From NCBI RefSeq assembly GCF_021044935.1, contig NZ_JAJNMP010000001.1, forward strand, positions 682,001 to 746,000: 64,000 nucleotides of DNA, read 5' to 3'. Of this stretch, positions 1 through 64,000 are shown in pieces. The notes under the pieces are model-generated. The model worked only from the letters and a program-made list of their open reading frames with translations, was not told the DNA's origin and did not search any database. Each line of letters opens with the position of its first letter. Within the stretch, counting starts at the first letter, position 1. A program made the translations under genes and the position numbers. The DNA comes from Agromyces cavernae. Its GTDB lineage: Bacteria; Actinomycetota; Actinomycetes; Actinomycetales; Microbacteriaceae.

Positions 1-501
1 GTCGGCCTCGTGCACCGCACGATTCGACTCGGCGTGCAGGTTGATCGTCCCGCCCGCGCCGCCGCTGCCCGTCGTGTCGGCGAACTTCGCCGAGGTCGAC
101 TGCGACGAACGTTTCGCCTCGCGCGCGGCGCTCGCGAGCTCCGCCCGCAATGACCGCATCGCGTCGTTCACCTCGGCTCGCACGCCGTCGGCGAGTCGTC
201 GCACCGAATCGGTGACCTCGTCTTCGATCGCGTCGAGCTCGTGCCGGCGGGCGTCGAGTTCTGCTCGGCCCGCCTCGGTGATCTCGTAGACGGTCTTGCG
301 GCCGTCGGTCGTCTTCGAGACGAGCCCCTCCTCTTCGAGCTTCGACAGGCGGGGGTAGATCGTTCCCGCGCTCGGGCTGTACGTTCCGCCGAACCGGTCG
401 CTGAGCGCCTGGATGAGTTCGTAGCCGTGGCGCGGCTGTTCGTCGAGCAGCGCCAGCAGGTAGAGGCGCAGGCTCCCGTGGGCGAAGACCGGCGGGGTCA
501 T
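1..501 (-). CDS. PadR family transcriptional regulator (C-terminus beyond window)
   Basis: The visible 167 residues begin MTPPVFAHGSLRLYLLALLD and contain the PadR winged-helix core, with HGYELIQAL followed by SAGTIYPRLSKLEEEGLV and a TDGRKTVYEITEAG wing. A helical, charged C-terminal part follows and runs off the left edge. PadR proteins are small dimeric repressors that often control the gene next to them. The ATG overlaps the TGA of the upstream DUF4097 gene as ATGA (501-498), so the two are co-transcribed and probably translationally coupled. The twin palindromes before the DUF4097 gene (1406-1448) are the obvious candidate operators. Family call is firm; ligand unknown. Confidence 0.93.
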   Translation of the reverse strand, partial: MTPPVFAHGSLRLYLLALLDEQPRHGYELIQALSDRFGGTYSPSAGTIYPRLSKLEEEGLVSKTTDGRKTVYEITEAGRAELDARRHELDAIEDEVTDSVRRLADGVRAEVNDAMRSLRAELASAAREAKRSSQSTSAKFADTTGSGGAGGTINLHAESNRAVHEAD

Positions 502-1385
502 GCGGATGCCTCGGCGCCGGTCGGCCCCGCTGCTGCCGTGCTGTCGTCGTGGGCGCGGCCCGCGGCATCCGCTCGCTCGGTCGGCTCGCGGCGCATGACC
601 GAGATGGAACCCGAGACGCTGTTCGCGCCGAGGTCGAGCCAGCGGCCGGCGAGTTCGCCCGTGACGCGCTCGAAGCCCTTGCCGAGCATGCCCTTGATGG
701 TCGTGTCGTCGAGCAGCACCGTGCCGCTGACCGTGTTGATGCGGTAGCGGGCGCCCGACCCCGTGTCGAAGCGCACCGTGAGGTCGCCCGAGACGGTGTT
801 GGTGTCGACCCGGTCGGGAGTGCCGTAGGCGTCGAGCACCATGTCGCCCGAGACGGTGTCGGCGTTGAACGAGCGCACGTCGCCGGTGGCGACGATGTCG
901 CCCGAGACCGAGTGCGCGGTGATGCGGCCGACGTGGTTGCCCGCGGACATCTCGCCCGAGACGCTCGAGAGCTCGACGTCGCCCTCGTGGGTGTCGAGCA
1001 CGAGGTCGCCCGAGACGGTGCTGAGCTTCGCATCGGTCGCGAAGCCCGAGACGAGCGTGTCGCCCGAGACCATGCCGAGCTTCATGACGACATGGCGCGG
1101 CGCGAGGATCGACACCTGCGCCTTGGCGCTGCCCGCCCAGCCCTTGAAGACCTCGATGAAGTTGTCCCACCGCAGTTGCGGGTGGTCGATGTCGAGCACG
1201 TCTCCGTCGATCTCGACCTTCAGGTCTTTGCCGGTGACGCCCGTGATCTCGATGCGCGCCCCCGGCTCGTCGTGCGCGATGACATCGACCTTGCCGCCGA
1301 TGAGGCTGACCTTGAGCTTGCGCACGAGCTCGAGGTCGATGACCCGGGACTCGCCCGGTGCGATGACCCACTTCTCGATGGACAT
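498..1385 (-). CDS. DUF4097 family beta-strand repeat protein
   Basis: The 295-residue product has many repeats of the form TVSGD/SVSG (for example LSTVSGDLVLD, ELSSVSGEMSAG, DTVSGDMVLD), typical of the DUF4097 putative-adhesin right-handed beta-helix. There is no signal peptide or membrane segment, so the protein is probably cytoplasmic despite the family name. The start at 1385 is supported by a strong GAAGGAGA ribosome site about 10 nt upstream. The gene heads a two-gene operon with the padR gene, which it overlaps by 4 nt. In Actinobacteria this pair is a recurrent stress-type module. Molecular function is unknown. Confidence 0.88.
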   Translation of the reverse strand: MSIEKWVIAPGESRVIDLELVRKLKVSLIGGKVDVIAHDEPGARIEITGVTGKDLKVEIDGDVLDIDHPQLRWDNFIEVFKGWAGSAKAQVSILAPRHVVMKLGMVSGDTLVSGFATDAKLSTVSGDLVLDTHEGDVELSSVSGEMSAGNHVGRITAHSVSGDIVATGDVRSFNADTVSGDMVLDAYGTPDRVDTNTVSGDLTVRFDTGSGARYRINTVSGTVLLDDTTIKGMLGKGFERVTGELAGRWLDLGANSVSGSISVMRREPTERADAAGRAHDDSTAAAGPTGAEASA

Positions 1386-1405
1386 GTCGTGTTCTCTCCT
1401 TCGTT

Positions 1406-1448
1406 CGCGATATATCGCGTTGACCTGAATAACACGATATATCGCGTT
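1406..1448 (-). promoter_or_regulatory. Twin palindromic operator and promoter of the DUF4097-padR operon
   Basis: Two palindromes share a CGATATATCG core: CGCGATATATCGCG (1406-1419, perfect) and AACACGATATATCGCGTT (1431-1448, one mismatched pair). Their centres are 27 bp apart. These AT-rich blocks lie just upstream of the DUF4097 ribosome site and overlap the likely -10 (TATAT). Their symmetry and position suggest binding by the PadR dimer encoded in the same operon. Confidence 0.7.
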
Positions 1449-1591
1449 GGCGGCGGGCGCAAGTGCTCAGTCGAAGGAGGGTTCGTGCGACACGCTGAGC
1501 AGGCGACGGCGCGCCGCGACGACGGTCCTTCGACTCGCGAATTGGGCAAGCGCTGGGGCGGGAGTACAAAAGGGCGGGCGGATGCCGCGGC

Positions 1592-1624
1592 GCTTGACAT
1601 TGACGCTGCGTCAAGCTTTAGCGT
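1592..1624 (+). promoter_or_regulatory. MerR-type promoter/operator with long spacer
   Basis: TTGACA (1594-1599) is followed 19 nt later by TAGCGT (1619-1624), the over-long spacer typical of MerR-controlled promoters. Inside it lie nested inverted repeats: GCTTGAC (1592-1598) with GTCAAGC (1610-1616), and TTGACGC (1600-1606) with GCGTCAA (1608-1614). Transcription would start near 1631, before the MerR-type gene at 1674. Autoregulation is the expected behaviour for this family. Confidence 0.8.
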
Positions 1625-1673
1625 GGCATGCGTGGGGTCGAGAGCGGCCCGAAGGTCACGAGAGGAGGACGTC

Positions 1674-2432
1674 GTGGACTGGTCGATCCAGGAGATCGCG
1701 AGGCTCGCGGGAACCACGAGCCGCACGCTTCGTCACTACGACGACATCGGGCTGCTCGCGCCCGCGCGCATCGGGTCGAACGGCTACCGGTACTACGACG
1801 AGCCGGCACTCGTGCGCCTGCAGCGCGTCATGCTGCTGCGCGAGCTCGGGCTGGGACTCCCCGCGATCGGCGAGGTGCTCGATCGCGAGGAGAGCGCCCC
1901 GCACGCCCTGCGCAGCCACCTCGAGTGGCTCAGGCAGGAACAAGAACGACTGGCGCGGCAGATCGCGTCGGTCGAGCACACCATCACGGCATTGGAAGGA
2001 GGTGAACGACTCATGGCAGAGAACGTGTTCGACGGGTTCGACCACACCCGGTACAAGGAGGAGGTCGAGCAGCGCTGGGGCAAGGACGCGTACGCGAAGA
2101 GCGACGCGTGGTGGCGCTCGATGAGCGCAGAGCAGAAGGCCGCCTGGCAGGAACGCGCGTCAGACCTCGGCCGGGACTGGATCGCGGCGCACGACCGCGG
2201 CATCGACCCGACGGGCGACGAGGCGCAGGCACTCGCGCAGCGGCACTTCGAGTGGCTGCGCGGCATTCCGGGCACTCCCGGCGGTGGCGGGCAGGGCCCG
2301 ACGAAGGAGTACTTCGTCGGCCTCGCCGAGATGTACGTGGCCGATGAGCGCTTCGGCGCCAACTACGGCGGCCGGGCCGGCGCGGAGTTCGTGCGCGACG
2401 CGATGACGGCCTACGCCGACCGCAACCTGTAG
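1674..2432 (+). CDS. MerR family transcriptional activator with TipAS-like antibiotic-binding domain
   Basis: A GTG start at 1674 follows an AGAGGAGGA ribosome site and gives 252 residues. The N-terminus (WSIQEIARLAGTTSRTLRHY, then GLLAPARIG and YRYY) is the MerR helix-turn-helix. A dimerisation coiled coil (about residues 70-105) and a TipAS-like all-helical domain follow, with KEEVEQRWGKDAY and a C-terminal AEMYVADERF stretch. TipA-type proteins activate their own promoter when they bind thiopeptide-like or other hydrophobic ligands. The open frame continues far upstream without stops, but that part is a high-GC artefact opposite the DUF4097 gene. The long-spacer promoter before the gene supports autoregulation. 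Confidence 0.92.
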   Translation: MDWSIQEIARLAGTTSRTLRHYDDIGLLAPARIGSNGYRYYDEPALVRLQRVMLLRELGLGLPAIGEVLDREESAPHALRSHLEWLRQEQERLARQIASVEHTITALEGGERLMAENVFDGFDHTRYKEEVEQRWGKDAYAKSDAWWRSMSAEQKAAWQERASDLGRDWIAAHDRGIDPTGDEAQALAQRHFEWLRGIPGTPGGGGQGPTKEYFVGLAEMYVADERFGANYGGRAGAEFVRDAMTAYADRNL

Positions 2433-2441
2433 TGCCGCGTC

Positions 2442-2549
2442 GGTCGAGAAGGCCCGCCAGGGCCGTATCGAGACCTCGGGGTCTCGATACGCTCGCTGGC
2501 GCTCGCTACTCGACCGGCGGTGGCTACTCGACCGGTGCTGCTACTCGAC
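2442..2549. repeat. Palindromic interspersed element, family A (full copy plus extra right ends)
   Basis: GGTCGAGAAG begins a left arm that ends in GTATCGAGACC; after a short loop the right arm GGTCTCGATAC runs to GCTACTCGACC at 2515. Two further right-end copies of GCTACTCGAC follow at about 2523-2533 and 2540-2549. The last one supplies the final codons GTC GAG TAG (Val-Glu-stop) of the membrane-protein gene on the minus strand. Position between a plus-strand and a minus-strand gene end could also allow a role as bidirectional terminator. Other copies lie at 12262, 29072, 54598 and 60474. Confidence 0.85.
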
Positions 2550-3242
2550 GACCGGGGTCGCGCGGGGCGTGGGAACGGCGCGCGGTGCCCGGGCCGGGAC
2601 ATCCGCTCGCGTGCTGCGCTCGTTGCGCCTGATCGCGAACAGGGGGATCGCGTACCCGCAGATCGGGCCGATGAGCAACGCGAACGCGACCGTGCCGATG
2701 CCGACGTTGCCGCCGAGCAGCCAGCCGGCGCCGAGCACGATGACCTCGATGCCGGTGCGCACGATCCAGATCTTCCAGCCGGTGACGCGGTGCAGGCCCG
2801 TCATGAGCCCGTCGCGCGGGCCCGGGCCGAAGTGCGCACCGATGTAGAGGCCGGTGGCCGCGCCGAGCACGAGGATGCCCGCGGCGAGGAGGCCGATGCG
2901 AGCCCAGAGGTCGAGTCCCGACGGGATCAGCCAGAGTCCGACGTCGGCGGAAGGGCCGACGAGCAGCGCGTTCATGACGGTGCCGAAGCCGAGGCGCTGG
3001 CGCAGGGGGATCCAGAGCAGCAGCACGACGCCGCTCGTGAGCACGGTGATGAGGCCGAAGCCGAGGCCGGTCTGCTTGGAGATGCCCTGGGTGAGCACGT
3101 CCCACGGGGCGACCCCGAGCTCGCCGCGCACGATGAGGGCGATGCCGATGCCGTAGAGGAAGAGCCCGGCGAACAGCTGCACGAAGCGGCGCGCGAGCAC
3201 GGGTGCGGAATCGGTGGAGCGAGGAAGGGTCAGGCGTGGCAT
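2541..3242 (-). CDS. YczE/YitT-type integral membrane protein
   Basis: About 233 residues with five predicted membrane segments. LFAGLFLYGIGIALIVRGEL is followed by GVAPWDVLTQG, the conserved opening of the YczE/YyaS family, and later GPRDGLMTGL and GTVAFALLIGP. YczE-type proteins are of unknown or transport-related function. The gene is divergent from a MocR-type regulator, a conserved pairing in which the regulator probably controls the membrane protein. I prefer the ATG at 3242; the ATG at 3260 falls inside the CCAAT-N6-ATTGG inverted repeat of the control region. The last codons and stop (Val-Glu-TAG) lie in a family A repeat. Confidence 0.85.
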   Translation of the reverse strand: MPRLTLPRSTDSAPVLARRFVQLFAGLFLYGIGIALIVRGELGVAPWDVLTQGISKQTGLGFGLITVLTSGVVLLLWIPLRQRLGFGTVMNALLVGPSADVGLWLIPSGLDLWARIGLLAAGILVLGAATGLYIGAHFGPGPRDGLMTGLHRVTGWKIWIVRTGIEVIVLGAGWLLGGNVGIGTVAFALLIGPICGYAIPLFAIRRNERSTRADVPARAPRAVPTPRATPVVE

Positions 3243-3250
3243 TCTGCAAT

Positions 3251-3304
3251 CCAATTCCATGATTGGCCTTATGACAAGAAGCCAATTGCGATAAAGTGGC
3301 TCGC
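3251..3304. promoter_or_regulatory. Divergent control region of MocR regulator and YczE-type gene
   Basis: CCAAT (3251-3255) and ATTGG (3262-3266) form an inverted repeat with a 6-nt gap, and a further CCAATTG occurs at 3282-3288. A likely -10 GATAAA (3290-3295) is only about 10 nt before the regulator ATG at 3305, so that mRNA would be leaderless. In the other direction TTGTCA (complement of 3272-3277) may be a -35. Repeated CCAAT half-sites are plausible MocR binding sites. Confidence 0.55.
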
Positions 3305-4816
3305 ATGGCGGAGTCCACTCTCAGTGCCCGTGCCCTCGACACCCTGCTCGGCGAGTGGCGCGGCGGCAGCAGCGCCTACCAGGCGCTCGCCGAGCGCGTG
3401 CGCCTGCTCATCCTCGACGGGCGCATCCCGGTCGACACCCGGCTGCCCGCCGAGCGCGACCTCGCGGAGCGGCTCGGCCTCAGCCGAACGACCGTGACGG
3501 CGGCGTACCGCGAGCTGCGCGAGCACGGCCTCGTGCTGAGCGTGCGCGGCTCGGGCAGCGTCGCGCGGCTGCCGGGCATCCCCGCGACCCTGCCGGCGCC
3601 GCCCGACGCCGAGTACATCGACTTCTCGAAGGCCGCGCCGCCCGCGCTGCCGTGGCTGCACGACGTCGCACGTGCCGCGCTCGACGACCTGCCGGCGCAG
3701 CTCGCCGACTCGGGGTTCGACCCCATCGGCACCCCCGCACTGCGCGCCGCCATCGCCGACCGGTACACCGCGCGCGGACTGCCGACCACGCCCGAGCAGA
3801 TCATGGTGACCATCGGCGCCCAGCACGCGATCGCCCTGCTTTCACGGGCGCTCGTGGGGCGAGGCGACCGCGCCCTCATCGAGGCGCCGACCTACCCGCA
3901 CGCGTACGAGGCCCTGCGCGCGGCGGGCGCGCGGCTCGTTCAGGTGTCGGTGACGCCGGCGGGCGCAGCGAGCCCCCAGACCGACCGCCTCGACGACGGG
4001 CGCTTCGTCAGCGACACGTTCGACACCGAACCCTTCGGCACCGACCCCCACGACCTCGGCGACGAGGTCGAGGCCATGACCCGGGCCATCCGCCATTCGA
4101 ACCCGGTCGCCGCCTATCTCATGCCCGACTTCCAGAACCCCACCGGCCGTTCGATGAGCGTCGCCACGCGCGAGCGCGTGCTCGACGCCGCCGCACGCCA
4201 GGGCACTGTCGTCATCGCCGACGAGACCATCGCCGAGCTCGACATCGATCGCGGCACGTCGTACCTGCCCCTCGCCGCGTACGGCGACGCCGTCATGGTC
4301 GGCTCGGTCGGCAAGACGGTGTGGGGCGGCCTGCGTGTGGGGTGGATCCGTGCCGACCGGCCGCTCATCCGCCGCCTGCTCGCGGTGCGGTCGCCGGGCG
4401 ATCTGGGCACGCCCATCATCGAGCAGCTCATCGTGGCGCGCCTGCTCGAGCGCATGGACGACATCCTCGACCTGCGCCGCGAGCAGTTGCGAACCGGCCG
4501 TGCCCGGTTGGAAGGGCTGCTCGCCGAGGCGTTCCCCGACTGGCACGTGCCGCATGTCGACGGCGGCATCGTGACGTGGGTCGGCCTCGGCGCACCCGTG
4601 AGCTCGCAGCTCGCGCTCGCCGCCAGAGCACAGGGCCTCATCATCGCGGCGGGACCGCGCTTCGGCATCGACGGCGCGTTCGAGCGGTTCCTGCGGTTGC
4701 CGTTCTGCTATCCGGCCGAGACGACGGATGCCGCGGTGCAGGCACTCGCGCGAGCGTGGCGTTCGCTCTCGCGCACGCCGGTGCCCGAGCAGAGCCTGCT
4801 CACGTCGGTGGTCTGA
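3305..4816 (+). CDS. MocR-type regulator: GntR winged helix fused to class I aminotransferase-like domain
   Basis: 503 residues. Residues about 20-85 carry the GntR winged helix (YQALAERVRLLILDGRIP, then LPAERDLAERLGLSRTTVTAAYREL). From about residue 110 the protein is a fold-type I PLP domain with MPDFQNPTGRSMS and GSVGKTVWGGLRVGW, where Lys337 should form the PLP Schiff base. MocR proteins sense vitamin B6 or amino-acid derivatives through this domain. The ATG at 3305 sits just after a -10 element; a GTG at 3296 is also in frame but less likely. The divergent neighbour encodes a YczE-type membrane protein, a known pairing. Confidence 0.93.
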   Translation: MAESTLSARALDTLLGEWRGGSSAYQALAERVRLLILDGRIPVDTRLPAERDLAERLGLSRTTVTAAYRELREHGLVLSVRGSGSVARLPGIPATLPAPPDAEYIDFSKAAPPALPWLHDVARAALDDLPAQLADSGFDPIGTPALRAAIADRYTARGLPTTPEQIMVTIGAQHAIALLSRALVGRGDRALIEAPTYPHAYEALRAAGARLVQVSVTPAGAASPQTDRLDDGRFVSDTFDTEPFGTDPHDLGDEVEAMTRAIRHSNPVAAYLMPDFQNPTGRSMSVATRERVLDAAARQGTVVIADETIAELDIDRGTSYLPLAAYGDAVMVGSVGKTVWGGLRVGWIRADRPLIRRLLAVRSPGDLGTPIIEQLIVARLLERMDDILDLRREQLRTGRARLEGLLAEAFPDWHVPHVDGGIVTWVGLGAPVSSQLALAARAQGLIIAAGPRFGIDGAFERFLRLPFCYPAETTDAAVQALARAWRSLSRTPVPEQSLLTSVV

Positions 4817-4858
4817 TACGGCGGCGCATCACCGCATGTGCGGGGCGTTCTGCGGGAA

Positions 4859-6280
4859 TCAGGTCCAGTCGCGTGCACCGCGCGCCGCCCAGTAGGCGGC
4901 CGGGTCCTCGGCGAGTGCGGCGAGCGCCGCGGCATTCGTCGACGGGGCTCGCGACGTGAGGTTGGAGTCGAGCTGGCCGGCGGTGGCCGCGCCCGACAGC
5001 ACGATGTCGCACCACGGTCGCGCCCGGGCGGCACCGATCGCCAACGCGTCGAGCGACTGCCCGTCGGCTGCCGCGAGTGCGGCCGCGCCCGGCTCGCCGG
5101 GCGCGCCCGCGGGGCTCAGCCGGCCGTTGGCGACAGCCTCCTTGACCACGGTGAACCATCCGGCATCGTGCGCCCGTGCGAGCGCCTGCTCGGCCGACGG
5201 CTCGAGCAGGTTCCACGTCGCCTGCACCGCACTGAACGGCGAGTCGGGCAGCTGGCGCGCCGCATCGAGCGCGGCGCCCTGCCGCGGCCCGCTCGTCGAG
5301 ATGCCGACACGCACGCCGGATGCCGCGAGCTCGCGCAGGCGGTCGAGCAGGGCCGTGTCGCCGAGTGCCGGGCTGTCGGGCGTGAGCGAGTGGATCAGGT
5401 ACAGGTCGGGTGCGCCGGCGAGCGCGGTGAGCGTCTCGGGCCACTGCCGCTCGAACATGGCTGTCGAGTGCTCCTTGCGCTCGTGCACCGCGGCGTCCAT
5501 GCGCCATCCGCCGACGTATTCGTAACCCCACTTCGACTCGATCGTGAGCTCGGCGCGGCGCTCGGGGTGCTCGGCGAGCCACGACCCGAGGAATTCTTCA
5601 GCGAGACCGTACGAGCGCGCCGCATCGATGAAACGGATGCCGCGTGCCCAGGCCGCGTCGAGCATGTCGTGCGCGTGCTCCCGCATCCTTGCGACCGTGC
5701 GGTCATCGCCGAAGTCGAGCCCCCGGCCGGTCGTGATGTAGGCGGGGCGCCCGAGCGCGGCCAGACCGAGCCCGATCGGGGCGAGGCGGCTGCGCACCAT
5801 TCGGATCACACGCACGCCCTCCTCCACGCTCACGGTTCCGTCGGCGACGAACCCGTGCTTGCGGTAGAAGGCCTGCGCTCGCGGATTCGGATCCGCGACC
5901 CACAGCAATGCCGACTCCTGCCAGCCGAGAACGGCATCGAGCAGGGCGGCGCCCGCGCCCGACCCATGCTCGACCTCCACGACATACAGCACGTAGAGCT
6001 GCACCGACCACGGCGCATCGGAATCCTGTGGACTCGCCGCCATCGCGATGCCGATCACCTCGCCGTCGCGCTCGGCCACCGCGACGCGATTCGCGCGGTA
6101 GCGCTCGTCGGTGAGGACGGCGGTCCAGAACCGTTCGCGGTTGCCCCGAAGCTCTGGATCGTCGAGGACCTCGTCGCGCATCAGCCCGCGATACGCCTCC
6201 TGCCACGATTGCACATTCACGCGCGCCATCGCGGCGGCGTCCGCGACCCGCGCGGCCCGGACGTTCAGGAGGGAGGCCAT
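4859..6280 (-). CDS. GNAT acetyltransferase fused to aldo/keto reductase
   Basis: One uninterrupted 473-residue frame holds two enzymes. Residues about 5-165 are a GNAT N-acetyltransferase (VRAARVADAAAMARVNVQSW at the start, WVADPNPRAQAFYRKHGF near the end, the usual acetyl-CoA fold closure), though the central Q/R-x-x-G-x-G/A loop reads HGSGAGAALL. Residues about 170-470 are an aldo/keto reductase with the catalytic tetrad visible in FIDAARSYG (Asp and Tyr), ESKWGY (Lys) and YLIHS (His), as in the D-threo-aldose dehydrogenase-like group. Each half is normal length for its family. I do not know the substrate; the fusion suggests acetylation and reduction of one small molecule. Confidence 0.85.
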   Translation of the reverse strand: MASLLNVRAARVADAAAMARVNVQSWQEAYRGLMRDEVLDDPELRGNRERFWTAVLTDERYRANRVAVAERDGEVIGIAMAASPQDSDAPWSVQLYVLYVVEVEHGSGAGAALLDAVLGWQESALLWVADPNPRAQAFYRKHGFVADGTVSVEEGVRVIRMVRSRLAPIGLGLAALGRPAYITTGRGLDFGDDRTVARMREHAHDMLDAAWARGIRFIDAARSYGLAEEFLGSWLAEHPERRAELTIESKWGYEYVGGWRMDAAVHERKEHSTAMFERQWPETLTALAGAPDLYLIHSLTPDSPALGDTALLDRLRELAASGVRVGISTSGPRQGAALDAARQLPDSPFSAVQATWNLLEPSAEQALARAHDAGWFTVVKEAVANGRLSPAGAPGEPGAAALAAADGQSLDALAIGAARARPWCDIVLSGAATAGQLDSNLTSRAPSTNAAALAALAEDPAAYWAARGARDWT

Positions 6281-6524
6281 GGCCGAACCCTACCCGCGGA
6301 GGGACCGGGGTGGCGGACGTCGAGCGACGCCCACCACCCCGTTCATTGCCGCGCCGGGCCGTGCGCCCTCTTCCGAACGCCCACCCGAAGGGCGATCGGT
6401 GGCTGCACGTTCCCCTGATGGCGCGGCGATCCGCGCGGCCGGCCCGAATCGGCGGCGCGGAAGCCATGGGGTTTGGCCGGGGTCGGCGACCCGGCGCCGG
6501 TAGGGCGGCGCCGGGTGCGCCCGA
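6281..6524. other. Intergenic region without recognised gene
   Basis: This 244-bp stretch lies between the start of the GNAT-AKR gene and the stop of the chaplin-like gene. I see no convincing coding frame. GC-rich inverted segments near 6490-6535 (GGCGCCGG and CCGGCGC forms) could end transcription of the surface-protein gene. Confidence 0.4.
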
Positions 6525-7577
6525 CTACCGGCGCGCGGCGATGCGGCGGAAGCCCATGAGGGCGAGCCCGCCGAGCAGTGCGCCGATCGCGAGCCAGAGG
6601 CCCGTGAGGTCCGCTCCCGTGGAGGCGAGCGTCGATGCCGAGTCGATCACGGTGAAGCCGCCCGAGGCGACGGTGGTGCCGTCGTCGTTCCCGTCGTCGC
6701 CCGGGTCACCGGGGTTCGTCGGGTCGGTCGGATCGGTCGGGTCCGTGGGATCGGTCGGATCGGTCGGGTCCGTGGGGTCCGTCGGATCCGTGGGATCGGT
6801 CGGGTCCGTCGGATCGGTCGGGTCCGTGGGATCGGTCGGGTCCGTCGGATCGGTCGGACCGACGATGGTCGTCGACCCCTCGGTCTCACTGTCGCCGATC
6901 ACCGAGATCGCGTTGCCGCCGATCGTGATGGGCACGGACAGGCCCGGAATGAGCTGTGTTCCTCCGAGCAGCCCGTCCGATCCGTCCGTCGTTGCGGAAC
7001 CGCCCCCGGTTCCCGGCACCACGACCGTCGTCGCATCCGACGACTCGCTGTCGCCGATCACCGAGATCGCGTTGCCGCCGATCGTGATCGGCAGGTCGAG
7101 CCCGCTCGCCTGGGTGCCGCCGAGGATCGAGTCCTCGCCCGACGTGGTCGCGGTGCCGCCTTCGGCAGCGCCGGAGTCGCCCGACTCGACCTCGGTGGTC
7201 GCGTCCTCGCTCGACGAGTCCCCGATGACGCTGATGGCGTTGCCGCCGACCGTCACCGGGACGTCGAGATCCACGAGTCCCTGCGTGCCGCCGAGGATCG
7301 AGTCCTCGCCCGAGGTGGTCGCGGTGCCGCCTTCGGCAGCGCCGGAGTCGCCCGACTCGACCTCGGTCGTCGCGTCCTCGCTCGACGAGTCTCCGATGAC
7401 GCTGATGGCGTTGCCGCTCACCGTCACCGGGAGTTCGATCGAGATCGCGGCCTGCGTTCCCGAGAGGATGCCGTCGTCGCCGCCCGCTTCGGACGCGTGC
7501 GCGACGCCGGCTCCGAGGAGCGTGAGCCCCCCGGCGAAGAGGGTCGCGTAGAGCGCCCTCAAGGCCAACTTCTTCAT
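6525..7577 (-). CDS. Chaplin-like repeat surface protein with LPxTG-type cell-wall anchor
   Basis: 350 residues. An N-terminal signal peptide (basic MKKLALR, hydrophobic core, AHA-SEA cleavage region) is followed by four repeats containing GNAISVIGDS preceded by P[VI]T[VI], which resembles the chaplin core of Streptomyces (VxVCGNxVxVVG), although the chaplin cysteines are absent. A Pro-Thr-Asp repeat spacer follows. The C-terminus carries LASTG, a hydrophobic segment and RRIAARR, a sortase signal of the LxxTG type. The protein is probably wall-anchored and could coat the cell with amyloid-like or hydrophobic material. Two repeat units are nearly identical in DNA with a 171-bp period, so the array is recently expanded. 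Ribosome site AGGAGGACTGG lies just before the ATG. Confidence 0.85.
   Translation of the reverse strand: MKKLALRALYATLFAGGLTLLGAGVAHASEAGGDDGILSGTQAAISIELPVTVSGNAISVIGDSSSEDATTEVESGDSGAAEGGTATTSGEDSILGGTQGLVDLDVPVTVGGNAISVIGDSSSEDATTEVESGDSGAAEGGTATTSGEDSILGGTQASGLDLPITIGGNAISVIGDSESSDATTVVVPGTGGGSATTDGSDGLLGGTQLIPGLSVPITIGGNAISVIGDSETEGSTTIVGPTDPTDPTDPTDPTDPTDPTDPTDPTDPTDPTDPTDPTDPTDPTDPTNPGDPGDDGNDDGTTVASGGFTVIDSASTLASTGADLTGLWLAIGALLGGLALMGFRRIAARR
6718..6861 (-). repeat. Pro-Thr-Asp codon repeat tract
   Basis: About 15 consecutive Pro-Thr-Asp triplets are encoded by 9-bp units (CCGACCGAT / CCGACCGAC-like and CCCACGGAC-like variants). The tract forms the stalk between the chaplin-like repeats and the sorting signal. 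Unit variants are interleaved, which points to slippage or unequal exchange. Confidence 0.85.
7117..7431 (-). repeat. 171-bp tandem duplication within the chaplin-like gene
   Basis: The segments beginning at 7121 and 7292 are almost identical for about 140 bp and are offset by exactly 171 bp (57 codons). Differences are mostly synonymous third positions. The duplication adds one full GNAISVIGDS repeat in frame. Confidence 0.85.
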
Positions 7578-7666
7578 GATCCAGTCCTCCTGACTGATGG
7601 GAAATGTCGCTCCCGGGCAGGGAGCGATGACCGTCTTCCGCCTGCGTGCAGGCGGAACGGCCCCCG

Positions 7667-8641
7667 TCAGTCAGGGGTGGAGTCGGTGTCGTAGACCGGC
7701 GACGACGGCAGCGCGTCGTCGACCGAGTGCAGCACGAGCGACGCGAGCGCGTCGAGTTCGAGGGCGGCGAACGCCGCGTCGGAACTGGCGGATGCTCCGC
7801 CGGAGCCGGTCCCGGATGCACCGGCCCCCGCGCTGGCCGAACCGCTGCCGGGCGGTGCGAGCACGGGCGGCCCGTCGCCGGGCGGCCCCGCGGGGTGCGC
7901 TGGTGCAGCGGTGCCCGCGGCGGTACCGATGAAGCCGGAGCTGGGTGCACCGGGGAGGTCGGCCGCGGTCGCGGCGGCCGCGCCGGTGCCGGAAACGACG
8001 CCGGGTGCGGTGATCGCAGCGGGCGTCCTGGGTTCACCGGGGTCTGCAGAAGCGCCGGGCGCGGGCACGGGCGACGTCCCAGGCACCTCGGGAGTCGTAC
8101 CGGATTCGCCGCCGGGGAGGTCGATCGGCGACGATCCGATGATCGTTCCGAGGGTGTCGTCGACGACGCCGGTGATGGGCGAGACGATGCTGCCGACGGT
8201 GTCGTCGCCGACGATGCCGCCCACGATCGGCAGCGAGCCCACGACGTGGTCGACCGTGTCGACGACGGGGGTCGTGAGGTCGCCCACGGCGCTGGGCACG
8301 ACGGCCTCGACGAGGTCGCCGACCGGTGCGGGCACGACCTCGACGACCGGTTCGACGACGGCGGTGACCGGCTCGAGCACGGGCTCGACGACCGTGTCGA
8401 CCGGCTCGACCACCGTCTCGACGACGTCGCCGAGCGTGTCGCCGAGCGAGTTCGTCGTCTGGGTGACCCCGCCGACCACCGAGCCGACGGCGCCGAGGAG
8501 GGAGCCCGGCTTCGCCTCGTCTGCCGAGGCGCTCGACGTGCTCGAGAACAGGCTGATCGCGAGCCAGAAGGCCGAGAAGGCGAGGGCGAGCAGCGCAACG
8601 CGAAGCCATCGGCCCCGCCACGCGGCATCCGCTCTGGTCAT
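7667..8641 (-). CDS. Secreted Val/Thr-rich low-complexity protein next to chaplin-like gene
   Basis: About 324 residues from the ATG at 8641, which follows GAGGTGG; a GTG at 8650 is also in frame. An N-terminal hydrophobic segment (VALLALAFSAFWLAISLF) ending in SASADEA is a signal peptide or anchor. Residues about 60-120 are amphipathic repeats such as VVEPVDTVVEPVLEPVTAVVEPV, and the C-terminal half is rich in Ala, Pro, Gly and Ser. I recognise no enzyme domain. It precedes the chaplin-like gene on the same strand with a gap of about 90 bp, so the two probably form a surface-layer operon; a structural or assembly role is inferred. Confidence 0.75.
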   Translation of the reverse strand: MTRADAAWRGRWLRVALLALAFSAFWLAISLFSSTSSASADEAKPGSLLGAVGSVVGGVTQTTNSLGDTLGDVVETVVEPVDTVVEPVLEPVTAVVEPVVEVVPAPVGDLVEAVVPSAVGDLTTPVVDTVDHVVGSLPIVGGIVGDDTVGSIVSPITGVVDDTLGTIIGSSPIDLPGGESGTTPEVPGTSPVPAPGASADPGEPRTPAAITAPGVVSGTGAAAATAADLPGAPSSGFIGTAAGTAAPAHPAGPPGDGPPVLAPPGSGSASAGAGASGTGSGGASASSDAAFAALELDALASLVLHSVDDALPSSPVYDTDSTPD

Positions 8642-8815
8642 CGCCCCCACCTCACGCGTTGATCAGCAACATACCGACTCCGACGGTGTCGGGGCTACCC
8701 CGAACGGGGGTGTCGTGTGACCGATCGATGAACAATCTCGCTCCCAGCGGGGGAGAACCCCCGAAATTCTCCAACCGGTGACATTCGCGGTGGTCGCGAC
8801 TGCGAGAATCGACCA

Positions 8816-11800
8816 ATGCACCTGCTCGCCGCGCTCAGCATGAAGAACCGCGCGCTCATCGCGCTGATCACGGTCGTCGTCGCGATCTTCGGCGGCATCT
8901 CCCTGACGAGCCTGAAGCAGGAGCTCGCGCCGTCGATCGCGTTCCCCCAGCTGTCGATCGTGACGAGCTACCCGGGGGCCTCGCCCGACATCGTGAACAC
9001 CGACGTCTCGACGCCGATCGAGACCGCGATCCAGGGCATCACCGGGCTCGAGTCGACGTCGACCACGAGCTCGACGGGCCTCTCACGGGTCACCGCGAGC
9101 TTCACGTACGGCACCGACCTCGCATTCGCCGAGCAGAAGCTGCTCTCGTCGGTGAACCGCATCGCGGGCCAACTGCCCGAAGACGTCGACCCGCAGGTCA
9201 TCGCGCTGAGTCTCGACGACTTCCCCGTGCTGCAGGTCGCGGTCACCGGGGTCGACGACATCAGCTCCCTCTCCGACGAGATCGAGCGCACGACTCTCGC
9301 CGAGATCACCGATGTCGACGGCGTCCGCGACGCGACGCTCATCGGCGAGATCGGCCAGCGCGTCACGATCACGCCCGACCCCGCGCAGCTCGCGGCGTTC
9401 GGCATCACCCAGCAGGCCATCCGCGACGCACTCGCGCAGAACGGACTGCTCGTCCCCGCCGGATCGATCACCGAGGGCGACTCGACGTTCGCGGTGCAGA
9501 CGGGCACGCGGCTCGGCAGCGTCGACGAGATCGCCGAACTGCCGGTGATCGGGGCGACCGAGCAGCAGCCGGCGCCGGACGCAGCCGAGGGTGGCGAGGG
9601 CGTCGAAGTGGTTCCCGATGCCGGCAGCGGATTCCCCGGCGTCGAGGGTGCCGTCGACGTGCCGGCCACCGTCACCGTCCCGGTGGCGGCGACGATCTCC
9701 GACGTGGCGACGGTCGAACTCGCCGACAACCCCGTGACGAGCATCTCGCGCGTGGACGGGGAACCCGCGCTCACGATCTCGGTGACCAAGCTGCCCGCCG
9801 CGAACACCGTCGAGGTGTCGAACGCCGTCACGGCGCTACTGCCCGACCTCGAGGCGTCGCTCGACACCACCAACCCCGGTGCGTCGTTCACCGTCGTGTT
9901 CGACCAGGCGCCCTACATCGAGCAGTCCATCGAATCGCTCGCGACCGAGGGCCTGCTCGGCCTGCTGTTCGCCGTGCTCGTCATCCTCGTGTTCCTGCTG
10001 TCGGTGCGGGCGACGCTCGTCACGGCGATCTCGATCCCGACGTCGGTGCTGATCGCGTTCATCGGACTTCAGGCGGCCGACTACACCCTGAACATCCTCA
10101 CGCTCGGCGCGCTCACGATCGCCATCGGCCGCGTCGTCGACGACTCCATCGTCGTCATCGAGAACATCAAGCGTCACCTCGTCGAGGGCGTCGACAAGGC
10201 CGCCACCATCGTGCACGCGGTACGCGAGGTCGCCGGAGCGATCACGGCGTCGACGATCACCACCGTCGCCGTCTTCCTTCCGCTCGCGCTGGTCGAGGGC
10301 GTCACGGGCGAGCTGTTCCGTCCCTTCGCGTTCACGGTGACGATCGCGCTCGTCGCCTCGCTGCTCGTGTCGCTCACGATCGTGCCCGTGCTCGCGTACT
10401 GGTTCCTCAAGCCGGCCAAACTGCACAAGCACGAAGACGAGGCCGAGCTCGCGGCGGCCGCGTTCGTCGACGACGTGTGGCTCGCGCCCGAACTTCGCGG
10501 ACCCGACGGCGAGACCGGCCTCGGTCGTCCCGGCGCCGTGGACGCGGCATCCGCGCGCCCTGCAGCTGCGGATGCGACGGTTGCCGCACCCGCCGATGCG
10601 CCGGTGCCCGCTGTCGCGACCGCGACGGCCGACGGGCCGCATGCGGGCGGGGCATCCGATCGACCCGCCCGGGCCGGCACCGTCGACGAACTCGAACACC
10701 CGTCGCGCCTGCAGCGCGGCTACCTGCCGATCATCGAGTGGACGCTGAAGCACGGTGTCGTGACGATCATCGTGGCGGTGCTCATCCTCGCCGGCACCGT
10801 CGCACTCACGCCGCTCATGAAGACGAACTTCCTGGGATCGTCGGGGCAGAACACGTTCCAGGTCTCGCAGGTGCTTCCCGTCGGCACGAGCCTCGACGCC
10901 ATGGATGCGGCATCCGAACCCGTCGAAGACGCCATCCGCGGCACCGAGGGCGTCGAGATCGTGCAGACGTCGATCGGCACCGGCTCGAGCCCGCTCGCGG
11001 CGGCATTCGGCGGCGGCGGGGCGACCATCACCTACTCGGTCACCACCGACGAAGACGCCGACCAGGAGGCGCTGCAGGCATCGGTACGCGAGTCCGTCGA
11101 CGAGCTCGACGACGTCGGCGAGGTCACCCTCACGGCGGCGAGCGGGTTCGGCGCGTCGAACGACATCGAGGTCGACATCACCGCCTCGAACGCCGAAGAC
11201 CTGCAGACCGCGACCGACGCGGTCGTCGACGAGCTCGGCGGGGTCGACTCGGTCACGCAGGTGACGTCGAACCTCTCGGAGTCGCGTCCCTACATCGCCG
11301 TCGAGGTGAACCGGGCGGATGCCGCGGCCGCAGGCTACTCCGAGGTCGCACTCGGCGGCATCGTGTCGGCGGCGATGCAGCCCCAGACGGCCGGTTCGGT
11401 CGTGATCGACGAGAAGACCCTGACGATCTACCTGGCCTCCGAGAACCCGCCGACCACGATCGCAACGCTCTCGGCTCTCGAGGTGCCGACGCCGACCGGG
11501 GTCGTGCGGCTCGACACGCTCGCGACGGTCGCCGAGGTCGACGGGCCCGCCTCGGTCACGACCGCCCAGGGGCTGCGCAGCGCGACCGTGTCGGCCACCC
11601 CGGCGGGCGACGACCTCGGCACCGCCAGCGCCGAGGTGTCGTCGTCCGTCGCCACGGTCGACCTGCCCGCCGGCACCACCGCCTCGCTCGGCGGCGTCAC
11701 CGCCGACCAGACCGAGTCGTTCTCGCAACTCGGCATCGCGCTGCTCGCGGCGATCCTCATCGTGTACATCGTCATGGTGGCGACGTTCCGTTCACTGCTG

Positions 11801-12271
11801 CAGCCGCTGCTGCTGCTCGTGTCGGTGCCGTTCGCGGCGACGGGTGCGATCGTACTGCAGGTCATCACGGGGATTCCGCTCGGCGTCGCGTCGCTCGTGG
11901 GCGTGCTCATGCTCGTCGGCATCGTGGTGACGAACGCGATCGTGCTCGTCGACCTCGTGAACCAGTACCGCGACCGGGGCATGAACGTGCGCGACGCGCT
12001 CGTGCACGGGTCATCCCGACGTCTGCGGCCGATCCTGATGACCGCGCTCGCGACGATCTTCGCGCTGCTGCCCATGGCGCTCGGCATCACCGGCACCGGC
12101 GGGTTCATCTCGCAGCCGCTCGCGCTCGTCGTGATCGGCGGACTCGTCTCGTCGACCGCGCTCACGCTGGTCGTGCTCCCGGTGCTGTACGACCTCGTCG
12201 AGGGCGGGCGCGAGCGGCGGCGAGCCAAGCGCGAGGCGAAGGTCGCCGCCGCCGCGACGCCGGTCGAGTAG
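8816..12271 (+). CDS. RND superfamily efflux transporter (AcrB/SwrC-like)
   Basis: 1151 residues with the 12-segment RND plan: a first membrane helix (RALIALITVVVAIFGG), a large external loop, five helices from about residue 378, an insert, then the repeated half. The fourth helix carries GRVVDDSIVVIENI, with Asp442 and Asp443 matching the proton-relay aspartates of AcrB. The pore-domain sequence TSYPGASPDIVNTDVSTPIE is typical of the AcrB/HAE1 branch, not the mycobacterial MmpL branch. A disordered Ala-rich cytoplasmic insert lies at about residues 545-625. No adaptor or outer-membrane gene adjoins, as in Bacillus SwrC. The final Val-Glu-TAG lies in a family A repeat. Substrate unknown. Confidence 0.93.
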   Translation: MHLLAALSMKNRALIALITVVVAIFGGISLTSLKQELAPSIAFPQLSIVTSYPGASPDIVNTDVSTPIETAIQGITGLESTSTTSSTGLSRVTASFTYGTDLAFAEQKLLSSVNRIAGQLPEDVDPQVIALSLDDFPVLQVAVTGVDDISSLSDEIERTTLAEITDVDGVRDATLIGEIGQRVTITPDPAQLAAFGITQQAIRDALAQNGLLVPAGSITEGDSTFAVQTGTRLGSVDEIAELPVIGATEQQPAPDAAEGGEGVEVVPDAGSGFPGVEGAVDVPATVTVPVAATISDVATVELADNPVTSISRVDGEPALTISVTKLPAANTVEVSNAVTALLPDLEASLDTTNPGASFTVVFDQAPYIEQSIESLATEGLLGLLFAVLVILVFLLSVRATLVTAISIPTSVLIAFIGLQAADYTLNILTLGALTIAIGRVVDDSIVVIENIKRHLVEGVDKAATIVHAVREVAGAITASTITTVAVFLPLALVEGVTGELFRPFAFTVTIALVASLLVSLTIVPVLAYWFLKPAKLHKHEDEAELAAAAFVDDVWLAPELRGPDGETGLGRPGAVDAASARPAAADATVAAPADAPVPAVATATADGPHAGGASDRPARAGTVDELEHPSRLQRGYLPIIEWTLKHGVVTIIVAVLILAGTVALTPLMKTNFLGSSGQNTFQVSQVLPVGTSLDAMDAASEPVEDAIRGTEGVEIVQTSIGTGSSPLAAAFGGGGATITYSVTTDEDADQEALQASVRESVDELDDVGEVTLTAASGFGASNDIEVDITASNAEDLQTATDAVVDELGGVDSVTQVTSNLSESRPYIAVEVNRADAAAAGYSEVALGGIVSAAMQPQTAGSVVIDEKTLTIYLASENPPTTIATLSALEVPTPTGVVRLDTLATVAEVDGPASVTTAQGLRSATVSATPAGDDLGTASAEVSSSVATVDLPAGTTASLGGVTADQTESFSQLGIALLAAILIVYIVMVATFRSLLQPLLLLVSVPFAATGAIVLQVITGIPLGVASLVGVLMLVGIVVTNAIVLVDLVNQYRDRGMNVRDALVHGSSRRLRPILMTALATIFALLPMALGITGTGGFISQPLALVVIGGLVSSTALTLVVLPVLYDLVEGGRERRRAKREAKVAAAATPVE

Positions 12272-12328
12272 CGAAGCGTATCGAGACCTGTGCGTGGTCT
12301 CGATACGGCGCTTCGCGCCTACTCGACC
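12262..12328. repeat. Palindromic interspersed element, family A, spanning two convergent stop codons
   Basis: Left arm GGTCGAGTAG...GTATCGAGACC, 7-nt loop, right arm GGTCTCGATAC...CCTACTCGACC. Both ends are used as coding sequence: the plus-strand RND gene ends GTC GAG TAG at 12271, and the minus-strand sigma gene ends GTC GAG TAG at 12319. The hairpin of roughly 27 bp per arm could terminate transcription from both sides. Confidence 0.92.
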
Positions 12329-13653
12329 GACGACTTCAGCGCCGCGGCCTTGGCGAGCAGCGCGGCGCGCTCGCGCTCGTTTCCCGTGAGGCGCGCCGCG
12401 AGCTCGAGCTCGGCGCGGGCCTCGTCGGTGCGCCCGAGCCGTGCGAGCAGTTCGCCGCGCACGGCGGGCAGTGGGGCGTACCCGGCGAGCCTGCCTCCGA
12501 CCGCGAGCTCGTCGACGATGCGCAGCGCCGAGGCCGGCCCCGTCGACATCGCCACCGCGACCGCCCGATTGAGCTCGACCACGGGTGACGGCGCGAGGCG
12601 CCCGAGCGCCTCGTAGAGCAGTGCGATGCGGGCCCAGTCGGTCTCGTCGGCGGTGGGCGCGACCGCATGGCACTCGGCGATCGCCGCCTGCAGCCCGTAC
12701 GACGCCCGGCCCCGCCCGATGCGATCGGCCCGAGCGAGTGCGGCCGAGCCGCGGGCGATCTGCGCGCGGTCCCAACGGGAGCGGTCCTGCTCGTCGAGCG
12801 GGATCGGCGTTCCGTCACGCGCCGTGCGCGCCGCGAAGCGCGACGCGGTGAACTCCATGAGCGCCACGAGCGACTGCGCCTCGGGCTCCTTGGGCATGAG
12901 CCCCGCCACCACGCGGGCGAGCCGCAGGGCCTCGGCCGAGACATCCGGTCGCACCCACTGCTCGCCCGAGGCGGGTAGGTATCCCTCGTTGAAGATCAGG
13001 TAGAGCACGCTCAGCACCGAACCGAGCCGCTCGGCGTATTCGTTCGGCTCGGGCACCTCGAACGGCACCTTCGCGGCGGCGAGGGTCTTCTTCGCACGCA
13101 CGATGCGCTGCTGGATCGTCGCGGTCGGCACGAGGAACGCCCGCGCGATCTCGTCGCTCGAGAGGCCGCCCACGATGCGCAGCGTGAGCGCGATCTGCGC
13201 CTCGCGCGAGAGCACCGGGTGGCACGAGACGAAGATCAGTCGCAGGATGTCGTCGTCGATCGTGTCGGGGTCCCAGAACGTGTCGGATGCCTCGCCGCCC
13301 TGTTGCTCGAGGTCGCGGGCCATCGCCGCATACCGTTCGTCGAGCCGCTCGCGCCGGCGCCACCCGTCGATGGCGCGGCGCTTCGCAACCGCGGTGAGCC
13401 AGGCTCCGGGGTTGCGCGGGACGCCCTCGTCGGGCCACTGCTTGAGCGCCTCGACGAGGGCCTCCTGCGCGAGGTCCTCGGCCTGGCCGACATCGCCCAC
13501 GAAGCGCGTGAGGGTCGCGACGATGCGTGCCGACTCGATGCGCCACACCGCGGCGATCGTGCGCCGGGCGCGCTCGGCGGCGTCGTCCCTCCCAGCGCGT
13601 TCGGGGGGTGCATTCGCGTCATCCGCACCCACCTTCGACGGTGTTTCTGTCAC
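12319..13653 (-). CDS. ECF sigma factor of the ECF42 type with C-terminal TPR extension
   Basis: 444 residues from a GTG at 13653. The sigma-2 region shows LTRFVGDVGQAEDLAQEALVEALKQWP and region 4 contains GGLSSDEIARAFLVPTATIQQRIVRAKKTL. A long C-terminal extension with TPR-like helices (LYEALGRLAPSPVVELNRAVAVAM) is the hallmark of the ECF42 group, which has no anti-sigma factor and is linked to DGPF/YCII proteins. Here the DGPF gene precedes it on the same strand with a 40-bp gap, so the two form an operon. Transcription probably starts at the TGTCGA promoter near 14200. The last codons and stop come from the family A repeat. Confidence 0.93.
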   Translation of the reverse strand: MTETPSKVGADDANAPPERAGRDDAAERARRTIAAVWRIESARIVATLTRFVGDVGQAEDLAQEALVEALKQWPDEGVPRNPGAWLTAVAKRRAIDGWRRRERLDERYAAMARDLEQQGGEASDTFWDPDTIDDDILRLIFVSCHPVLSREAQIALTLRIVGGLSSDEIARAFLVPTATIQQRIVRAKKTLAAAKVPFEVPEPNEYAERLGSVLSVLYLIFNEGYLPASGEQWVRPDVSAEALRLARVVAGLMPKEPEAQSLVALMEFTASRFAARTARDGTPIPLDEQDRSRWDRAQIARGSAALARADRIGRGRASYGLQAAIAECHAVAPTADETDWARIALLYEALGRLAPSPVVELNRAVAVAMSTGPASALRIVDELAVGGRLAGYAPLPAVRGELLARLGRTDEARAELELAARLTGNERERAALLAKAAALKSSVE

Positions 13654-13693
13654 GATTGCACCCCCGGAACGGTTGTTGGACAGGTGGGGAGGG

Positions 13694-14128
13694 TCAGCTG
13701 TTCGTGCCGGCGGCCTTGCCCTCGAGCTCTTCGCGCCAGCCCGCCTCCTTCTGGATCCACTCGTTGTCCTGGGGGAAGTCCTCGAGCTCGGTGACGCGAC
13801 GCACCTCGAGGCGCGTGCCGGGGCCGAGGGGGCAGCGCTTGGCCCATTCCGCGGCCTCCTCCTTGCTCGAGACCTGGATGATCCAGAAGCCGTTGAACAG
13901 CTCCTTCGCCTCGGCGTAGGGTCCGTCGGTGACCACGGGTGGTGTCGAGTCGAAGTCGACGACGAAACCTTCGGCAGCATCGGTGAGTCCTTCGCCGGCG
14001 AGCAGCACGCCCGCCTTCATGAGCGACTCGTTGTAGGCGCCCATCGCGGCGATGATCTCGGTGAAGTCGAGCTCGTCGTACGCCGCGTAGCCCTCGTCGT
14101 TGGCCCGCATGATCAGCATGTACTTCAT
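13694..14128 (-). CDS. YCII/DGPF-domain protein partner of ECF42 sigma factor
   Basis: 144 residues beginning MKYMLIMRANDEGY, the usual opening of DGPF-domain proteins, with TDGPYAEAKELFNGFWIIQV in the middle, which is the DGPF-like core. The fold is a ferredoxin-like alpha/beta dimer. Proteins of this family are almost always encoded beside ECF42 sigma factors, although their role is unsettled. The ATG has a good AAGGAGAG ribosome site. It is the first gene of the two-gene unit with the sigma factor. Confidence 0.93.
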   Translation of the reverse strand: MKYMLIMRANDEGYAAYDELDFTEIIAAMGAYNESLMKAGVLLAGEGLTDAAEGFVVDFDSTPPVVTDGPYAEAKELFNGFWIIQVSSKEEAAEWAKRCPLGPGTRLEVRRVTELEDFPQDNEWIQKEAGWREELEGKAAGTNS

Positions 14129-14180
14129 GGTCGTTCTCTCCTTGTCCGGGAGCGGGCGCGAGTGCCCGCCTCACTTCGAC

Positions 14181-14207
14181 GTCGAACGGCGAAGGGCCCG
14201 ATCGACA
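14181..14207 (-). promoter_or_regulatory. Putative ECF42-dependent promoter
   Basis: On the minus strand TGTCGA (14207-14202) is followed after 16-17 nt by TCGAC (14185-14181), about 55 nt before the DGPF start. From memory, ECF42 promoters have TGTCGA at -35 and a CGA-containing -10. This would make the DGPF-sigma operon autoregulated. Confidence 0.5.
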
Positions 14208-14377
14208 TCGGTCGAGAAATTCTTTCGACCCATGCTGGCATGGTGCACGACCGCCGTCACGGTGCGGAGTGCGGCAGTCGTGGACCGCAACGCAGGATGA
14301 GCGGGTCGGGACGTCGCATGCGCGAGGTGGCGCGGCTGTGGTCCTGCGTTGCGCGAACGAAGTGCGACGGTGATCCG

Positions 14378-14441
14378 CAACTCAGGAGAATGGGCGCCGT
14401 CCGCGCGGTGAGCGCGGCATCGCGCCCATTCTCCTGAGCTG
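14378..14441. repeat. Palindromic interspersed element, family B, copy 1
   Basis: CAACTCAGGAGAATGGGCGC at the left is mirrored by GCGCCCATTCTCCTGAGCTG at the right, with a GC-rich centre of about 24 nt. It starts 36 bp beyond the stop of the copper ATPase gene. A second copy lies at 34881-34944, also just downstream of a minus-strand gene. A terminator-like or REP-like role is possible. Confidence 0.88.
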
Positions 14442-14476
14442 TGAACAAGAACCGAGTGGATGTCCCGCGGTAGGGC

Positions 14477-16774
14477 TCAGCGCGCCCGCGCGAGCACCGC
14501 GCGCGTCGACGCCTCGGGCCGCAGGTCGAGGCGACGCAGCAGTTGCGCGTTCGCGGCGACGATGATCGTCGAGAGCGACATCAGGATCGCGCCGACGGAC
14601 ATCGGCAGGACGAACCCGATCGGCGCGAGCACGCCCGCGGCGAGCGGCACCGAGATGAGGTTGTAGCCCGCGGCCCACCACAGGTTCTGCTTCATCTTGC
14701 GGTAGCTCGCGCGCGACAGCTCGATGACCGAGAGCACCGAACGCGGGTCGGATGACGCGAGGATGACCCCGGCCGACGCGATCGCGACATCCGTGCCGGC
14801 GCCGATGGCGATGCCGACATCGGCCTGCGCGAGCGCCGGCGCGTCGTTCACCCCGTCGCCGACCATCGCGACCGAGAGGCCCTCGGCCTGCAACTCCTGC
14901 ACCTTCGCGGCCTTGTCTTCGGGGCGAACCCCGGCGAAGACCCGGTCGATGCCGAGCTGCGCCGCGACCGTTCGCGCGACGGGTTCGGCGTCGCCCGTGA
15001 TCATGACGACCTGCACGCCGAGCGAGCGCAGCGCGTCGACGGCCTGCTTCGACTCGGGGCGCACCTCGTCGGCGAGCGCGATGGCGCCCGCGACCTCGCC
15101 GTCGATGAGCACGTGCAGCACGGTCGCCCCGGCCTGCGCCCAGGCGGCGGATGCCTCGAGCGGGGGTCGCCCCTCGAGCTCGAGCATGCCCGGCCCGCCG
15201 ACCTGCACGGTCCGCCCGTCGACGCGCGCCCGCACGCCGATCGCGGCCGACGCCTCGAAGTCCTGCGCGGGTCGCTGCGCGACGCCGCGGCGAGCGGCCT
15301 CGGCGACGATCGCCTTGGCGAGCGGGTGCTCGGAATCGCCCTCGGCAGATGCCGCGAGCACGAACAGCTCGTCGACGCTGAGCGCGTGCCCCGGGGCGAC
15401 CGCGGCGTTCGTCACCGCGGGCTCGCCCTTCGTGAGCGTGCCGGTCTTGTCGAAGAGCACCGCGCCGACCGTGCGCATCGTCTCGAGGGCGAGGCGGTCG
15501 GTGATGAGCACGCCGCCGCGCGCCGCACGCTCGGTCGCGATCGACACGACGAGCGGGATCGCGAGGCCGAGGGCGTGGGGGCAGGCGATGACGAGCACGG
15601 TGATCGTGCGGATGACGGCGTCGTCGGGGCTGCCGAGGAGGGTCCACACGACGGCCGTGATCAGGCCCACCCCGAGCGCGAACCAGAACAGCCAGCCCGC
15701 GGCGCGGTCGGCGAGGCGTTGCGCGCGCGAGCTCGAGGCCTGGGCCTGCGCCACGAGTCGCTGGATGCCCGCGAGCGCCGTGTCGTCGCCGACCGCCGCG
15801 ACGCGCACCCGCAGGGCGGTGTCGGTCGCCACGGTGCCCGCGACGACCCGGTCGCCGGGGCCGCGGCTCACCGCGACGGACTCGCCCGTGATCATGGACT
15901 CGTCGACGGCAGCGGTTCCGTCGACGACCTCGCCGTCGGCCGGAACTCGTCCGCCGGGACGCACGATCACGAGATCGCCGACCTGCAGCGCCGAGGGGGC
16001 GACCGCTTCGATGACGGATGTCCCGTCCGCGGCATCCGTCACCCGCTCGGCCTCATCGGGCAGGAGTGCCGCGAGCGCGTCGAGCGCCGACGAGGTCGCC
16101 GCGATCGAGCGCATCTCGATCCAGTGGCCGAGGAGCATGATCACGATCAGGAGCGCGAGCTCCCACCAGAAGTCGAGCTGGTGGTCGAGCAGGCCGAGCG
16201 TCGCGCCGAGCGATGCGAAGTAGGCGACGGTGATGGCGAGGCCGATGAGGAGCATCATGCCGGGCTTGCGCGCCTTGAGCTCCGACCAGGCGCCGGTGAG
16301 GAACGGGCGGCCGCCCCAGAAGTACAGGACCGTGCCGAGCACGGGGGAGATCCACGGGATCAGCGGGTTGTCGGGCAGGGAGTAGCCGATGATGTCGGCG
16401 AACATCGAGCTGAACACGATCGTGGGCACCGCGATGACGAGCATGATCCAGAACAGGCGGCGGAACTGGCCGACGTGGTCGCCGTGGCCGCCGTGCCCCG
16501 CATGCGCGTCGTGACCGGCGTGGTCGCCGTGCGCCGCGTGGGTGTCGTGCTCGGCGTGTGCCGCGTGGGTGTCGTGCTCGACGTGCGCCGCGTGGGTGTC
16601 GTGCTCGGCGTGTGCCGCGTGGGTGTCGTGGTCGGCCGCCGTGTGAGTGTCATGCTCGGCGTGCTGGTCGGGGCCGGCGTGGCCGGCGTGCTCGGCGTGC
16701 GCGTCATGCCCGGCGTGCGGGTCGTGCGCGCCGTGTCCGGCATGCGTATCGTGGGTGTCGCGGGTCATATCCAT
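14477..16774 (-). CDS. copB: Copper-type P1B ATPase with CPH motif and His-rich N-terminus (CopB-like)
   Basis: 765 residues from the ATG at 16774, which has a GGAGGA site 7 nt upstream. Residues 1 to about 103 are extremely His-rich, with four near copies of the 9-residue unit HDTHAAHAE. The membrane part contains Cys398-Pro399-His400 (ACPHALGLAIP), the P1B-3 signature of CopB-type Cu(II)/Ag pumps. The catalytic DKTGTLTKG gives phosphorylated Asp442, and MVGDGVNDAPAL is the hinge. No heavy-metal-associated domain is present; the His-rich tail probably replaces it. The pump should export copper. Its promoter region holds a CsoR-type palindrome. Confidence 0.94.
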   Translation of the reverse strand: MDMTRDTHDTHAGHGAHDPHAGHDAHAEHAGHAGPDQHAEHDTHTAADHDTHAAHAEHDTHAAHVEHDTHAAHAEHDTHAAHGDHAGHDAHAGHGGHGDHVGQFRRLFWIMLVIAVPTIVFSSMFADIIGYSLPDNPLIPWISPVLGTVLYFWGGRPFLTGAWSELKARKPGMMLLIGLAITVAYFASLGATLGLLDHQLDFWWELALLIVIMLLGHWIEMRSIAATSSALDALAALLPDEAERVTDAADGTSVIEAVAPSALQVGDLVIVRPGGRVPADGEVVDGTAAVDESMITGESVAVSRGPGDRVVAGTVATDTALRVRVAAVGDDTALAGIQRLVAQAQASSSRAQRLADRAAGWLFWFALGVGLITAVVWTLLGSPDDAVIRTITVLVIACPHALGLAIPLVVSIATERAARGGVLITDRLALETMRTVGAVLFDKTGTLTKGEPAVTNAAVAPGHALSVDELFVLAASAEGDSEHPLAKAIVAEAARRGVAQRPAQDFEASAAIGVRARVDGRTVQVGGPGMLELEGRPPLEASAAWAQAGATVLHVLIDGEVAGAIALADEVRPESKQAVDALRSLGVQVVMITGDAEPVARTVAAQLGIDRVFAGVRPEDKAAKVQELQAEGLSVAMVGDGVNDAPALAQADVGIAIGAGTDVAIASAGVILASSDPRSVLSVIELSRASYRKMKQNLWWAAGYNLISVPLAAGVLAPIGFVLPMSVGAILMSLSTIIVAANAQLLRRLDLRPEASTRAVLARAR
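16484..16768 (-). repeat. 27-bp repeats encoding the His-rich metal-binding tail
   Basis: Units of GTGTCGTGCTCGGCGTGTGC type (plus-strand reading, 27-bp period) recur around 16545-16640 and degrade on both sides. Each encodes nine residues with three histidines. There are no unique spacers, so this is a coding tandem repeat and not a CRISPR array. Confidence 0.85.
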
Positions 16775-16806
16775 CGATCGTCCTCCGTCTCGTCCATTTG
16801 AACCAT

Positions 16807-16823
16807 ATACCCCTGAGGGGTAT
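16807..16823. promoter_or_regulatory. CsoR-type copper operator
   Basis: ATACCCC and GGGGTAT flank TGA to form a perfect 7-3-7 inverted repeat. The form closely matches known CsoR sites (G-tract palindromes ending in TATA). It lies 32 nt before the copper ATPase start and overlaps the likely -10 (GGTATAT on the minus strand), so a Cu(I)-responsive repressor encoded elsewhere should control the pump. Confidence 0.85.
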
Positions 16824-16887
16824 TCCCGTCGGTTCGCGCTGCGAGAACACCCGCGACCGCAGCATCCGATCGTGCTGTGATGGCGGG

Positions 16888-17874
16888 ATGGACTTGCTGA
16901 TCCTCGGTGGCACGCAATGGCTCGGACGCGAACTCGCGAAGGAGGCGAGCGCCCGCGGGCACCGTGTGACCTGCCTCGCGCGCGGTGAGGCCGGCGCGAT
17001 CGCCGACGGCGCGGTGCTCGTGCGCGCCGACCGCTCGCAGCCGGGAGCCTACGACGAGGTCGCACGCCACGAATGGGATGCCGTCATCGACGTGACCCGC
17101 CAGCCGGGGTTCGCCCGACGAGCCGCGGTCGACCTCGGCCCGCACGCCGCACACTGGACCTTCATCTCTTCGGGCAACGTCTACGCGGCGCACGACGAAC
17201 CCGGCGCAGACGAGTCGGCCGAGCTCATGGCACCACTCGAAGCCGACGAGTCCACGCCCGACACCTACGGCGAGGCGAAGTCGGCGATCGAGCTCGCGTA
17301 TCGCGAGGCGCTCGGCGATCGCCTGCTCGTGATCCGGCCGGGGCTCATCGCCGGGCCCGGCGACGCGTCGGGGCGCAGTGGGTATTGGGTCGCCCGCGCC
17401 GCTCGCGACGACCAGCCCATCCTGGTGCCCGACATCCTCGACGCCGCCGTGCAGGCCATCCACATCGACGATCTCGTTCGCTTCACGCTGGACAGCATCG
17501 AGCAGCGGCGCACCGGCGCCTTCAACGCGGTCGGCGATCGAACCACGTTCGGCGACTGGCTCGCACGCTCGCGCACGATCGCGGGCCATCGCGGAGAGGT
17601 CATCGCAGCTGCGCCCTCGTGGCTGGCCGGGCAGGGCGTCGCCGAGTGGTCGGGGCCCGACTCGCTGCCGCTCTGGATCATCGATCCCGAATGGAGCGCG
17701 TTCCTCGACCGCTCCAACGCGGCGGCCGTCGCCGCCGGACTGAGCCTGCGTCCGATCGACGAACTGCTCGCCGAGACCCTCGAATGGGAGCGAGCCCAGG
17801 GGCTCGACCGCGAGCGCGGCGCCGGGTTGGATGCGGCGCGGGAACGAGCGCTGCTCGCCGCGCTCCTCGGCTGA
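16888..17874 (+). CDS. NAD-dependent epimerase/dehydratase-like reductase
   Basis: 328 residues opening with MDLLILGGTQWLGRELAKEA, an extended-SDR nucleotide-binding motif (GGTxxLG). SSGNVYAAHDEP and TYGEAKSAIE resemble the catalytic Ser/Tyr-x3-Lys region, here YGEAK. The family includes atypical SDRs that act on sugar nucleotides or quinones. The gene is divergent from the copper ATPase, with the CsoR-type site between them, but the site lies closer to the ATPase. The ATG at 16888 is preceded by a weak ribosome site. Substrate not inferable. Confidence 0.85.
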   Translation: MDLLILGGTQWLGRELAKEASARGHRVTCLARGEAGAIADGAVLVRADRSQPGAYDEVARHEWDAVIDVTRQPGFARRAAVDLGPHAAHWTFISSGNVYAAHDEPGADESAELMAPLEADESTPDTYGEAKSAIELAYREALGDRLLVIRPGLIAGPGDASGRSGYWVARAARDDQPILVPDILDAAVQAIHIDDLVRFTLDSIEQRRTGAFNAVGDRTTFGDWLARSRTIAGHRGEVIAAAPSWLAGQGVAEWSGPDSLPLWIIDPEWSAFLDRSNAAAVAAGLSLRPIDELLAETLEWERAQGLDRERGAGLDAARERALLAALLG

Positions 17875-17909
17875 ACCGTCGACACCGCGACCTCGCGGAT
17901 CCCCGGCAG

Positions 17910-17927
17910 CGTCCGGGATCGCAGACG
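17910..17927. promoter_or_regulatory. Putative hut operator upstream of hutG
   Basis: CGTCCGGGATCGCAGACG matches the operators at 26258 and 29752 (CGTCYGG-N4-SCRGACG) and lies 54 nt before the HutG-like start, the same distance as at the other two loci. It probably binds the IclR regulator encoded at 29788. Confidence 0.7.
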
Positions 17928-17981
17928 CGTTCGGTGACGGATGCTTCGGCGCGAGGCATCCCGCATTGCTAGCTTCGAGGC

Positions 17982-18938
17982 ATGTCGACGCTCTCGCACG
18001 ATCCCCTCTGGCCCCGCGCGGGCGGCTGGCCCGCGCTCCACGAGCTCGACCCCGGCGCTGCCGTGGACCTCGCACTGCTCGGGGTGCCGGCGTCGCGCAC
18101 CTCGCTCTCGCCGACGAATGCGCACGAGACGCCCGCGGCGATCCGGGATGCGCTGAGGCGGTACAGCCCAGCGCTGATGCCCGACCGGCGCCCGGCCGTC
18201 GACCGCGGCGTCGGCGCCGCGGCATCCGGCCCGCGCGATCTCGCCGCACTGCGCTTCGCCGACGCGGGTGACATCGTCGACCCCGACTCGGCCGAGGGCG
18301 AGGCTCGCACGATCGCCGCCGTGTCGTCCGCGCTCGACCGAGCGTCGGCCCTCCTGGCGCTCGGCGGCGACAACTCCGTGACCGTCGCGACGGCACTCGG
18401 CGCCTGGGGCGACGACCTCGCGACCGCCGGACTCGTGACGATCGACGCGCACTACGACCTGCGCGACGGCGTGAGCAACGGGTCGCCCGTGCGCCGCCTC
18501 GTCGAAGCGGGGCTCGACCCGCGCCGCATCGTGCAGATCGGCATCGCCGACTTCGCGAACTCGGCGGCCTATGCGCAGCGCGCCGCCGACCTCGGCATCA
18601 CGGTGGTCCATCGCGACGAACTCCATGGGCGCGACCTCCCCGAGGTCATGGCGGAGGCCCTCGAGATCGCCGGATCGGCCGGCGGACCCGTGCACCTCGA
18701 CGTCGACGTCGACGCGTGCGACCGGTCGGTCGCGCCCGGATGCCCGGCCTCGGTGCCGGGCGGGCTGGCGGCGTGGGAGTTGCGGGCACTCGTACGCGCC
18801 GCGGCATCCGATGCGCGGGTGCGCAGCGCCGACCTCGTCGAGATCGACGCGACCGCCGATGCCGCCGACGGACGCACCGTTCGGCTCGCGGCACTGTGCG
18901 TGCTCGAGTTCGCCGCGGGAATGCTCGCGCGGGGCTGA
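17982..18938 (+). CDS. hutG: Arginase/agmatinase-family ureohydrolase, probable formimidoylglutamase
   Basis: 318 residues with the three metal-binding signatures of ureohydrolases: LGGDNS near residue 127 (Asn where many have His), DAHYDLRD at 155-162, and DVDVDACDR near 240. DAHYDLRDG followed by NGSPVRRLVE resembles HutG formimidoylglutamases more than agmatinases. HutG would convert formimidoylglutamate to glutamate and formamide, the final step of histidine breakdown. The gene is 5 kb from hutI/hutU/hutH, but an inverted repeat like those upstream of hutU and hutH lies at the same 54-nt distance, which supports the assignment. A proclavaminate- or guanidinobutyrase-type activity cannot be excluded. 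Confidence 0.75.
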   Translation: MSTLSHDPLWPRAGGWPALHELDPGAAVDLALLGVPASRTSLSPTNAHETPAAIRDALRRYSPALMPDRRPAVDRGVGAAASGPRDLAALRFADAGDIVDPDSAEGEARTIAAVSSALDRASALLALGGDNSVTVATALGAWGDDLATAGLVTIDAHYDLRDGVSNGSPVRRLVEAGLDPRRIVQIGIADFANSAAYAQRAADLGITVVHRDELHGRDLPEVMAEALEIAGSAGGPVHLDVDVDACDRSVAPGCPASVPGGLAAWELRALVRAAASDARVRSADLVEIDATADAADGRTVRLAALCVLEFAAGMLARG

Positions 18939-18989
18939 CCGGCGCACCGACCCTCGCGCGACGGCGCGAGCGGTGGCAGACTCGGCACC

Positions 18990-19475
18990 ATGAAGACGCT
19001 CGTACTCGTGCGTCACGCGAAGTCGAGTTGGGACGAGCCCGGCCTCGACGACCATGAGCGCCCACTCAACGAACGAGGGCTGCGCAACGCGCCGCTGATG
19101 GGCCACCGTCTCGCCGAGCGCGGCACCGTTCCCGACGTCATCCGGTCGAGCACCGCCGTGCGAGCACGCAGCACCGCCCAGCTCATGGCGCGTGCGATGG
19201 GGCTCATGCACGAGCACGTCGAGCTCGACGAGCGCCTGTACGGGGCTTCGCCCGAGACGATCCTCGACATCGCGGGCGAGCTCGACGACGCGATCGGCAC
19301 GGTGATGCTCGTCGCCCACGACCCCGGGCTCAGCGACCTCGCGTACACGCTTTCGGACAGCGCCATCGAGCACATGCCGACCTGCGCGATCGCCGAGTTC
19401 CGCTTCGACGTCGAGAGCTGGCGCGACGCGGTCGACGCCGAGCCGGTCGACGTCTGGTTCGACACGCCCCGCTAA
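18990..19475 (+). CDS. sixA: SixA-like histidine phosphatase
   Basis: 161 residues opening MKTLVLVRHAKSSWDEP, with the RHAKSSW motif of the SixA branch of the histidine phosphatase superfamily; the catalytic His is in RHG/RHA position 9. SSTAVRARSTAQ and VAHDPGLSDL supply the second Arg and second His of the phosphate pocket. SixA dephosphorylates histidine-containing phosphotransfer proteins in Enterobacteria; the actinobacterial substrate is unknown. The stop overlaps the stop of the convergent epoxide hydrolase-like gene by two bases. Confidence 0.9.
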   Translation: MKTLVLVRHAKSSWDEPGLDDHERPLNERGLRNAPLMGHRLAERGTVPDVIRSSTAVRARSTAQLMARAMGLMHEHVELDERLYGASPETILDIAGELDDAIGTVMLVAHDPGLSDLAYTLSDSAIEHMPTCAIAEFRFDVESWRDAVDAEPVDVWFDTPR

Positions 19476-20629
19476 CCGGCGTTCAGCACCTGGACCGCCG
19501 CACGGATGTCCTGCACCATCAGGTCGGGCTGCTCCCAGCCGGCGAAGTGGCCGCCGGTGGCCAGCTCCTCCCAGCGCACGAGGTTGTTCGCACCCTCGAC
19601 GGTGCGGGGCACCGCGGAGCCGAGGTCGTGCGGCATGGCGACGATCGCGAGCGGGGTCTCGGACTTCTCGGGTTCGACGCCCCAGCCCGTCGCCCCCTCC
19701 TTGTAGTACCGCATCGACGACCAGATGGTGGCGAAGTGCCAGTAGATGCTGACGGTGGTGAGCATGTCGTCCCTCGTGAAGACCTCCTCTGGTGAGTCCT
19801 CGGCGGCCGACCAGTCCTTGAACCGCTCGACGAGCCAGGTCAGCAGGCCGACCGGTGAGTCGGTGAGCGCCAGCCCGAGGGACTGCGGTCGCGTGGCCTG
19901 GACCATGGCATAACCGCCGAGCTCGTACTGGTAGCGCATCGAGCGCTCGACGGCGCGCGCCTCGCGGGGGTCGCTGAAGTCCGCGGTCTCGGGCGTGAGC
20001 TCCTCGCCGCCGAGCACGTCGGTCAGGTGCAGGCCGAGCAGGTGCTCTCGGTCGATCAGGCCCATCGCGCGTCCGATGAGCGCGCCGGTGTCGTACCCGT
20101 GGACGGCGTAGCGCTCATAGCCCAGCCGGGCCATCAAGGCGGCCATGGCTGCGGCGGCCCGCTCGGTGTTCCAGCCGACCGCGGGACCGGAGATCCCGAA
20201 GCCGGGAATGGTCGCGATGACCACGTCGAACGCATCCTCGGACGTGCCGCTGTGCGAGGCGGGGTCGACTAGGGCGTCGATCATCGGGAGGAACTCGGTG
20301 GGCGCACCGGGCCACCCGTGGAGCAGGAGCAGCGGCGTGGCCCCGCCGTGGTCGGATCGAACGTGGAAGAAATGCACGTCGTGCCCGTCGATCGGGGTGG
20401 TGAACTGCGGGACGGCGTTGATGCGCCGCTCCTGCGCTCGCCAGTCGAACTCGGTGGCCCAGTACTGCACGAGCGACTTGGCGTAGTCGACCGGGACGCC
20501 GTGGTCCCAGCCAGTGCCGGCGTCCTCCAACGGCCAGCGGGTCTGCGCGAGCCGGTCGGCGAGCGCGGTCAGGGACTCATCGGGGACGTGGAGGGTGAAG
20601 GGGCTGATGGTGGTGGTCTGTTCGTTCAT
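19472..20629 (-). CDS. Epoxide hydrolase-like alpha/beta hydrolase (EHN domain)
   Basis: 385 residues from the ATG at 20629. The N-terminal EHN domain (SPFTLHVPDESLTALADRLAQ, TRWP, GVPVDYAKSLVQYW) is followed by an alpha/beta hydrolase core with oxyanion motif LLHGWPG, nucleophile region VHGYDTGALIG (Asp) and C-terminal GGHFAGWEQP (catalytic His). This is the layout of microsomal-type epoxide hydrolases, which open epoxides to diols. The frame stays open upstream to 21013 but that part is antisense to the molybdoenzyme gene. It is divergent from that operon with about 100 bp between. Confidence 0.9.
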   Translation of the reverse strand: MNEQTTTISPFTLHVPDESLTALADRLAQTRWPLEDAGTGWDHGVPVDYAKSLVQYWATEFDWRAQERRINAVPQFTTPIDGHDVHFFHVRSDHGGATPLLLLHGWPGAPTEFLPMIDALVDPASHSGTSEDAFDVVIATIPGFGISGPAVGWNTERAAAAMAALMARLGYERYAVHGYDTGALIGRAMGLIDREHLLGLHLTDVLGGEELTPETADFSDPREARAVERSMRYQYELGGYAMVQATRPQSLGLALTDSPVGLLTWLVERFKDWSAAEDSPEEVFTRDDMLTTVSIYWHFATIWSSMRYYKEGATGWGVEPEKSETPLAIVAMPHDLGSAVPRTVEGANNLVRWEELATGGHFAGWEQPDLMVQDIRAAVQVLNAG

Positions 20630-20729
20630 GAGCCTCACGCTACGAGGCGATGCGGCCGGATTCCGTCCGCTTGTCCCATTCATCCCGAGTTCCGGCACGT
20701 TATCGTGAGAGCAACGAGAGGGGGACGCC

Positions 20730-21320
20730 ATGTCCTTCATCACCAGGGGGTTCAGCGGGCGCAGTCGTGAACGCGATGAACGACTCCCGCCCGGGCAGAC
20801 CCTCGTGCACGACTTCCCGGTGCTTTCGGCCGGGCCGACGCCCGACATCGACACCGCCGATTGGGAGTTCACGATCCGCACCGAGTCGGGGTCGCAGTCG
20901 TGGAACTGGGACGAGTTCATGGCGCTCGAGATCGACGAGGTCTCGACCGACATCCACTGCGTCACGCACTGGTCGAAGCTCGGCACGAGCTGGCGCGGGG
21001 TGTCGATCGACACCCTCTTCGAGCACGTCGAGACCGGGTACGACTACGTCATGGCGCACAGCTACGGCGGGTACACGACGAACGTGCCGCTCGACGAACT
21101 GCGGGGCGGCAAGGCCTGGGTCGCCTTCGAGTTCGACGGCGAGCCGCTCGAGCCCGAGCACGGCGGCCCTGCGCGACTGCTCGTGCCGCACCTGTACTTC
21201 TGGAAGAGCGCGAAGTGGGTGCGCGGCCTCGAGATGATGCCGACCGACGAGCCCGGTTTCTGGGAGCAGAACGGCTACCACCTTCACGGCGACCCGTGGA
21301 AGGAAGAGCGCTACTGGTGA
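20730..21320 (+). CDS. Molybdopterin-dependent oxidoreductase, sulfite-oxidase-like
   Basis: 196 residues. DIHCVTHWSKLGTSWRGV carries Cys77, the expected molybdenum ligand of the sulfite-oxidase/YedY fold, and YVMAHSYGGYTTNVPL plus WVAFEFDGEPLEPEHGGP are the usual cofactor-pocket segments. No Tat signal is present, so it probably acts in the cytoplasm. The start follows a short leader with GAGAGGGGG upstream. The stop overlaps the GTG of the flavoreductase gene (GTGA), so the two proteins are probably electron-transfer partners. Confidence 0.92.
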   Translation: MSFITRGFSGRSRERDERLPPGQTLVHDFPVLSAGPTPDIDTADWEFTIRTESGSQSWNWDEFMALEIDEVSTDIHCVTHWSKLGTSWRGVSIDTLFEHVETGYDYVMAHSYGGYTTNVPLDELRGGKAWVAFEFDGEPLEPEHGGPARLLVPHLYFWKSAKWVRGLEMMPTDEPGFWEQNGYHLHGDPWKEERYW

Positions 21321-22087
21321 GCGACACCGTCGGCATCGCGCCCTCCGTCCGCGCGGTTCCCCGTGCAGGCTGGCACGTCGGCACCGTCACGGCAGCGATC
21401 CGCGAGACGCCGAATGCGACGCGCCTCGAGATCGAGGTCGACGGATGGCCCGGCAACGCACCGGGGCAGCACCTCGACGTGCGACTCACTGCGCCCGACG
21501 GGTACACGGCAACCCGCTCGTACTCGATCGCGTCGTCGGGCGACGCGTCGCGCGTGGTGCTCGCGGTCGACAAGCTGCCAGACGGCGAGGTGTCGCCGTT
21601 CCTCGTCGACGAGGTGCGCGCGGGCGACCTGCTCGAAGTCCACGGTCCGCTCGGCGCGTTCTTCGTGTGGCGGCCCGGGGGCGATCCGCGCCCCGTGCAG
21701 CTCATCGCGGGCGGATCGGGCGTCGTGCCGCTCTACGCGATCGCCGGCGCACGCGCACAAGCCGGCGACGAGACGCCGTTCCGGCTGCTCTACTCGGTGC
21801 GCACGCCCGGCGACGTGTACTTCGCACGTGAGCTCGAGGCTCTGGCCGGGACATCCGCCCCGCTTCGCCTCGATCTGGTCTACACGCGGCGCGCCCCCGA
21901 TGGCTGGCCGACGCCACCCCGACGCATCACGCGCGAGCTGCTCGAGGCATCCGTCGTGCCTGCGGCGGAGCATCCCCTCGTCTACGTCTGCGGCTCGACG
22001 GGGTTCGTCGAGCGCATCGCGGACTGGCTGGTCGAGTTCGGGCACGACCCGCGCTCGATCCGCACCGAACGATACGGAGGCACGTGA
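21317..22087 (+). CDS. FAD/NAD(P)-binding ferredoxin-reductase-like oxidoreductase
   Basis: 256 residues from a GTG at 21317 that overlaps the preceding stop. RSYSIASSG is the FAD-binding RxYS motif, IAGGSGVVPLYAI the NAD(P) phosphate loop, and VYVCGSTGFVERIADWLVEFG the C-terminal FNR-family motif. There is no C-terminal 2Fe-2S domain. It should pass electrons between NAD(P)H and the molybdopterin protein encoded just before. The stop TGA overlaps the ATG of the DUF6510 gene. Confidence 0.92.
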   Translation: MSDTVGIAPSVRAVPRAGWHVGTVTAAIRETPNATRLEIEVDGWPGNAPGQHLDVRLTAPDGYTATRSYSIASSGDASRVVLAVDKLPDGEVSPFLVDEVRAGDLLEVHGPLGAFFVWRPGGDPRPVQLIAGGSGVVPLYAIAGARAQAGDETPFRLLYSVRTPGDVYFARELEALAGTSAPLRLDLVYTRRAPDGWPTPPRRITRELLEASVVPAAEHPLVYVCGSTGFVERIADWLVEFGHDPRSIRTERYGGT

Positions 22088-22356
22088 TGGAGCACGTCGA
22101 CGGCAACGCGCTGGCGGGTCCGCTCGCCGAGTTCTTCTCGTTCGACGTGACCATGGCGGTCGCGAAGTGCGAGGGCTGCGGCTCGATCGCGGAGCTCGCA
22201 CGGGCGATGGTCTACGCGAGCGACGCCGGCACCGTGGTGCGCTGCGGCTCGTGCGGCCAGGTGCTCATGACGCTCGTCGAGTCGGAGGATCGGGCATGGA
22301 TCCGGTTCACGGGGATGGGTGCCATCGAGGTCGCCCGCACGTCGGCGGCGGGTTGA
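22087..22356 (+). CDS. DUF6510 zinc-ribbon-like small protein
   Basis: 89 residues with two CxxC pairs (KCEGCGSI and RCGSCGQV), spaced as in a zinc ribbon, flanked by MVYASDAGTVV and LMTLVESEDRAWI. It is the third gene of the molybdoenzyme operon and overlaps its neighbour as TGATG. DUF6510 proteins recur in this context; a role in cofactor or partner assembly is inferred only from this linkage. Confidence 0.85.
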   Translation: MEHVDGNALAGPLAEFFSFDVTMAVAKCEGCGSIAELARAMVYASDAGTVVRCGSCGQVLMTLVESEDRAWIRFTGMGAIEVARTSAAG

Positions 22357-22402
22357 TGGGCGGCACTTCGATCGGCGGCTCGACCTCCGGTGAGACCCCG
22401 TG

Positions 22403-22699
22403 ATGTGGATCGGCTGGATCGAGTTCGACCTGCTCCTCGGCGAGGTGCACTCGCTGAAGGAGAAGCGCGCGGTGCTGCGTCCCCTGCTGGCCGATCTGCG
22501 GCGCACCACCGAGGCGAGCGTGGCCGAGGTCGACGACCAGGACCTGCACCGGCGCGACCGTGTGGGCGTCGGCGTCGTGGCCTCGAGCGCCGAGCGGGTG
22601 ACCGAAGTGCTCGACCGGGCGGAGCGGCTCGTCGCCGGGCGTCCCGAGCTCACCCTGCTTTCGGCGCGTCGGCGGCTGCGGCGCAGTGATGACGACTGA
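22403..22699 (+). CDS. DUF503 domain-containing protein (YlxP-like)
   Basis: 98 residues beginning MWIGWIEFDLLLGEVHSLKEKR, characteristic of DUF503 (YlxP), followed by DDQDLHRRDRVGVGVVASSAERVTEVLDRAERLV. The family is small and ferredoxin-like in fold, often found near rbfA/infB and of uncertain function. Here it stands 46 bp after the DUF6510 gene and may be read through from that operon. An in-frame GTG at 22400 is possible. Confidence 0.88.
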   Translation: MWIGWIEFDLLLGEVHSLKEKRAVLRPLLADLRRTTEASVAEVDDQDLHRRDRVGVGVVASSAERVTEVLDRAERLVAGRPELTLLSARRRLRRSDDD

Positions 22700-22769
22700 C
22701 GGCGGCGACGGGGGGTTTGACGCGCCATGACCACGGGCGTAGACAGAGACCGGGAAAGGGAGGTGTCGC

Positions 22770-23165
22770 ATGTTGAAGGATCTCTTGATCACGCTCGAGG
22801 ACACACCCGGTGAGGGGGCGAAGCTGGGCGAGGCGCTCGGCAACGCGTCCATCAACATCGAGGGGCTCTGCGCGGTGGTCGACGAGGGGAGGGGCATCGT
22901 CCACGTCCTCGTCGAGGATGCCGCCGCCGCCCGGGCCGCCATCGCCGGCGCCGGGCTCTCGGTCGAGCGCGAGGTCGACGTGATCGTCAGCCCGCCGATC
23001 GCCGACGCCGACGTCGACAAGCCGGGCGTGTTCGGCGCGATGGCGCGAGCGCTCGCCGACGCCGGGATCAACGTCACCCTCGGCTACATGGCCAGCAGGA
23101 ACCGTGTCGTGCTCGGCACGAGCGACAACACGCGGGCGCAGCAGGTGCTGCAGTCGATGATGTGA
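22770..23165 (+). CDS. Tandem ACT-domain protein
   Basis: 131 residues with two ACT-type halves: MLKDLLITLEDTPGEGAKLG...INIEGLCAVV and DKPGVFGAMARALADAGINVTLGYMAS. Each has the glycine at the ligand-binding turn typical of amino-acid-sensing ACT domains. It has a strong AAGGGAGGTG ribosome site. No catalytic domain is attached, so it is probably a free-standing sensor; what it regulates cannot be told from the context. Confidence 0.85.
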   Translation: MLKDLLITLEDTPGEGAKLGEALGNASINIEGLCAVVDEGRGIVHVLVEDAAAARAAIAGAGLSVEREVDVIVSPPIADADVDKPGVFGAMARALADAGINVTLGYMASRNRVVLGTSDNTRAQQVLQSMM

Positions 23166-23238
23166 TGCGGCGGAGCGCCGGCCCGGGCGTGAGCCTCGCG
23201 CGGGCCGACCTTCCGACGCGCCGGGCGGATGCCGCGAC

Positions 23239-24537
23239 TCAGCGGCCGACGAGTGCCTCGCCGTCCTTCCACACCCCGGCGACGAGCGGCACGCCCGGCC
23301 GGTACGCGAGGTGCACGTGGCTCGGTGCATCGAGCAGCACGAGGTCGGCCGGCCCGCCCGGGCGGATCACGCCGACATCCGTGCGTCGCAGCGCCGCCGC
23401 GCCGCCCGCGGTCGACGCCCACACCGCTTCGGCCGGGGTCATGCCCATGTCGCGCACGGCGACCGCGATGCAGAACGGCATCGAGCTCGTGAAGCTCGAC
23501 CCCGGGTTGCAGTCGCTCGCGAGTGCGACCGTGACGCCCGCGTCGATGAGGCGGCGCGCGTCGGGATACGGCTGCCGGGTCGAGAACTCGACGCCCGGCA
23601 GCAGGGTGGCCACCGTGTTCGATGCCGCGAGGGCCGCGACATCCGCATCGCTCAGGTAGGTGCAGTGGTCGACGGATGCCGCGTCGAGATCGACCGCGAG
23701 CCGCACGCCCTCACCGGGACCGAGCTGGTTGCCGTGCACGCGCACACCGAGGCCCCGGGCGCGGCCGGCCTCGAGCACGCGGCGGGACTGCTCGGGCGTG
23801 AACGCACCGCGCTCGCAGAAGGCATCGACCCAACGCGCGTGCGGTGCGCACGCGGAGAGCATCTCGCCGATGACGAGGTCGACGTAGGCGTCGGCTCCGC
23901 GAGCGGGGCTGCCGTCGGCGCCGGCGTCGGCGAAGTCGGCCGGCACGACATGCGCGCCGAGGAATGTGACCTCGTCGGTGACCTCGCGTGCGAGGCGCAC
24001 GAGGCGCTGTTCATCGTCGACGCTCAAGCCGTAGCCCGACTTGATCTCGAAGGTCGTCGTGCCCTGGGCGTGAAGCTCGGCGACGAATCCGGCGAGGCGG
24101 GCGCGCAGCTCGTCGTCGGTGGCCGCGCGCGTCGCCGCGACGGTCGAGCGGATGCCGCCCGCGGCATATCGCTGCCCGGCCATGCGGGCCGCGAACTCGT
24201 CGGCCCGGTCGCCGCCGAACACGAGGTGCGTGTGACTGTCGACGAACCCCGGGATCACGGCGCGGCCGCGCGCGTCGACCACCTCGACCTCGGTGTCCCA
24301 GAGCGTGCGGTGTTCTTCGCCGTCGCGTCGCTCCTCGCGCTCGTACCGGAGCTCCTCGGCGTGCGACGGCGCGTTCGCGGCGGGTCCGACCCAGGTGACG
24401 CGTCCGTCCTCCACGAGCACGGCGGCGTCGCGGACGATGCCGAGCGCCCCTCCTTCGCGGTCGCCTGCGGGGTCGTTCGTCACCAGTTCGGCGATGCCGG
24501 TGAGCAGCATCCGCCGTGTGGCCGCGCCGTCGCTCAT
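23239..24537 (-). CDS. hutI: Imidazolonepropionase
   Basis: 432 residues of the metal-dependent amidohydrolase type. [22 protein letters not shown] carries the two metal His residues and the HutI signature; [38 protein letters not shown] and [15 protein letters not shown] complete the active site. HutI hydrolyses imidazolone propionate to formimidoylglutamate in the cytoplasm. Its ATG overlaps the hutU stop (ATGA at 24537-24534), so hutU and hutI form an operon controlled by the inverted repeat at 26258. Confidence 0.96.
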
Positions 24538-26204
24538 GCGTCGAGCATAGGCACGCGCAGCCCGCGCTCGCGAGCGACCTCGATCGCACGGTCGTAGCCC
24601 GCGTCGACGTGGCGCATGACACCGGTGCCCGGATCGTTCACGAGCACTCGCGCGATCTTCTCGGCCGCGAGATCGGTGCCGTCGGCCACGATCACCTGGC
24701 CGGCGTGGATCGAGCGGCCGATGCCGACGCCGCCACCGTGGTGCAGCGACACCCAGGTCGCGCCCGACGCCGTGTTGAGCAGGGCGTTCAGCAGCGGCCA
24801 GTCGGCGATCGCGTCGGAGCCGTCGGCCATCGCCTCGGTCTCACGATACGGCGAGGCGACCGAACCCGAGTCGAGGTGGTCGCGGCCGATCACGACCGGT
24901 GCGCTGAGCTCGCCAGACGCCACCATCTCGTTGAACTTGAGCCCGGCGAGGTGGCGCTCCTGGTAGCCGAGCCAGCAGATGCGCGCCGGCAGGCCCTCGA
25001 AGTGCACCTTCTCGCCGGCCTGCGTGATCCATCGGCGCAGGTGCTCATCCTCGGGGAACAGCTCGAGGATGGCGCGGTCGGTCGCCGCGATGTCGGCGGG
25101 GTCGCCCGAGAGCGCCGCCCACCGGAACGGCCCCTTGCCCTCGGCGAACAGCGGCCGGATGTAGGCGGGCACGAACCCCGGGAACGCGAACGCGCGGTCG
25201 TAGCCGCCGAGTTCGGCCTCGCGGCGGATCGAGTTGCCGTAGTCGAAGACCTCGGCGCCCGCGTCCTGGAACTCGACCATCGCCTGCACCTGCTTGGCCA
25301 TGCTCGCGCGCGCCTTCTCGGTGAACGCCTCGGGATCGGATGCCGCGAGCTCGTGCCACTCGTCGACGCTCACGCCCTCGGGCAGGTACGAGAGCGGATC
25401 GTGCGCACTCGTCTGGTCGGTGACGATGTCGATCGCGACGCCGCGGGCGAGCAGCTCGGGGAAGACCGTGGCCGCATTGCCGACGAGGCCGACGCTGAGC
25501 GGGGTTCGGGCCGCCTTCGCCGCGAGCACACGGGCGATCGCGTCGTCGAGGTCGTCGGTCAGCTCGTCGAGGTACCCGTGGTCGACGCGCCGCTGAAGGC
25601 GGGTCTCGTCGACGTCGACGATGAGCACGACGCCTTCATTCATGGTCACGGCGAGCGGCTGCGCGCCGCCCATGCCGCCGCAGCCGCCGGTGAGCGTGAG
25701 GGTTCCGGCGAGGCTGCCGCCGAACCGGGCGCGGGCGATCGCGCCGAACGTCTCGTAGGTGCCCTGCAGGATGCCCTGCGTTCCGATGTAGATCCACGAG
25801 CCGGCCGTCATCTGGCCGTACATCGTGAGGCCCTGCTGCTCGAGCCGGCGGAACTCGGGCCACGTCGCCCAGTCGCCCACGAGGTTCGAGTTCGCGATGA
25901 GCACGCGCGGCGCCCATTCGTGGGTGCGGAACACGCCGACGGGCTTGCCCGACTGCACGAGCAGCGTCTCGTCGGCCTCGAGGTCTTCGAGGGTGCGCAC
26001 GATCGCGTCGAACGCCTCCCAGTTGCGGGCGGCCTTGCCCGTGCCGCCGTAGACGATGAGGTCTTCGGGCCGCTCGGCGACCTCGGGGTCGAGGTTGTTC
26101 ATGAGCATGCGCAGGGGCGCCTCGGTCTGCCAGCTCTTCGCGGTGAGCTCGGAGCCGCGCGCGGCGCGGACGGTGCGTGCGGGGGCGGTGGGTGCGTCGG
26201 TCAT
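24534..26204 (-). CDS. hutU: Urocanate hydratase
   Basis: 556 residues, the usual urocanase length, from the ATG at 26204; a second ATG at 26222 adds six residues. [28 protein letters not shown] at the N-terminus, [17 protein letters not shown] at the NAD+-binding site and [10 protein letters not shown] near the centre are family signatures. The enzyme converts urocanate to imidazolone propionate with tightly bound NAD+. It is the first gene of the hutUI operon and carries an operator 53 nt upstream. Confidence 0.97.
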
Positions 26205-26257
26205 GCTCCGATCACACACCACGCGACGGCGCCCGACAACGGATGTCGCGTGCCTCG

Positions 26258-26275
26258 CGTCTGGGATACCGGACG
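26258..26275. promoter_or_regulatory. Putative hut operator upstream of hutU
   Basis: CGTCTGGGATACCGGACG is a 7-4-7 inverted repeat with one mismatch. It resembles the perfect repeat before hutH and lies 53 nt before the hutU start. It probably binds the IclR regulator encoded at 29788. Confidence 0.8.
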
Positions 26276-26291
26276 TATGGGCTGAGCGTGC

Positions 26292-27860
<1,569 letters not shown>

Positions 27861-27965
27861 AAGCTTCCGTTCGGGTCGTCGGTCGCACTCGACGGGTCGG
27901 GTCTCCGCTCGACTCAGAACAGTCTGACATCGCCCGCGCAGGGTCACAACACCCAACTGGGGGGT

Positions 27966-27982
27966 CCCGAACCCTGTTCGGG
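27966..27982. terminator. Hairpin between hutH and the M23 peptidase gene
   Basis: CCCGAAC and GTTCGGG form a perfect 7-bp stem around a CCT loop, extended by flanking G and C runs. It lies about 65 bp beyond the hutH stop and upstream of the peptidase promoter. No T run follows, so terminator function is only likely. Confidence 0.5.
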
Positions 27983-28047
27983 GGGCACTCGGCGCAACGA
28001 TCGGACGCGCCGTCGAGCGAACGGATGCCGCATCGCGGCGAGACTCG

Positions 28048-29697
28048 TCAGTCGAGCGGCCCGACCACGGCTGCCGCCCGAGCGGCCACCTCACCCGACG
28101 CCACGGCCTCGGCGAGCGCCTCGATCTCGGGCGAGAGGAACCGGTCGGGTCCCGGCACGGCGCCGGCGTCGGCTGCGAGCGTGACGACCGCGCCGGTCGC
28201 GGCGCCCGGCTCGAGCGGTGCGCGCAGTGCGAGCCCGCGCGCGGCCGTCATGACCTCGATCGCGAGCACGCGCCCGAGCCCGTCGATCGCGCGCCGCAGC
28301 TTGCGTGCGGCCGCCCAGCCCATCGAGACGTGGTCTTCCTGCATCGCCGACGACGGGATGGAGTCGACCGACGCCGGCACCGCGAGCCGCTTCAGCTCCG
28401 ACACGATGCCCGCCGCCGTGTACTGCGCGATCATGAGGCCGGAGTCCACGCCGACCTCGTGGGCGAGGAACGGCGGCAGGCCCTGGTTGCGGGCGCGGTC
28501 GAGGAAGCGGTCGGTGCGCCGCTCGCTCATCGACGCGACATCCGCGACCGCGATCGCCAGGAAGTCGAGCACGTAGGCGACCGGTGCGCCATGGAAGTTG
28601 CCGTTCGACTCGACGCGTCCGTCGAGGGTGAGCACCGGGTTGTCGACGGCGCTCGCGAGCTCGGCCTCGGCGACGGATGCCGCGTGGGCGAGCGTGTCGC
28701 GCGCTGCGCCGTGCACCTGCGGGGCGCAGCGCAGCGAGTACGCGTCCTGCACGCGCGTGCACTCAGGGCCCTTGTGGCTCGCCACGATGGGAGATTCGGC
28801 GAGCAGGCGCCGCAGGTTCGAGGCCGAGACGGCCTGGCCGCGCTGGGGGCGCAGGGCGTGCAGGTCTTCGGCGAACACGGCGTCGGTGCCCATGAGGCCC
28901 TCGACGCTCATCGCCGCGGCGATGTCGGCGGTGGTGAGCAGCAGGCGCAGGTCATCGATCGCGAGTGCGAGCATTCCGAGCATGCCGTCGGTGCCGTTGA
29001 TGAGGGCGAGGCCCTCTTTCTCGCCGAGGCGCAGGGGGGTGATGCCGGCTGCGGCGAGCGCATCCTTCGCGGGTTGAGGAGCGCCCGACGCAGGACGCGT
29101 CTCGAAACCAGCCCGCGCGGGCGCCGGGGTTTCGAGACGGCGCTGGCGCGCCTCCTCAACCAGCGGAGTGACACGCACCTCGCCCTCGCCCATCGCCACG
29201 AGCGCGCAGTGCGCGAGCGGCGCGAGATCGCCCGAGCAACCGAGCGAGCCGTACTCGCGCACGACCGGCGTGATGCCGGCGTTGAGGATCGCCGCGTACG
29301 TCTCCGCGGTCTCGCGCCGCACGCCCGTGCGACCGGTCATGAGCGTCGAGAGGCGCAGCAGCATGAGCGCGCGCACGACCTCGGTCTCGACCTCGGCGCC
29401 CGAGCCGGCGGCGTGCGAGCGCACGAGGCTCGCCTGCAGCTGCGCGCGGCGGTCTTCGGCGATGAACGTCGTCGCGAGCGCACCGAAGCCGGTCGAGATG
29501 CCGTAGTGCGGCTCGGGGTCGGCGGCGAGCGCCTCGATGATCTCGCGGCTCGCGGCGACGCCGTCGAGGGCCGCCGGGTCGAGCACGACGGATGCGCCGT
29601 GCCGCGCGACCGCGACGACGTCGGCGATCGAGACGGGTCCGGTGCCCACGGTGACGGATGTCGCAACGGGGCTGGGTGCAGGTGCGATGGTGCTCAT
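28048..29697 (-). CDS. hutH: Histidine ammonia-lyase with in-frame palindromic element insertion
   Basis: 549 residues against a usual length near 510. [17 protein letters not shown] carries Cys154-Ser155-Gly156, the triad expected to cyclise to the MIO group; Cys in place of Ala is common in actinobacterial HutH as far as I recall. YGISTGFG near residue 65 and [18 protein letters not shown] after residue 230 are further signatures. The enzyme deaminates histidine to urocanate. Residues about 179-209 ([20 protein letters not shown] and onward) correspond exactly to a 90-bp palindromic repeat and have no place in the family alignment. The operator at 29752 precedes the gene by 54 nt. Confidence 0.95.
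29072..29161. repeat. Family A palindromic element inserted in frame within hutH
   Basis: The 90-bp element starts GGTTGAGGAG and ends CTCCTCAACC, with inner arms GTCTCGAAACC and GGTTTCGAGAC. Its right 34 bp match the half copy at 60474 at 29 positions. In this copy the outer TAG of the family reads GAG, so the hutH frame stays open. Confidence 0.92.
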
Positions 29698-29751
29698 GCC
29701 TCCGATTCCACACCGCGCTCGCGCGCGCGGGAATGCCGCGGCGGGGACATC

Positions 29752-29769
29752 CGTCTGGAATACCAGACG
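29752..29769. promoter_or_regulatory. hut operator between hutH and iclR-type gene
   Basis: CGTCTGGAATACCAGACG is a perfect 7-4-7 inverted repeat. It lies 54 nt before hutH and only 18 nt before the GTG of the divergent regulator, so the regulator probably controls both itself and hutH. Confidence 0.85.
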
Positions 29770-29787
29770 TGCGCGTACGCTGGACTC

Positions 29788-30567
29788 GTGACCACACCGT
29801 CGAAGGTGCCCGCGGCCGACCAGACGCTCGCGATCCTCGCGCATCTCGCGACGCAGCGCGGGCCCGTGCCGGCCGCGACGATCGCCGTCGCGCTCGAACT
29901 GCCGCGCTCGACCGTCTACCACCTGCTCGCCGTCATGCAGGAGCGTGGCTTCGTCGTGCACCTGCCCGAAGAGCGCCGCTACGGGCTCGGCATCGCCGCC
30001 TTCGAGCTGTCGAGCGGATTCAGCAGGCAGCAGCCGCTCGCGCGGCTCGGGCGCCCGCTCGTCGCGGGGCTCGTCGACCGGCTCGGCGAATCCGGGCATC
30101 TCGCCGTACTGCACGGGCGCGACGTGCTCTACCTCGTCGAGGAGCGCGCCCCGCGCCGCCCGTCGCTCGTCACCGATGTCGGCGTGCGGCTTCCCGCACA
30201 CCTCACGGCGACCGGGCGGGCGATGCTCGCCGAGCTGCCGCCGGCGCAGCTGCGGGCGCTGTATCCCGACCGGGCGGCGTTCGAATCACGGAAGCCGGGC
30301 GAATCGGATGCCCCGGACTGGAGCTACGGCCGCCTGAAGCGCGTGCTCGCCGAGGTGCGCACTCGCGGTTGGGCCGACGAAGAGGGCGAGGTGACGCAGG
30401 GGCTCGCCTCGGCAGGGGCGCCCGTGGTCGACCACCTCGGATGGCCGGCCGCGGCGATCGCCGTGACGTTCCCCGATGACGCGTCGCGCGAGCTGCGCGA
30501 GTCGGCCGTGGCCGGAGTGCGCGAGGCCGCCGCGACCCTCTCGCGCCGCATCCGCGGCACCCGCTGA
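29788..30567 (+). CDS. IclR family regulator, probable hut regulator
   Basis: 259 residues from a GTG at 29788. Residues about 10-65 form the winged helix (TLAILAHLATQRGPVPAATIAVALELPRSTVYHLLAVMQERGFV) and the rest the IclR effector domain, with LPAHLTATGRAMLAELP and GWADEEGEVTQGLASAGAPV. IclR proteins bind small aromatic or organic acids through this domain. It is divergent from hutH across a perfect inverted repeat, and similar repeats precede hutU and hutG. The ligand could be urocanate or histidine; this is inferred. Confidence 0.92.
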   Translation: MTTPSKVPAADQTLAILAHLATQRGPVPAATIAVALELPRSTVYHLLAVMQERGFVVHLPEERRYGLGIAAFELSSGFSRQQPLARLGRPLVAGLVDRLGESGHLAVLHGRDVLYLVEERAPRRPSLVTDVGVRLPAHLTATGRAMLAELPPAQLRALYPDRAAFESRKPGESDAPDWSYGRLKRVLAEVRTRGWADEEGEVTQGLASAGAPVVDHLGWPAAAIAVTFPDDASRELRESAVAGVREAAATLSRRIRGTR

Positions 30568-30574
30568 CGCGTGC

Positions 30575-31171
30575 TCATGCGGCGCGTGGCGCGAGCCAGC
30601 GGCGCAGCCAGTGGGTGACCCACGGCAGCACCCAATAGGTCATCACGGGGGTGAGCACGAGGGTCGTCACGAGCACCCGCACCCACAGCGGCAGATCGCC
30701 GAACCCGGGGACCGGCGCCACGAGGTAGGAGAACAGCAGGTTCACCGGGAAGAAGCCGAGCCAGATCGTCACGGCCTGCTTCCAGCGCGGGGGAGCGGGC
30801 GGCGCCGACGATTCGGAGATCGCGGCGCCCGAGGCATCCGCCACCGGAATCGATCCCGTCGCGGGGTCGTCGAACCAGCCCTCGATGCCCGTGCGCCGCT
30901 TCACCCGCTCGGAGCGAACGAAGCCCTCGCCCATCGACAGCCACCAAGCGCGTTCGGGCGAGCGCTCCCAGGTGTCGAGGGCCTCGTCGCTCGCGAAGCG
31001 GTAGAGCATGTGCCACACCTGCGAGGTCTCGCCCGCGCGCACCCACCCCGAGCCGAGGAAGCCCGGGTACTTGTTCGCGAGGTTCACGCCGGTCTGCACC
31101 CACGCGGTCGCCTCGGCGATGTGCGCCGGGTCGACCTCGCGCCGGATCGAGACGGTGATCGGTTCGGACAT
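30575..31171 (-). CDS. Antibiotic biosynthesis monooxygenase-like protein with membrane tail
   Basis: 198 residues. The first 110 form an ABM-like ferredoxin fold (EPITVSIRREVDPAHIAEATAW, PGFLGSGWVRAGE, WHMLYRFASDEALDTWERS). After a linker, WKQAVTIWLGFFPVNLLFSYLV and VRVLVTTLVLTPVMTYWVLPWV are two membrane helices. This ABM-plus-two-helix layout occurs in actinobacterial and proteobacterial proteins of unknown function. It is convergent with the IclR gene (7-bp gap). Confidence 0.85.
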   Translation of the reverse strand: MSEPITVSIRREVDPAHIAEATAWVQTGVNLANKYPGFLGSGWVRAGETSQVWHMLYRFASDEALDTWERSPERAWWLSMGEGFVRSERVKRRTGIEGWFDDPATGSIPVADASGAAISESSAPPAPPRWKQAVTIWLGFFPVNLLFSYLVAPVPGFGDLPLWVRVLVTTLVLTPVMTYWVLPWVTHWLRRWLAPRAA

Positions 31172-31233
31172 GCCACCATCTCACCGCATCGGCGTTTCAT
31201 GCCGGTAACGGATGTCGCGACGCGCGCGTGCGC

Positions 31234-31482
31234 CTACTGGTCGCGCCGGATGAACTTGCCGTGCCGCTCGCTCGTCGGATGCGTCGGCCCCTCGTCGTTC
31301 GCGTCGGTGTAGCTGCCCTCGCGTTCGCCCTCGGGCACCTCGTCGTCGCTGCGCGTGTACTGGCCGTGCACGGTGCGCTCGTGCGCCGCTTCACCGTCGG
31401 TCTCGGTGTACTCGCCCTCGAGGTCGTCGGTCGGGCTCTCGTTCTCGTTCTTCTCCCATGAGCTGGGCTCGTGTGGATTCAT
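31234..31482 (-). CDS. Small acidic repeat protein of unknown function
   Basis: 82 residues from the ATG at 31482, which has an AGAGGAG ribosome site. The sequence is strongly acidic and contains four spaced copies of a motif: LEGEYTETDGE, VHGQYTRSDDE, REGSYTDANDE and RHGKFIRRDQ, that is [EH]G-x-[YF]-[TI]-x-x-[DN]. There is no signal peptide or membrane segment. I do not recognise the family. The regular Tyr-Thr motif may be a modified or ligand-binding site. The upstream frame extends to 32367 but is antisense to other genes. Confidence 0.75.
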   Translation of the reverse strand: MNPHEPSSWEKNENESPTDDLEGEYTETDGEAAHERTVHGQYTRSDDEVPEGEREGSYTDANDEGPTHPTSERHGKFIRRDQ

Positions 31483-31595
31483 CGTGTGCTCCTCTCGTCG
31501 ATACGACAGTCGAGCTCTCGTTCCACGATACGTCCGGATGGGGTTGAAGGCCCGTGGGATGTGAGAACCAATCCGCCGCCGACGGTGCTCCGAAT

Positions 31596-31633
31596 CCCTG
31601 TTCAGCACGGCGACCGCCGCGCTCTGAACAGGG
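31596..31633. promoter_or_regulatory. Inverted repeat overlapping the DUF4383 ribosome site
   Basis: CCCTGTTCAG (31596-31605) pairs with CTGAACAGGG (31624-31633), with an 18-nt loop. The right arm ends in the GGGAGG that serves as ribosome site for the ATG at 31645. As RNA the hairpin would hide the start region; as DNA it could be a repressor site. Confidence 0.55.
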
Positions 31634-31644
31634 AGGTTACCCCC

Positions 31645-32055
31645 ATGCGAAACTCTCCGAACCGCATCGTCGCGACCGTCTTCGGTGCCGTGTACGTACT
31701 CGTCGGCCTGCTCGGCTTCGCCGTCACCAGCGGCGTCGGGTTCATCGCCACCGAGGGCGGGCTGCTGCTCGGCCTCTTCCAGGTGAATCCCCTTGCCAAC
31801 ATCGTCCACATCGCCATCGGCGGGGCGTTCCTCGTCGCGGGTCTCGCGTCGGCTGTCGCGGCGAAGACCGTGAACATCGTCGTCGGCGGCACATACCTGT
31901 TGCTCGGCATCGTGGGGTTCTTCCTGGCGGGCACCGCGGCGAACATCCTCGCGCTGAACACCGCAGACCACTTCCTGCACCTCGCGAGCGCGATCGTGCT
32001 GCTCGGAGTCGGTCTCGGGTTCGAGCGCTCCACGCGCGGCGTGGCGACGGCGTAG
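31645..32055 (+). CDS. DUF4383 membrane protein
   Basis: 136 residues with four membrane helices. RIVATVFGAVYVLVGLLGFAVT at the start and NPLANIVHIAIGGAFLVAG plus NTADHFLHLASAIVLLGVGLG are typical of DUF4383, a small four-helix membrane family with conserved histidines in helices two and four (VHI, DHFLH). Function is unknown; members often respond to stress in Actinobacteria. The gene follows a ribosome site embedded in an inverted repeat and is 10 bp from the next gene. Confidence 0.88.
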   Translation: MRNSPNRIVATVFGAVYVLVGLLGFAVTSGVGFIATEGGLLLGLFQVNPLANIVHIAIGGAFLVAGLASAVAAKTVNIVVGGTYLLLGIVGFFLAGTAANILALNTADHFLHLASAIVLLGVGLGFERSTRGVATA

Positions 32056-32065
32056 GGGCCGGGCC

Positions 32066-32626
32066 ATGCGTGCACTGGCGGCGGCGACGCGCAGTTGGCC
32101 GATGCTCGCCGCCGTCGGCGCCGGGCTCGTGCTCATGGCCGTCGCCGCCGGTGCCGGGGGGATCGTCCAGCCCGTGGCAGCGGTGTTCGGCGTGGCCGCC
32201 CTGGCGTGGAGCATCCTCGCGCTCCGCGCCGGACGGCTCGTTGCGCCGACGGTCGCACTGGTTGCATGCAGCGCATTCCTCGTGGGGGCGGGGGCGTTGG
32301 TCGCGACCGGCTGGGCAGGGCGAGCGGATGTCGCGGCGGGACCCCTCGTCGCGGCATCCGTGTTCATCGTGGTCGTCGCAGCATCCTGCGCGCTCGCGCT
32401 TCGGCGTGCCCGCGTGACGGCGACCGCGCCCGCGCGGGCGGCCCGACCCGAAGGGGCGCCCGCCGCGGGATTCGATCGGCGATCGCTCGTCGGGCTCGTC
32501 GCGGGCGCCGCGCTCGTGGCCGCCCTGGCGTCGCCTGCGCTCGCGGCGACCCCCGCGGGAGGCCAGGCGGTGCCGCACGGCGAGCACGGGGAGCGCTTCG
32601 AGCTGCCGGGCGGGCACGGGCACTGA
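32066..32626 (+). CDS. Hypothetical membrane protein with His-rich C-terminus
   Basis: 186 residues. Three or four membrane helices in the first 120 residues (MLAAVGAGLVLMAVAAGAGGI, GVAALAWSILAL, VALVACSAFLVGAGALVATG) are followed by a linker, one more hydrophobic segment (LVGLVAGAALVAALASPALA) and a tail with GEHGERFELPGGHGH. The tail would face outside and might bind metal. It is 10 bp downstream of the DUF4383 gene, so the two are probably co-expressed. I do not recognise the family. Confidence 0.75.
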   Translation: MRALAAATRSWPMLAAVGAGLVLMAVAAGAGGIVQPVAAVFGVAALAWSILALRAGRLVAPTVALVACSAFLVGAGALVATGWAGRADVAAGPLVAASVFIVVVAASCALALRRARVTATAPARAARPEGAPAAGFDRRSLVGLVAGAALVAALASPALAATPAGGQAVPHGEHGERFELPGGHGH

Positions 32627-32670
32627 CGGCTTCAGGTTGCGTTCATCTCGGGCCCCTAACGTGGCCCGGG

Positions 32671-33360
32671 ATGCCTTCCCTCACCACGGCCCCCGACCAC
32701 GGTTTCACCGGACTCACCGGGTTCGCCGCCGACCTGCTCAACGCCCTCGGCGAGTTCGGCGTCGGCGTGCTCGTGTTCATCGAGGTGCTCGTGCCGCCGA
32801 TCCCGAGCGAGGTGATCCTGCCGTTCGCGGGTTACCTCAGCCAGGCCGGCGAGCTGCAGCTCGGGTGGCTCATCGTCTGGAGCACCGCCGCGTCGCTCGC
32901 GGGAGCGCTCCTGCTCTACTGGCTCGGCGCCGCCGTCGGCATGACGAGGGCCATCGACCTCATCGCGCGCACCCGGCTCGTGAGCCGCACCGACCTCGAA
33001 CGCGGCGCCGAGTGGTTCACGCGCCACGGATCGTGGTCGGTGCTCGTCGGCCGCATCATCCCGGGCGTTCGCAGCCTCATCTCGATTCCCGCGGGCGCCG
33101 CCCGCATGGGCCTCGCGCGGTTCTGCGTCTACACCGTGGTCGGCAGCGGCATCTGGAACACGTTCCTCATCGGCGCCGGCGCAGCGCTCGGAACCCAGCA
33201 CGAGGCGCTCGACCAGTACCTCGGATATGTCGACCTCGTGGTCTACGCGGCGATCGCGATCGCGCTCGTCACGCTCGTCGTGCGTCGACTCCGTGAGCAC
33301 CGTCGTGCCGGTGCGGCTGGGGTCGACGCGGAGCCCGCCAAGGTCGACGCCGCCCGCTGA
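32671..33360 (+). CDS. DedA family membrane protein
   Basis: 229 residues from the ATG at 32671. VLVFIEVLVPPIPSEVILPFAGYLSQAG and, later, FTRHGSWSVLVGRIIPGVRSLISIPAGAARM (in two parts: GRIIPGVRS and SIPAGAARM) are the DedA signatures with the conserved Arg and Pro residues. DedA proteins are thought to be undecaprenyl-phosphate or phospholipid flippases driven by proton gradient. Membrane helices continue to VVYAAIAIALVTLVV. The gene stands alone between two other units. Confidence 0.93.
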   Translation: MPSLTTAPDHGFTGLTGFAADLLNALGEFGVGVLVFIEVLVPPIPSEVILPFAGYLSQAGELQLGWLIVWSTAASLAGALLLYWLGAAVGMTRAIDLIARTRLVSRTDLERGAEWFTRHGSWSVLVGRIIPGVRSLISIPAGAARMGLARFCVYTVVGSGIWNTFLIGAGAALGTQHEALDQYLGYVDLVVYAAIAIALVTLVVRRLREHRRAGAAGVDAEPAKVDAAR

Positions 33361-33394
33361 GCGCACGGGCTCAGCTGGCGCACGGGCTCAGCTG
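33361..33394 (+). repeat. Short tandem repeat after the DedA gene
   Basis: The 17-bp unit GCGCACGGGCTCAGCTG occurs twice in direct succession, followed by two shorter GGCTCAC pieces. It fills the gap between the DedA stop and the convergent acyltransferase stop. Confidence 0.8.
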
Positions 33395-33404
33395 GCTCAC
33401 TGGC

Positions 33405-34760
33405 TCACGGCGCGAGCCGTTGCACCGCGATGAACCTGGCCGTCGCCGCGAGGCGTGCACTGCCGACCAGCGCGACCGCGAGCAGCGCGATCGCGACCAG
33501 CGCCGGCACCGGCCCGAAGCCGGCGACGAGCAGCACCGCGACGCCCGCCACGCCGCTGATCGCGTCGACGGCGGTCCAGCGAGCGGATGCCGCGACCGAG
33601 GCCCGCCTGGTATCCCCGCGCCGACGCGCCCGCTCGAACCGCGCGAACACGAGCACGACCGGCACGACCGCCGCGGCGGCGACGACGAGCCACAGGGGGC
33701 GCGTCGCCCACCACTCGAGGGTCAGCGGCTCGGGCAGCGGCATCCCGAAGCTCGCGTTGGCGACCAGGCTGAGGCCCGCGAGCGCGACCAGCACGGGCAT
33801 GTGCCACAGGTACACGGTCATGGCCCGCTCGCCGACGAACGAGATGCGGCGCGAGGCATCCGTTCGCTCGACCCAGGCGCTGATGCGCGGGCGTGCCAGC
33901 TGGAACAGCGCGAGCTGGGCCGCGCCGAGCACGACGAGGGTGACGTTCGGCGGGTTGAGGTTCTCGAACATGTCGGGGGAGTACGGGCCGGCGACGGTGA
34001 GCGTGATGAGCAGCGCGAGCGCACCGCCGGCGATGGCCCAGAGCGTGCCGCGGCTGAGCCGGTCGAGGGCGCCGTCGGCGAGGTGGAACCCGAGCTGTTG
34101 CACGAGCAGCCACACGAGCATGAGGTTGAGGAACCCGATCGCTTCGACTCCGGTCGCGAGACGCGTGACGTCGACCGCTACGACCGCGGCCAGCAGCATG
34201 ACGGGCGTCAGTACCCGTGCACGCTCGTGGGCACGAAGCATGACCGGCACGAGCGCCGAGATCGCGATGTAGACGCCGAGGAACCAGAGCGGTTGCCCGA
34301 TCCGGAAGCCCGCGGTGGCGACGAGTTCGGCCGGGAGACCCGCGACCGCGAGCGCGGCCAGCCCGGCGGCGACCACCACGACGAGCGCGACCGCCGGACG
34401 CACGAGCCGCTCGAGGCGCGCCCGCACGTAGTCGGACGCCGTCGCTCCGCGTGCGCGCATCGAACGCCAGTGGTGGAAGCTCGAGAACCCGCCCGCGATG
34501 AAGAACAGCGGCATGATCTGCACGACCCAGCTGGCGGGTCCGAACCAGGCCTGACCCTCGAGCGCGTTCTCGAGCACGGGGCCGGCCGCGCCCACGCTGA
34601 CGCCGCACATCATGGCGTGCAGGGCGAACACGACGACGAGCAGCACGATGCGGATCGCGTCGACGCTCGAGTCGCGCGCGACTCGGGTGCGCTGCCCGGC
34701 GAACGCCGTGCCTGCGACGGATGTCGCGGACCGACGGTCGAGCGTATATGTCGTAGCCAT
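33405..34760 (-). CDS. Acyltransferase 3 family membrane protein
   Basis: 451 residues. IRIVLLVVVFALHAMMCGVSV gives the family-typical first helix with conserved His, and MPLFFIAGGFSSFHHWRSMRARGA is the second signature (R-x-x-R region). Around ten membrane helices follow, with YLWHMPVLV near residue 325. The family transfers acyl groups to sugars, lipids or peptidoglycan at the membrane. A GC-rich palindrome (34786-34803) sits just before the start, and a two-component system is encoded upstream on the same strand. Confidence 0.9.
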   Translation of the reverse strand: MATTYTLDRRSATSVAGTAFAGQRTRVARDSSVDAIRIVLLVVVFALHAMMCGVSVGAAGPVLENALEGQAWFGPASWVVQIMPLFFIAGGFSSFHHWRSMRARGATASDYVRARLERLVRPAVALVVVVAAGLAALAVAGLPAELVATAGFRIGQPLWFLGVYIAISALVPVMLRAHERARVLTPVMLLAAVVAVDVTRLATGVEAIGFLNLMLVWLLVQQLGFHLADGALDRLSRGTLWAIAGGALALLITLTVAGPYSPDMFENLNPPNVTLVVLGAAQLALFQLARPRISAWVERTDASRRISFVGERAMTVYLWHMPVLVALAGLSLVANASFGMPLPEPLTLEWWATRPLWLVVAAAAVVPVVLVFARFERARRRGDTRRASVAASARWTAVDAISGVAGVAVLLVAGFGPVPALVAIALLAVALVGSARLAATARFIAVQRLAP

Positions 34761-34785
34761 GCCTGCACGCTACGAACGGGGTACC

Positions 34786-34803
34786 CGGGGGGACATCCCC
34801 CCG
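34786..34803. promoter_or_regulatory. Palindromic operator candidate before acyltransferase gene
   Basis: CGGGGGGACATCCCCCCG is a perfect 7-4-7 inverted repeat 26 nt upstream of the acyltransferase ATG, flanked by GGGGTACC-type repeats (34779-34785 and 34824-34834). The adjacent NarL-type response regulator is a candidate binder. Confidence 0.55.
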
Positions 34804-34880
34804 CGGAGCCGTTCCGCACCCCTACCGGGGTACGGGTCCTCGCTGACCGAATCGGCCCGCCACGTGCGGCGCTGGTCGCT

Positions 34881-34944
34881 CAACTCAGGAAAATGGGCGC
34901 GATCCGGCGTGTGGAGCTGGGATGGTGCCCATTCTCCTGAGCTG
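34881..34944. repeat. Palindromic interspersed element, family B, copy 2
   Basis: CAACTCAGGAAAATGGGCGC on the left and GTGCCCATTCTCCTGAGCTG on the right mirror each other around a 24-nt centre. It matches copy 1 (14378-14441) in both arms and total length (64 bp) but not in the centre. It begins 6 bp after the response regulator stop. Confidence 0.88.
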
Positions 34945-34950
34945 GGCGGC

Positions 34951-35622
34951 CTACGCGCCCGGCTGCACGAGCCCTGTGTCGTACGCGAGCACGACGGCGT
35001 GCACGCGGTCGCGGAGCCCGAGCTTCTGCAGGATCTTCGACACGTGCGTCTTCACGGTCTGCTCGGCGATGAAGAGGGCCGCCGCGATCTCGGAGTTCGA
35101 GAGCCCGCGCCCCACGAGGGTGAGCACCTCGAGTTCGCGCTCGGTGAGGCCGGCCAGACGGGTGCCCGACGGCCGCGGCGGCGGCCCCGACCGTGCGAAG
35201 TCCTCGATGAGCCGTCGGGTGACGCTCGGCGCGAGCAGCGCCTCGCCGCTCGCGACGATGCGCACCGCCGCGACGAGCTCCTCGGGCGTGGCATCCTTCA
35301 GCAGGAACCCGCTCGCGCCCGCGCGCAGTGCGTCGTACACGTACTCGTCGATGTCGAACGTCGTGAGCATGAGCACCTTGGGCACGTAGTCCGAGCTGCG
35401 CGGCGGCGTCTGCAGCGCGCGAGTGGCTTCGATGCCGTTCCGCCCGGGCATGCGCACGTCCATGACGACGACGTCGGGTCGCAGCTCGTGCGCGAGCGAC
35501 ACGGCTTCGAGGCCGTCGGCCGCCTGGCCCACGACCTCGATGCCGTCGTGCGCGGCGAGCACCGCAGCGAACCCGGCGCGCACCATCGCCTGGTCGTCGG
35601 CGATGAGCACCGAGATCGTCAT
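34951..35622 (-). CDS. NarL/LuxR-type response regulator
   Basis: 223 residues. The receiver domain shows LIADDQAMVRAGF, VVVMDVRMPGRNG (phosphorylated Asp in VMD), LTTFD and FLLKD (conserved Lys). The C-terminal LuxR helix-turn-helix is LTERELEVLTLVGRGLSNSEIAAALFIAEQTVKTHVSKIL (in pieces: LTERELEVL, SNSEIA, TVKTHV). It overlaps the histidine kinase stop as ATGA, so the pair is one operon. Its targets may include the acyltransferase gene next to it. Confidence 0.95.
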   Translation of the reverse strand: MTISVLIADDQAMVRAGFAAVLAAHDGIEVVGQAADGLEAVSLAHELRPDVVVMDVRMPGRNGIEATRALQTPPRSSDYVPKVLMLTTFDIDEYVYDALRAGASGFLLKDATPEELVAAVRIVASGEALLAPSVTRRLIEDFARSGPPPRPSGTRLAGLTERELEVLTLVGRGLSNSEIAAALFIAEQTVKTHVSKILQKLGLRDRVHAVVLAYDTGLVQPGA

Positions 35623-36899
35623 ACCGTTCTTCCTCCGTCGCCGGGGTCGCGCCCGTCATCGCCGCCGAGCGGCAGCGTCGCGAGAACACGGTAGCCCCCG
35701 CCGGGAAGCTCCCCGTGCTCGGCGCGCCCGCCGAGCAGCGCGGCCCGCTCGTCGATGCCCGCGAGACCGTGGCCGCCGCCCTTCGCGTCGGGCCCCGGGG
35801 CATCCGTCGCCGCATCGTTCTCGACGCTGATCACGAGGTCGCCGGCGAGCACCTCGACCGAGACGTGCGTCGGCGCGCCCGGCGCATGGCGCACGACGTT
35901 CGAGAGGGCCTCCTGCACGATGCGGTAGGCGGCGGTCGAGGCGAGGTTGTCGATCGGCAGGCGATCTCCGAGCTCGAGGGTCACCGGCACGCCGGCGCGT
36001 TCGACGGATGCCGCGAGCGCACCCAGCTCGTCGAGCCCCGGTTGCGGTGTGGTCTCGGCGGCGGAGTCCGAGCTGCGCAGAACTCCGAGCAGCTGGCGCA
36101 TCTCGGTCATCGCGGTGCGCGAGGTCGCGGCGATCTCGGCGAACTCCTGGCGCGCCTCGTCGCTCAGGTCAGCGATGCGGTACGGCGCACTCGTCGCCTG
36201 CACGTTGATCACCGACAGGCCGTGCGCGACGACGTCGTGCAGCTCCCGCGCGACGCGGGTGCGTTCCTCGACGAGCACGCGTCGCTGCTGCTCATCCCGT
36301 GAATGCGCGCGCTCGCGGAAGAGCTCGGCGCCGATCTGCCGGCGCTGCGCGATGAGCAGGGCGATCGCGAGCGCGAGCGCCGTCACCGCGGCGGCCGTGA
36401 TCCAGTTCGCGAGCGCGCCGCCATCGACGAGCCCGAACGGCATCGTGACCGCCACCGGGACGAACCACGCCGCGAGCACGCCGATCCAGTTGAGGCGCAG
36501 CAGCCCCAGCACGACGAGCAGGGCGCCCTGGCCGATGATCGTCGTGACCGGCCACGGCCACGGCGCACCCTCCGACGACGCGGAGAGGAACGGGAAGACG
36601 AGGATGCCGACCGTCATGAGTCCTGCCCCGACCCACGGCCACCGCACCGCGAGCGGCAGCGCGCCCGCGAGCGCGAGGCTCGTGGCGAACGCCGCGAGCA
36701 GCTCCACCTCGTAGATCGTCGCCGCGAGCGGCACCGACACGGCGAAGAGCGCGACGGCGAGCACCGACGTCGTCACCCACAGCGACGCCCGGAACTCGCG
36801 CTCGTCGATCGAGCGCACGAGGCGCGGGGTCGGCGGAGCCGGCGCCATCGGCGGGTCGGCCGGCGCGGAATGGGTCTGCGGCTGTCGGAGGTCGTCCAT
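35619..36899 (-). CDS. Two-component sensor histidine kinase (HisKA_3)
   Basis: 426 residues from the ATG at 36899; an upstream GTG/ATG at 36938 is possible. About six membrane helices cover residues 30-185. The dimerisation helix contains TRVARELHDVVAHGLSVI with the phospho-accepting His, and the ATPase domain has VRHAPGAPTH and GGGHGLAGIDERAALLGG. It is the NarX/DesK-like type that partners NarL regulators. Its stop overlaps the regulator start. No extracellular sensor domain is visible, so the membrane helices themselves may sense envelope state. Confidence 0.94.
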   Translation of the reverse strand: MDDLRQPQTHSAPADPPMAPAPPTPRLVRSIDEREFRASLWVTTSVLAVALFAVSVPLAATIYEVELLAAFATSLALAGALPLAVRWPWVGAGLMTVGILVFPFLSASSEGAPWPWPVTTIIGQGALLVVLGLLRLNWIGVLAAWFVPVAVTMPFGLVDGGALANWITAAAVTALALAIALLIAQRRQIGAELFRERAHSRDEQQRRVLVEERTRVARELHDVVAHGLSVINVQATSAPYRIADLSDEARQEFAEIAATSRTAMTEMRQLLGVLRSSDSAAETTPQPGLDELGALAASVERAGVPVTLELGDRLPIDNLASTAAYRIVQEALSNVVRHAPGAPTHVSVEVLAGDLVISVENDAATDAPGPDAKGGGHGLAGIDERAALLGGRAEHGELPGGGYRVLATLPLGGDDGRDPGDGGRTV

Positions 36900-37049
36900 G
36901 ATGCCAGTCACTCTGGCACGGCCGTCGCCTCGCGACATCCCCCGGCCGAGCCATTCGCGACTCGTACCGTCGTAGGGGTCGGCCGGGTCGGGGCGTCGCC
37001 GCCGAGCACGTGTGGATGTCCCGGCGCGTGTGATCGCGCACGCGCAGCG
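36900..37049. other. Intergenic region, nothing recognised
   Basis: This 150-bp gap between the kinase start and the YihY stop has no convincing gene. It must contain the kinase promoter, but I cannot place a -10/-35 pair with confidence. Confidence 0.4.
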
Positions 37050-38084
37050 TCACCCGTGCGGCCGACGACCCGCGGGCGGCGTGATCCCGTCGAGCACGGC
37101 GTCGGCCCGCATGCGCTCCGACGCGTGGATGTCGCGGACGCGCTGCGTGCGGTTGGCGATGATCCGTCGATCGTCGCGCAGCGGAAGCTGCACCTGCTCG
37201 GCGGCATCGACCCCGGCATGCAGCTGGCGGGCGCGCTCGACCTCGGTGTCGAGCACTGCGCCGAAGAGCATCGCCAGGTTCGACAGCCAGACCCAGAGCA
37301 GCAGGGCGATCAGCCCACCGAGCACGCCGTAGGTGCGCTCGTACGTGCCGAACCCCAACACGTAGGCGCCGAACAGTGCCGTCGTGATCAGCCATGCGAG
37401 GAGCGCGCCGATCGCCCCGACGCTGAACCACCGCAGGTGCCGCCGCTTCACGTTGGGCGCCGCCCAGTACAGCAGCGCCAGCACGGCGATGCCGATCGCG
37501 GCGAGCACGGGCAGCTTGGCGAGGTCCCACCAGAACGCGACGCCCTCATCGAGCCCCGACGCCCGCGCCACGGCCTCGGCCACCGGGCCCGTCACGACGA
37601 TGGCGACCCCGGCGATCGTGACCAGCACGACCACGGCGGCTGAAACCGCGAGCATCACGGGTCGCATCTCCCAGAACGGACGCCCCTCCTTCACCCCGTA
37701 GAAGCGGTTCATGCCGCGCCCGAACGCGCCGACGAACCCCGATGTCGCCCAGAGCGTCGCGACCAGCCCGATGCCGAATGCGAGCCCCGCGTTCGAGGCG
37801 TTGACGAGTTGGTCGAGCGGCTCGCGCAGGGCGTCGGCGACGGATGCATCACCGAGGTCCTCGATGACGATCAGCACGTTCTCGGCTGCGGTCTCGGCGC
37901 GGCCGAAGATGCCGATCGCCGCGAACGTCGCGAGCAGCGCCGGCAGCATCGCGAGCAGCGCGTAGAAGGTGAGCGACGCGGCGATGTCCTGCACCTGGTG
38001 GATGCGGTACTCGTGCAGGGTTCGGCTGAAGATGACCCGCCAGTCGCCACGGGAGAGCTGAACGGGAGAATCGTGCTCGGGCAT
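37050..38084 (-). CDS. YihY/virulence factor BrkB family membrane protein
   Basis: 344 residues from the ATG at 38084, with a GGAGG ribosome site 5 nt upstream. FHEYRIHQVQDIAASLTFYALLAMLPALLA-like text (here TLHEYRIHQVQDIAASLTFY) is the family opening, and FGRGMNRFYGVKEGRPFW plus TYGVLGGLIALLLWVWLSNLAMLFGAVLD (signature GVLGGLIALLLWVWLS) are diagnostic. About six membrane helices. The C-terminal tail (about 50 residues) is cytoplasmic. Function remains unknown in the family. Confidence 0.93.
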   Translation of the reverse strand: MPEHDSPVQLSRGDWRVIFSRTLHEYRIHQVQDIAASLTFYALLAMLPALLATFAAIGIFGRAETAAENVLIVIEDLGDASVADALREPLDQLVNASNAGLAFGIGLVATLWATSGFVGAFGRGMNRFYGVKEGRPFWEMRPVMLAVSAAVVVLVTIAGVAIVVTGPVAEAVARASGLDEGVAFWWDLAKLPVLAAIGIAVLALLYWAAPNVKRRHLRWFSVGAIGALLAWLITTALFGAYVLGFGTYERTYGVLGGLIALLLWVWLSNLAMLFGAVLDTEVERARQLHAGVDAAEQVQLPLRDDRRIIANRTQRVRDIHASERMRADAVLDGITPPAGRRPHG

Positions 38085-38193
38085 CGTTGCCTCCGGGATG
38101 GGGCTGGATGATGCGAGCCTACGGCCCGCGCCGTCCCGAGCGGCAGGGGTTGCGGCGAGATGCTCCGTCGGTCGCGTAGAGCGTGGCGCCGGG

Positions 38194-39231
38194 TCAGCCG
38201 AGGTGCGCGTGGAGGAACGCCGCGACGCGGGCGCGCAGCGATTCGTCGAGAATGCCGACCGAGTGCTCCCTCCCGGGCACGATCGCGAGCTCGACCGGTA
38301 CACCTGCGGCCGCGAGGCTCGTCGCGAATCGCTGCGACTGTCCGAGCGGTACGACCTCGGTCTCGGCATGTCCGACGAAGAAGGGCGGGTCGCTCGGATC
38401 AGCATGCGTCGCCGGCGAGGCATCCGCCGCCTGCGGGCAGTTCGCATCGCTCGTACCCGGTTCGCAGCCGAGGTACGCGCCGATGATGCCGCGAAGCCAG
38501 ACGGATGCCTCGTCGGCGGCCAGCTCGGCCGCGCCGAGTCCGACGGGGCCCGAGAGTTCGGCGACGGCCGCGACCCGCGATCCCTCATCGAGCGGCCCGT
38601 CGCCGCGGGTGCCGAGCAGGGCGGCGAGATTGCCGCCCGCCGACCCGCCGAACGCGCCGATGCGTGCGGGGTCGATGCCGAACCGCTCGGCCTGCTCGGG
38701 TGCGCGCAGCCATTCGACGGCGAGTGCGACGTCGTCGACGGCCGACGGGAAGATCACGTTGGGCACGAGCCGGTAATTGACGGATGCCGCGACGAACCCC
38801 TCGCTCGCGAGCCACAGGCACACGTTCCGCCAGTCGGTGTTCGCCTTGTCGCCGCGCGCCCAGCTGCCGCCGTGGATCGAGATGACTGCAGGGAGGCCCT
38901 CGTCGGCGCCGAGCGCCGCAAGGGATGCGGTCGCGGCAGCGGGGCGGCACACGTCGAGCGTCAGCAGGGTGCCGTCTTCTCGGGTGCCGTACTCGAGGTC
39001 GGCCTCGACGCGGATCCCGGCCGGGGGCGTGAACGTGCGGATGCCGACGACGTCGTCGGTGACGACCTCGCTCACAGCGTTGGAGCCGGGCGGGTCGATC
39101 TCGCGCACCTGCAGGTGGAAGCCCGTGAGCGCGCCGATGCCCGCGATGGCGGCGACGACGGCCGTGGCGGCCACGGCGACCCGTCGTCGTCGCCGGGTGC
39201 CGCGACCGCCTGTGATTCGGGTCGAGTTCAC
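38194..39231 (-). CDS. Membrane-anchored alpha/beta hydrolase (esterase/lipase, HSL-like)
   Basis: 345 residues from a GTG at 39231 that follows CCGGAG. After RRRRRVAVAATAVVAAIAGIGAL, a signal anchor, the catalytic domain has ISIHGGSWARGDK (HGG oxyanion motif), FGGSAGGNLAALL (nucleophile Ser in GxSxG) and PGREHSVG (catalytic His). This is the BD-FAE/HSL esterase type. It likely acts on the outer face of the membrane. Divergent from the toxin-antitoxin pair, with a LacI-like site between them. Confidence 0.88.
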   Translation of the reverse strand: MNSTRITGGRGTRRRRRVAVAATAVVAAIAGIGALTGFHLQVREIDPPGSNAVSEVVTDDVVGIRTFTPPAGIRVEADLEYGTREDGTLLTLDVCRPAAATASLAALGADEGLPAVISIHGGSWARGDKANTDWRNVCLWLASEGFVAASVNYRLVPNVIFPSAVDDVALAVEWLRAPEQAERFGIDPARIGAFGGSAGGNLAALLGTRGDGPLDEGSRVAAVAELSGPVGLGAAELAADEASVWLRGIIGAYLGCEPGTSDANCPQAADASPATHADPSDPPFFVGHAETEVVPLGQSQRFATSLAAAGVPVELAIVPGREHSVGILDESLRARVAAFLHAHLG

Positions 39232-39284
39232 ACCGGGCTCCGGGTTCAGGGGTGGAGTGATGTTAACCCACGCGGGCGCGACAT

Positions 39285-39296
39285 GGAAACGCTTCC
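39285..39296. promoter_or_regulatory. LacI-type operator candidate upstream of the esterase gene
   Basis: GGAAACGCTTCC has the central CG and near-palindromic form of LacI-family operators. It lies 53 nt before the esterase start. No LacI-type gene is in the window, so the regulator would be encoded elsewhere. Confidence 0.4.
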
Positions 39297-39339
39297 TCCG
39301 CAATACCCCCGCCACCGGGAAGCCGGGTAGCATCGGGGT

Positions 39340-39612
39340 ATGACCAAGGTGAGCATCAGCCTCTCGCCGGTCGACCTCGCCTACGTCGACGAGTTGGCCG
39401 TGCGGTACGACGGCAATCGCTCGGCGGCGATCCACGAGCTCGTGCGGCTCGGGCGCGAGCTCGCGGCATCCGATGACTACGCGGCCTCGTTCGATGACTG
39501 GGAATCGTCGGGCGACGCCGAGGCGTGGGAGTCCGTGGCCGCCGACGGACTCGGTCCGGCAAATCGATCTGGAGCATTCGGCGAGTCGAGCGGCGAACGG
39601 CGTGCCCGGTGA
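39340..39612 (+). CDS. Antitoxin of MazEF-like pair (ribbon-helix-helix type)
   Basis: 90 residues. The N-terminal 45 residues (KVSISLSPVDLAYVDELAVR then GNRSAAIHELVRLG) look like a ribbon-helix-helix DNA-binding domain. The C-terminal half is acidic (DDYAASFDDWESSGDAEAWE) and should wrap the toxin. The stop overlaps the toxin start as GTGA. RHH antitoxins paired with MazF toxins usually repress their own promoter. A -10-like GTAGCAT lies just before the ATG, suggesting a very short leader. Confidence 0.87.
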   Translation: MTKVSISLSPVDLAYVDELAVRYDGNRSAAIHELVRLGRELAASDDYAASFDDWESSGDAEAWESVAADGLGPANRSGAFGESSGERRAR

Positions 39613-39971
39613 GGCGCGGTGACGTCGTCCTCGTATCCCTCGACCCGGCGCTTCCAGGTGAGGCGGCGAAGCTACGCCCGTGTGTACTCGTCAGCAACGA
39701 CGGAGCGAACGGCGTGCCCGAGCGACTCGGGCGCGGTGTCGTGACGGTGGTGCCGATCACCTCGAATGTGTCGAGGGTCTATCCGAACTTCGAGGTGGGT
39801 GTTCTCGAGCCCGACGCGTTGTCCTCGATGGGGCTCAAAGTGCCGTCGAAAGTGCAGGCGTCGCAGCTGCGCGCGGTGTCCGTCGCCCGACTCAGCGGCG
39901 CGATCGGGCATTGTCCCGCAGTCGTGCTCGTCGAGCTCGATGCCGCGATCCGGTTCCACCTGTCGCTATAG
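39609..39971 (+). CDS. mazF: MazF/PemK-type endoribonuclease toxin
   Basis: 120 residues from a GTG at 39609. RRGDVVLVSLDPALPGEAAKLRPCVLVSND is the MazF opening (RGDV, then G-E-x-x-K-x-R-P), TVVPITSN the central strand and PSKVQASQLRAVSVARL the substrate-binding loop with the conserved Ser/Gln. MazF toxins cut mRNA at short sequence motifs and are neutralised by the co-encoded antitoxin. The four-base overlap with the antitoxin gene favours stoichiometric control. Confidence 0.92.
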   Translation: MRRGDVVLVSLDPALPGEAAKLRPCVLVSNDGANGVPERLGRGVVTVVPITSNVSRVYPNFEVGVLEPDALSSMGLKVPSKVQASQLRAVSVARLSGAIGHCPAVVLVELDAAIRFHLSL

Positions 39972-39980
39972 GGGGTCCAG

Positions 39981-41138
39981 TCACGACACTACCCGCCCGG
40001 TCTGCGGATCGATCGTGACGCTCGCATCGGCGTAGTCGGCGTCGAGCAGCACGAGCACCTGCACCGGCTGCTCTCCGGTGTCATCCGCGACGGGTGACCG
40101 CGCGACGAGCACGATGACGGAGTCGGGGTCGGCGATGCCGGCGTGTTCCTTCGCCGTGGCGATGTGCTCGCGCAAGCGGGTGAAGTCGACCTCGTCGACG
40201 TCGAAGAGCGCGGCTGCAGGGTCGGTGGGCTGGATGGGCTCGGGGCCCTGGCGCTCGGTGCGGTCGTAGCGGTACTGGTACGAGTCGATCGTGAGTGCGC
40301 CGGGCTCGGACGGCGCTGCAGCGAGCGCGTAGCCGTCGTAGAACCCGATGCGAACGAACGTCGTGCCGCCGGTCTCGGCGGCGAGCGCGTCGACGATCTC
40401 GGCGTGACGGTCGCCCTCGACGACGCCGGCGGCGGCCGGGTCGCCGGCCGCGATCGCCCGCACCGTGCGCCCGATCGAGTCGTAGGCGGGGATCAGCACG
40501 AGCGTCGCCGCGATGAGGAACGCGCCGGCGAGCAGCACGCGGCGCCACGGATGCGCAGGAGCACGAGCGCCGCCGAGCAGGGACTGCGGCGTCGACGGCC
40601 ACTCCGGTGCTTCAGAGGCGAGCGGCACCGTGCGATCCGTGCCGGTGCGCAGCCGCTCGGCGTCGCGCCGGCCTGCCCAGTCCTCGGGAGGGTCGAGCAC
40701 GAGCTCCACGTTCGCCTTCGCGTCGTCGGGCCGCCGCACGACGATGATCGCGCCGGGCTGCACCTGTGGCACCGCGACGATGTCGACGATCTGGCGGTGC
40801 ACGGTCGTGTACGGCGAGCGGAACCGTGGCGCGACCGTGAGCAGGAGGTCGACCTGCGGCTGCCCGTTCACCGAGAGGCCCGTGCGCGAGATGCGCTCGA
40901 CGCGGGCGAGGGCGAGTTCGCCGACGGGCGGCGCCTCGGGCGCGGCGCCTCGGCGTCGCGCGACGATGGATCCCCCGAACAGGCTGAAGATCCCCGCGAG
41001 CAACGCGACCGGGAGCGCGATGCTCCACGTCATCGTGTATCGCGGGTCACCCGTGGCGATGGCGCCCACGATGGCACCGGCGGTGACGCCGAACGCGATG
41101 GCCGAGAGGAACGCGAGCACGCTCCGAGCATGCCGCAT
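39981..41138 (-). CDS. Hypothetical membrane protein, DUF3592-like middle domain
   Basis: About 385 residues from the ATG at 41138; a GTG at 41192 is an alternative that would overlap the acetyltransferase stop. Two N-terminal helices (VLAFLSAIAFGVTAGAIVGAI, WSIALPVALLAGIFSLFGGS) precede a beta-rich region (LALARVERISRTGLSVNGQPQVDL, VHRQIVDIVAVPQVQPGAIIVV) of the kind seen in DUF3592-like proteins. A third helix (VLLAGAFLIAATLVLIP) leads to a 170-residue external domain. I cannot assign a function. Confidence 0.75.
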   Translation of the reverse strand: MRHARSVLAFLSAIAFGVTAGAIVGAIATGDPRYTMTWSIALPVALLAGIFSLFGGSIVARRRGAAPEAPPVGELALARVERISRTGLSVNGQPQVDLLLTVAPRFRSPYTTVHRQIVDIVAVPQVQPGAIIVVRRPDDAKANVELVLDPPEDWAGRRDAERLRTGTDRTVPLASEAPEWPSTPQSLLGGARAPAHPWRRVLLAGAFLIAATLVLIPAYDSIGRTVRAIAAGDPAAAGVVEGDRHAEIVDALAAETGGTTFVRIGFYDGYALAAAPSEPGALTIDSYQYRYDRTERQGPEPIQPTDPAAALFDVDEVDFTRLREHIATAKEHAGIADPDSVIVLVARSPVADDTGEQPVQVLVLLDADYADASVTIDPQTGRVVS

Positions 41139-41167
41139 CGCGAGGCGCTCGCGCAGCAGGAAACCCG

Positions 41168-41674
41168 CTAGGCGATGCCCTTCGCGAAGCACACCGAGTG
41201 CGCCTCGCCGACGTACTGGCCGAACTGGGGGATCTCGCGGTAGCCGTGTCGGGTGTACAGCGCCTGCGCCGCGTCGTGCAGGTCGCCGGTCTCGAGCACG
41301 ATCTCGCCGATGCCGCGAGCGGCCGCGTCGGCCTCGATGCGGGTGAGCAGCGATGCGGCGACGCCCCGTCCACGGGCGGCCGGATCCACGAACATGCGCT
41401 TCAATTCGCCGCGGGCGGGGGTCGGGTCATCCGCTCGCTCGTCGGAATCGGTCGCGGCAGTCTCGGTCACGAGGGCCGCGATGCCGACTGCGCGCTCGCC
41501 GTCGCGCGCGACGTAGAAGGCGACCTCGGGGCGCTCGAGCGTGGCGATGTCGAGCAGGAAGTTGCTCTCGGGCGGGTAGAGGCTCTGCGCGTAGGCGGTG
41601 CTGCCGTCGAGCAGGCGCTCGACCTCGGGTTGCCGGGGCGGTTCGATGGAGATGGTCACGGATGTCGCGGGCAC
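41168..41674 (-). CDS. GNAT family N-acetyltransferase
   Basis: About 168 residues if the GTG at 41674 is used; GTG 41659 is an alternative. RMFVDPAARGRGVAASLLTRIEADA is the acetyl-CoA loop (R-G-R-G-V-A), and LETGDLHDAAQALYTRHGYREIP is the closing motif. NFLLDIATLERPEVAFYVAR resembles the YhbS/PA4794-like small GNATs. Substrate unknown. It lies 30 bp before the membrane protein gene on the same strand. Confidence 0.88.
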   Translation of the reverse strand: MPATSVTISIEPPRQPEVERLLDGSTAYAQSLYPPESNFLLDIATLERPEVAFYVARDGERAVGIAALVTETAATDSDERADDPTPARGELKRMFVDPAARGRGVAASLLTRIEADAAARGIGEIVLETGDLHDAAQALYTRHGYREIPQFGQYVGEAHSVCFAKGIA

Positions 41675-41946
41675 CGGTCGAGCGTACGTCGCGCATGTTG
41701 CGGGGGAGTTACACGGCGTGCACGGCGCTTTCCCAGCCCGTTTCGGGTATCGTTGCCGAGTCGGTTCTGGACACCGCACATGTCGTGCGGATGGGTTTGT
41801 GAGTCCAAAGGGCCGGTTTCGGGGCAGTCGGCCTCGAATAGTCACCGTATGTGAACGGCCCCGGTCGACGATGTTCCGGGTTCTCAGCGTGCTGCGCTCG
41901 CAGCCGCGCTGCCATGTACTCAAGTACAACCCAGGAAGTCATCACC
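41675..41946 (+). promoter_or_regulatory. Long leader/promoter region of the DEAD-box helicase gene
   Basis: This 272-bp gap has no convincing gene. Long 5' leaders are common before RNA helicase genes. Near its end GTACT and AGTAC form an inverted repeat with a 2-nt gap (41916-41927), and AGGAAG (41933-41938) is the ribosome site. A small hairpin here could tune translation. Confidence 0.4.
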
Positions 41947-44196
41947 ATGCCCAAGAACAAGAAGCCCCAGGGCGGGAGACCCGCTCGCAACTTCGATCCG
42001 TCGTATGCGAAGAGCAGCTCGAAGAAGCCGGGTTCGCGCAGCGCCGGCCACCGCGGCTACCGCCCCGAAGAGGCGGATGCCCCGGCCAAGACCCGTTGGT
42101 CGCGCGATGAGCGCGTCGCTGCCGGGCGCAGCCCCCACCGCGCCGACCGCGCCGGACGCGAGGAGCGCGCCCAGCGCGACGGTGGCGAGCGCGGTCGTTC
42201 GTACGACCGCAATGACCGAGGCGGCCGTTCCTTCGACCGCAGCGACCGCGACCGCAACGATCGGGCATCGCGTTCGTTCGACCGTGACGATCGTGGCCCT
42301 CGCCGCGAGTATGGCGACCGCCCCGCGCGCCCGCACTACCGCGAGGACCGCCCCGCGCGTTCGTTCGACCGTGACGCCCGTGCCCCGCGTCGGTTCGACC
42401 GCGACGAGCGCCCCGCGCGCTCCAACGACCGGGACGATCGCGCACCCCGTCGCGACCGCGACGACCGTACGGCGCGATCGTATGACCGCAATGACCGTCC
42501 GGCTCGTTCGTACGACCGTGATGATCGTGCACCCCGTCGCGAGTACGGCGACCGTCCCGCTCGTTCGTTCGATCGCAGCGACCGTCCGGCTCGCTCCTTC
42601 GATCGCAACGACCGTAACGATCGCCCGGCGCGTTCGTTCGACCGTGACGACCGTGCCCCTCGTCGTGACCGCGACGACCGCCCGGCGCGATCGTTCGACC
42701 GGAGTGACCGTTTCGATCGTCCGGCTCGTTCGTTCGACCGCGACGACCGTGCCCCCCGTCGCGACTTCGATCGCCCCGGCTTCCGCGACTCAGAGCGACG
42801 CCCGTCGAGCTTCTACCCCGCGAAGAGCGCCGAGTCGCGCTTCGGGCCGGCCGACGACGTCGTGCTCGAGCGCCTCGAGGCCGAGGCCATCCAGGCCGAC
42901 GCGGTCGAGGGTGTGACCTTCGCCGACCTCGGGCTCGGCACGAACGTGGTGCGCGCCCTGCGCGACCTCGGTGCGGAGCATCCGTTCCCCATCCAGGCCG
43001 CGACCATCCCGGTCGTGCTCGAGGGTCGCGACGTGCTCGGCCGCGGCAAGACCGGTTCGGGCAAGACCATCGCCTTCGGCGCCCCCACGGTCGAGCGCCT
43101 CATGACGCTCTGGGCCGAGAGCGGCAAGGCCGGCGGCAAGCGCCAGATGGGCCGCAAGCCCCGTGCGCTCATCCTCGCCCCGACGCGCGAGCTCGCCCTG
43201 CAGATCGACCGCACCGTGCAGCCCATCGCGCAGAGCGTCGGCCTCTTCACCACCCAGATCTACGGTGGCGTGCCGCAGGGTCGCCAGGTCGGCGCGCTGC
43301 AGCGCGGCGTCGACATCGTGATCGGCACCCCGGGCCGCATCGAGGACCTCATCGAGCAGGGCCGCCTCGACCTCAGCGAGGTCGTCGTGACCGTGCTCGA
43401 CGAGGCCGACCACATGTGCGACCTCGGATTCCTCGAGCCCGTGCAGCGCATCATCCGCCGCACCTCGGAGGGCGGACAGAAGCTGCTCTTCTCGGCCACG
43501 CTCGACCAGGGCGTCGCGATGCTCGTCGACGAGTTCCTCGTCGACCCGGCCGTGCACGAGGTCGCCGGTGAAGACCAGGCTTCGTCGACGATCGACCACC
43601 GCGTGTTCGTCATCGAGAACCGCGACAAGCGCGACATCGTCGCCCAGCTCGCGAACCGCGACGGCAAGACCCTCGTCTTCAGCCGCACCCGCGCGTTCGC
43701 CGAAGACCTCACCGATCACCTCGAGGACTACGGAATCCGTGCCGTCGCCCTGCACGGCGACCTCAACCAGTCGCGCCGGACGCGCAACCTGCAGCAGCTG
43801 ACCTCGGGTCGCGTGAACGTTCTGGTGGCCACGGATGTCGCAGCGCGCGGCATCCACGTCGACGACATCGATCTCGTGATCCAGGCAGACGCACCCGACG
43901 AGTACAAGACCTACCTGCACCGTTCGGGCCGCACCGGCCGCGCCGGAAAGCAGGGCCGCGTCGTCACGCTCATCCCGCGCAACCGTCAGCGTCGCATGAA
44001 CGACCTGCTCGACCGTGCCGAGATCGACGTCGACTTCGTCGACGTGCGCCTCGGCGACGACCTGCTCGGCGAGCTCGAGGGCGACCTCGCGGCCGTCGAG
44101 GCCGAGGTCGCTGAGGTAGAGGTCGAGGCAACCGAGGTCGAGGTCGTCGAGGTCAACGCTGACGACACCGATGCTGACGAGGAACTCGCCAGCTGA
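41947..44196 (+). CDS. DEAD-box RNA helicase with long Arg/Asp-rich disordered N-terminus
   Basis: 749 residues. Residues about 45-285 are a low-complexity segment of repeated RSFDRDDRAPRR, PARSFDR and REYGDRPAR units. The helicase core follows: GRGKTGSGKTIAFG (motif I), PTRELALQ (Ia), GTPGR (Ib), DEADHM (II), SATLD (III), ARGIHVDDIDLVI (V) and HRSGRTGRAG (VI). The C-terminus is acidic and Val/Glu-rich. Such charged-block tails drive RNA binding and condensation in DEAD-box proteins. Role is probably ribosome assembly or RNA decay in cold or stress. A strong hairpin terminator follows. Confidence 0.95.
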   Translation: MPKNKKPQGGRPARNFDPSYAKSSSKKPGSRSAGHRGYRPEEADAPAKTRWSRDERVAAGRSPHRADRAGREERAQRDGGERGRSYDRNDRGGRSFDRSDRDRNDRASRSFDRDDRGPRREYGDRPARPHYREDRPARSFDRDARAPRRFDRDERPARSNDRDDRAPRRDRDDRTARSYDRNDRPARSYDRDDRAPRREYGDRPARSFDRSDRPARSFDRNDRNDRPARSFDRDDRAPRRDRDDRPARSFDRSDRFDRPARSFDRDDRAPRRDFDRPGFRDSERRPSSFYPAKSAESRFGPADDVVLERLEAEAIQADAVEGVTFADLGLGTNVVRALRDLGAEHPFPIQAATIPVVLEGRDVLGRGKTGSGKTIAFGAPTVERLMTLWAESGKAGGKRQMGRKPRALILAPTRELALQIDRTVQPIAQSVGLFTTQIYGGVPQGRQVGALQRGVDIVIGTPGRIEDLIEQGRLDLSEVVVTVLDEADHMCDLGFLEPVQRIIRRTSEGGQKLLFSATLDQGVAMLVDEFLVDPAVHEVAGEDQASSTIDHRVFVIENRDKRDIVAQLANRDGKTLVFSRTRAFAEDLTDHLEDYGIRAVALHGDLNQSRRTRNLQQLTSGRVNVLVATDVAARGIHVDDIDLVIQADAPDEYKTYLHRSGRTGRAGKQGRVVTLIPRNRQRRMNDLLDRAEIDVDFVDVRLGDDLLGELEGDLAAVEAEVAEVEVEATEVEVVEVNADDTDADEELAS
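42190..42770 (+). repeat. Arg/Asp-rich coding repeat array in the helicase gene
   Basis: Recurrent units such as CGTTCGTTCGACCG (Arg-Ser-Phe-Asp-Arg) and GACGACCGTGCCCC appear about a dozen times with irregular spacing. The period is mixed (about 30-60 bp), so units have been gained by recombination. The reading frame is kept throughout. Confidence 0.8.
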
Positions 44197-44216
44197 GGCA
44201 TCCGCTCGCTCGAATA

Positions 44217-44250
44217 CGAAGGCCCGCGTCCTCCCGGACGCGGGCCTTCG
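44217..44250 (+). terminator. Strong hairpin terminator after DEAD-box helicase gene
   Basis: CGAAGGCCCGCGTC and GACGCGGGCCTTCG form a perfect 14-bp stem with a 6-nt loop, starting 20 bp after the stop. The stem ends in A/T pairs, but only short T content follows (CGCCGTTCG). Confidence 0.88.
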
Positions 44251-44494
44251 CCGTTCGATCGCCTGCCGGGACGGCCTGCTGGCGGCACTGCCCGCCGGTA
44301 CGCCGTCTGCCGTTGCGGCCCGTTGCCAGTACCGCCCTCTGCCGGCACTGCCTTCTGGCAGTACTGCCTTCGATGCCGAGGTGACTCGTCCTCCACAGGT
44401 GCCTGATCTGCGGAGTTCTCCACAGGAATTTTTGGCTGTTCAGGGTTGATTTCCGACGCGCTTCAATGTCAGTGGGTCGGTGCAGGATGGAGTC
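44251..44494. other. Intergenic region with CTGCC/GGCAG repeats
   Basis: Between the terminator and the HNH gene lie several short GGCACTGCC, GGCAGTACTGCC and CTGCCGG motifs (44280-44375) that can form small hairpins. Two CTCCACAGG motifs (about 44390 and 44417) follow. No gene is evident. Confidence 0.5.
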
Positions 44495-45988
44495 ATGGAA
44501 GAACCGCCCCCGCACCCGCTGCAACCGCTCGAGCGCGATCTCGACGCGCTGCGTGCGGCGTGGGGCGACGCGATGCCCGCCTTCGGCGCGCTTCCCGGCG
44601 GTGCGCAGGTCGAGCTCGAGCAGATGAGCGATTCGGGCCTCGTCGCGGTGACCGACCTGATCGCCCGCGTACGTCGCGACGCCGATGCGCTGCTCGTGAG
44701 GGTCGGCAACGAGGTTGCCCGGCGGTCCGGCCCCGAGTTCGGCGACACCGGCCTGGCGAAGAAGCAGGGGTTCCACAACGCCGCCCGACTGCTCGCGGCA
44801 TCGACCGGTGGGTCGCGCGGTGAGGCGTCCCGGCTCATCGCTGTGGGGGCCGCCACCGCGGAGCGGCAGTCGTTCACCGGCGAATATCGACCGTCCGCAC
44901 ATCCGCACGTCGCTACCGCGCTCGCAGCCGCTGCGATCAGCACCGAGGCCGCGGCCGCGATCACCTCGATGCTCGACCGCGTGGGTGTCCGCGCAGATCC
45001 GGCGCTCGCCGATATCACCGAGACCGCGTTGGTCGAACTGGCGGTCGTCGCACCGCTCGAGCTCGTCGTCCGCGGAGTACGCGAGGCAGAGGCTCGACTC
45101 GACCAAGACGGTGTTGAACCACGAGAAGACGTGCTCAGGGGTCAACGATCGCTGACGATGTTCGAATCCGGCGGCATGCTGCACCTGCGGGCTCGTCTCG
45201 ACCCAGAGACCGGTGCCCCGATCAAGGCGGCGATCGAAGCCCTCGTGAGCGATGTGCTGCGCCGTCGCGAACGGGTGCCGGGTGCCGACGCAGCGGTGGC
45301 GAGCGTGAGTCCGGGCGCCGAGACCGGCGACGCCTTCGACGCGTTCGTGCGTGACGGTTACGTGCGTGATGGTTCTGGGTGTGCTGGGCCCGTGATCGAC
45401 GACGACCGCACGATCCCCCAGCTCCAGGCCGACGCGCTCGCTGCACTGGCACGGCATGCGCTCGGCTGCACGCAGACCTCGACGCCGCTCGCGAAGACCA
45501 CGGTCATCGTACGCATGAACCTCGAAACGCTCGTCGACGGCGTCGGGCACGCTGCGATCGACGGTCTCGACCAGCCGATCGCCGCATCGACCGCGAGACG
45601 GTTGGCCGCCGACGCCGAAGTCATCCCCGTCGTCCTCGGCGGCGAACGCATGCCGCTCGACCTCGGGCGGGCAGCACGGCTCTTCACCAAGGCGCAACGT
45701 CTCGCACTCGGCGAGCGCGACGGCGGGTGCGCGTCATGCGGCCAGAACATCGGATATGTCGAGGCGCACCACATCCGCTGGTGGGAGCGCGACGCCGGCC
45801 CGACCGACCTCGCCAACGGGGTGCTGCTCTGTTCGTTCTGTCATCACCGCATGCATCGCGAGAACTGGGGCATTCGCGCCACTCGAGATTCGGTGTGGTT
45901 CATCCCGCCGCCGCACATCGATCCCGCCCGCACGCCCCGCCTGGGCGGAAGAGCGAGGTTCGAGCTGGCCGGCACCCGCGCCGCCTGA
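44495..45988 (+). CDS. DUF222/HNH endonuclease (13E12-repeat-type)
   Basis: 497 residues. The N-terminal DUF222 domain (LEQMSDSGLVAVTDLIARVRRDADAL, LAKKQGFHNAARLLAASTGGSRGEASRL) is followed by a C-terminal HNH nuclease with CASCGQNIGYVEAHHIRWW and LLCSFCHHRMHRENW, where CxxC pairs bind zinc and EAHHI supplies the catalytic His. This family is highly multiplied in Actinobacteria, often with variable copies, and may be a selfish or recombination-related nuclease. The ATG at 44495 has a weak site. An 18-bp repeat array with stop codons begins at its C-terminus. Confidence 0.9.
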   Translation: MEEPPPHPLQPLERDLDALRAAWGDAMPAFGALPGGAQVELEQMSDSGLVAVTDLIARVRRDADALLVRVGNEVARRSGPEFGDTGLAKKQGFHNAARLLAASTGGSRGEASRLIAVGAATAERQSFTGEYRPSAHPHVATALAAAAISTEAAAAITSMLDRVGVRADPALADITETALVELAVVAPLELVVRGVREAEARLDQDGVEPREDVLRGQRSLTMFESGGMLHLRARLDPETGAPIKAAIEALVSDVLRRRERVPGADAAVASVSPGAETGDAFDAFVRDGYVRDGSGCAGPVIDDDRTIPQLQADALAALARHALGCTQTSTPLAKTTVIVRMNLETLVDGVGHAAIDGLDQPIAASTARRLAADAEVIPVVLGGERMPLDLGRAARLFTKAQRLALGERDGGCASCGQNIGYVEAHHIRWWERDAGPTDLANGVLLCSFCHHRMHRENWGIRATRDSVWFIPPPHIDPARTPRLGGRARFELAGTRAA

Positions 45989-46092
45989 GCCATGTGCGCC
46001 GCCTGAGCCAAGCGCGCCGACTGAGTCGCCCGCGCCGTCTGAACCGACCCGTGCCGACTGAGTCGCATCGTGCCGTCTGAGTCGACTGCGCC
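45974..46092 (+). repeat. Tandem 18-19 bp repeat array with regularly spaced TGA
   Basis: Six units of the form CGCCGNCTGAGNC follow each other. Their TGA triplets lie at 45986, 46004, 46022, 46040, 46059 and 46078 (spacing 18, 18, 18, 19, 19). The first is the stop of the HNH gene and the next three are in the same frame. In the frame one base earlier the array would encode a Pro/Glu/Ser/Ala tail (PPEPCA, PPEPSA, PTESPA, PSEPTR). Confidence 0.88.
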
Positions 46093-46186
46093 CGACGAGC
46101 GGTGCAGCTGTAACGCCCGGCGAGGGCGAGGGTGAGGGCGCCGCGCCCCGAGGTTGCCCGATCCCCGAGGATCTCCGCCCGAGACC

Positions 46187-47470
46187 TCAGCCCCCGACGA
46201 CAGCCGGCTCCGGCAGCACGCGCGCGAACATGCGGTCGAACACGGCGGCCCGATCGAACTGCAGTGCGTGTGCGCGAGCGCGCTCGGCGAGGGCTCGCAC
46301 CTCGTCGGCCGGCATCGCCACGGCCTCGTCGATCGCCCGCGCGATCGCATCGGGGTCGTCGACCGGGATCATGCTGGCGTGTCCGCCCGCGGCCTCGCCG
46401 ATGCCGCCGGTGTCGCACGTGATCACGGGCCCACCGCCCGCGAGCATCTGCTCGGCGATCGCGATGCCGAACGTCTCGACGAACTCCGGCCGCGGCTTGC
46501 TCGGCAGCACGAAGGCCGCGCACCCCGCCATGAGGTAGGGCTTCTCGGCGTCGCCCACGTCATCGAGGAAATCGATGAGCGATGCGGCATCCGATTCGGC
46601 GGCCTGCGCGCGCAATTCGGCCTCCTCAGGCCCGCGGCCGACGATCACGAGCCGGTGCCCGGCGCGTGCGCCGCTGCGCTCGAACCCGCGGATGAGGTCG
46701 TCGACGCCCTTCGCCCGTGCGAGCCGCGAGAGGAACAGCACATACGACCCGCGTGCGAGCCCGCGCGCCGCGAGCACCCGATCGACCTCGGCTTCGTCGA
46801 GGTCGAGGTACGGCGTCGAATCGATCGCAGGATACGAGATGCCCACTCGGGCGCGGCACTGCGCGGCGAAGCTCGTACCGTGCAGCGCGTCGACCTCGGC
46901 GGCCGATTCCACGATCAGCTCGCGCGTGTACTGCGAGACGGCGACGCAGTGATCCTGCGCGAGGTAGCTCGACAGCACATGGGCGGCGGCGCCGAATCGT
47001 CCCTCGGCGACGGCCTGGCGCACGACGTTCGTGACATCCGACCCGACCGCCTCGGCGATCGTCGTGACGTTCACCGGTAGCCCGGTACTCCACGCGACGC
47101 GCAGCGCGTCGGCGACCGCGACCGTGTGCGGGCTGAGGTACAGCGAGAGGCACACGGTGGGGACTCCGTCGGTGAAGAGCTCGACGAGCCGGCCGACGAT
47201 GCCCGCGAGGTAGCGCCCGTCGGGCACCTTGTAGTCGCCGACAGGCTCGGGTCGCTCGACCGTGATACCCGGGCTGTACGGCAGCACGCGGTCGAGCGGT
47301 TTGAGCGGCAGCCCTGCTGTCTCGAGCCGCTCGACGGGCCACGTGACGATGCGCACATCCGTGAAGCCGCGTTCGAGCGCGGTCTCGGCGAGGTTGCGCG
47401 CCTCGACCGAGTGCCCGCAGATCACGGGATCGGCTCGCACGATGATGACGAGTCTGGTCGGCCTGTTCAT
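46187..47470 (-). CDS. GT4-family glycosyltransferase
   Basis: 427 residues from the ATG at 47470, which has an AGGGGG site. The N-terminal half binds acceptor (IIVRADPVICGHSVEARNLAE). The C-terminal half has FLSRLARAKGVDDLIRGFERSG, IVGRGPEEAELRAQA and EFVETFGIAIAEQMLAGGGPVIT, with the GT4 E-x7-E motif in PEFVETFGIAIAEQ. It should transfer a sugar from a nucleotide donor. It follows the GH92 gene on the same strand with a 56-bp gap, a rare neighbour pair. Confidence 0.9.
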   Translation of the reverse strand: MNRPTRLVIIVRADPVICGHSVEARNLAETALERGFTDVRIVTWPVERLETAGLPLKPLDRVLPYSPGITVERPEPVGDYKVPDGRYLAGIVGRLVELFTDGVPTVCLSLYLSPHTVAVADALRVAWSTGLPVNVTTIAEAVGSDVTNVVRQAVAEGRFGAAAHVLSSYLAQDHCVAVSQYTRELIVESAAEVDALHGTSFAAQCRARVGISYPAIDSTPYLDLDEAEVDRVLAARGLARGSYVLFLSRLARAKGVDDLIRGFERSGARAGHRLVIVGRGPEEAELRAQAAESDAASLIDFLDDVGDAEKPYLMAGCAAFVLPSKPRPEFVETFGIAIAEQMLAGGGPVITCDTGGIGEAAGGHASMIPVDDPDAIARAIDEAVAMPADEVRALAERARAHALQFDRAAVFDRMFARVLPEPAVVGG

Positions 47471-47526
47471 GGTGTCCCCCTTTGGTGCGGTCCGGTTTCG
47501 GGAGGCGGTCGTGGAGTGCCGCCGGT

Positions 47527-49758
47527 TCAGGTGACGGATGTCCCGGCCGACGGTGGTCGCTCGAGCGTTCCCCAGTCGCTCGGTTCGGGCCCGAGCTCGA
47601 TGAGCAGGCTGCCGCCGTGGTGCACCTCGTTGCCCCGCAACCACGTTCGTGCGAGCGGGGCACCGTTGAACTCGACCGACTGCACGAACTGCGGCGGGCC
47701 GTCGCGCCGCGGTTCGACGAAGCCGCGGGTCTCGATCGTGATCGCATCGCCGCCGAGCACGCGGATGCGCGACTCGGCGAACGAGGGCGTGCCGATGAGG
47801 AACAGGTTCTGTCCGGCCACCGGGAACAGCCCGAGCGAGGCCCACACGTACCACGAGCTCAGCCCGCCCGAGTCGTCGTTGCCGGGCAGCCCGCCGCGCC
47901 CCGTGCCGAACTGCTGCTGGATCGCCGCGTGCACGATCTCGGCGGTGCGGTCGGGTCGGCCCGCGTAGTAGTACGCCCAGGGCGCCTCCATGTCGGGCTC
48001 GTTGTTCAGGCCCTCGAACCGGCCGAGGGCGTAGCCCGCGGCCATCTCCGGGGCATCCGGTCGCACGCCGGGCTGACGCACGGGCGGCGCGCCGAACCCG
48101 AAGAACCGGTCGAGCAGGCTGACGAACGCGTCGTCGCCGCCCGCGAGGGCGATGCGCCCGGCCATGTCATGCAGCAGTCGGAACGAGTAGTTCCACTTGC
48201 CGCCCTCGTAGAACGTCGAATCCTTGAGCAGCCCGGATGACCCGTCGAACGCGTTCACCCAACGCCCCGCCAGCGCCTCGAACTCTTCTGCGAGCGCACG
48301 GTCCCCGACGCGACGGGCGACCTTCGCGGTGCACCAGTATCCGAACGCGACATCGAGCGTGTGGCTGATGGGGTGCGCCTCGCCGTGCAGCAGGAAGTCT
48401 TCGCCGTAGGTGCGGCGCAGGTCGTTGTGCATGTGCACGAGCGCCCAGTCCCAGTCGATGCCCTCGACGCCGAGCTGGCAGAGATCGGCGAGGAACGTCT
48501 GCGCGAGCGCACTGCCCTGCCGCGAGAACCGGTCGCTGCCACGCGCCATGCGATAGCCGATCGGAAAGTTGCCCTCCTCCTCGCAGATGGTGAGCAGGGC
48601 GTTCGCGAGTTCGACGGCGCGGTCGGGCGCGAGCGTCGTGAGCAGCGGGAGCTGGGTGCGGTAGATGTCCCACATCGTCGAGAGGTCGAACACGAACGGC
48701 CCGCCGGTCGGCCAGAACGGACTCTCGTCGGGCGCGAGGCACGGCTTGATGAGCGAGTGGTAGAGCGCGGTCGAGAACACGGTCTGCCGGTCCGTCGACG
48801 GCGTGTCGACGCGGATCGCCTGCAGGTGCTTCTTCCACGCTTTCGCTGTGCGGTCGCGGCGCCGGCCGAACCGCGCCGGGCCGATGCCGCAGTCGGCGAC
48901 GAGGTTCGCGCGCGCCTGCTCGACGCCGCGCAGCGAGAATCCGAAGCGCAGCTCGATCGACTGCCCGGGCTCGGCCGGGCCCGCCCACATGAGCCCGAAG
49001 CTCCGCAGCGTCGTCGGGCGGATGTGATCGAAGTCGAGGCGGGTGCCGCCCGGCATGAGCCGCCGGTCGTACCAGAGCATCTGCCGCCACTGCGGGGCAT
49101 CGCACTCCACGTGCACCGCGAGCGGCGCACCCTCGACGACGATCTCGCCCTGCGCGACACCGGGGGAGATCGACTGCAGGTGAGCGCGCAGCGGAATGGT
49201 CGACCCGAACGGGATCGCGAGGCCGCCGAGCGAGAAGTCGATCACGATGCGGGCGTTCCGGTGACGGGGGAACGTGTAGCGATGCACCGCGCTCTTCGGC
49301 CCGACCGTGATCTCGGCTCGGATGCCCGCGTCGCCGATGCCCGGGTCGGCGTCGTCGCGCAGGGTCGCGGCGTAATACCCGGGCCTCGCCTCCTCGTCGA
49401 CGAGGTCCCAGGTGCGGCCGAGCTCGTCGAGCGCCAGCGTCATCGGAGTCACCCTGAAGTAGTTGTAGTACTTGCGGATCGCGCCCGTGCCCGACTGCTG
49501 GAAGTGCGTGAACCCCGACGCGAGCGGTCGGTCGTGGATCGTCTCGGGCACACCCTCGGTCGAGAGGTCATAGCTGCCGTACCCGGTGGGATATGCGCCC
49601 GAGTACGCACACGCCGACACCATGCCGAACGGATGCGTCGCACCGGGGTGCGTGTTTCCCACCTGCGGTTTCGGCCACCACCAGCCGGCCGCGAGCCCGG
49701 TGGGAGACGGAAGGTCGGTGACCGCGGTTCCGATGAACGGGTCGACGCGCCCGATCAT
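47527..49758 (-). CDS. GH92 alpha-mannosidase-like glycoside hydrolase
   Basis: 743 residues from the ATG at 49758 (MIGRVDPFIGTAVTD). NTHPGATHPFGMVSACAYSG, TMWDIYRTQLPLLT and GLPGNDDSGGLSSWYVWASLGLFPVAG are the GH92 signatures; the last holds calcium- and acid-site residues (NDD). GH92 enzymes are exo-acting, calcium-dependent inverting alpha-mannosidases, usually 1,2-specific. No signal peptide is present, so the enzyme is either cytoplasmic or exported by another route. The upstream frame to 49809 is probably not used. Its glycosyltransferase neighbour suggests handling of mannosylated cell-envelope material. Confidence 0.93.
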   Translation of the reverse strand: MIGRVDPFIGTAVTDLPSPTGLAAGWWWPKPQVGNTHPGATHPFGMVSACAYSGAYPTGYGSYDLSTEGVPETIHDRPLASGFTHFQQSGTGAIRKYYNYFRVTPMTLALDELGRTWDLVDEEARPGYYAATLRDDADPGIGDAGIRAEITVGPKSAVHRYTFPRHRNARIVIDFSLGGLAIPFGSTIPLRAHLQSISPGVAQGEIVVEGAPLAVHVECDAPQWRQMLWYDRRLMPGGTRLDFDHIRPTTLRSFGLMWAGPAEPGQSIELRFGFSLRGVEQARANLVADCGIGPARFGRRRDRTAKAWKKHLQAIRVDTPSTDRQTVFSTALYHSLIKPCLAPDESPFWPTGGPFVFDLSTMWDIYRTQLPLLTTLAPDRAVELANALLTICEEEGNFPIGYRMARGSDRFSRQGSALAQTFLADLCQLGVEGIDWDWALVHMHNDLRRTYGEDFLLHGEAHPISHTLDVAFGYWCTAKVARRVGDRALAEEFEALAGRWVNAFDGSSGLLKDSTFYEGGKWNYSFRLLHDMAGRIALAGGDDAFVSLLDRFFGFGAPPVRQPGVRPDAPEMAAGYALGRFEGLNNEPDMEAPWAYYYAGRPDRTAEIVHAAIQQQFGTGRGGLPGNDDSGGLSSWYVWASLGLFPVAGQNLFLIGTPSFAESRIRVLGGDAITIETRGFVEPRRDGPPQFVQSVEFNGAPLARTWLRGNEVHHGGSLLIELGPEPSDWGTLERPPSAGTSVT

Positions 49759-49975
49759 ACGGATGCCCCAGCCACGTCGCCGGTCGTGCGTGCCGCCTGC
49801 CCCATGCAAGGACGGTATGCGCCGCCCGTGACCGGGGCGTTACGAGGGTGTGACGTTTGCAACCGCTGCGTGGCGTATCGGTGGGCCGAGTGCGTGCGGG
49901 TACCCTGAGCGCGACGCGCCGTCATCGCCGTGCGGTCACGGTTCGAATCGAGCGCGAGACGTGGAGGTCCGCGAG
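49759..49975. other. Divergent promoter region of GH92 and collagen-like genes
   Basis: This 217-bp gap has no gene. A GTGGAGG ribosome site precedes the collagen-like ATG. TGACGTTTGCAACCG (about 49850-49864) is AT-richer than its surroundings and may hold a promoter or operator. Confidence 0.4.
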
Positions 49976-50701
49976 ATGAGCGACGATCGCAACCCGGCAG
50001 GCTCAGCGCCCGAGGCTTCGCCGGCGCCATCGGCGGCCGAGGCAGCAGCCGCGCAACCCGCGACCGTGAGCCGGACGATGCTCATCTGGTTCGGCATCGG
50101 GATCGTCGTGCTGTCATTCGTCGCGGCGTTCCTCGGCTCGACGCTCGCGGGGTCGGCTGAACCCAGTGCCGCCGTCGCGACACCGGCCCCGGCGCCGACG
50201 ATCGACGAGGACGACCGGGCAGCGTACGAGGAGGCGATCGAGGAGATCCTTCCCGCCGGCGCCGCGGTTCGTGCCGGAACCGGGGTTCCGGAATCTGGCA
50301 AGGGGTACGACGGCGAGGTGTACATCGACATCTCGACATCCGACGTGTACCTGTTCCGGGATGGGGATTGGACGCTCGCCGGCAACATCCGTGCCGAGGC
50401 GGCCGAGAACCTCACCGGCGCGACCGGCGCAGCCGGTGCACCTGGTGCGACCGGTGCGACGGGTGCCACGGGTGCGACCGGTGCGACGGGTGAGACCGGC
50501 GCTCCCGGAGCGCCCGGAGCCCCGGGCACGCAGCTGAACCTCGGTGTCGGCGCGCCGCAGAACGACACCTGCACGGCCGACGGCGATGTCTATATCGACA
50601 CCGCGACTGTGGCCTTCTATCAATGCAGCTCCGGCGCGTGGGTGTTGTACGGCCCCTTTCCCACTCCGTCGATGCCGACTGTGGAGCCCGGTGAGGGCTG
50701 A
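49976..50701 (+). CDS. Membrane-anchored collagen-like protein
   Basis: 241 residues. A short cytoplasmic part is followed by one membrane helix (MLIWFGIGIVVLSFVAAFLG), an external linker with YDGEVYIDISTSDVYLFRDGDW, then twelve Gly-X-Y triplets (GAT/GAP/GAA/GET) and a C-terminal segment that repeats the first theme: DGDVYIDTATVAFYQCSSGAW. The two YID motifs flank the collagen-like stretch and look like a duplicated beta element. The triple helix would trimerise the protein outside the cell. Function unknown. Confidence 0.85.
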   Translation: MSDDRNPAGSAPEASPAPSAAEAAAAQPATVSRTMLIWFGIGIVVLSFVAAFLGSTLAGSAEPSAAVATPAPAPTIDEDDRAAYEEAIEEILPAGAAVRAGTGVPESGKGYDGEVYIDISTSDVYLFRDGDWTLAGNIRAEAAENLTGATGAAGAPGATGATGATGATGATGETGAPGAPGAPGTQLNLGVGAPQNDTCTADGDVYIDTATVAFYQCSSGAWVLYGPFPTPSMPTVEPGEG

Positions 50702-50739
50702 TCCGCGCGCCGCTCGAGCGAACGTGGAACCATGGTGGT

Positions 50740-52419
50740 GTGACGGTCGAACCCCGATCGGGGTCGCAGCAGGGCGGGATCGAGTCCGCACGTCGCGCGT
50801 ACGAACGCCGTGACTGGCGTGCCGCGGTCGACGGGCTCGAGCAGGCCCGCGTGGGCGGTGACCTGTCGGCCGACGACCTGTACACGCTCGCGAATGCCGC
50901 CTGGTGGCTCGGTGAGGTCGACCGCTCGATCGATGCCGGCGAAGCGGCGTACCGACGGTTCCTCCAGGCCGACGATGCGACCAAGGCGGCGATGTCGGCC
51001 ATGTGGGTGGCGATGAACCTGCTGCTCCGCGGCGACGACACGCTGGGATCCGGCTGGATGCGACGCGCCGTGCGCCTCGTCGAGGAGCGACCCGACACGG
51101 TGGAACACCACTACCTGCGCTACGTCGCTGACGTGGAGACCCGTATCGACACGGCGGGCGCGCTCGCCGACGCCGAGTTCGAGGCGCTCGTCGCCGCGGC
51201 TCGCGACCTCCACGTGCAGGGGCGGCGGTTCGGTGATTTCAACCTCGTCGCCGCGGGCTCGGTGGCCGAGGGGCGCATCCTCCTGAAACGCGGCCGCGTC
51301 GGTGAGGCCCTGGGGCTGCTCGACGAGGCGATGCTGACCGTGCTGCACGACGAGATGATGCCCGAGTGGGCCGGCAACGTGTACTGCCACCTCATGACGG
51401 CCTGGTACGAGATCGGTGAGCTCGACCGCGCGAAGGGTTGGACCGAGGCGACGGAATCGTGGCTCGAGACGATCCCGTCGGCCGTGCTCTTCCGCGGAAT
51501 CTGCCGCGTGCACCGCTCGCAGGTGCTGCAGGCGCTCGGCTCGTGGGACCGGGCCGCAGTGGAGGCGCAGCAGGTCTGTGTCGAACTCGACGCCATCGCA
51601 CCCGACACGGCGGCCGAGGGTCACTACCAACTCGGCGACCTCGCTCGCCTGCGCGGCGACCATCGTGCGGCGAGGGCGGCGTACCTCGAAGCGCACGGCG
51701 CGGGCAGGGACCCCCAACCGGGCATGGCGTTGCTGCGCCTGGCGGAAGGACGCGACGACCTCGCGCTCACCGGCATCCGTGCGGCGATCGTCGCCGCAGC
51801 GGGTGACCCCCTCGCCTGCGTGCCATTGCAGGCGGCGCACGTCCAGATCGCCCTCGCCGCCGGTGAGCTCGCCGAGGCCGACGAAGCGTGCGCGTTCCTC
51901 GAGGCGATGGCCGAAGGCTACGGAACGCCGGGATTCGTGAACGAGGCGCGAACGGCGCGGGGCCGCGTCGAGCTCGGACGCGACCGCTTCGACGCAGCGC
52001 TCCCGTCGCTGCGCGAGGCGTGCGCCGGATGGCGCGCGGTCGGCGCCGTCTACGATGGCGCCACGGCGCGCGTGCTGCTCGCCGAGGCCTACCGGGGACT
52101 CGGTGATGACGATGCCGCGTCGATCGAGCTCGAGGCCGCCGCTGCGGGGTTCGACCGACTCGGCATCCCGGCCTCAGTCCGACCGGGGTGGCGGTCCTTC
52201 GACCTTCCGCCCGATGGCCTCACCGCACGCGAAGTCGAGGTGCTCGCGCTCGTGGCCACCGGGAGGTCGAATCGTGATGTGGCGCGTGCGCTCACGCTGA
52301 GCGAGAAGACGGTCGCCCGTCACCTGTCGAACATCTACGCCAAGATCGGCGCGGACTCCCGCACCGAGGCGGCGGCCTACGCGTTCCGGCACCGCATCGG
52401 CGCGGCGCCCGATCGCTGA
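50740..52419 (+). CDS. LuxR-family regulator with TPR-like N-terminal domain
   Basis: 559 residues from a GTG at 50740. Residues 15-480 form helical TPR-like repeats (ARRAYERRDWRAAVDGLEQA, TLANAAWWLGEVDRSIDAGEAAYRRF, and so on). The C-terminus is a LuxR helix-turn-helix: LTAREVEVLALVATGRSNRDVA and TLSEKTVARHLSNIYAKIG. No ATPase domain is present, unlike LAL regulators. The TPR part may receive a protein or peptide signal. It is followed after 150 bp by the phenylacetate genes, but a separate operator there argues for independent control. Confidence 0.9.
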   Translation: MTVEPRSGSQQGGIESARRAYERRDWRAAVDGLEQARVGGDLSADDLYTLANAAWWLGEVDRSIDAGEAAYRRFLQADDATKAAMSAMWVAMNLLLRGDDTLGSGWMRRAVRLVEERPDTVEHHYLRYVADVETRIDTAGALADAEFEALVAAARDLHVQGRRFGDFNLVAAGSVAEGRILLKRGRVGEALGLLDEAMLTVLHDEMMPEWAGNVYCHLMTAWYEIGELDRAKGWTEATESWLETIPSAVLFRGICRVHRSQVLQALGSWDRAAVEAQQVCVELDAIAPDTAAEGHYQLGDLARLRGDHRAARAAYLEAHGAGRDPQPGMALLRLAEGRDDLALTGIRAAIVAAAGDPLACVPLQAAHVQIALAAGELAEADEACAFLEAMAEGYGTPGFVNEARTARGRVELGRDRFDAALPSLREACAGWRAVGAVYDGATARVLLAEAYRGLGDDDAASIELEAAAAGFDRLGIPASVRPGWRSFDLPPDGLTAREVEVLALVATGRSNRDVARALTLSEKTVARHLSNIYAKIGADSRTEAAAYAFRHRIGAAPDR

Positions 52420-52465
52420 GCTCGCGGCCGCCGGGTGGCGCACGGGACATCCGTTTGCCATAATT

Positions 52466-52487
52466 ACTACCTGAACGGTCGGTCAGG
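52466..52487 (+). promoter_or_regulatory. TetR/PaaR-like operator before the phenylacetate operon
   Basis: The 22-bp site begins ACTACCTGAA and ends CGGTCGGTCAGG, forming an inverted repeat (CCTGA...TCAGG). Against the actinobacterial PaaR consensus that I recall (ACT-N-ACCG-NN-CG-NN-CGGT-N-AGT) 13 of 16 fixed positions agree. It lies about 80 nt before the thiolase start. Confidence 0.6.
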
Positions 52488-52569
52488 AATTTCGACCGTG
52501 CGGATGCCGCGGACTCCTGCCTACGCTGGGAGCAGCGTTCCACAGACAGTGCGGTCAGGAGTGAGAACC

Positions 52570-53766
52570 ATGGCAGAGGCCTACCTCGTGAGCGGAGTGC
52601 GCACCCCGGTCGGGCGCTACGGCGGCGCGCTCGCGGGCGTGCGGCCCGACGACCTCGCCGCCCTCGTCGTGGGCGAACTGGTGCGGCGCACCGGGCTCGA
52701 CCAGGCCGGTGAGCTCGGGGCGATCGACGAGGTCATCCTCGGCGGCGCCAACCAGGCCGGCGAAGACAACCGCAACGTCGCGCGCATGTCGGTGCTGCTC
52801 GCCGGGCTGCCCGACGAGGTGCCCGGCATCACCGTGAACCGGCTCTGCGCGTCGGGCATGTCGGCGATCACGATGGCCGCCCAGGCGATCCGCGCCGGTG
52901 ACGCCGACCTCATCATCGCCGGCGGCGTCGAGTCGATGACCCGTGCCCCCTGGGTGCAGGCGAAACCCGAGAAGGCGTGGGGGCGCCCGGGTGCGGCGTT
53001 CGACACGTCGATCGGCTGGCGGTTCCCCAACCCGAAGCTCGTCGCCCGCGACAAGGCGACGTTCTCGATGCCCGAGACCGCCGAAGAGGTCGCCCGCGTC
53101 GACGGCATCACACGAGACGAGGCCGACGCGTTCGCGCTGCGCTCGCAGCAGAAGGCGGTCGCCGCGATCGCGGGGGGCCGTTTCGAGGCCGAGATCGTGG
53201 GGGTGCCGACCCATCGCGGCGAGGTGCTCGTCGACGAGGGGCCGCGGCCCGAGACCACGCTCGAGGTGCTCGCCGGGCTGCGTCCGGTCGTGCACGGCGG
53301 ATCCGTCGTCACCGCCGGCAACTCGAGCGCACTGAACGACGGCGCCTCGGCGATCCTCGTCGCGAGCGCCGCCGCCGTCGAGCGCTACGGGCTCACACCG
53401 CGCGCCCGCGTCGTCGTCGGTTCGTCGGCCGGGCTCGCTCCCGAGATCATGGGACTCGGGCCCGTGCCCGCCAGCGAGAAGGCGCTCGAGCGCGCAGGCA
53501 TCGACCTCGACGACATCGGCTCGGTCGAGCTCAACGAGGCGTTCGCCACCCAATCGATCGCGTCGATGCGCCGCCTCGGGCTCGACCCCGAACGGGTGAA
53601 CGCCGACGGGGGAGCGATCGCGCTGGGACATCCGCTCGGCTCGTCCGGATCGCGACTCGTCGTGACCCTGCTCGGACGCATGGAACGCGAGCAGTCGCGC
53701 TACGGCCTGGCGACCATGTGCGTCGGCGTCGGCCAGGGCACGGCGCTCATCGTGGAGCGCGTGTGA
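52570..53766 (+). CDS. paaJ: Acetyl-CoA acyltransferase (thiolase), PaaJ-like
   Basis: 398 residues from the ATG at 52570. NRLCASGMSAITMAAQAI holds the acyl-accepting Cys, GGVESMTRAPW the second signature, and ELNEAFATQS, GGAIALGHPLGSSGSRL and MCVGVGQGTALIVE the catalytic His/Cys loop. With the hydratase, dehydrogenase and PaaZ genes downstream, the enzyme most likely cleaves 3-oxoadipyl-CoA and related intermediates of phenylacetate breakdown to acetyl- and succinyl-CoA. The stop TGATG overlaps a small duplicated ORF. Confidence 0.9.
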   Translation: MAEAYLVSGVRTPVGRYGGALAGVRPDDLAALVVGELVRRTGLDQAGELGAIDEVILGGANQAGEDNRNVARMSVLLAGLPDEVPGITVNRLCASGMSAITMAAQAIRAGDADLIIAGGVESMTRAPWVQAKPEKAWGRPGAAFDTSIGWRFPNPKLVARDKATFSMPETAEEVARVDGITRDEADAFALRSQQKAVAAIAGGRFEAEIVGVPTHRGEVLVDEGPRPETTLEVLAGLRPVVHGGSVVTAGNSSALNDGASAILVASAAAVERYGLTPRARVVVGSSAGLAPEIMGLGPVPASEKALERAGIDLDDIGSVELNEAFATQSIASMRRLGLDPERVNADGGAIALGHPLGSSGSRLVVTLLGRMEREQSRYGLATMCVGVGQGTALIVERV

Positions 53767-53843
53767 TGGGCGGCCAGCGACCATGTGCGTCGGCGTCGGG
53801 CTGCGCTCGTCACGGCACGGCGCTCATCGTGGAGCGCGTGTGA
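53766..53843 (+). CDS. 25-codon ORF created by duplication of the thiolase 3' end
   Basis: ATG at 53766 overlaps the thiolase TGA, and the TGA at 53841-53843 overlaps the hydratase ATG. The encoded peptide ends GTALIVERV, identical to the thiolase C-terminus. DNA from 53710 (GCGACCATGTGCGTCGGCGT) recurs at 53777, and the block at 53737-53772 recurs at 53814-53849. It is probably not functional as a protein but keeps ribosomes moving from thiolase to hydratase. Confidence 0.6.
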   Translation: MGGQRPCASASGCARHGTALIVERV

Positions 53844-54583
53844 TGGGCGAGACCCAGCTGCTCGTCGAGCGGCGCGACGACCGCGTCGTGGCGACCCTCA
53901 ACCGGCCCGCCGTGCGCAACGCGATCGACCAGGCCACGATCGACGCGCTGCACGTGCTGTGCGCCGAACTCGAGGCGATCCCGCGCACGCTCATCCTCAC
54001 GGGCGCGGGCGGCGTCTTCGCGTCGGGTGCCGACATCGCCCAGTTGCGCGAACGGCGAGCGGATGACGCGCGCCGAGGCATCAACGCACAGGCGTTCATT
54101 CGCGTGGCCGAACTGCCGATGCCCGTCATCGCCGCCCTCGACGGATACGCGCTCGGCGGCGGCGCCGAGCTCGCGTACGCGGCCGACATCCGCATCGCCA
54201 CGCCCGCGCTCAAGATCGGGAACCCCGAGCCCGGGCTCGGGATCATCGCCGCCGCCGGAGCGAGCTGGCGGCTGCGCGAGATCGTCGGCGAGGCCCGCGC
54301 GGCCGAACTGCTGCTCACCGGGCGCACCATCGGAGCCGCCGAGGCGCACGAGATCGGGCTCGTGAGCGAACTGCACCCCGCCGACGAACTGCTGCCCGCC
54401 GCGCACGCCATCGCCGATCGCATCGGCCGCAACGACCGCGCCGCGACGATCGCGACCAAGCGCGTGATGCGGGCGCCGCGAGCCGCGCACCCCGCCGTCG
54501 ACCTCGACGAGCAGGCCGTGCTGTTCGAGAGCCCCGAGAAGATGCGGCGCATGACCGAGTTCCTCGAGAGGAAGCAGAAGTGA
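53843..54583 (+). CDS. paaF: Enoyl-CoA hydratase/isomerase, PaaF-like
   Basis: 246 residues beginning MGETQLLVERRDDRVVATLN. Crotonase signatures are TGAGGVFASGADIAQLRE (oxyanion hole), DGYALGGGAELAYAADIRIA and GNPEPGLGIIAAAGASWRL with the catalytic Glu region. In this operon it would hydrate 2,3-dehydroadipyl-CoA. Only one crotonase is present, so the PaaG isomerase function must be encoded elsewhere or shared. The start overlaps the stop of the duplicated ORF, and the end overlaps the next gene as GTGA. Confidence 0.88.
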   Translation: MGETQLLVERRDDRVVATLNRPAVRNAIDQATIDALHVLCAELEAIPRTLILTGAGGVFASGADIAQLRERRADDARRGINAQAFIRVAELPMPVIAALDGYALGGGAELAYAADIRIATPALKIGNPEPGLGIIAAAGASWRLREIVGEARAAELLLTGRTIGAAEAHEIGLVSELHPADELLPAAHAIADRIGRNDRAATIATKRVMRAPRAAHPAVDLDEQAVLFESPEKMRRMTEFLERKQK

Positions 54584-55497
54584 GCGAGCACCCCGTCGGT
54601 CGAGGAGCGCCCGACGAAGGAGGACGCGTCTCGAGACCCGCGACCGGCGCCCCGGCAGACGTCGGCGTGCTCGGCGGCGGGCGCATGGGCGCGGGCATCG
54701 CGCACGCGTTCCTGCTCGCCGGATCGCGGGTCACCGTCGTCGAGCGGGACGCCGCCGCTGCCGGCGCCGCGGCGACGCGGGTACGGGAGTCGGTCGAGGC
54801 GTCGATCGCGCGCGGCACCGCCGACGACGACGCCGTGACGCTCGCCTCTCGCTTCGCGACGAGCACGGCCGTCAGCGACTTCGCCCGCTGCGACCTCGTG
54901 GTCGAGGCCGTGCCCGAAGACCTCGAGCTGAAGATCGACGCCCTCACGCGCGTCGAGTCGGTGCTCGCGCCCGGCGCGGCGCTCGCCTCGAACACCTCGT
55001 CGATCTCGATCGACCAGCTCGCCGCCCTGCTCGATCGCCCCGACCGGTTCCTCGGGATGCACTTCTTCAACCCCGTGCCCGCGTCGACGCTCGTCGAGAT
55101 CGTGCGGGGCGGGGCTTCCGCCGCTTCGCTCGTCGACGACGCGCGCGAGTGGGTGCGGGCGATCGGCAAGACGCCCATCGTCGTCGCCGACGCTCCCGGA
55201 TTCGCGTCGTCGCGGCTGGGAGTCGCGCTCGGGCTCGAGGCGATCCGCATGCTCGAAGACGGCGTCGCGTCGGCCGAGGACATCGACGCGGCGATGACGC
55301 TCGGGTACAAGCATCCGGTCGGGCCGCTGCGGCTCACCGACATCGTCGGACTCGACGTTCGGCTCGGCATCGCCGAGTACCTCGCCTCGACGCTCGGCGA
55401 GCGGTTCGCGCCGCCCGCACTGCTGCGCCGCATGGTCGCCGAGGGCAGGCTCGGTCGCAAGACCGGCGAGGGCTTCTACACATGGGACGCGCAATGA
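54580..55497 (+). CDS. paaH: 3-hydroxyacyl-CoA dehydrogenase, PaaH-like, with repeat-derived N-terminus
   Basis: 305 residues from a GTG at 54580. The NAD-binding fold begins at VGVLGGGRMGAGIAHAFLLAG; the active site includes NTSSISIDQLAA and GMHFFNPVP (catalytic His), and PGFASSRLGVALGLEAIRMLEDGVAS is the C-terminal domain opening. It should oxidise 3-hydroxyadipyl-CoA. Residues 7-20 (GRGAPDEGGRVSRP) are encoded by a half copy of the family A palindromic element, giving an N-terminal extension absent from the family. Confidence 0.9.
   Translation: MSEHPVGRGAPDEGGRVSRPATGAPADVGVLGGGRMGAGIAHAFLLAGSRVTVVERDAAAAGAAATRVRESVEASIARGTADDDAVTLASRFATSTAVSDFARCDLVVEAVPEDLELKIDALTRVESVLAPGAALASNTSSISIDQLAALLDRPDRFLGMHFFNPVPASTLVEIVRGGASAASLVDDAREWVRAIGKTPIVVADAPGFASSRLGVALGLEAIRMLEDGVASAEDIDAAMTLGYKHPVGPLRLTDIVGLDVRLGIAEYLASTLGERFAPPALLRRMVAEGRLGRKTGEGFYTWDAQ
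54598..54638. repeat. Half copy of palindromic element family A at the start of paaH
   Basis: GGTCGAGGAGCGCCCGACG followed by GACGCGTCTCGAGACC matches the left arm of the hutH insertion (GGTTGAGGAGCGCCCGACG, then GACGCGTCTCGAAACC). The right arm is missing. It lies entirely in coding sequence. Confidence 0.85.
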
Positions 55498-55508
55498 AGG
55501 GAACCCAG

Positions 55509-57608
55509 ATGACCGAGATCCTCCCGAGCTACGTGAACGGGCAGTGGTGGGCGCCGGATGCGGCGGCCGCAGCAAGCGCGACCGAGGTGCGCGACGCGTC
55601 CACGGGCGAGGTGATCGCCCTGGTGTCGACCGAGGGACTCGACCTCGGCGCCGCGCTCGAGTACGCCCGCACGGTGGGGCAGGCGAGCCTCGGCGCGCTG
55701 ACGTTCCACCAGCGGGCGGTGCTGCTCAAGCAGATGGCCCTGGCCCTCACCGAGCGCAAGGCCGAACTGTACGAGCTGTCGAGCCGCACCGGTGCGACCA
55801 AGCAGGACTCGTGGGTCGACATCGACGGCGGCATCGGCGTGCTCTTCACCTACTCGGGCAAGGGCCGCCGTGAGATGCCCAATGCCAAGGTCTATGTCGA
55901 CGGCGCCGTCGAGAACCTCTCGAAGGACGGCTCATTCCTCGGACGGCATATCTACACCCGCCTGCCCGGCGTGGCCGTGCAGATCAACGCGTTCAACTTC
56001 CCGGTGTGGGGGTCGCTCGAGAAGCTCGCACCCGCGTTCCTCGCCGGCGTCCCCACGGTCGTGAAGCCCGCGACGCCGACGGGCTACCTCGCCGAGGCGA
56101 TGGTGCGCATCCTCGTCGAGTCGGGGCTGCTGCCCGAGGGATCGCTGCAGCTCGTGTCGGGCAGTGTGCCCGACCTGTTCGACCACCTGAGGCTCGGCGA
56201 CCTCGTGGCGTTCACCGGCTCCGCTTCCACAGCCGAGAGATTGCGCGCGAACGACTCCGTGCAGACCGGCGGGGTGCGGTTCACGAGTGAGACCGACTCG
56301 ATCAACGCGAGCGTGCTCGGCACGGATGCGGTCGCCGGCACCCCCGAGTTCGACGCCTACGTGAAGCAGCTCGTCGTCGAGATGACCACCAAGGCCGGCC
56401 AGAAGTGCACCGCGATCCGCCGAGCGATCGTGCCCGAGGCATCCGTCGACGCCGTGATCGACGCGGTGCGCGCCCGCATCGCCGAACGCGTCGTCGTCGG
56501 CGACCCGCGCGCCGAGGGTGTCACGATGGGCCCGCTCGCCTCGACCGTGCAGCGCGACGAGGTGCTGCGCCAGGTCGGGCGGCTGCAGCAGGCAGGTGGC
56601 GAGCTCGTGATCGGGTCGACGGATGTCCCGGCCGTGACCCTCGCCGACGGATCGACCGGCGCCGCCGCCGACGGCGCGTTCGTCGCACCGATGCTGCTGC
56701 GCTTCGCCGACGCCTCGAGCCCCGCCCTGCACGAGGTCGAGGCGTTCGGCCCGGTCGCGTCGATCATCGGGTACGACTCGCTCGCCGATGCGACCGCGCT
56801 CGTCGCGCGCGGCGGAGGATCGCTCGTCACGAGCGTGGCGACGCACGACCCGCAGGTCGCGGTGGAACTCGCGGCCGGCATCTCCGCCTACAACGGCCGC
56901 GTGCTCTTCCTCGACCGCGACGACGCCCGCTCTTCGACGGGTCACGGGTCGCCGCTGCCGAACCTCGTGCACGGCGGGCCGGGCCGGGCCGGCGGCGGTG
57001 AGGAGCTCGGCGGCATCCGCGCGGTGCTGCATCACATGCAGCGCACCGCCGTGCAGGGTTCGCCCGAGATGCTCACGGCGCTCACCGGTGTGTGGCACGC
57101 CGGGGCATCCGCTCGGCCGCATGCCGCGGTGGGCGAGCCGCACCCGTTCCGCAAGTCGCTCGCCGAACTGCGCCTCGGTGACCAGGTGGTGAGCGCCGCG
57201 CGCACCGTGACCCTCGACGACATCGAGACGTTCGCCGGGTTCACGGGCGACACGTTCTACGCGCACATGGACGAGGAGGCCGCCGCCGCGAACCCGTTCT
57301 TCCCCGGTCGCGTCGCGCACGGCTACCTGCTCGTCTCGTGGGCGGCCGGCTTGTTCGTCGATGCCGCGCCCGGTCCGGTCCTCGCGAACTACGGCCTCGA
57401 GAACCTGCGCTTCATCACCCCGGTGTCGCCCGGCGACTCGATCCGCGTCGAGCTCACCGCCAAGCAGATCACCCCTCGCGAGACCGACGAGTACGGCGAG
57501 GTGCGCTGGGACGCCGTGCTGAAGAACCAGGACGACGAGATCGTGGCGACCTACGACGTGCTCACGCTCGTGGCGAAGGAGCTCGCGCCGGCGACCGCCT
57601 CGCGCTGA
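55509..57608 (+). CDS. paaZ: PaaZ: oxepin-CoA hydrolase / 3-oxo-5,6-dehydrosuberyl-CoA semialdehyde dehydrogenase
   Basis: 699 residues from the ATG at 55509 with AAGGGA upstream; an ATG at 55494 overlaps the previous stop and is an alternative. The N-terminal aldehyde dehydrogenase (to about residue 530) carries RFTSETDSIN (general base Glu) and TTKAGQKCTAIRRAI (catalytic Cys). The C-terminal MaoC hydratase domain has GFTGDTFYAHMDEEAA and GRVAHGYLLVSWAAGLF (Asp and His). The protein opens the oxepin-CoA ring and oxidises the aldehyde. The epoxidase and ligase genes paaABCDE and paaK are not in this window. Confidence 0.96.
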   Translation: MTEILPSYVNGQWWAPDAAAAASATEVRDASTGEVIALVSTEGLDLGAALEYARTVGQASLGALTFHQRAVLLKQMALALTERKAELYELSSRTGATKQDSWVDIDGGIGVLFTYSGKGRREMPNAKVYVDGAVENLSKDGSFLGRHIYTRLPGVAVQINAFNFPVWGSLEKLAPAFLAGVPTVVKPATPTGYLAEAMVRILVESGLLPEGSLQLVSGSVPDLFDHLRLGDLVAFTGSASTAERLRANDSVQTGGVRFTSETDSINASVLGTDAVAGTPEFDAYVKQLVVEMTTKAGQKCTAIRRAIVPEASVDAVIDAVRARIAERVVVGDPRAEGVTMGPLASTVQRDEVLRQVGRLQQAGGELVIGSTDVPAVTLADGSTGAAADGAFVAPMLLRFADASSPALHEVEAFGPVASIIGYDSLADATALVARGGGSLVTSVATHDPQVAVELAAGISAYNGRVLFLDRDDARSSTGHGSPLPNLVHGGPGRAGGGEELGGIRAVLHHMQRTAVQGSPEMLTALTGVWHAGASARPHAAVGEPHPFRKSLAELRLGDQVVSAARTVTLDDIETFAGFTGDTFYAHMDEEAAAANPFFPGRVAHGYLLVSWAAGLFVDAAPGPVLANYGLENLRFITPVSPGDSIRVELTAKQITPRETDEYGEVRWDAVLKNQDDEIVATYDVLTLVAKELAPATASR

Positions 57609-57645
57609 CGTGCGTGGGCGTTGACGTGCGTCGGGCGCAGACCAG

Positions 57646-58062
57646 TCAGCCGGTCGCCAACTTCGGGCAGGCCTTGAAGGCCGGGAAGTTGGGGTCGGGC
57701 TCGATCAGTTCGAGGTAGATCGGGCCGGAGGGGTCGATGACGACGAATACGCCGGTTCCGACGACCTTCGAGTTCGGATTGTCGTAGTTGAACTCGATGA
57801 GCAACCCGGGCCCTGCATCCCCGGTGAACGGGACGAGGTCCTCTGAGATGAACCCGGAGGCGAAGAGCGGCTTCGCGAAATTGTTCGCCTTGCTGCCACC
57901 GGTGATCCCGGGTGGGGCGAGCTCTCCCTTGCCGGAGCACCATTGGGCCACGATCTCGTGCACGGTGGCCGATGCCGGTGCGGCCTGAACGAACACGATG
58001 CCGAGCGTCGCGGCTGCGGCAATCAGGGCACGTGCAACGAAGTGTTTCGTGTGGTGGGGCAT
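57646..58062 (-). CDS. Small secreted protein of unknown function
   Basis: 138 residues from the ATG at 58062, which has a GGAGG site. A signal peptide (basic start, ALIAAAATLGIVFVQAA, then PASA cleavage) leads to a mature domain of about 105 residues: VHEIVAQWCSGKGELAPPGIT at the start, LVPFTGDAGPGLLIEFNYDNPN in the middle and FPAFKACPKLATG at the end. Two cysteines could form a disulfide. I do not recognise the family. It is convergent with paaZ. Confidence 0.8.
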   Translation of the reverse strand: MPHHTKHFVARALIAAAATLGIVFVQAAPASATVHEIVAQWCSGKGELAPPGITGGSKANNFAKPLFASGFISEDLVPFTGDAGPGLLIEFNYDNPNSKVVGTGVFVVIDPSGPIYLELIEPDPNFPAFKACPKLATG

Positions 58063-58274
58063 TTTCGCCTCCGGGGTTCGCAGTTTCGTCCGGCCGGGTG
58101 GCCGGACGGCCTCTGCGGGGCGACGGGCGGAATCGGGTTTCCATCCTCGGCGCATCCAGCGACGTGGTCAGGGTCGTCGCAGGACGTGCGTCGCGCCGTA
58201 GGGGTCTCTCACGCCACTCCGCAGGTTACACCTGGGAGCGCGGCGCCGGGAACAAATCGCGAGGAAACCTCAAG
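58063..58274. other. Intergenic region, nothing recognised
   Basis: This 212-bp gap lies between the secreted protein start and the RecQ stop. No gene or clear hairpin is seen apart from the ribosome site of the secreted protein. Confidence 0.4.
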
Positions 58275-60428
58275 TCACCCGCGCAGTGCGAGCACGAACG
58301 GGAGCACGTCGGTTGCACCTGCCCGGCGCAACTCGCGCGCAGCGACCGTGAGGGTCCAGCGGCTGTCCGCGAGGTCGTCGACGAGCAGCACCGGACCGTC
58401 GGGCAGATCGAGCCCGTCGGCCGAGAACCGGCCCCACACCTGGGCGAGGCGGTAGGCGCTGTTGCCGCCGGGCTCCCCGCGGGGCCTGTCGTCGTCGGTC
58501 ACCATCGCCCCGAGGTAGGGCAGTCGCCCGACGTCGGCGAGGCCCCGGGCGAGCGAATCGACGAGCATGGGCCGCGAGCGCGACGGCATCGCCACAATCG
58601 CAACGGGCCGCTCATCCCAGCGCCAGTCGGCCAGCACGCGCACGCACGCGGCGAGCACTGCCGGCGATACTGGGACATCGGCGGCGCCGGGCGCGAAGAT
58701 CTCACGCAGGGCGTTGCCCCAGCCGAGGTCGGTGAGTCGGGCGAGCGCACGCCCCTCGGCGGGTCGCTCGTCAGCGGGGATCCGCCCCTTCACGCTCACG
58801 CCGAGCCGGTCGACGCCGGTCGGCCACTGCGCCCGCGGCTCGACGGGAGCACCCACCCGGTCGAGGGCGCCCGAGGCTGTTGCGGCGGCTTCGGCCGCGA
58901 CATCCGTGGGGTACCAGGCACCTGCGCAGTTGTCGCAACGGCCGCAGGGAGCCGCCGTCGCGTCGTCGAGCGAACGCTGCAGGAACTCCATGCGGCAGCC
59001 GTCGGTGCGCTCGTAGTCGATCATGTGCTGCTGCTCGGCGATGCGCGCCGCCGCGATGCGCTCATAGCGCTCGGCGTCGTAGACCCACGGCTCGCCGGTG
59101 GCGACCCAGCCGCCCTGCACGCGCCGAACGGCCCCGTCGACATCGAGCACCTTGAGCAGCAGCTCGAGGGGCGTGCGCCGGATGTCGACGAGGGCCTCGA
59201 GCGCGGGGGTCGACGTCGGGCGCTCGAGCTCGAGTGCGTCGATGACGCGCTCGGCACGCTCGCGGTCGGGCATCGAGGCGGTCGCGAAATACCGCCAGAT
59301 GTCGGGATCCTCGGTGCCGGGCAGGAGCAGCACATCGGCGTTCTCGGTTGCGCGGCCTGCACGCCCGACCTGCTGGTAGTAGGCCACCGGCGACGAGGGG
59401 GCGCCGAGGTGCAGCACGAAGCCGAGGTCGGGCTTGTCGAACCCCATGCCGAGCGCACTCGTCGCCACGAGTGCCTTGACCTCGTTGCGCTTGAGCAGCC
59501 CCTCGGACTCCTCGCGCTCTTCGGTGGGCGTCTGGCCGGTGTAGGCGCGCACCTCGTGCCCCGCTTCGCGGAGCAGGCGGGCGGTGTTCTCGGCCGCCGA
59601 CACGGTCAGCGCATAGATGATGCCCGAACCCGGCAGGTCGCCGAGGTGGCTCAGCAGCCAACCGAGGCGCGCCTTGGAGTCGGGTAAGCGCAGCACGCCG
59701 AGCCGCAGCGAGGTGCGGGCCAGCGCCCCGCGGATCGTGAGGACCCCGGCGTCGCCGGTGAAGCGATCGGATGCCCCGCTGCCGGCGCCCTCGGATGCCT
59801 CGCCGCCGAGTTGCTCGGCCACGTCTTCAACCACCCTGCTGTTCGCCGTCGCGGTCGTCGCGAGCACCGGCACCCCGGGCGGCATCCGCGCGATGAGCTC
59901 GCGCAGGCGGCGATAGTCGGGGCGGAAGTCGTGGCCCCAATCGCTGATGCAATGCGCCTCGTCGACCACGAGCATGCCGATGCGACGCACGAGCGAGGGC
60001 AGTTGCTGCTCGCGGAACGACGGGTTGTTGAGGCGCTCGGGCGAGACGAGCAGCACGTCGACGTCGTCGCGGTCGAGTCGTGCCAGCACGTCGGCCCACT
60101 CGTGCGGGTTCGTCGAATTGATCGCCACGGCCCGCACTCCCGCACGCTCGGCGGCCGCGATCTGGTCACGCATGAGGGCGAGCAGCGGCGAGACGAGCAC
60201 GGTCGGTCCGGCGCCCTGCCGGCGCAGCAGCAGCGTCGCCACGAAGTACACGGCCGACTTGCCCCAGCCGGTGCGCTGCACGACGAGCGTACGGCGGCGC
60301 CCGTCGACGAGCGCCGCGATCGCCTCGTACTGCCCATCATGGAACTCGGCGTCGTCGCGCCCGACGAGGTCGCGCAGCGCGGCGAGCGCGGCGTCGCGGG
60401 TATCGGCGGGCGGTGCGGCGAGCGTCAT
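58275..60428 (-). CDS. RecQ-type DNA helicase with C-terminal phosphoribosyltransferase-like domain
   Basis: 717 residues. Helicase motifs: QRTGWGKSAVYFVAT (I), VSPLLALMRDQ (Ia), DEAHCISDWGHDFRPDYRRL (II), ATTATA (III), ALGMGFDKPDLGFVLHL (V) and YYQQVGRAGR (VI). A RecQ zinc site (CR, then CGRCDNC) lies near residues 475-505. In place of an HRDC domain the C-terminal 200 residues end in PVLLVDDLADSRWTLTVAARELRRAG, a PRPP-binding loop of the type I phosphoribosyltransferase fold. The fusion suggests that nucleotide or PRPP binding modulates the helicase. The open start at 60428 fits the family. Confidence 0.9.
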   Translation of the reverse strand: MTLAAPPADTRDAALAALRDLVGRDDAEFHDGQYEAIAALVDGRRRTLVVQRTGWGKSAVYFVATLLLRRQGAGPTVLVSPLLALMRDQIAAAERAGVRAVAINSTNPHEWADVLARLDRDDVDVLLVSPERLNNPSFREQQLPSLVRRIGMLVVDEAHCISDWGHDFRPDYRRLRELIARMPPGVPVLATTATANSRVVEDVAEQLGGEASEGAGSGASDRFTGDAGVLTIRGALARTSLRLGVLRLPDSKARLGWLLSHLGDLPGSGIIYALTVSAAENTARLLREAGHEVRAYTGQTPTEEREESEGLLKRNEVKALVATSALGMGFDKPDLGFVLHLGAPSSPVAYYQQVGRAGRATENADVLLLPGTEDPDIWRYFATASMPDRERAERVIDALELERPTSTPALEALVDIRRTPLELLLKVLDVDGAVRRVQGGWVATGEPWVYDAERYERIAAARIAEQQHMIDYERTDGCRMEFLQRSLDDATAAPCGRCDNCAGAWYPTDVAAEAAATASGALDRVGAPVEPRAQWPTGVDRLGVSVKGRIPADERPAEGRALARLTDLGWGNALREIFAPGAADVPVSPAVLAACVRVLADWRWDERPVAIVAMPSRSRPMLVDSLARGLADVGRLPYLGAMVTDDDRPRGEPGGNSAYRLAQVWGRFSADGLDLPDGPVLLVDDLADSRWTLTVAARELRRAGATDVLPFVLALRG

Positions 60429-60473
60429 GCCCCTACCCTTGCCGACGCCACCGACAGGCGGCTGGGCGGACGG

Positions 60474-60507
60474 GGTCTCGATACGGCGCCGGCGCGCCTA
60501 CTCGACC
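60474..60507. repeat. Half copy of palindromic element family A
   Basis: The right arm from GGTCTCGATAC to CCTACTCGACC is present alone. Its end supplies Val-Glu-TAG to the oxidoreductase gene on the minus strand, in the same way as at 12319. Confidence 0.9.
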
Positions 60508-61577
60508 GACGATGCCGGCTCCCAGCCGATCGCCGGGCCCACGTGCTCGGCGATCGAGGCGAGCAGGTGCGTGTTGTAGTCGACGCCGAGCTGGTTCGGC
60601 ACGGTGACGATGAGGGTATCGGATGCCGCGACCGCGGCATCCCGCGCGAGCTCGGCGGCGATCGCATCGGGCTCGCCGATGTAGCTCTTGCCGAAGCGGG
60701 CGAGCCCTCCGTCGAGGAACCCGACCTGGTCCCTGGTGTCATCGGCCATACGCGGGCCGAAGATCTCGCGGTCCTGGTCGGTGACGAGCGGAATGACGCT
60801 GCGCGATACCGAGATGCGCGGAGTGCGCTCCCAGCCCGCCTCGGACCATGCCTCGCGGTAGAGCTGGATCTGCTCGGCCTGCAGCTCGTCGAACGGCACG
60901 CCCGTGTCTTCGGTGAGCAGGGTCGAGCTCATGAGGTTCATGCCCTGCTCGGCGGTCCACTGCGCGGTCGCCCGCGTGCCGCTGCCCCACCAGATGCGGT
61001 CGGCGAGTCCGGGCGACTGGGGCTGGATCGGCAGATGCCCGGTCGACCCGGTCATCTTCGGATCGGCGGGCGCCACGCCCGCGCCGGTGATCGCGGCGCG
61101 GAACAGCTCGGTCTTGGCGCGCGCGAGGTCGGCGTCGGTCTGCCCCTCGGGCGGCACGAACCCGAAGGTGTGCGCACCGTTCAGCGCCGGTTCGGGTGAG
61201 CCCCGGCTCACGCCGAGCTGCAGACGCCCCTCGCCGCCCGAGTGGGCACTGATGAGATCGGCCGCAGCGGCCTCTTCGGCCATGTAGAGCGGGTTCTCGT
61301 AGCGCATGTCGATGACGCCGGTGCCGATCTCGATGCGGCTCGTGCGCGCGCCGATCGCGGCGAGCAACGGGAACGGCGAGGCGAGCTGTCGGGCGAAGTG
61401 GTGCACGCGGTAGAACGCGCCGTCGATGCCGAGCTCCTCGGCGGCGACCGCGAGTTCGATGGACTGCACGAGGGCGTCGGCGCCCGTGCGCGTCGCCGAT
61501 TCGGGCGACGGATGCCAGTGGCCGAACGAGAGGAACCCGATGCGCTTCTTCACACGAGGTACAGCAGCTTGGGACAT
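60498..61577 (-). CDS. LLM-class flavin-dependent oxidoreductase
   Basis: 359 residues. IGFLSFGHWHPSPESATRTGADALVQ is the family opening, AFYRVHHFARQLASPFPLLAAIGARTSRIEIGTGVIDM (in pieces VHHFARQ and IEIGTGV) is the flavin pocket, and GGEGRLQLGVSRGSPEP the phosphate loop. Members are luciferase-like TIM-barrel monooxygenases or reductases using FMN or F420. The substrate is unknown. The C-terminus SSVE-stop lies in a family A repeat half copy. The ATG at 61577 is divergent from the DUF2871 gene. Confidence 0.9.
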   Translation of the reverse strand: MSQAAVPRVKKRIGFLSFGHWHPSPESATRTGADALVQSIELAVAAEELGIDGAFYRVHHFARQLASPFPLLAAIGARTSRIEIGTGVIDMRYENPLYMAEEAAAADLISAHSGGEGRLQLGVSRGSPEPALNGAHTFGFVPPEGQTDADLARAKTELFRAAITGAGVAPADPKMTGSTGHLPIQPQSPGLADRIWWGSGTRATAQWTAEQGMNLMSSTLLTEDTGVPFDELQAEQIQLYREAWSEAGWERTPRISVSRSVIPLVTDQDREIFGPRMADDTRDQVGFLDGGLARFGKSYIGEPDAIAAELARDAAVAASDTLIVTVPNQLGVDYNTHLLASIAEHVGPAIGWEPASSVE

Positions 61578-61659
61578 CCGCTCATTCCCATCTCGAACGT
61601 TCGGTTGATGCGGCCGACGGGCGCGTGAGACAGGCTCGACGCGACGAAAGGATCATGTC

Positions 61660-62112
61660 ATGAATCGACTGTTCGCCGCGGCATCCGTGTATCTCGTGCT
61701 GGGACTCGGCGCGGGGCTGTTCTACCGCGAGTTCACGAAGGCAGGCGACTTCCCTGCCGGGGAGTCCACGCAGCTCGCAGTCGCGCACACGCATCTGCTC
61801 GCCCTCGGATTCCTCGTGCTGCTCATCGTGCTCGCACTCGAGAAGGTCTTCACGCTGTCGGCGAGCCCGCTGTTCGGGTGGTTCTTCTGGGTCTACAACG
61901 CGGGGGTGCTGCTGACCTCGGCGATGATGGTCTGGCACGGTTCGCTCACGGTGCTCGGTGAGCAGGCGGGCGGCATGATCGCGGGTATCGCAGGCCTCGG
62001 CCACATCATCATCACGGCCGGGTTCGTGCTGCTCATGCTGACGCTTCGCGGCCGCATCACGGCCGCGAAGACCGGGCAGCCGGCCGAGGCGCTCGCGGCG
62101 ACAGAGGGCTGA
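61660..62112 (+). CDS. DUF2871 membrane protein
   Basis: 150 residues with four membrane helices. LFAAASVYLVLGLGAGLFYREFTK at the start and VAHTHLLALGFLVLLIVLALEK plus VWHGSLTVLG and GLGHIIITAGFVLLMLTL are typical of DUF2871, which carries conserved histidines in helices two and four that could bind haem or metal. It has a GAAAGGATC ribosome site. Function unknown. Confidence 0.88.
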   Translation: MNRLFAAASVYLVLGLGAGLFYREFTKAGDFPAGESTQLAVAHTHLLALGFLVLLIVLALEKVFTLSASPLFGWFFWVYNAGVLLTSAMMVWHGSLTVLGEQAGGMIAGIAGLGHIIITAGFVLLMLTLRGRITAAKTGQPAEALAATEG

Positions 62113-62209
62113 GTCGCGCGCGTCGCCACGGAATACGACATCTGCCCGATGCCGGCCGGCCGCCTTAGGGAGGAGTCTCGAGTGCAGGACGAGACGAACC
62201 GGAGCAGCC

Positions 62210-62407
62210 ATGTTGATCTCAGAAGTCACCTTCCCGCACCTGCGAGCGGCCGATGAGGCGCGCCTGACGCAGCGGCTCGAGCGGCGCCGCATCGCCCTCG
62301 AACGGCGTGCCGAGGCCCGTTCGGGTCGCGCATGGGGTGAGTCGAGCGAGCGGATGTCGCGCCCCTCGGCCGGGGCGAAGGGCCCCGCGGTCGCCCGGCC
62401 CGCGTGA
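62210..62407 (+). CDS. Small Arg-rich hypothetical protein
   Basis: 65 residues after a GGAGCAGCC ribosome site 6 nt before the ATG. The first half is a helix (HLRAADEARLTQRLERRRIALERRAEARSG) and the tail is Pro/Ala-rich. Small basic proteins of this kind recur in Actinobacteria, but I cannot name the family. The short length in a high-GC context leaves doubt. Confidence 0.45.
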   Translation: MLISEVTFPHLRAADEARLTQRLERRRIALERRAEARSGRAWGESSERMSRPSAGAKGPAVARPA

Positions 62408-62582
62408 GCCGCGCCCGGCGCCCACCCCCCGTTCGGGAACCTTGTGCCGGGCCTCGGCCCGGCAGTACCCTGCGGCTCAGGCCGGCGAGCGGCACGACAT
62501 GTCGCCTCGCCGATGCAGGAGCCCCGATCCATCCGACCTGTGCCCGACGCCCACAACCGCAGCTTCGATCGAAGGATGCATC

Positions 62583-63416
62583 GTGGAATCCGCGCACCGT
62601 CGAATGTCCCTCGCCGTCGGCGTCGCGATCGCACTGATCGCGACGTTCGGCATCACCGCTCCCGCGCAGGCCGCCCCCGCCCCGCCACCCGCATCGATGG
62701 CCGCGATCGGCGACTCGATCACGCAGGCGATGGACACCTGCGGCTACCGGGACTGCCCCCAGTACAGCTGGTCGACCGGTACCGCGACCTCGGTGAACTC
62801 GCACGCGAGCCGCCTGCGAGCGGCCGGGGCGACGACGCTCGTGACGTACAACGACTCCGTCTCGACCGCGAAGTCCGCCGGCCTCGCCGCGCAGGCGCAG
62901 CGTGCCGTGACCCAGGGCGTGGGCTACGTGACGGTGCAGATCGGCGCCAATGACGCGTGCACGCGCACGGTGTCGGAGATGACCCCCACCGCGACGTTCG
63001 AGGCGAACGTGAACGCCGCCCTCACGCAACTCACGACCGGGTTGCCGACGGCTGCGGTGTTCGTCGCGTCGATCCCGAACCTCAAGCGCATGTGGGAGCT
63101 CAGCAAGGGCAAGTCGAGCGCCCGACTGATCTAGGGCCTGGCGAAGATCTGCCAGTCGATGCTCGCCAACCCCACCAGCACGAGAGTCGCCGACACGACG
63201 CGCCGCGACGCCGTGCAGCAACGCGTGAACGAGTACAACGCGGCTCTGGCGCGCGCCTGCGCGGCCTTCGCGAACTGCCGCTTCGACGGCAATGTCGTCG
63301 CGACCTTCGCCTTCACGTCGAGTCACATCTCGACCCTCGACTACTTCCACCCGAGCGTGGCCGGCCAGGCGAAGCTCTCGGAGATCACCTGGCCGAAGAC
63401 GCCGTACGGCGGGTGA
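62583..63416 (+). pseudogene. SGNH/GDSL hydrolase interrupted by in-frame TAG
   Basis: From the GTG at 62583 (AAGGA upstream) the frame runs 183 residues to TAG at 63132-63134, then continues in the same frame to 63416. A signal peptide ending APAQAAPAPPP precedes GDSIT (nucleophile) and VQIGANDACT (oxyanion residues). The catalytic Asp-x-x-His (STLDYFHPSVAGQ) lies after the stop, so the short product cannot be active. TAG between Leu-Ile and Gly-Leu-Ala could be a TGG codon with one change. A recent nonsense mutation, a sequencing error or stop readthrough are the options. Confidence 0.85.
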
Positions 63417-63441
63417 GACGCGGCCGCGCGACGGGCGCCCG

Positions 63442-63468
63442 CGGATGACTCGGACCCCGGGTCATCCG
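63442..63468. terminator. Hairpin between convergent GDSL and STAS genes
   Basis: CGGATGAC (63442-63449) pairs with GTCATCCG (63461-63468) around an 11-nt loop. It sits between two convergent genes and may serve both. No T run is present. Confidence 0.6.
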
Positions 63469-63481
63469 ACTGCGGACGGTG

Positions 63482-63865
63482 TCAGCGCGTGTGCAACCGG
63501 GCGCCCTCGGCGACCCAGGCGACCGCCTCGCCCTGCTTCTCGAGCGGGAACACGCGGAACTCGCCCGGCACGAGGCCGCCGAACGCGGTCGCGACGGCGC
63601 CGAGCACGTCGTGGTTCGTGACGAACGCCGCGCGCCCCCACGCCTCGTGGGGGACGCGGATCAGCTTCGCGTCCTCGAGCATCGCCGGGAAGGAGACGTG
63701 GTCGAACTCGTCGCCCATCACGAAGACGAGGTTGACGCTGTCAGGGCCGGCGACCGCGGCGTCGATGGCCGGGTCGAGCACGTCGCGGTAGTCGGATGCC
63801 TCGACCGTGCCGACGGCTCTGAATCCGATCACGCCCGCGGGCAGGTACTCGAGCGGTTCGATCAT
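63482..63865 (-). CDS. SpoIIAA-like STAS-fold protein
   Basis: 127 residues beginning MIEPLEYLPAGVIGFRAVGTV. EASDYRDVLDPAIDAAVAGPDSVNLVFVMG and WGRAAFVTNHDVLGAVATAFGGLVPGEFRVF fit the SpoIIAA-like family (DUF3478), a STAS/SEC14-like fold with hydrophobic pocket. Most are around 120 residues and of unknown role, perhaps lipid binding. The ATG at 63865 has a GGGGGAACG site. Confidence 0.88.
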   Translation of the reverse strand: MIEPLEYLPAGVIGFRAVGTVEASDYRDVLDPAIDAAVAGPDSVNLVFVMGDEFDHVSFPAMLEDAKLIRVPHEAWGRAAFVTNHDVLGAVATAFGGLVPGEFRVFPLEKQGEAVAWVAEGARLHTR

Positions 63866-63927
63866 GACGTTCCCCCTTCGTCTCGGGCGTTCTCGGCACC
63901 CGTGAGTCGAGGATGCCGCGCCTGGTC

Positions 63928-64000
63928 TCAGCCGAGCAACTCCTGCACCCGATTCGAGGCGGGCGTGCGCAGCCCGTCGAGCGCGACGGCGACGACGTCG
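63928..64000 (-). CDS. C-terminal end of an unidentified protein, possibly TetR-type
   Basis: Twenty-three codons are visible at the right edge and end ALDGLRTPASNRVQELLG before the TGA at 63930. The helical text with ALDGLR resembles the ends of TetR-family regulators, but too little is visible to decide. Confidence 0.4.
   Translation of the reverse strand, partial: DVVAVALDGLRTPASNRVQELLG

Follow-up and report, generated by a model that had tools for sequence, protein, structure and literature searches.

Results

The hutH gene and the palindrome in its coding sequence

The window, that is, the whole stretch of 64,000 nucleotides that was analysed, contains on its minus strand (positions 28048-29697) the hutH gene, coding for a histidine ammonia-lyase of 549 amino acids. 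This protein scored above the cut-offs of the NCBIfam models PRK09367 (672.6 bits) and hutH TIGR01225 (614.4 bits) and was the single match at E <= 1e-50 in the source genome of the window (G000, 4.07 Mb). The ORF located downstream (26292-28094, minus strand) was found by eye to code for a Thr-Pro repeat of great length, after which comes a C-terminal domain of peptidase-type appearance.

Inside the hutH coding sequence an entire palindromic element was delimited at 29069-29164, a stretch of 96 bp or 32 codons' length with the outer flank counted in (3 bp at either end). It is composed of two inverted units, both belonging to the subfamily 2 described below, which are separated by an 18-bp linker (29110-29127). 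The first unit (38 bp, 29072-29109, minus strand; pattern match G000:C2:711072-711109:-; nhmmer E 3e-9) is the 3' one in the gene, and the second unit (34 bp, 29128-29161, plus strand; pattern match G000:C2:711128-711161:+) is the 5' one. The initial annotation had placed the arm GGTTGAGGAG at 29072 and the arm CTCCTCAACC with its end at 29161, and both the arms and their coordinates were correct; its assignment of HutH residues 179-209 to the palindrome follows from the start of the gene at 29697.

A repeat search extended the outer arms of the palindrome to 29065-29081 and 29152-29168, with 88% complementarity, and gave a perfect inner pair at 29098-29109 and 29128-29139. The consensus of the outer flank beyond the ends of subfamily 2 was C-R-C (78 units); the left flank of the HutH element fits this consensus (C-G-C read outward) and the right one deviates from it (A-G-C). 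The DNA of the palindrome folded with a z value of -4.1 against 200 shuffles, one of which folded equally well. When the 90-bp stretch of hutH was searched against the genome, with 40 of 151 candidates scored, at least 95 matches were obtained (E <= 10), many of them being one palindrome matched on both strands. This count and that of the exact-ended units given below lie far above what chance would produce.

The repeat family in the genome

Two subfamilies of exact-ended units were defined in the G000 genome, subfamily 1 (GGTCTCGATACG...CTACTCGACC) with 100 copies and subfamily 2 (GGTTTCGAGACG...CTCCTCAACC) with 79 copies, which gives at least 179 exact-ended units, and none was found with the reversed-pattern controls. 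A third end combination (C-G with G-C) was present in 15 copies in the fetched stretches, and a free-ended pattern matched 216 times in the whole genome. Exact units were 24-48 bp long, mostly 33-35 and 41 bp, and the 179 units were arranged in 127 clusters, 79 single, 44 double and 4 triple.

Pairing at the ends is conserved by covariation: in the fetched stretches, 196 of the 198 units showed Watson-Crick pairs at position 4/-4, with two pair types, and the same number and the same diversity of pair types were found at position 9/-9. The variable inner hairpin also pairs with itself (2.99 of 4; mean 1.83 and maximum 2.07 in 1000 shuffles). The inverted order seen in HutH was shared by 50 of the 62 neighbouring unit pairs (within 60 bp), 45 of these 50 having a gap of 5-19 bp. 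Consequently, the family displays the features of REPs in the broad sense, which are an imperfect palindrome of 20-40 bp with conserved end pairing, a high copy number and inverted dimers. The first stem letters of the units were GG, and an outer CGYC was observed in subfamily 1 only (CGTC in about half of the cases), other letters being present in subfamily 2.

Four further sites were listed in the window. Inverted unit pairs, neither of them called in-frame, were located at 2442-2515 (2442-2475 minus, 2480-2515 plus), where the sister species G019 has no unit, and at 12262-12328 (12262-12288 minus, 12296-12328 plus), where G019 carries, as judged by eye, a subfamily-2-like pair. A single 41-bp unit with the third end-type (GGTC..GAGA..CTCC..GACC) was found at 54598-54638 on the minus strand and is absent from G019. 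The single subfamily 1 unit at 60474-60507 (plus strand) is the copy that had been cited initially for its likeness to the right 34 bp of the HutH element, and 29 of the 34 positions indeed match. The right-hand HutH unit was, moreover, letter-identical to five further copies in the fetched stretches.

The change from TAG to GAG that the initial annotation described at the end of the HutH copy was a misreading, since the 79 exact units of this type in the genome end in CTCCTC/GAGGAG. The GAG is a subfamily trait: the frame used in HutH contains a TAG stop in subfamily 1 and GAG in subfamily 2.

The HutH loop in related bacteria

The length of the loop was measured between the GEG motif, which we take to lie just after the MIO loop, and the next G-[LIVM]-A motif of HutH. 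It was 56 residues in the G000 protein. Of the 80 HutH loci in the named collection, 69 have exactly 30 residues there and none has more than 37. The insertion of additional residues that had been proposed at the outset was thus upheld, although the net gain is 26 residues rather than about 30, and the orthologues carrying the same residues with no palindrome that would speak for another origin were not encountered among these 80 loops. These data confirm an in-frame palindromic insertion in HutH. Comparison with the Pseudomonas putida enzyme gave 6 residues versus 33 in HutH between two aligned parts.

A profile made from 99 distinct units was used to scan 130 HutH loops (50 same-genus and 80 named). 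Matches at E < 1e-4 were found only in G000, G057, G028, G012 and G055, with a marginal match in G019 (E 0.036), and none of the 80 named-collection loops, A. binzhouensis (L061) and A. kandeliae (L062) included, had a unit match below E = 1. The loops of these two named Agromyces records are identical to those of the same-genus genomes G011 and G024, which makes Agromyces very probably the genus of G000. Within the genus the loop varies from 29 to 94 residues, as would be expected if the segment were just an ancestral variable loop of HutH with a coincidental palindrome. This explanation has practically no probability, given loop unit matches down to E 3e-9, their absence from the named collection and a 34-mer that is identical at five other places.

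A HutH match at E <= 1e-50 was obtained in 57 of the 60 same-genus genomes, and all 57 proteins were included in a HutH tree. Five of the 57 were unit-positive at E < 1e-3, and the fewest changes that account for them on the tree, a quick one with many open forks that does not separate gain from loss, were five; they were counted as at least four lineages because G028 and G012 share one unresolved fork. The unit translation reads GRVAT.ERIET or GRVAPAEPSRIET in the four other species, and in G000 another frame and another subfamily are read, so that at least two events are needed even without the tree. In G055 the pair is present as two tandem copies, in a loop of 94 residues.

Two other forms of this loop were observed in the genus. 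The hutH gene of G059 (L015:2026-2110) contains a different palindrome, with 33-nt arms that are 85% complementary and a 19-nt spacer; a 16-base piece of its arm had no second copy in the fetched sequences with up to 1 mismatch. In G009 (L016) the loop is lengthened to 51 residues by a Gly/Ser-rich low-complexity run (GSSGTGGSTGSGGSGGSGAS), which is another route to a longer loop.

The sister species, selection and structure

The species G019 was placed as the sister of G000 in the HutH tree with 99% SH-aLRT support. Its hutH gene keeps both outer ends of the element and lacks 48 bp (16 codons) of the inside, with the frame intact. As the outer ends are kept in the absence of these inner 48 bp, the insertion most likely took place before the split of G000 and G019.

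Comparison of both genes outside the loop gave a dN/dS of 0.061 (dS 0.25, 512 codons), so strong purifying selection acts on the insert-bearing HutH. For the 21 insert codons that both genes share, the dN/dS was 0.34, with few changes. An AlphaFold model of HutH, calculated with a 30-row alignment, had a mean pLDDT of 81.1 and a pTM of 0.86 and showed an otherwise ordinary HAL fold, with 1gk2 as best PDB match. Residues 184-202, located between the strand 173-176 and the helix 210-216, had pLDDT values under 50, and four further segments of the model were likewise below 50. The enzyme still looks functional despite the lengthened loop.

The insert could also have been put to use as a linker, an interface or a regulatory loop and be kept for its peptide, in agreement with its retention in both sister species and with the recurrent occupation of the same HutH loop and of two ClpC loops. 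This is very unlikely, because neither the sequence nor the length of the insert is conserved, the sisters differing by 48 bp, and because the dN/dS in the shared insert codons is 0.34 versus 0.061 in the core, small numbers being involved. The low confidence of the modelled loop and the 52 of 57 same-genus HutH proteins that have no unit match at E < 1e-3 argue in the same direction. The loop is most likely a passenger around which purifying selection persists.

Copies of the element in other proteins

A cluster was called in-frame when one frame was open through it and a home-made coding score was reached on both sides; weaker candidates just under the coding-score cut-off were left out. The search for translated copies elsewhere that the initial annotation had suggested yielded 19 in-frame clusters among the 127, located inside ORFs of 17 genes, and 108 clusters that were not called in-frame. 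Family matches were found for 16 of these 17 ORFs, L301 being the one with no family match. The 16 proteins are HutH, HemE, a PhnE-type permease (with the unit just ahead of the PhnE part), RecF, a family-4 glycosyltransferase, CofC, an APH/aminotransferase fusion, a NAD/diacylglycerol kinase, a GH42 beta-galactosidase (two places), ClpC, MurB, MenD (two places), MenB, LigD, a LysR regulator and an HrpA-like protein. The last one is a partial ORF in which DUF3418 was above its cut-off and the HrpA models below theirs. The peptide encoded by the LigD copy is almost that of HutH.

Copies that fall outside both exact patterns provided one extra site each in ClpC and HemE, as well as one in an MFS transporter gene (L173). 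The latter had been flagged by a looser pass over the first 60 stretches, and its copy is not exact-ended; L199, flagged in the same pass, fell below the final coding cut-off and was not counted.

Alignment gaps in solved homologues were found opposite the second ClpC site, the HemE site, the second MenD site and the MenB site, and the alignment was uneven at the first MenD site. The first ClpC site showed no gap against the Bacillus ClpC, and therefore the copy replaced linker residues there without lengthening the protein. When the profile was scanned against same-genus proteins, at least one unit was detected in 23 of 42 ClpC proteins and a unit in 4 of 30 HemE proteins. The ClpC units were nearly all at two places, 10-15 residues before the MLDKFG motif and 302-322 residues after it, and G023, G028 and G031 have an additional one close to the N-terminus of the fetched portion.

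In G000 (L178, C2:30332-31493), five units at four places were found in about 1.2 kb that cover hemE and its neighbour, a gene resembling hemG/hemY by eye, one of these units missing in the sister species. In the hemE/hemG region of G019 (L238) an interval of about 146 bp, with what appears by eye as a different long palindrome, is found where G000 has a single 41-bp unit (C2:30645).

Siting, distribution and search for a mobiliser

Gene strands around the 108 clusters that were not called in-frame were inferred from the home-made coding score. With this method, 57 clusters lay between unidirectional genes, 27 between convergent and 2 between divergent ones, 17 were unclear and 5 had no flank. 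The same unidirectional or convergent siting is reported for REPs in the consulted part of PMC3733652.

That source considers many REPs to be transcribed and to function as RNA, and the siting of the copies that were not called in-frame here agrees with it. Together with the strong hairpin of the hutH palindrome (fold z -4.1), this would suit a role as DNA or RNA, such as an mRNA hairpin, a pause or a protein-binding site, with translation as an incidental effect. Such a role is nevertheless highly improbable for an element that is placed in the middle of the gene, where no Rfam family was found at threshold (one match was far below gathering), that has a different palindrome as its counterpart in one other species (G059) and for which most species have no unit match.

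A total of 31 of 140 clusters were comparable between G000 and G019. Units present in G000 and absent in G019 were found at window positions 2442 and 54598 and at C2:603699 and C2:769412, and unit-bearing inserts of G019 missing from G000 were found at window positions 53851 and 55501. At the second ClpC site a subfamily 1 pair in G000 and a single subfamily 2 unit in G019 occupy the same position. Both genomes are 80-93% identical in long aligned pieces and diverge at the unit sites, being too distant for target-site duplications to be read, and for this reason transposition itself is presumed.

The free-ended pattern was found in 44 of 120 genomes of the taxonomic family (33 of 85 genera), with no match in the other 76 and none for the reversed control. 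The highest number among these 120 genomes, 623 matches, corresponded to G104 (genus g46). A search for Y1_Tnp/RAYT proteins (PF01797, E <= 0.001), the sole transposase family searched, gave no match in the 60 same-genus genomes, nor in 12 copy-rich genomes of the family; the control search was positive in 5 of the 14 known genomes. Plasmids and phages were also considered as carriers, and the 90-base query had no match at E <= 1e-3 in the plasmid and phage collections.

The lack of a Y1_Tnp mobiliser in these 60 and 12 genomes, the different subfamilies at the same ClpC position in G000 and G019, and the nearly equal anchor distance of the ClpC sites in many species, which an old insertion followed by decay and conversion would also explain, could indicate that there is no present transposition. 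The copies would then stem from a small number of old insertions, having been spread and exchanged through recombination, gene conversion or the horizontal transfer of gene segments that bear the element, and the GRAAAS- or GRVAAS-like stretches found in ClpC in several species without a significant unit could be remnants. This scenario is considered rather unlikely, since at least four separate lineages carry the HutH element, with differences in frame and subfamily, the neighbours of these lineages have mostly loops of 30-37 residues without a unit match (with the exception of G009, beside G057), and the four G000 copies named above have no counterpart in G019. Movement of the units by an enzyme acting in trans is the reading adopted below.

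Discussion

The extra residues of HutH very probably result from translation of a REP-like palindromic element, mobile and non-autonomous, that is maintained as a passenger in a tolerant loop. The element consists of two units in inverted order (24-48 bp each), which have conserved ends and enclose a variable hairpin, and its family has expanded in Agromyces and in numerous further genera of the taxonomic family. Mobilized by a presumed trans-acting enzyme, the copies would land at many places, most of the kept ones lying beside genes, between unidirectional or convergent ones, while a copy that hits a gene would survive only if the frame is kept and a tolerant loop or linker is affected. Selective filtering of this kind may be the sole reason for the in-frame survivors. 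One pair would have entered the HutH loop, between strand 173-176 and helix 210-216, in the ancestor of the G000 species and G019, and in G019 the inner 16 codons (48 bp) would afterwards have been deleted, for which slippage across the hairpin is the simplest mechanism. We infer this direction of the change, as well as the translation of the insert and the neutrality of the loop.

A bolder proposal, which is offered tentatively and may well not hold, is that this REP-like family, for which no RAYT was found, works as an active generator of protein loops, moved by an unrecognised enzyme with some landing preference. The same HutH loop would have been reached in at least four lineages within the genus, each time on its own. 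ClpC would have been entered, almost always at one or the other of two loops, in over half of the species examined, and in a single genome no fewer than 16 recognisable proteins would bear the element.

Rickettsia is the best-known source of protein-coding palindromes, and here they are found in a 4-Mb genome, in enzymes that look like core ones and with dozens of sequenced relatives. Natural orthologues with and without the insert are available side by side, and thus the tolerance of proteins to sudden in-frame inserts becomes testable, as do the questions of whether such inserts become useful and what moves REPs without a RAYT. Those who annotate or model proteins of this group should expect extra loops encoded by these units.

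Judging by title and beginning of the abstract, none of the open-licence PMC articles listed by the literature searches deals with this repeat in Agromyces or Microbacteriaceae, and in the genome paper of Agromyces aureus (PMC5217419) the word 'palindromic' occurs once, within the CRISPR abbreviation. The phylum lists for tagged REPs in the consulted part of PMC3733652 do not name Actinobacteria. The same part mentions untagged REP-like families, for example in Mycobacterium tuberculosis, so that the occurrence of REP-like repeats in Actinobacteria is in itself no novelty.

The GTAG/CGTC REPs described in the extracts of PMC3733652 are hairpins of 20-40 bp, often in inverted dimers, with up to hundreds of copies or more, as in this work. 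The CGTC REP super-family is marked by an unpaired CGTC tag at one end and by AT pairs at the beginning of the stem. The units differ from it in having a partial CGTC-like tag in subfamily 1 only and stems without initial AT pairs, and from the GTAG REP/RAYT system in that no RAYT was found in the 60 same-genus and 12 family genomes. CGTC REPs, too, have no linked transposase in that account; they are not known to have a dedicated one, and RPE-4 and RPE-6 correspond to them (PMC2229807, PMC10969869, PMC3733652).

The comparison with Rickettsia palindromic elements made in the initial annotation holds for behaviour. Both are palindromes that occur between genes and in frame in unrelated conserved genes, as far as the consulted sections of PMC2229807, PMC10969869 and PMC3733652 describe them. 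However, the Rickettsia elements have 105-146 bp (PMC2229807), whereas here high-GC units of 24-48 bp are found in pairs or as singles in an actinobacterium. The element works like a CGTC-type REP or like an RPE, the likeness being a functional analogy.

The enterobacterial RU-1/ERIC, RU-2 and RU-3 are likewise small mobile repeats whose open frames are fused to host ORFs, from the portions of PMC2229807 and PMC2759123 consulted, although they differ in being MITE-like elements of 103-168 bp. Intragenic GTAG/CGTC REPs have been described in Opitutus terrae, R. conorii, Xanthomonas recB and others, and over half of the intragenic REPs are dimers or groups encoding 20-30 residues, according to the same portion of PMC3733652. 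Two insertions in one gene and insertions at the same site in two Xanthomonas recB genes are also reported there, and both situations have their counterpart in the family described here.
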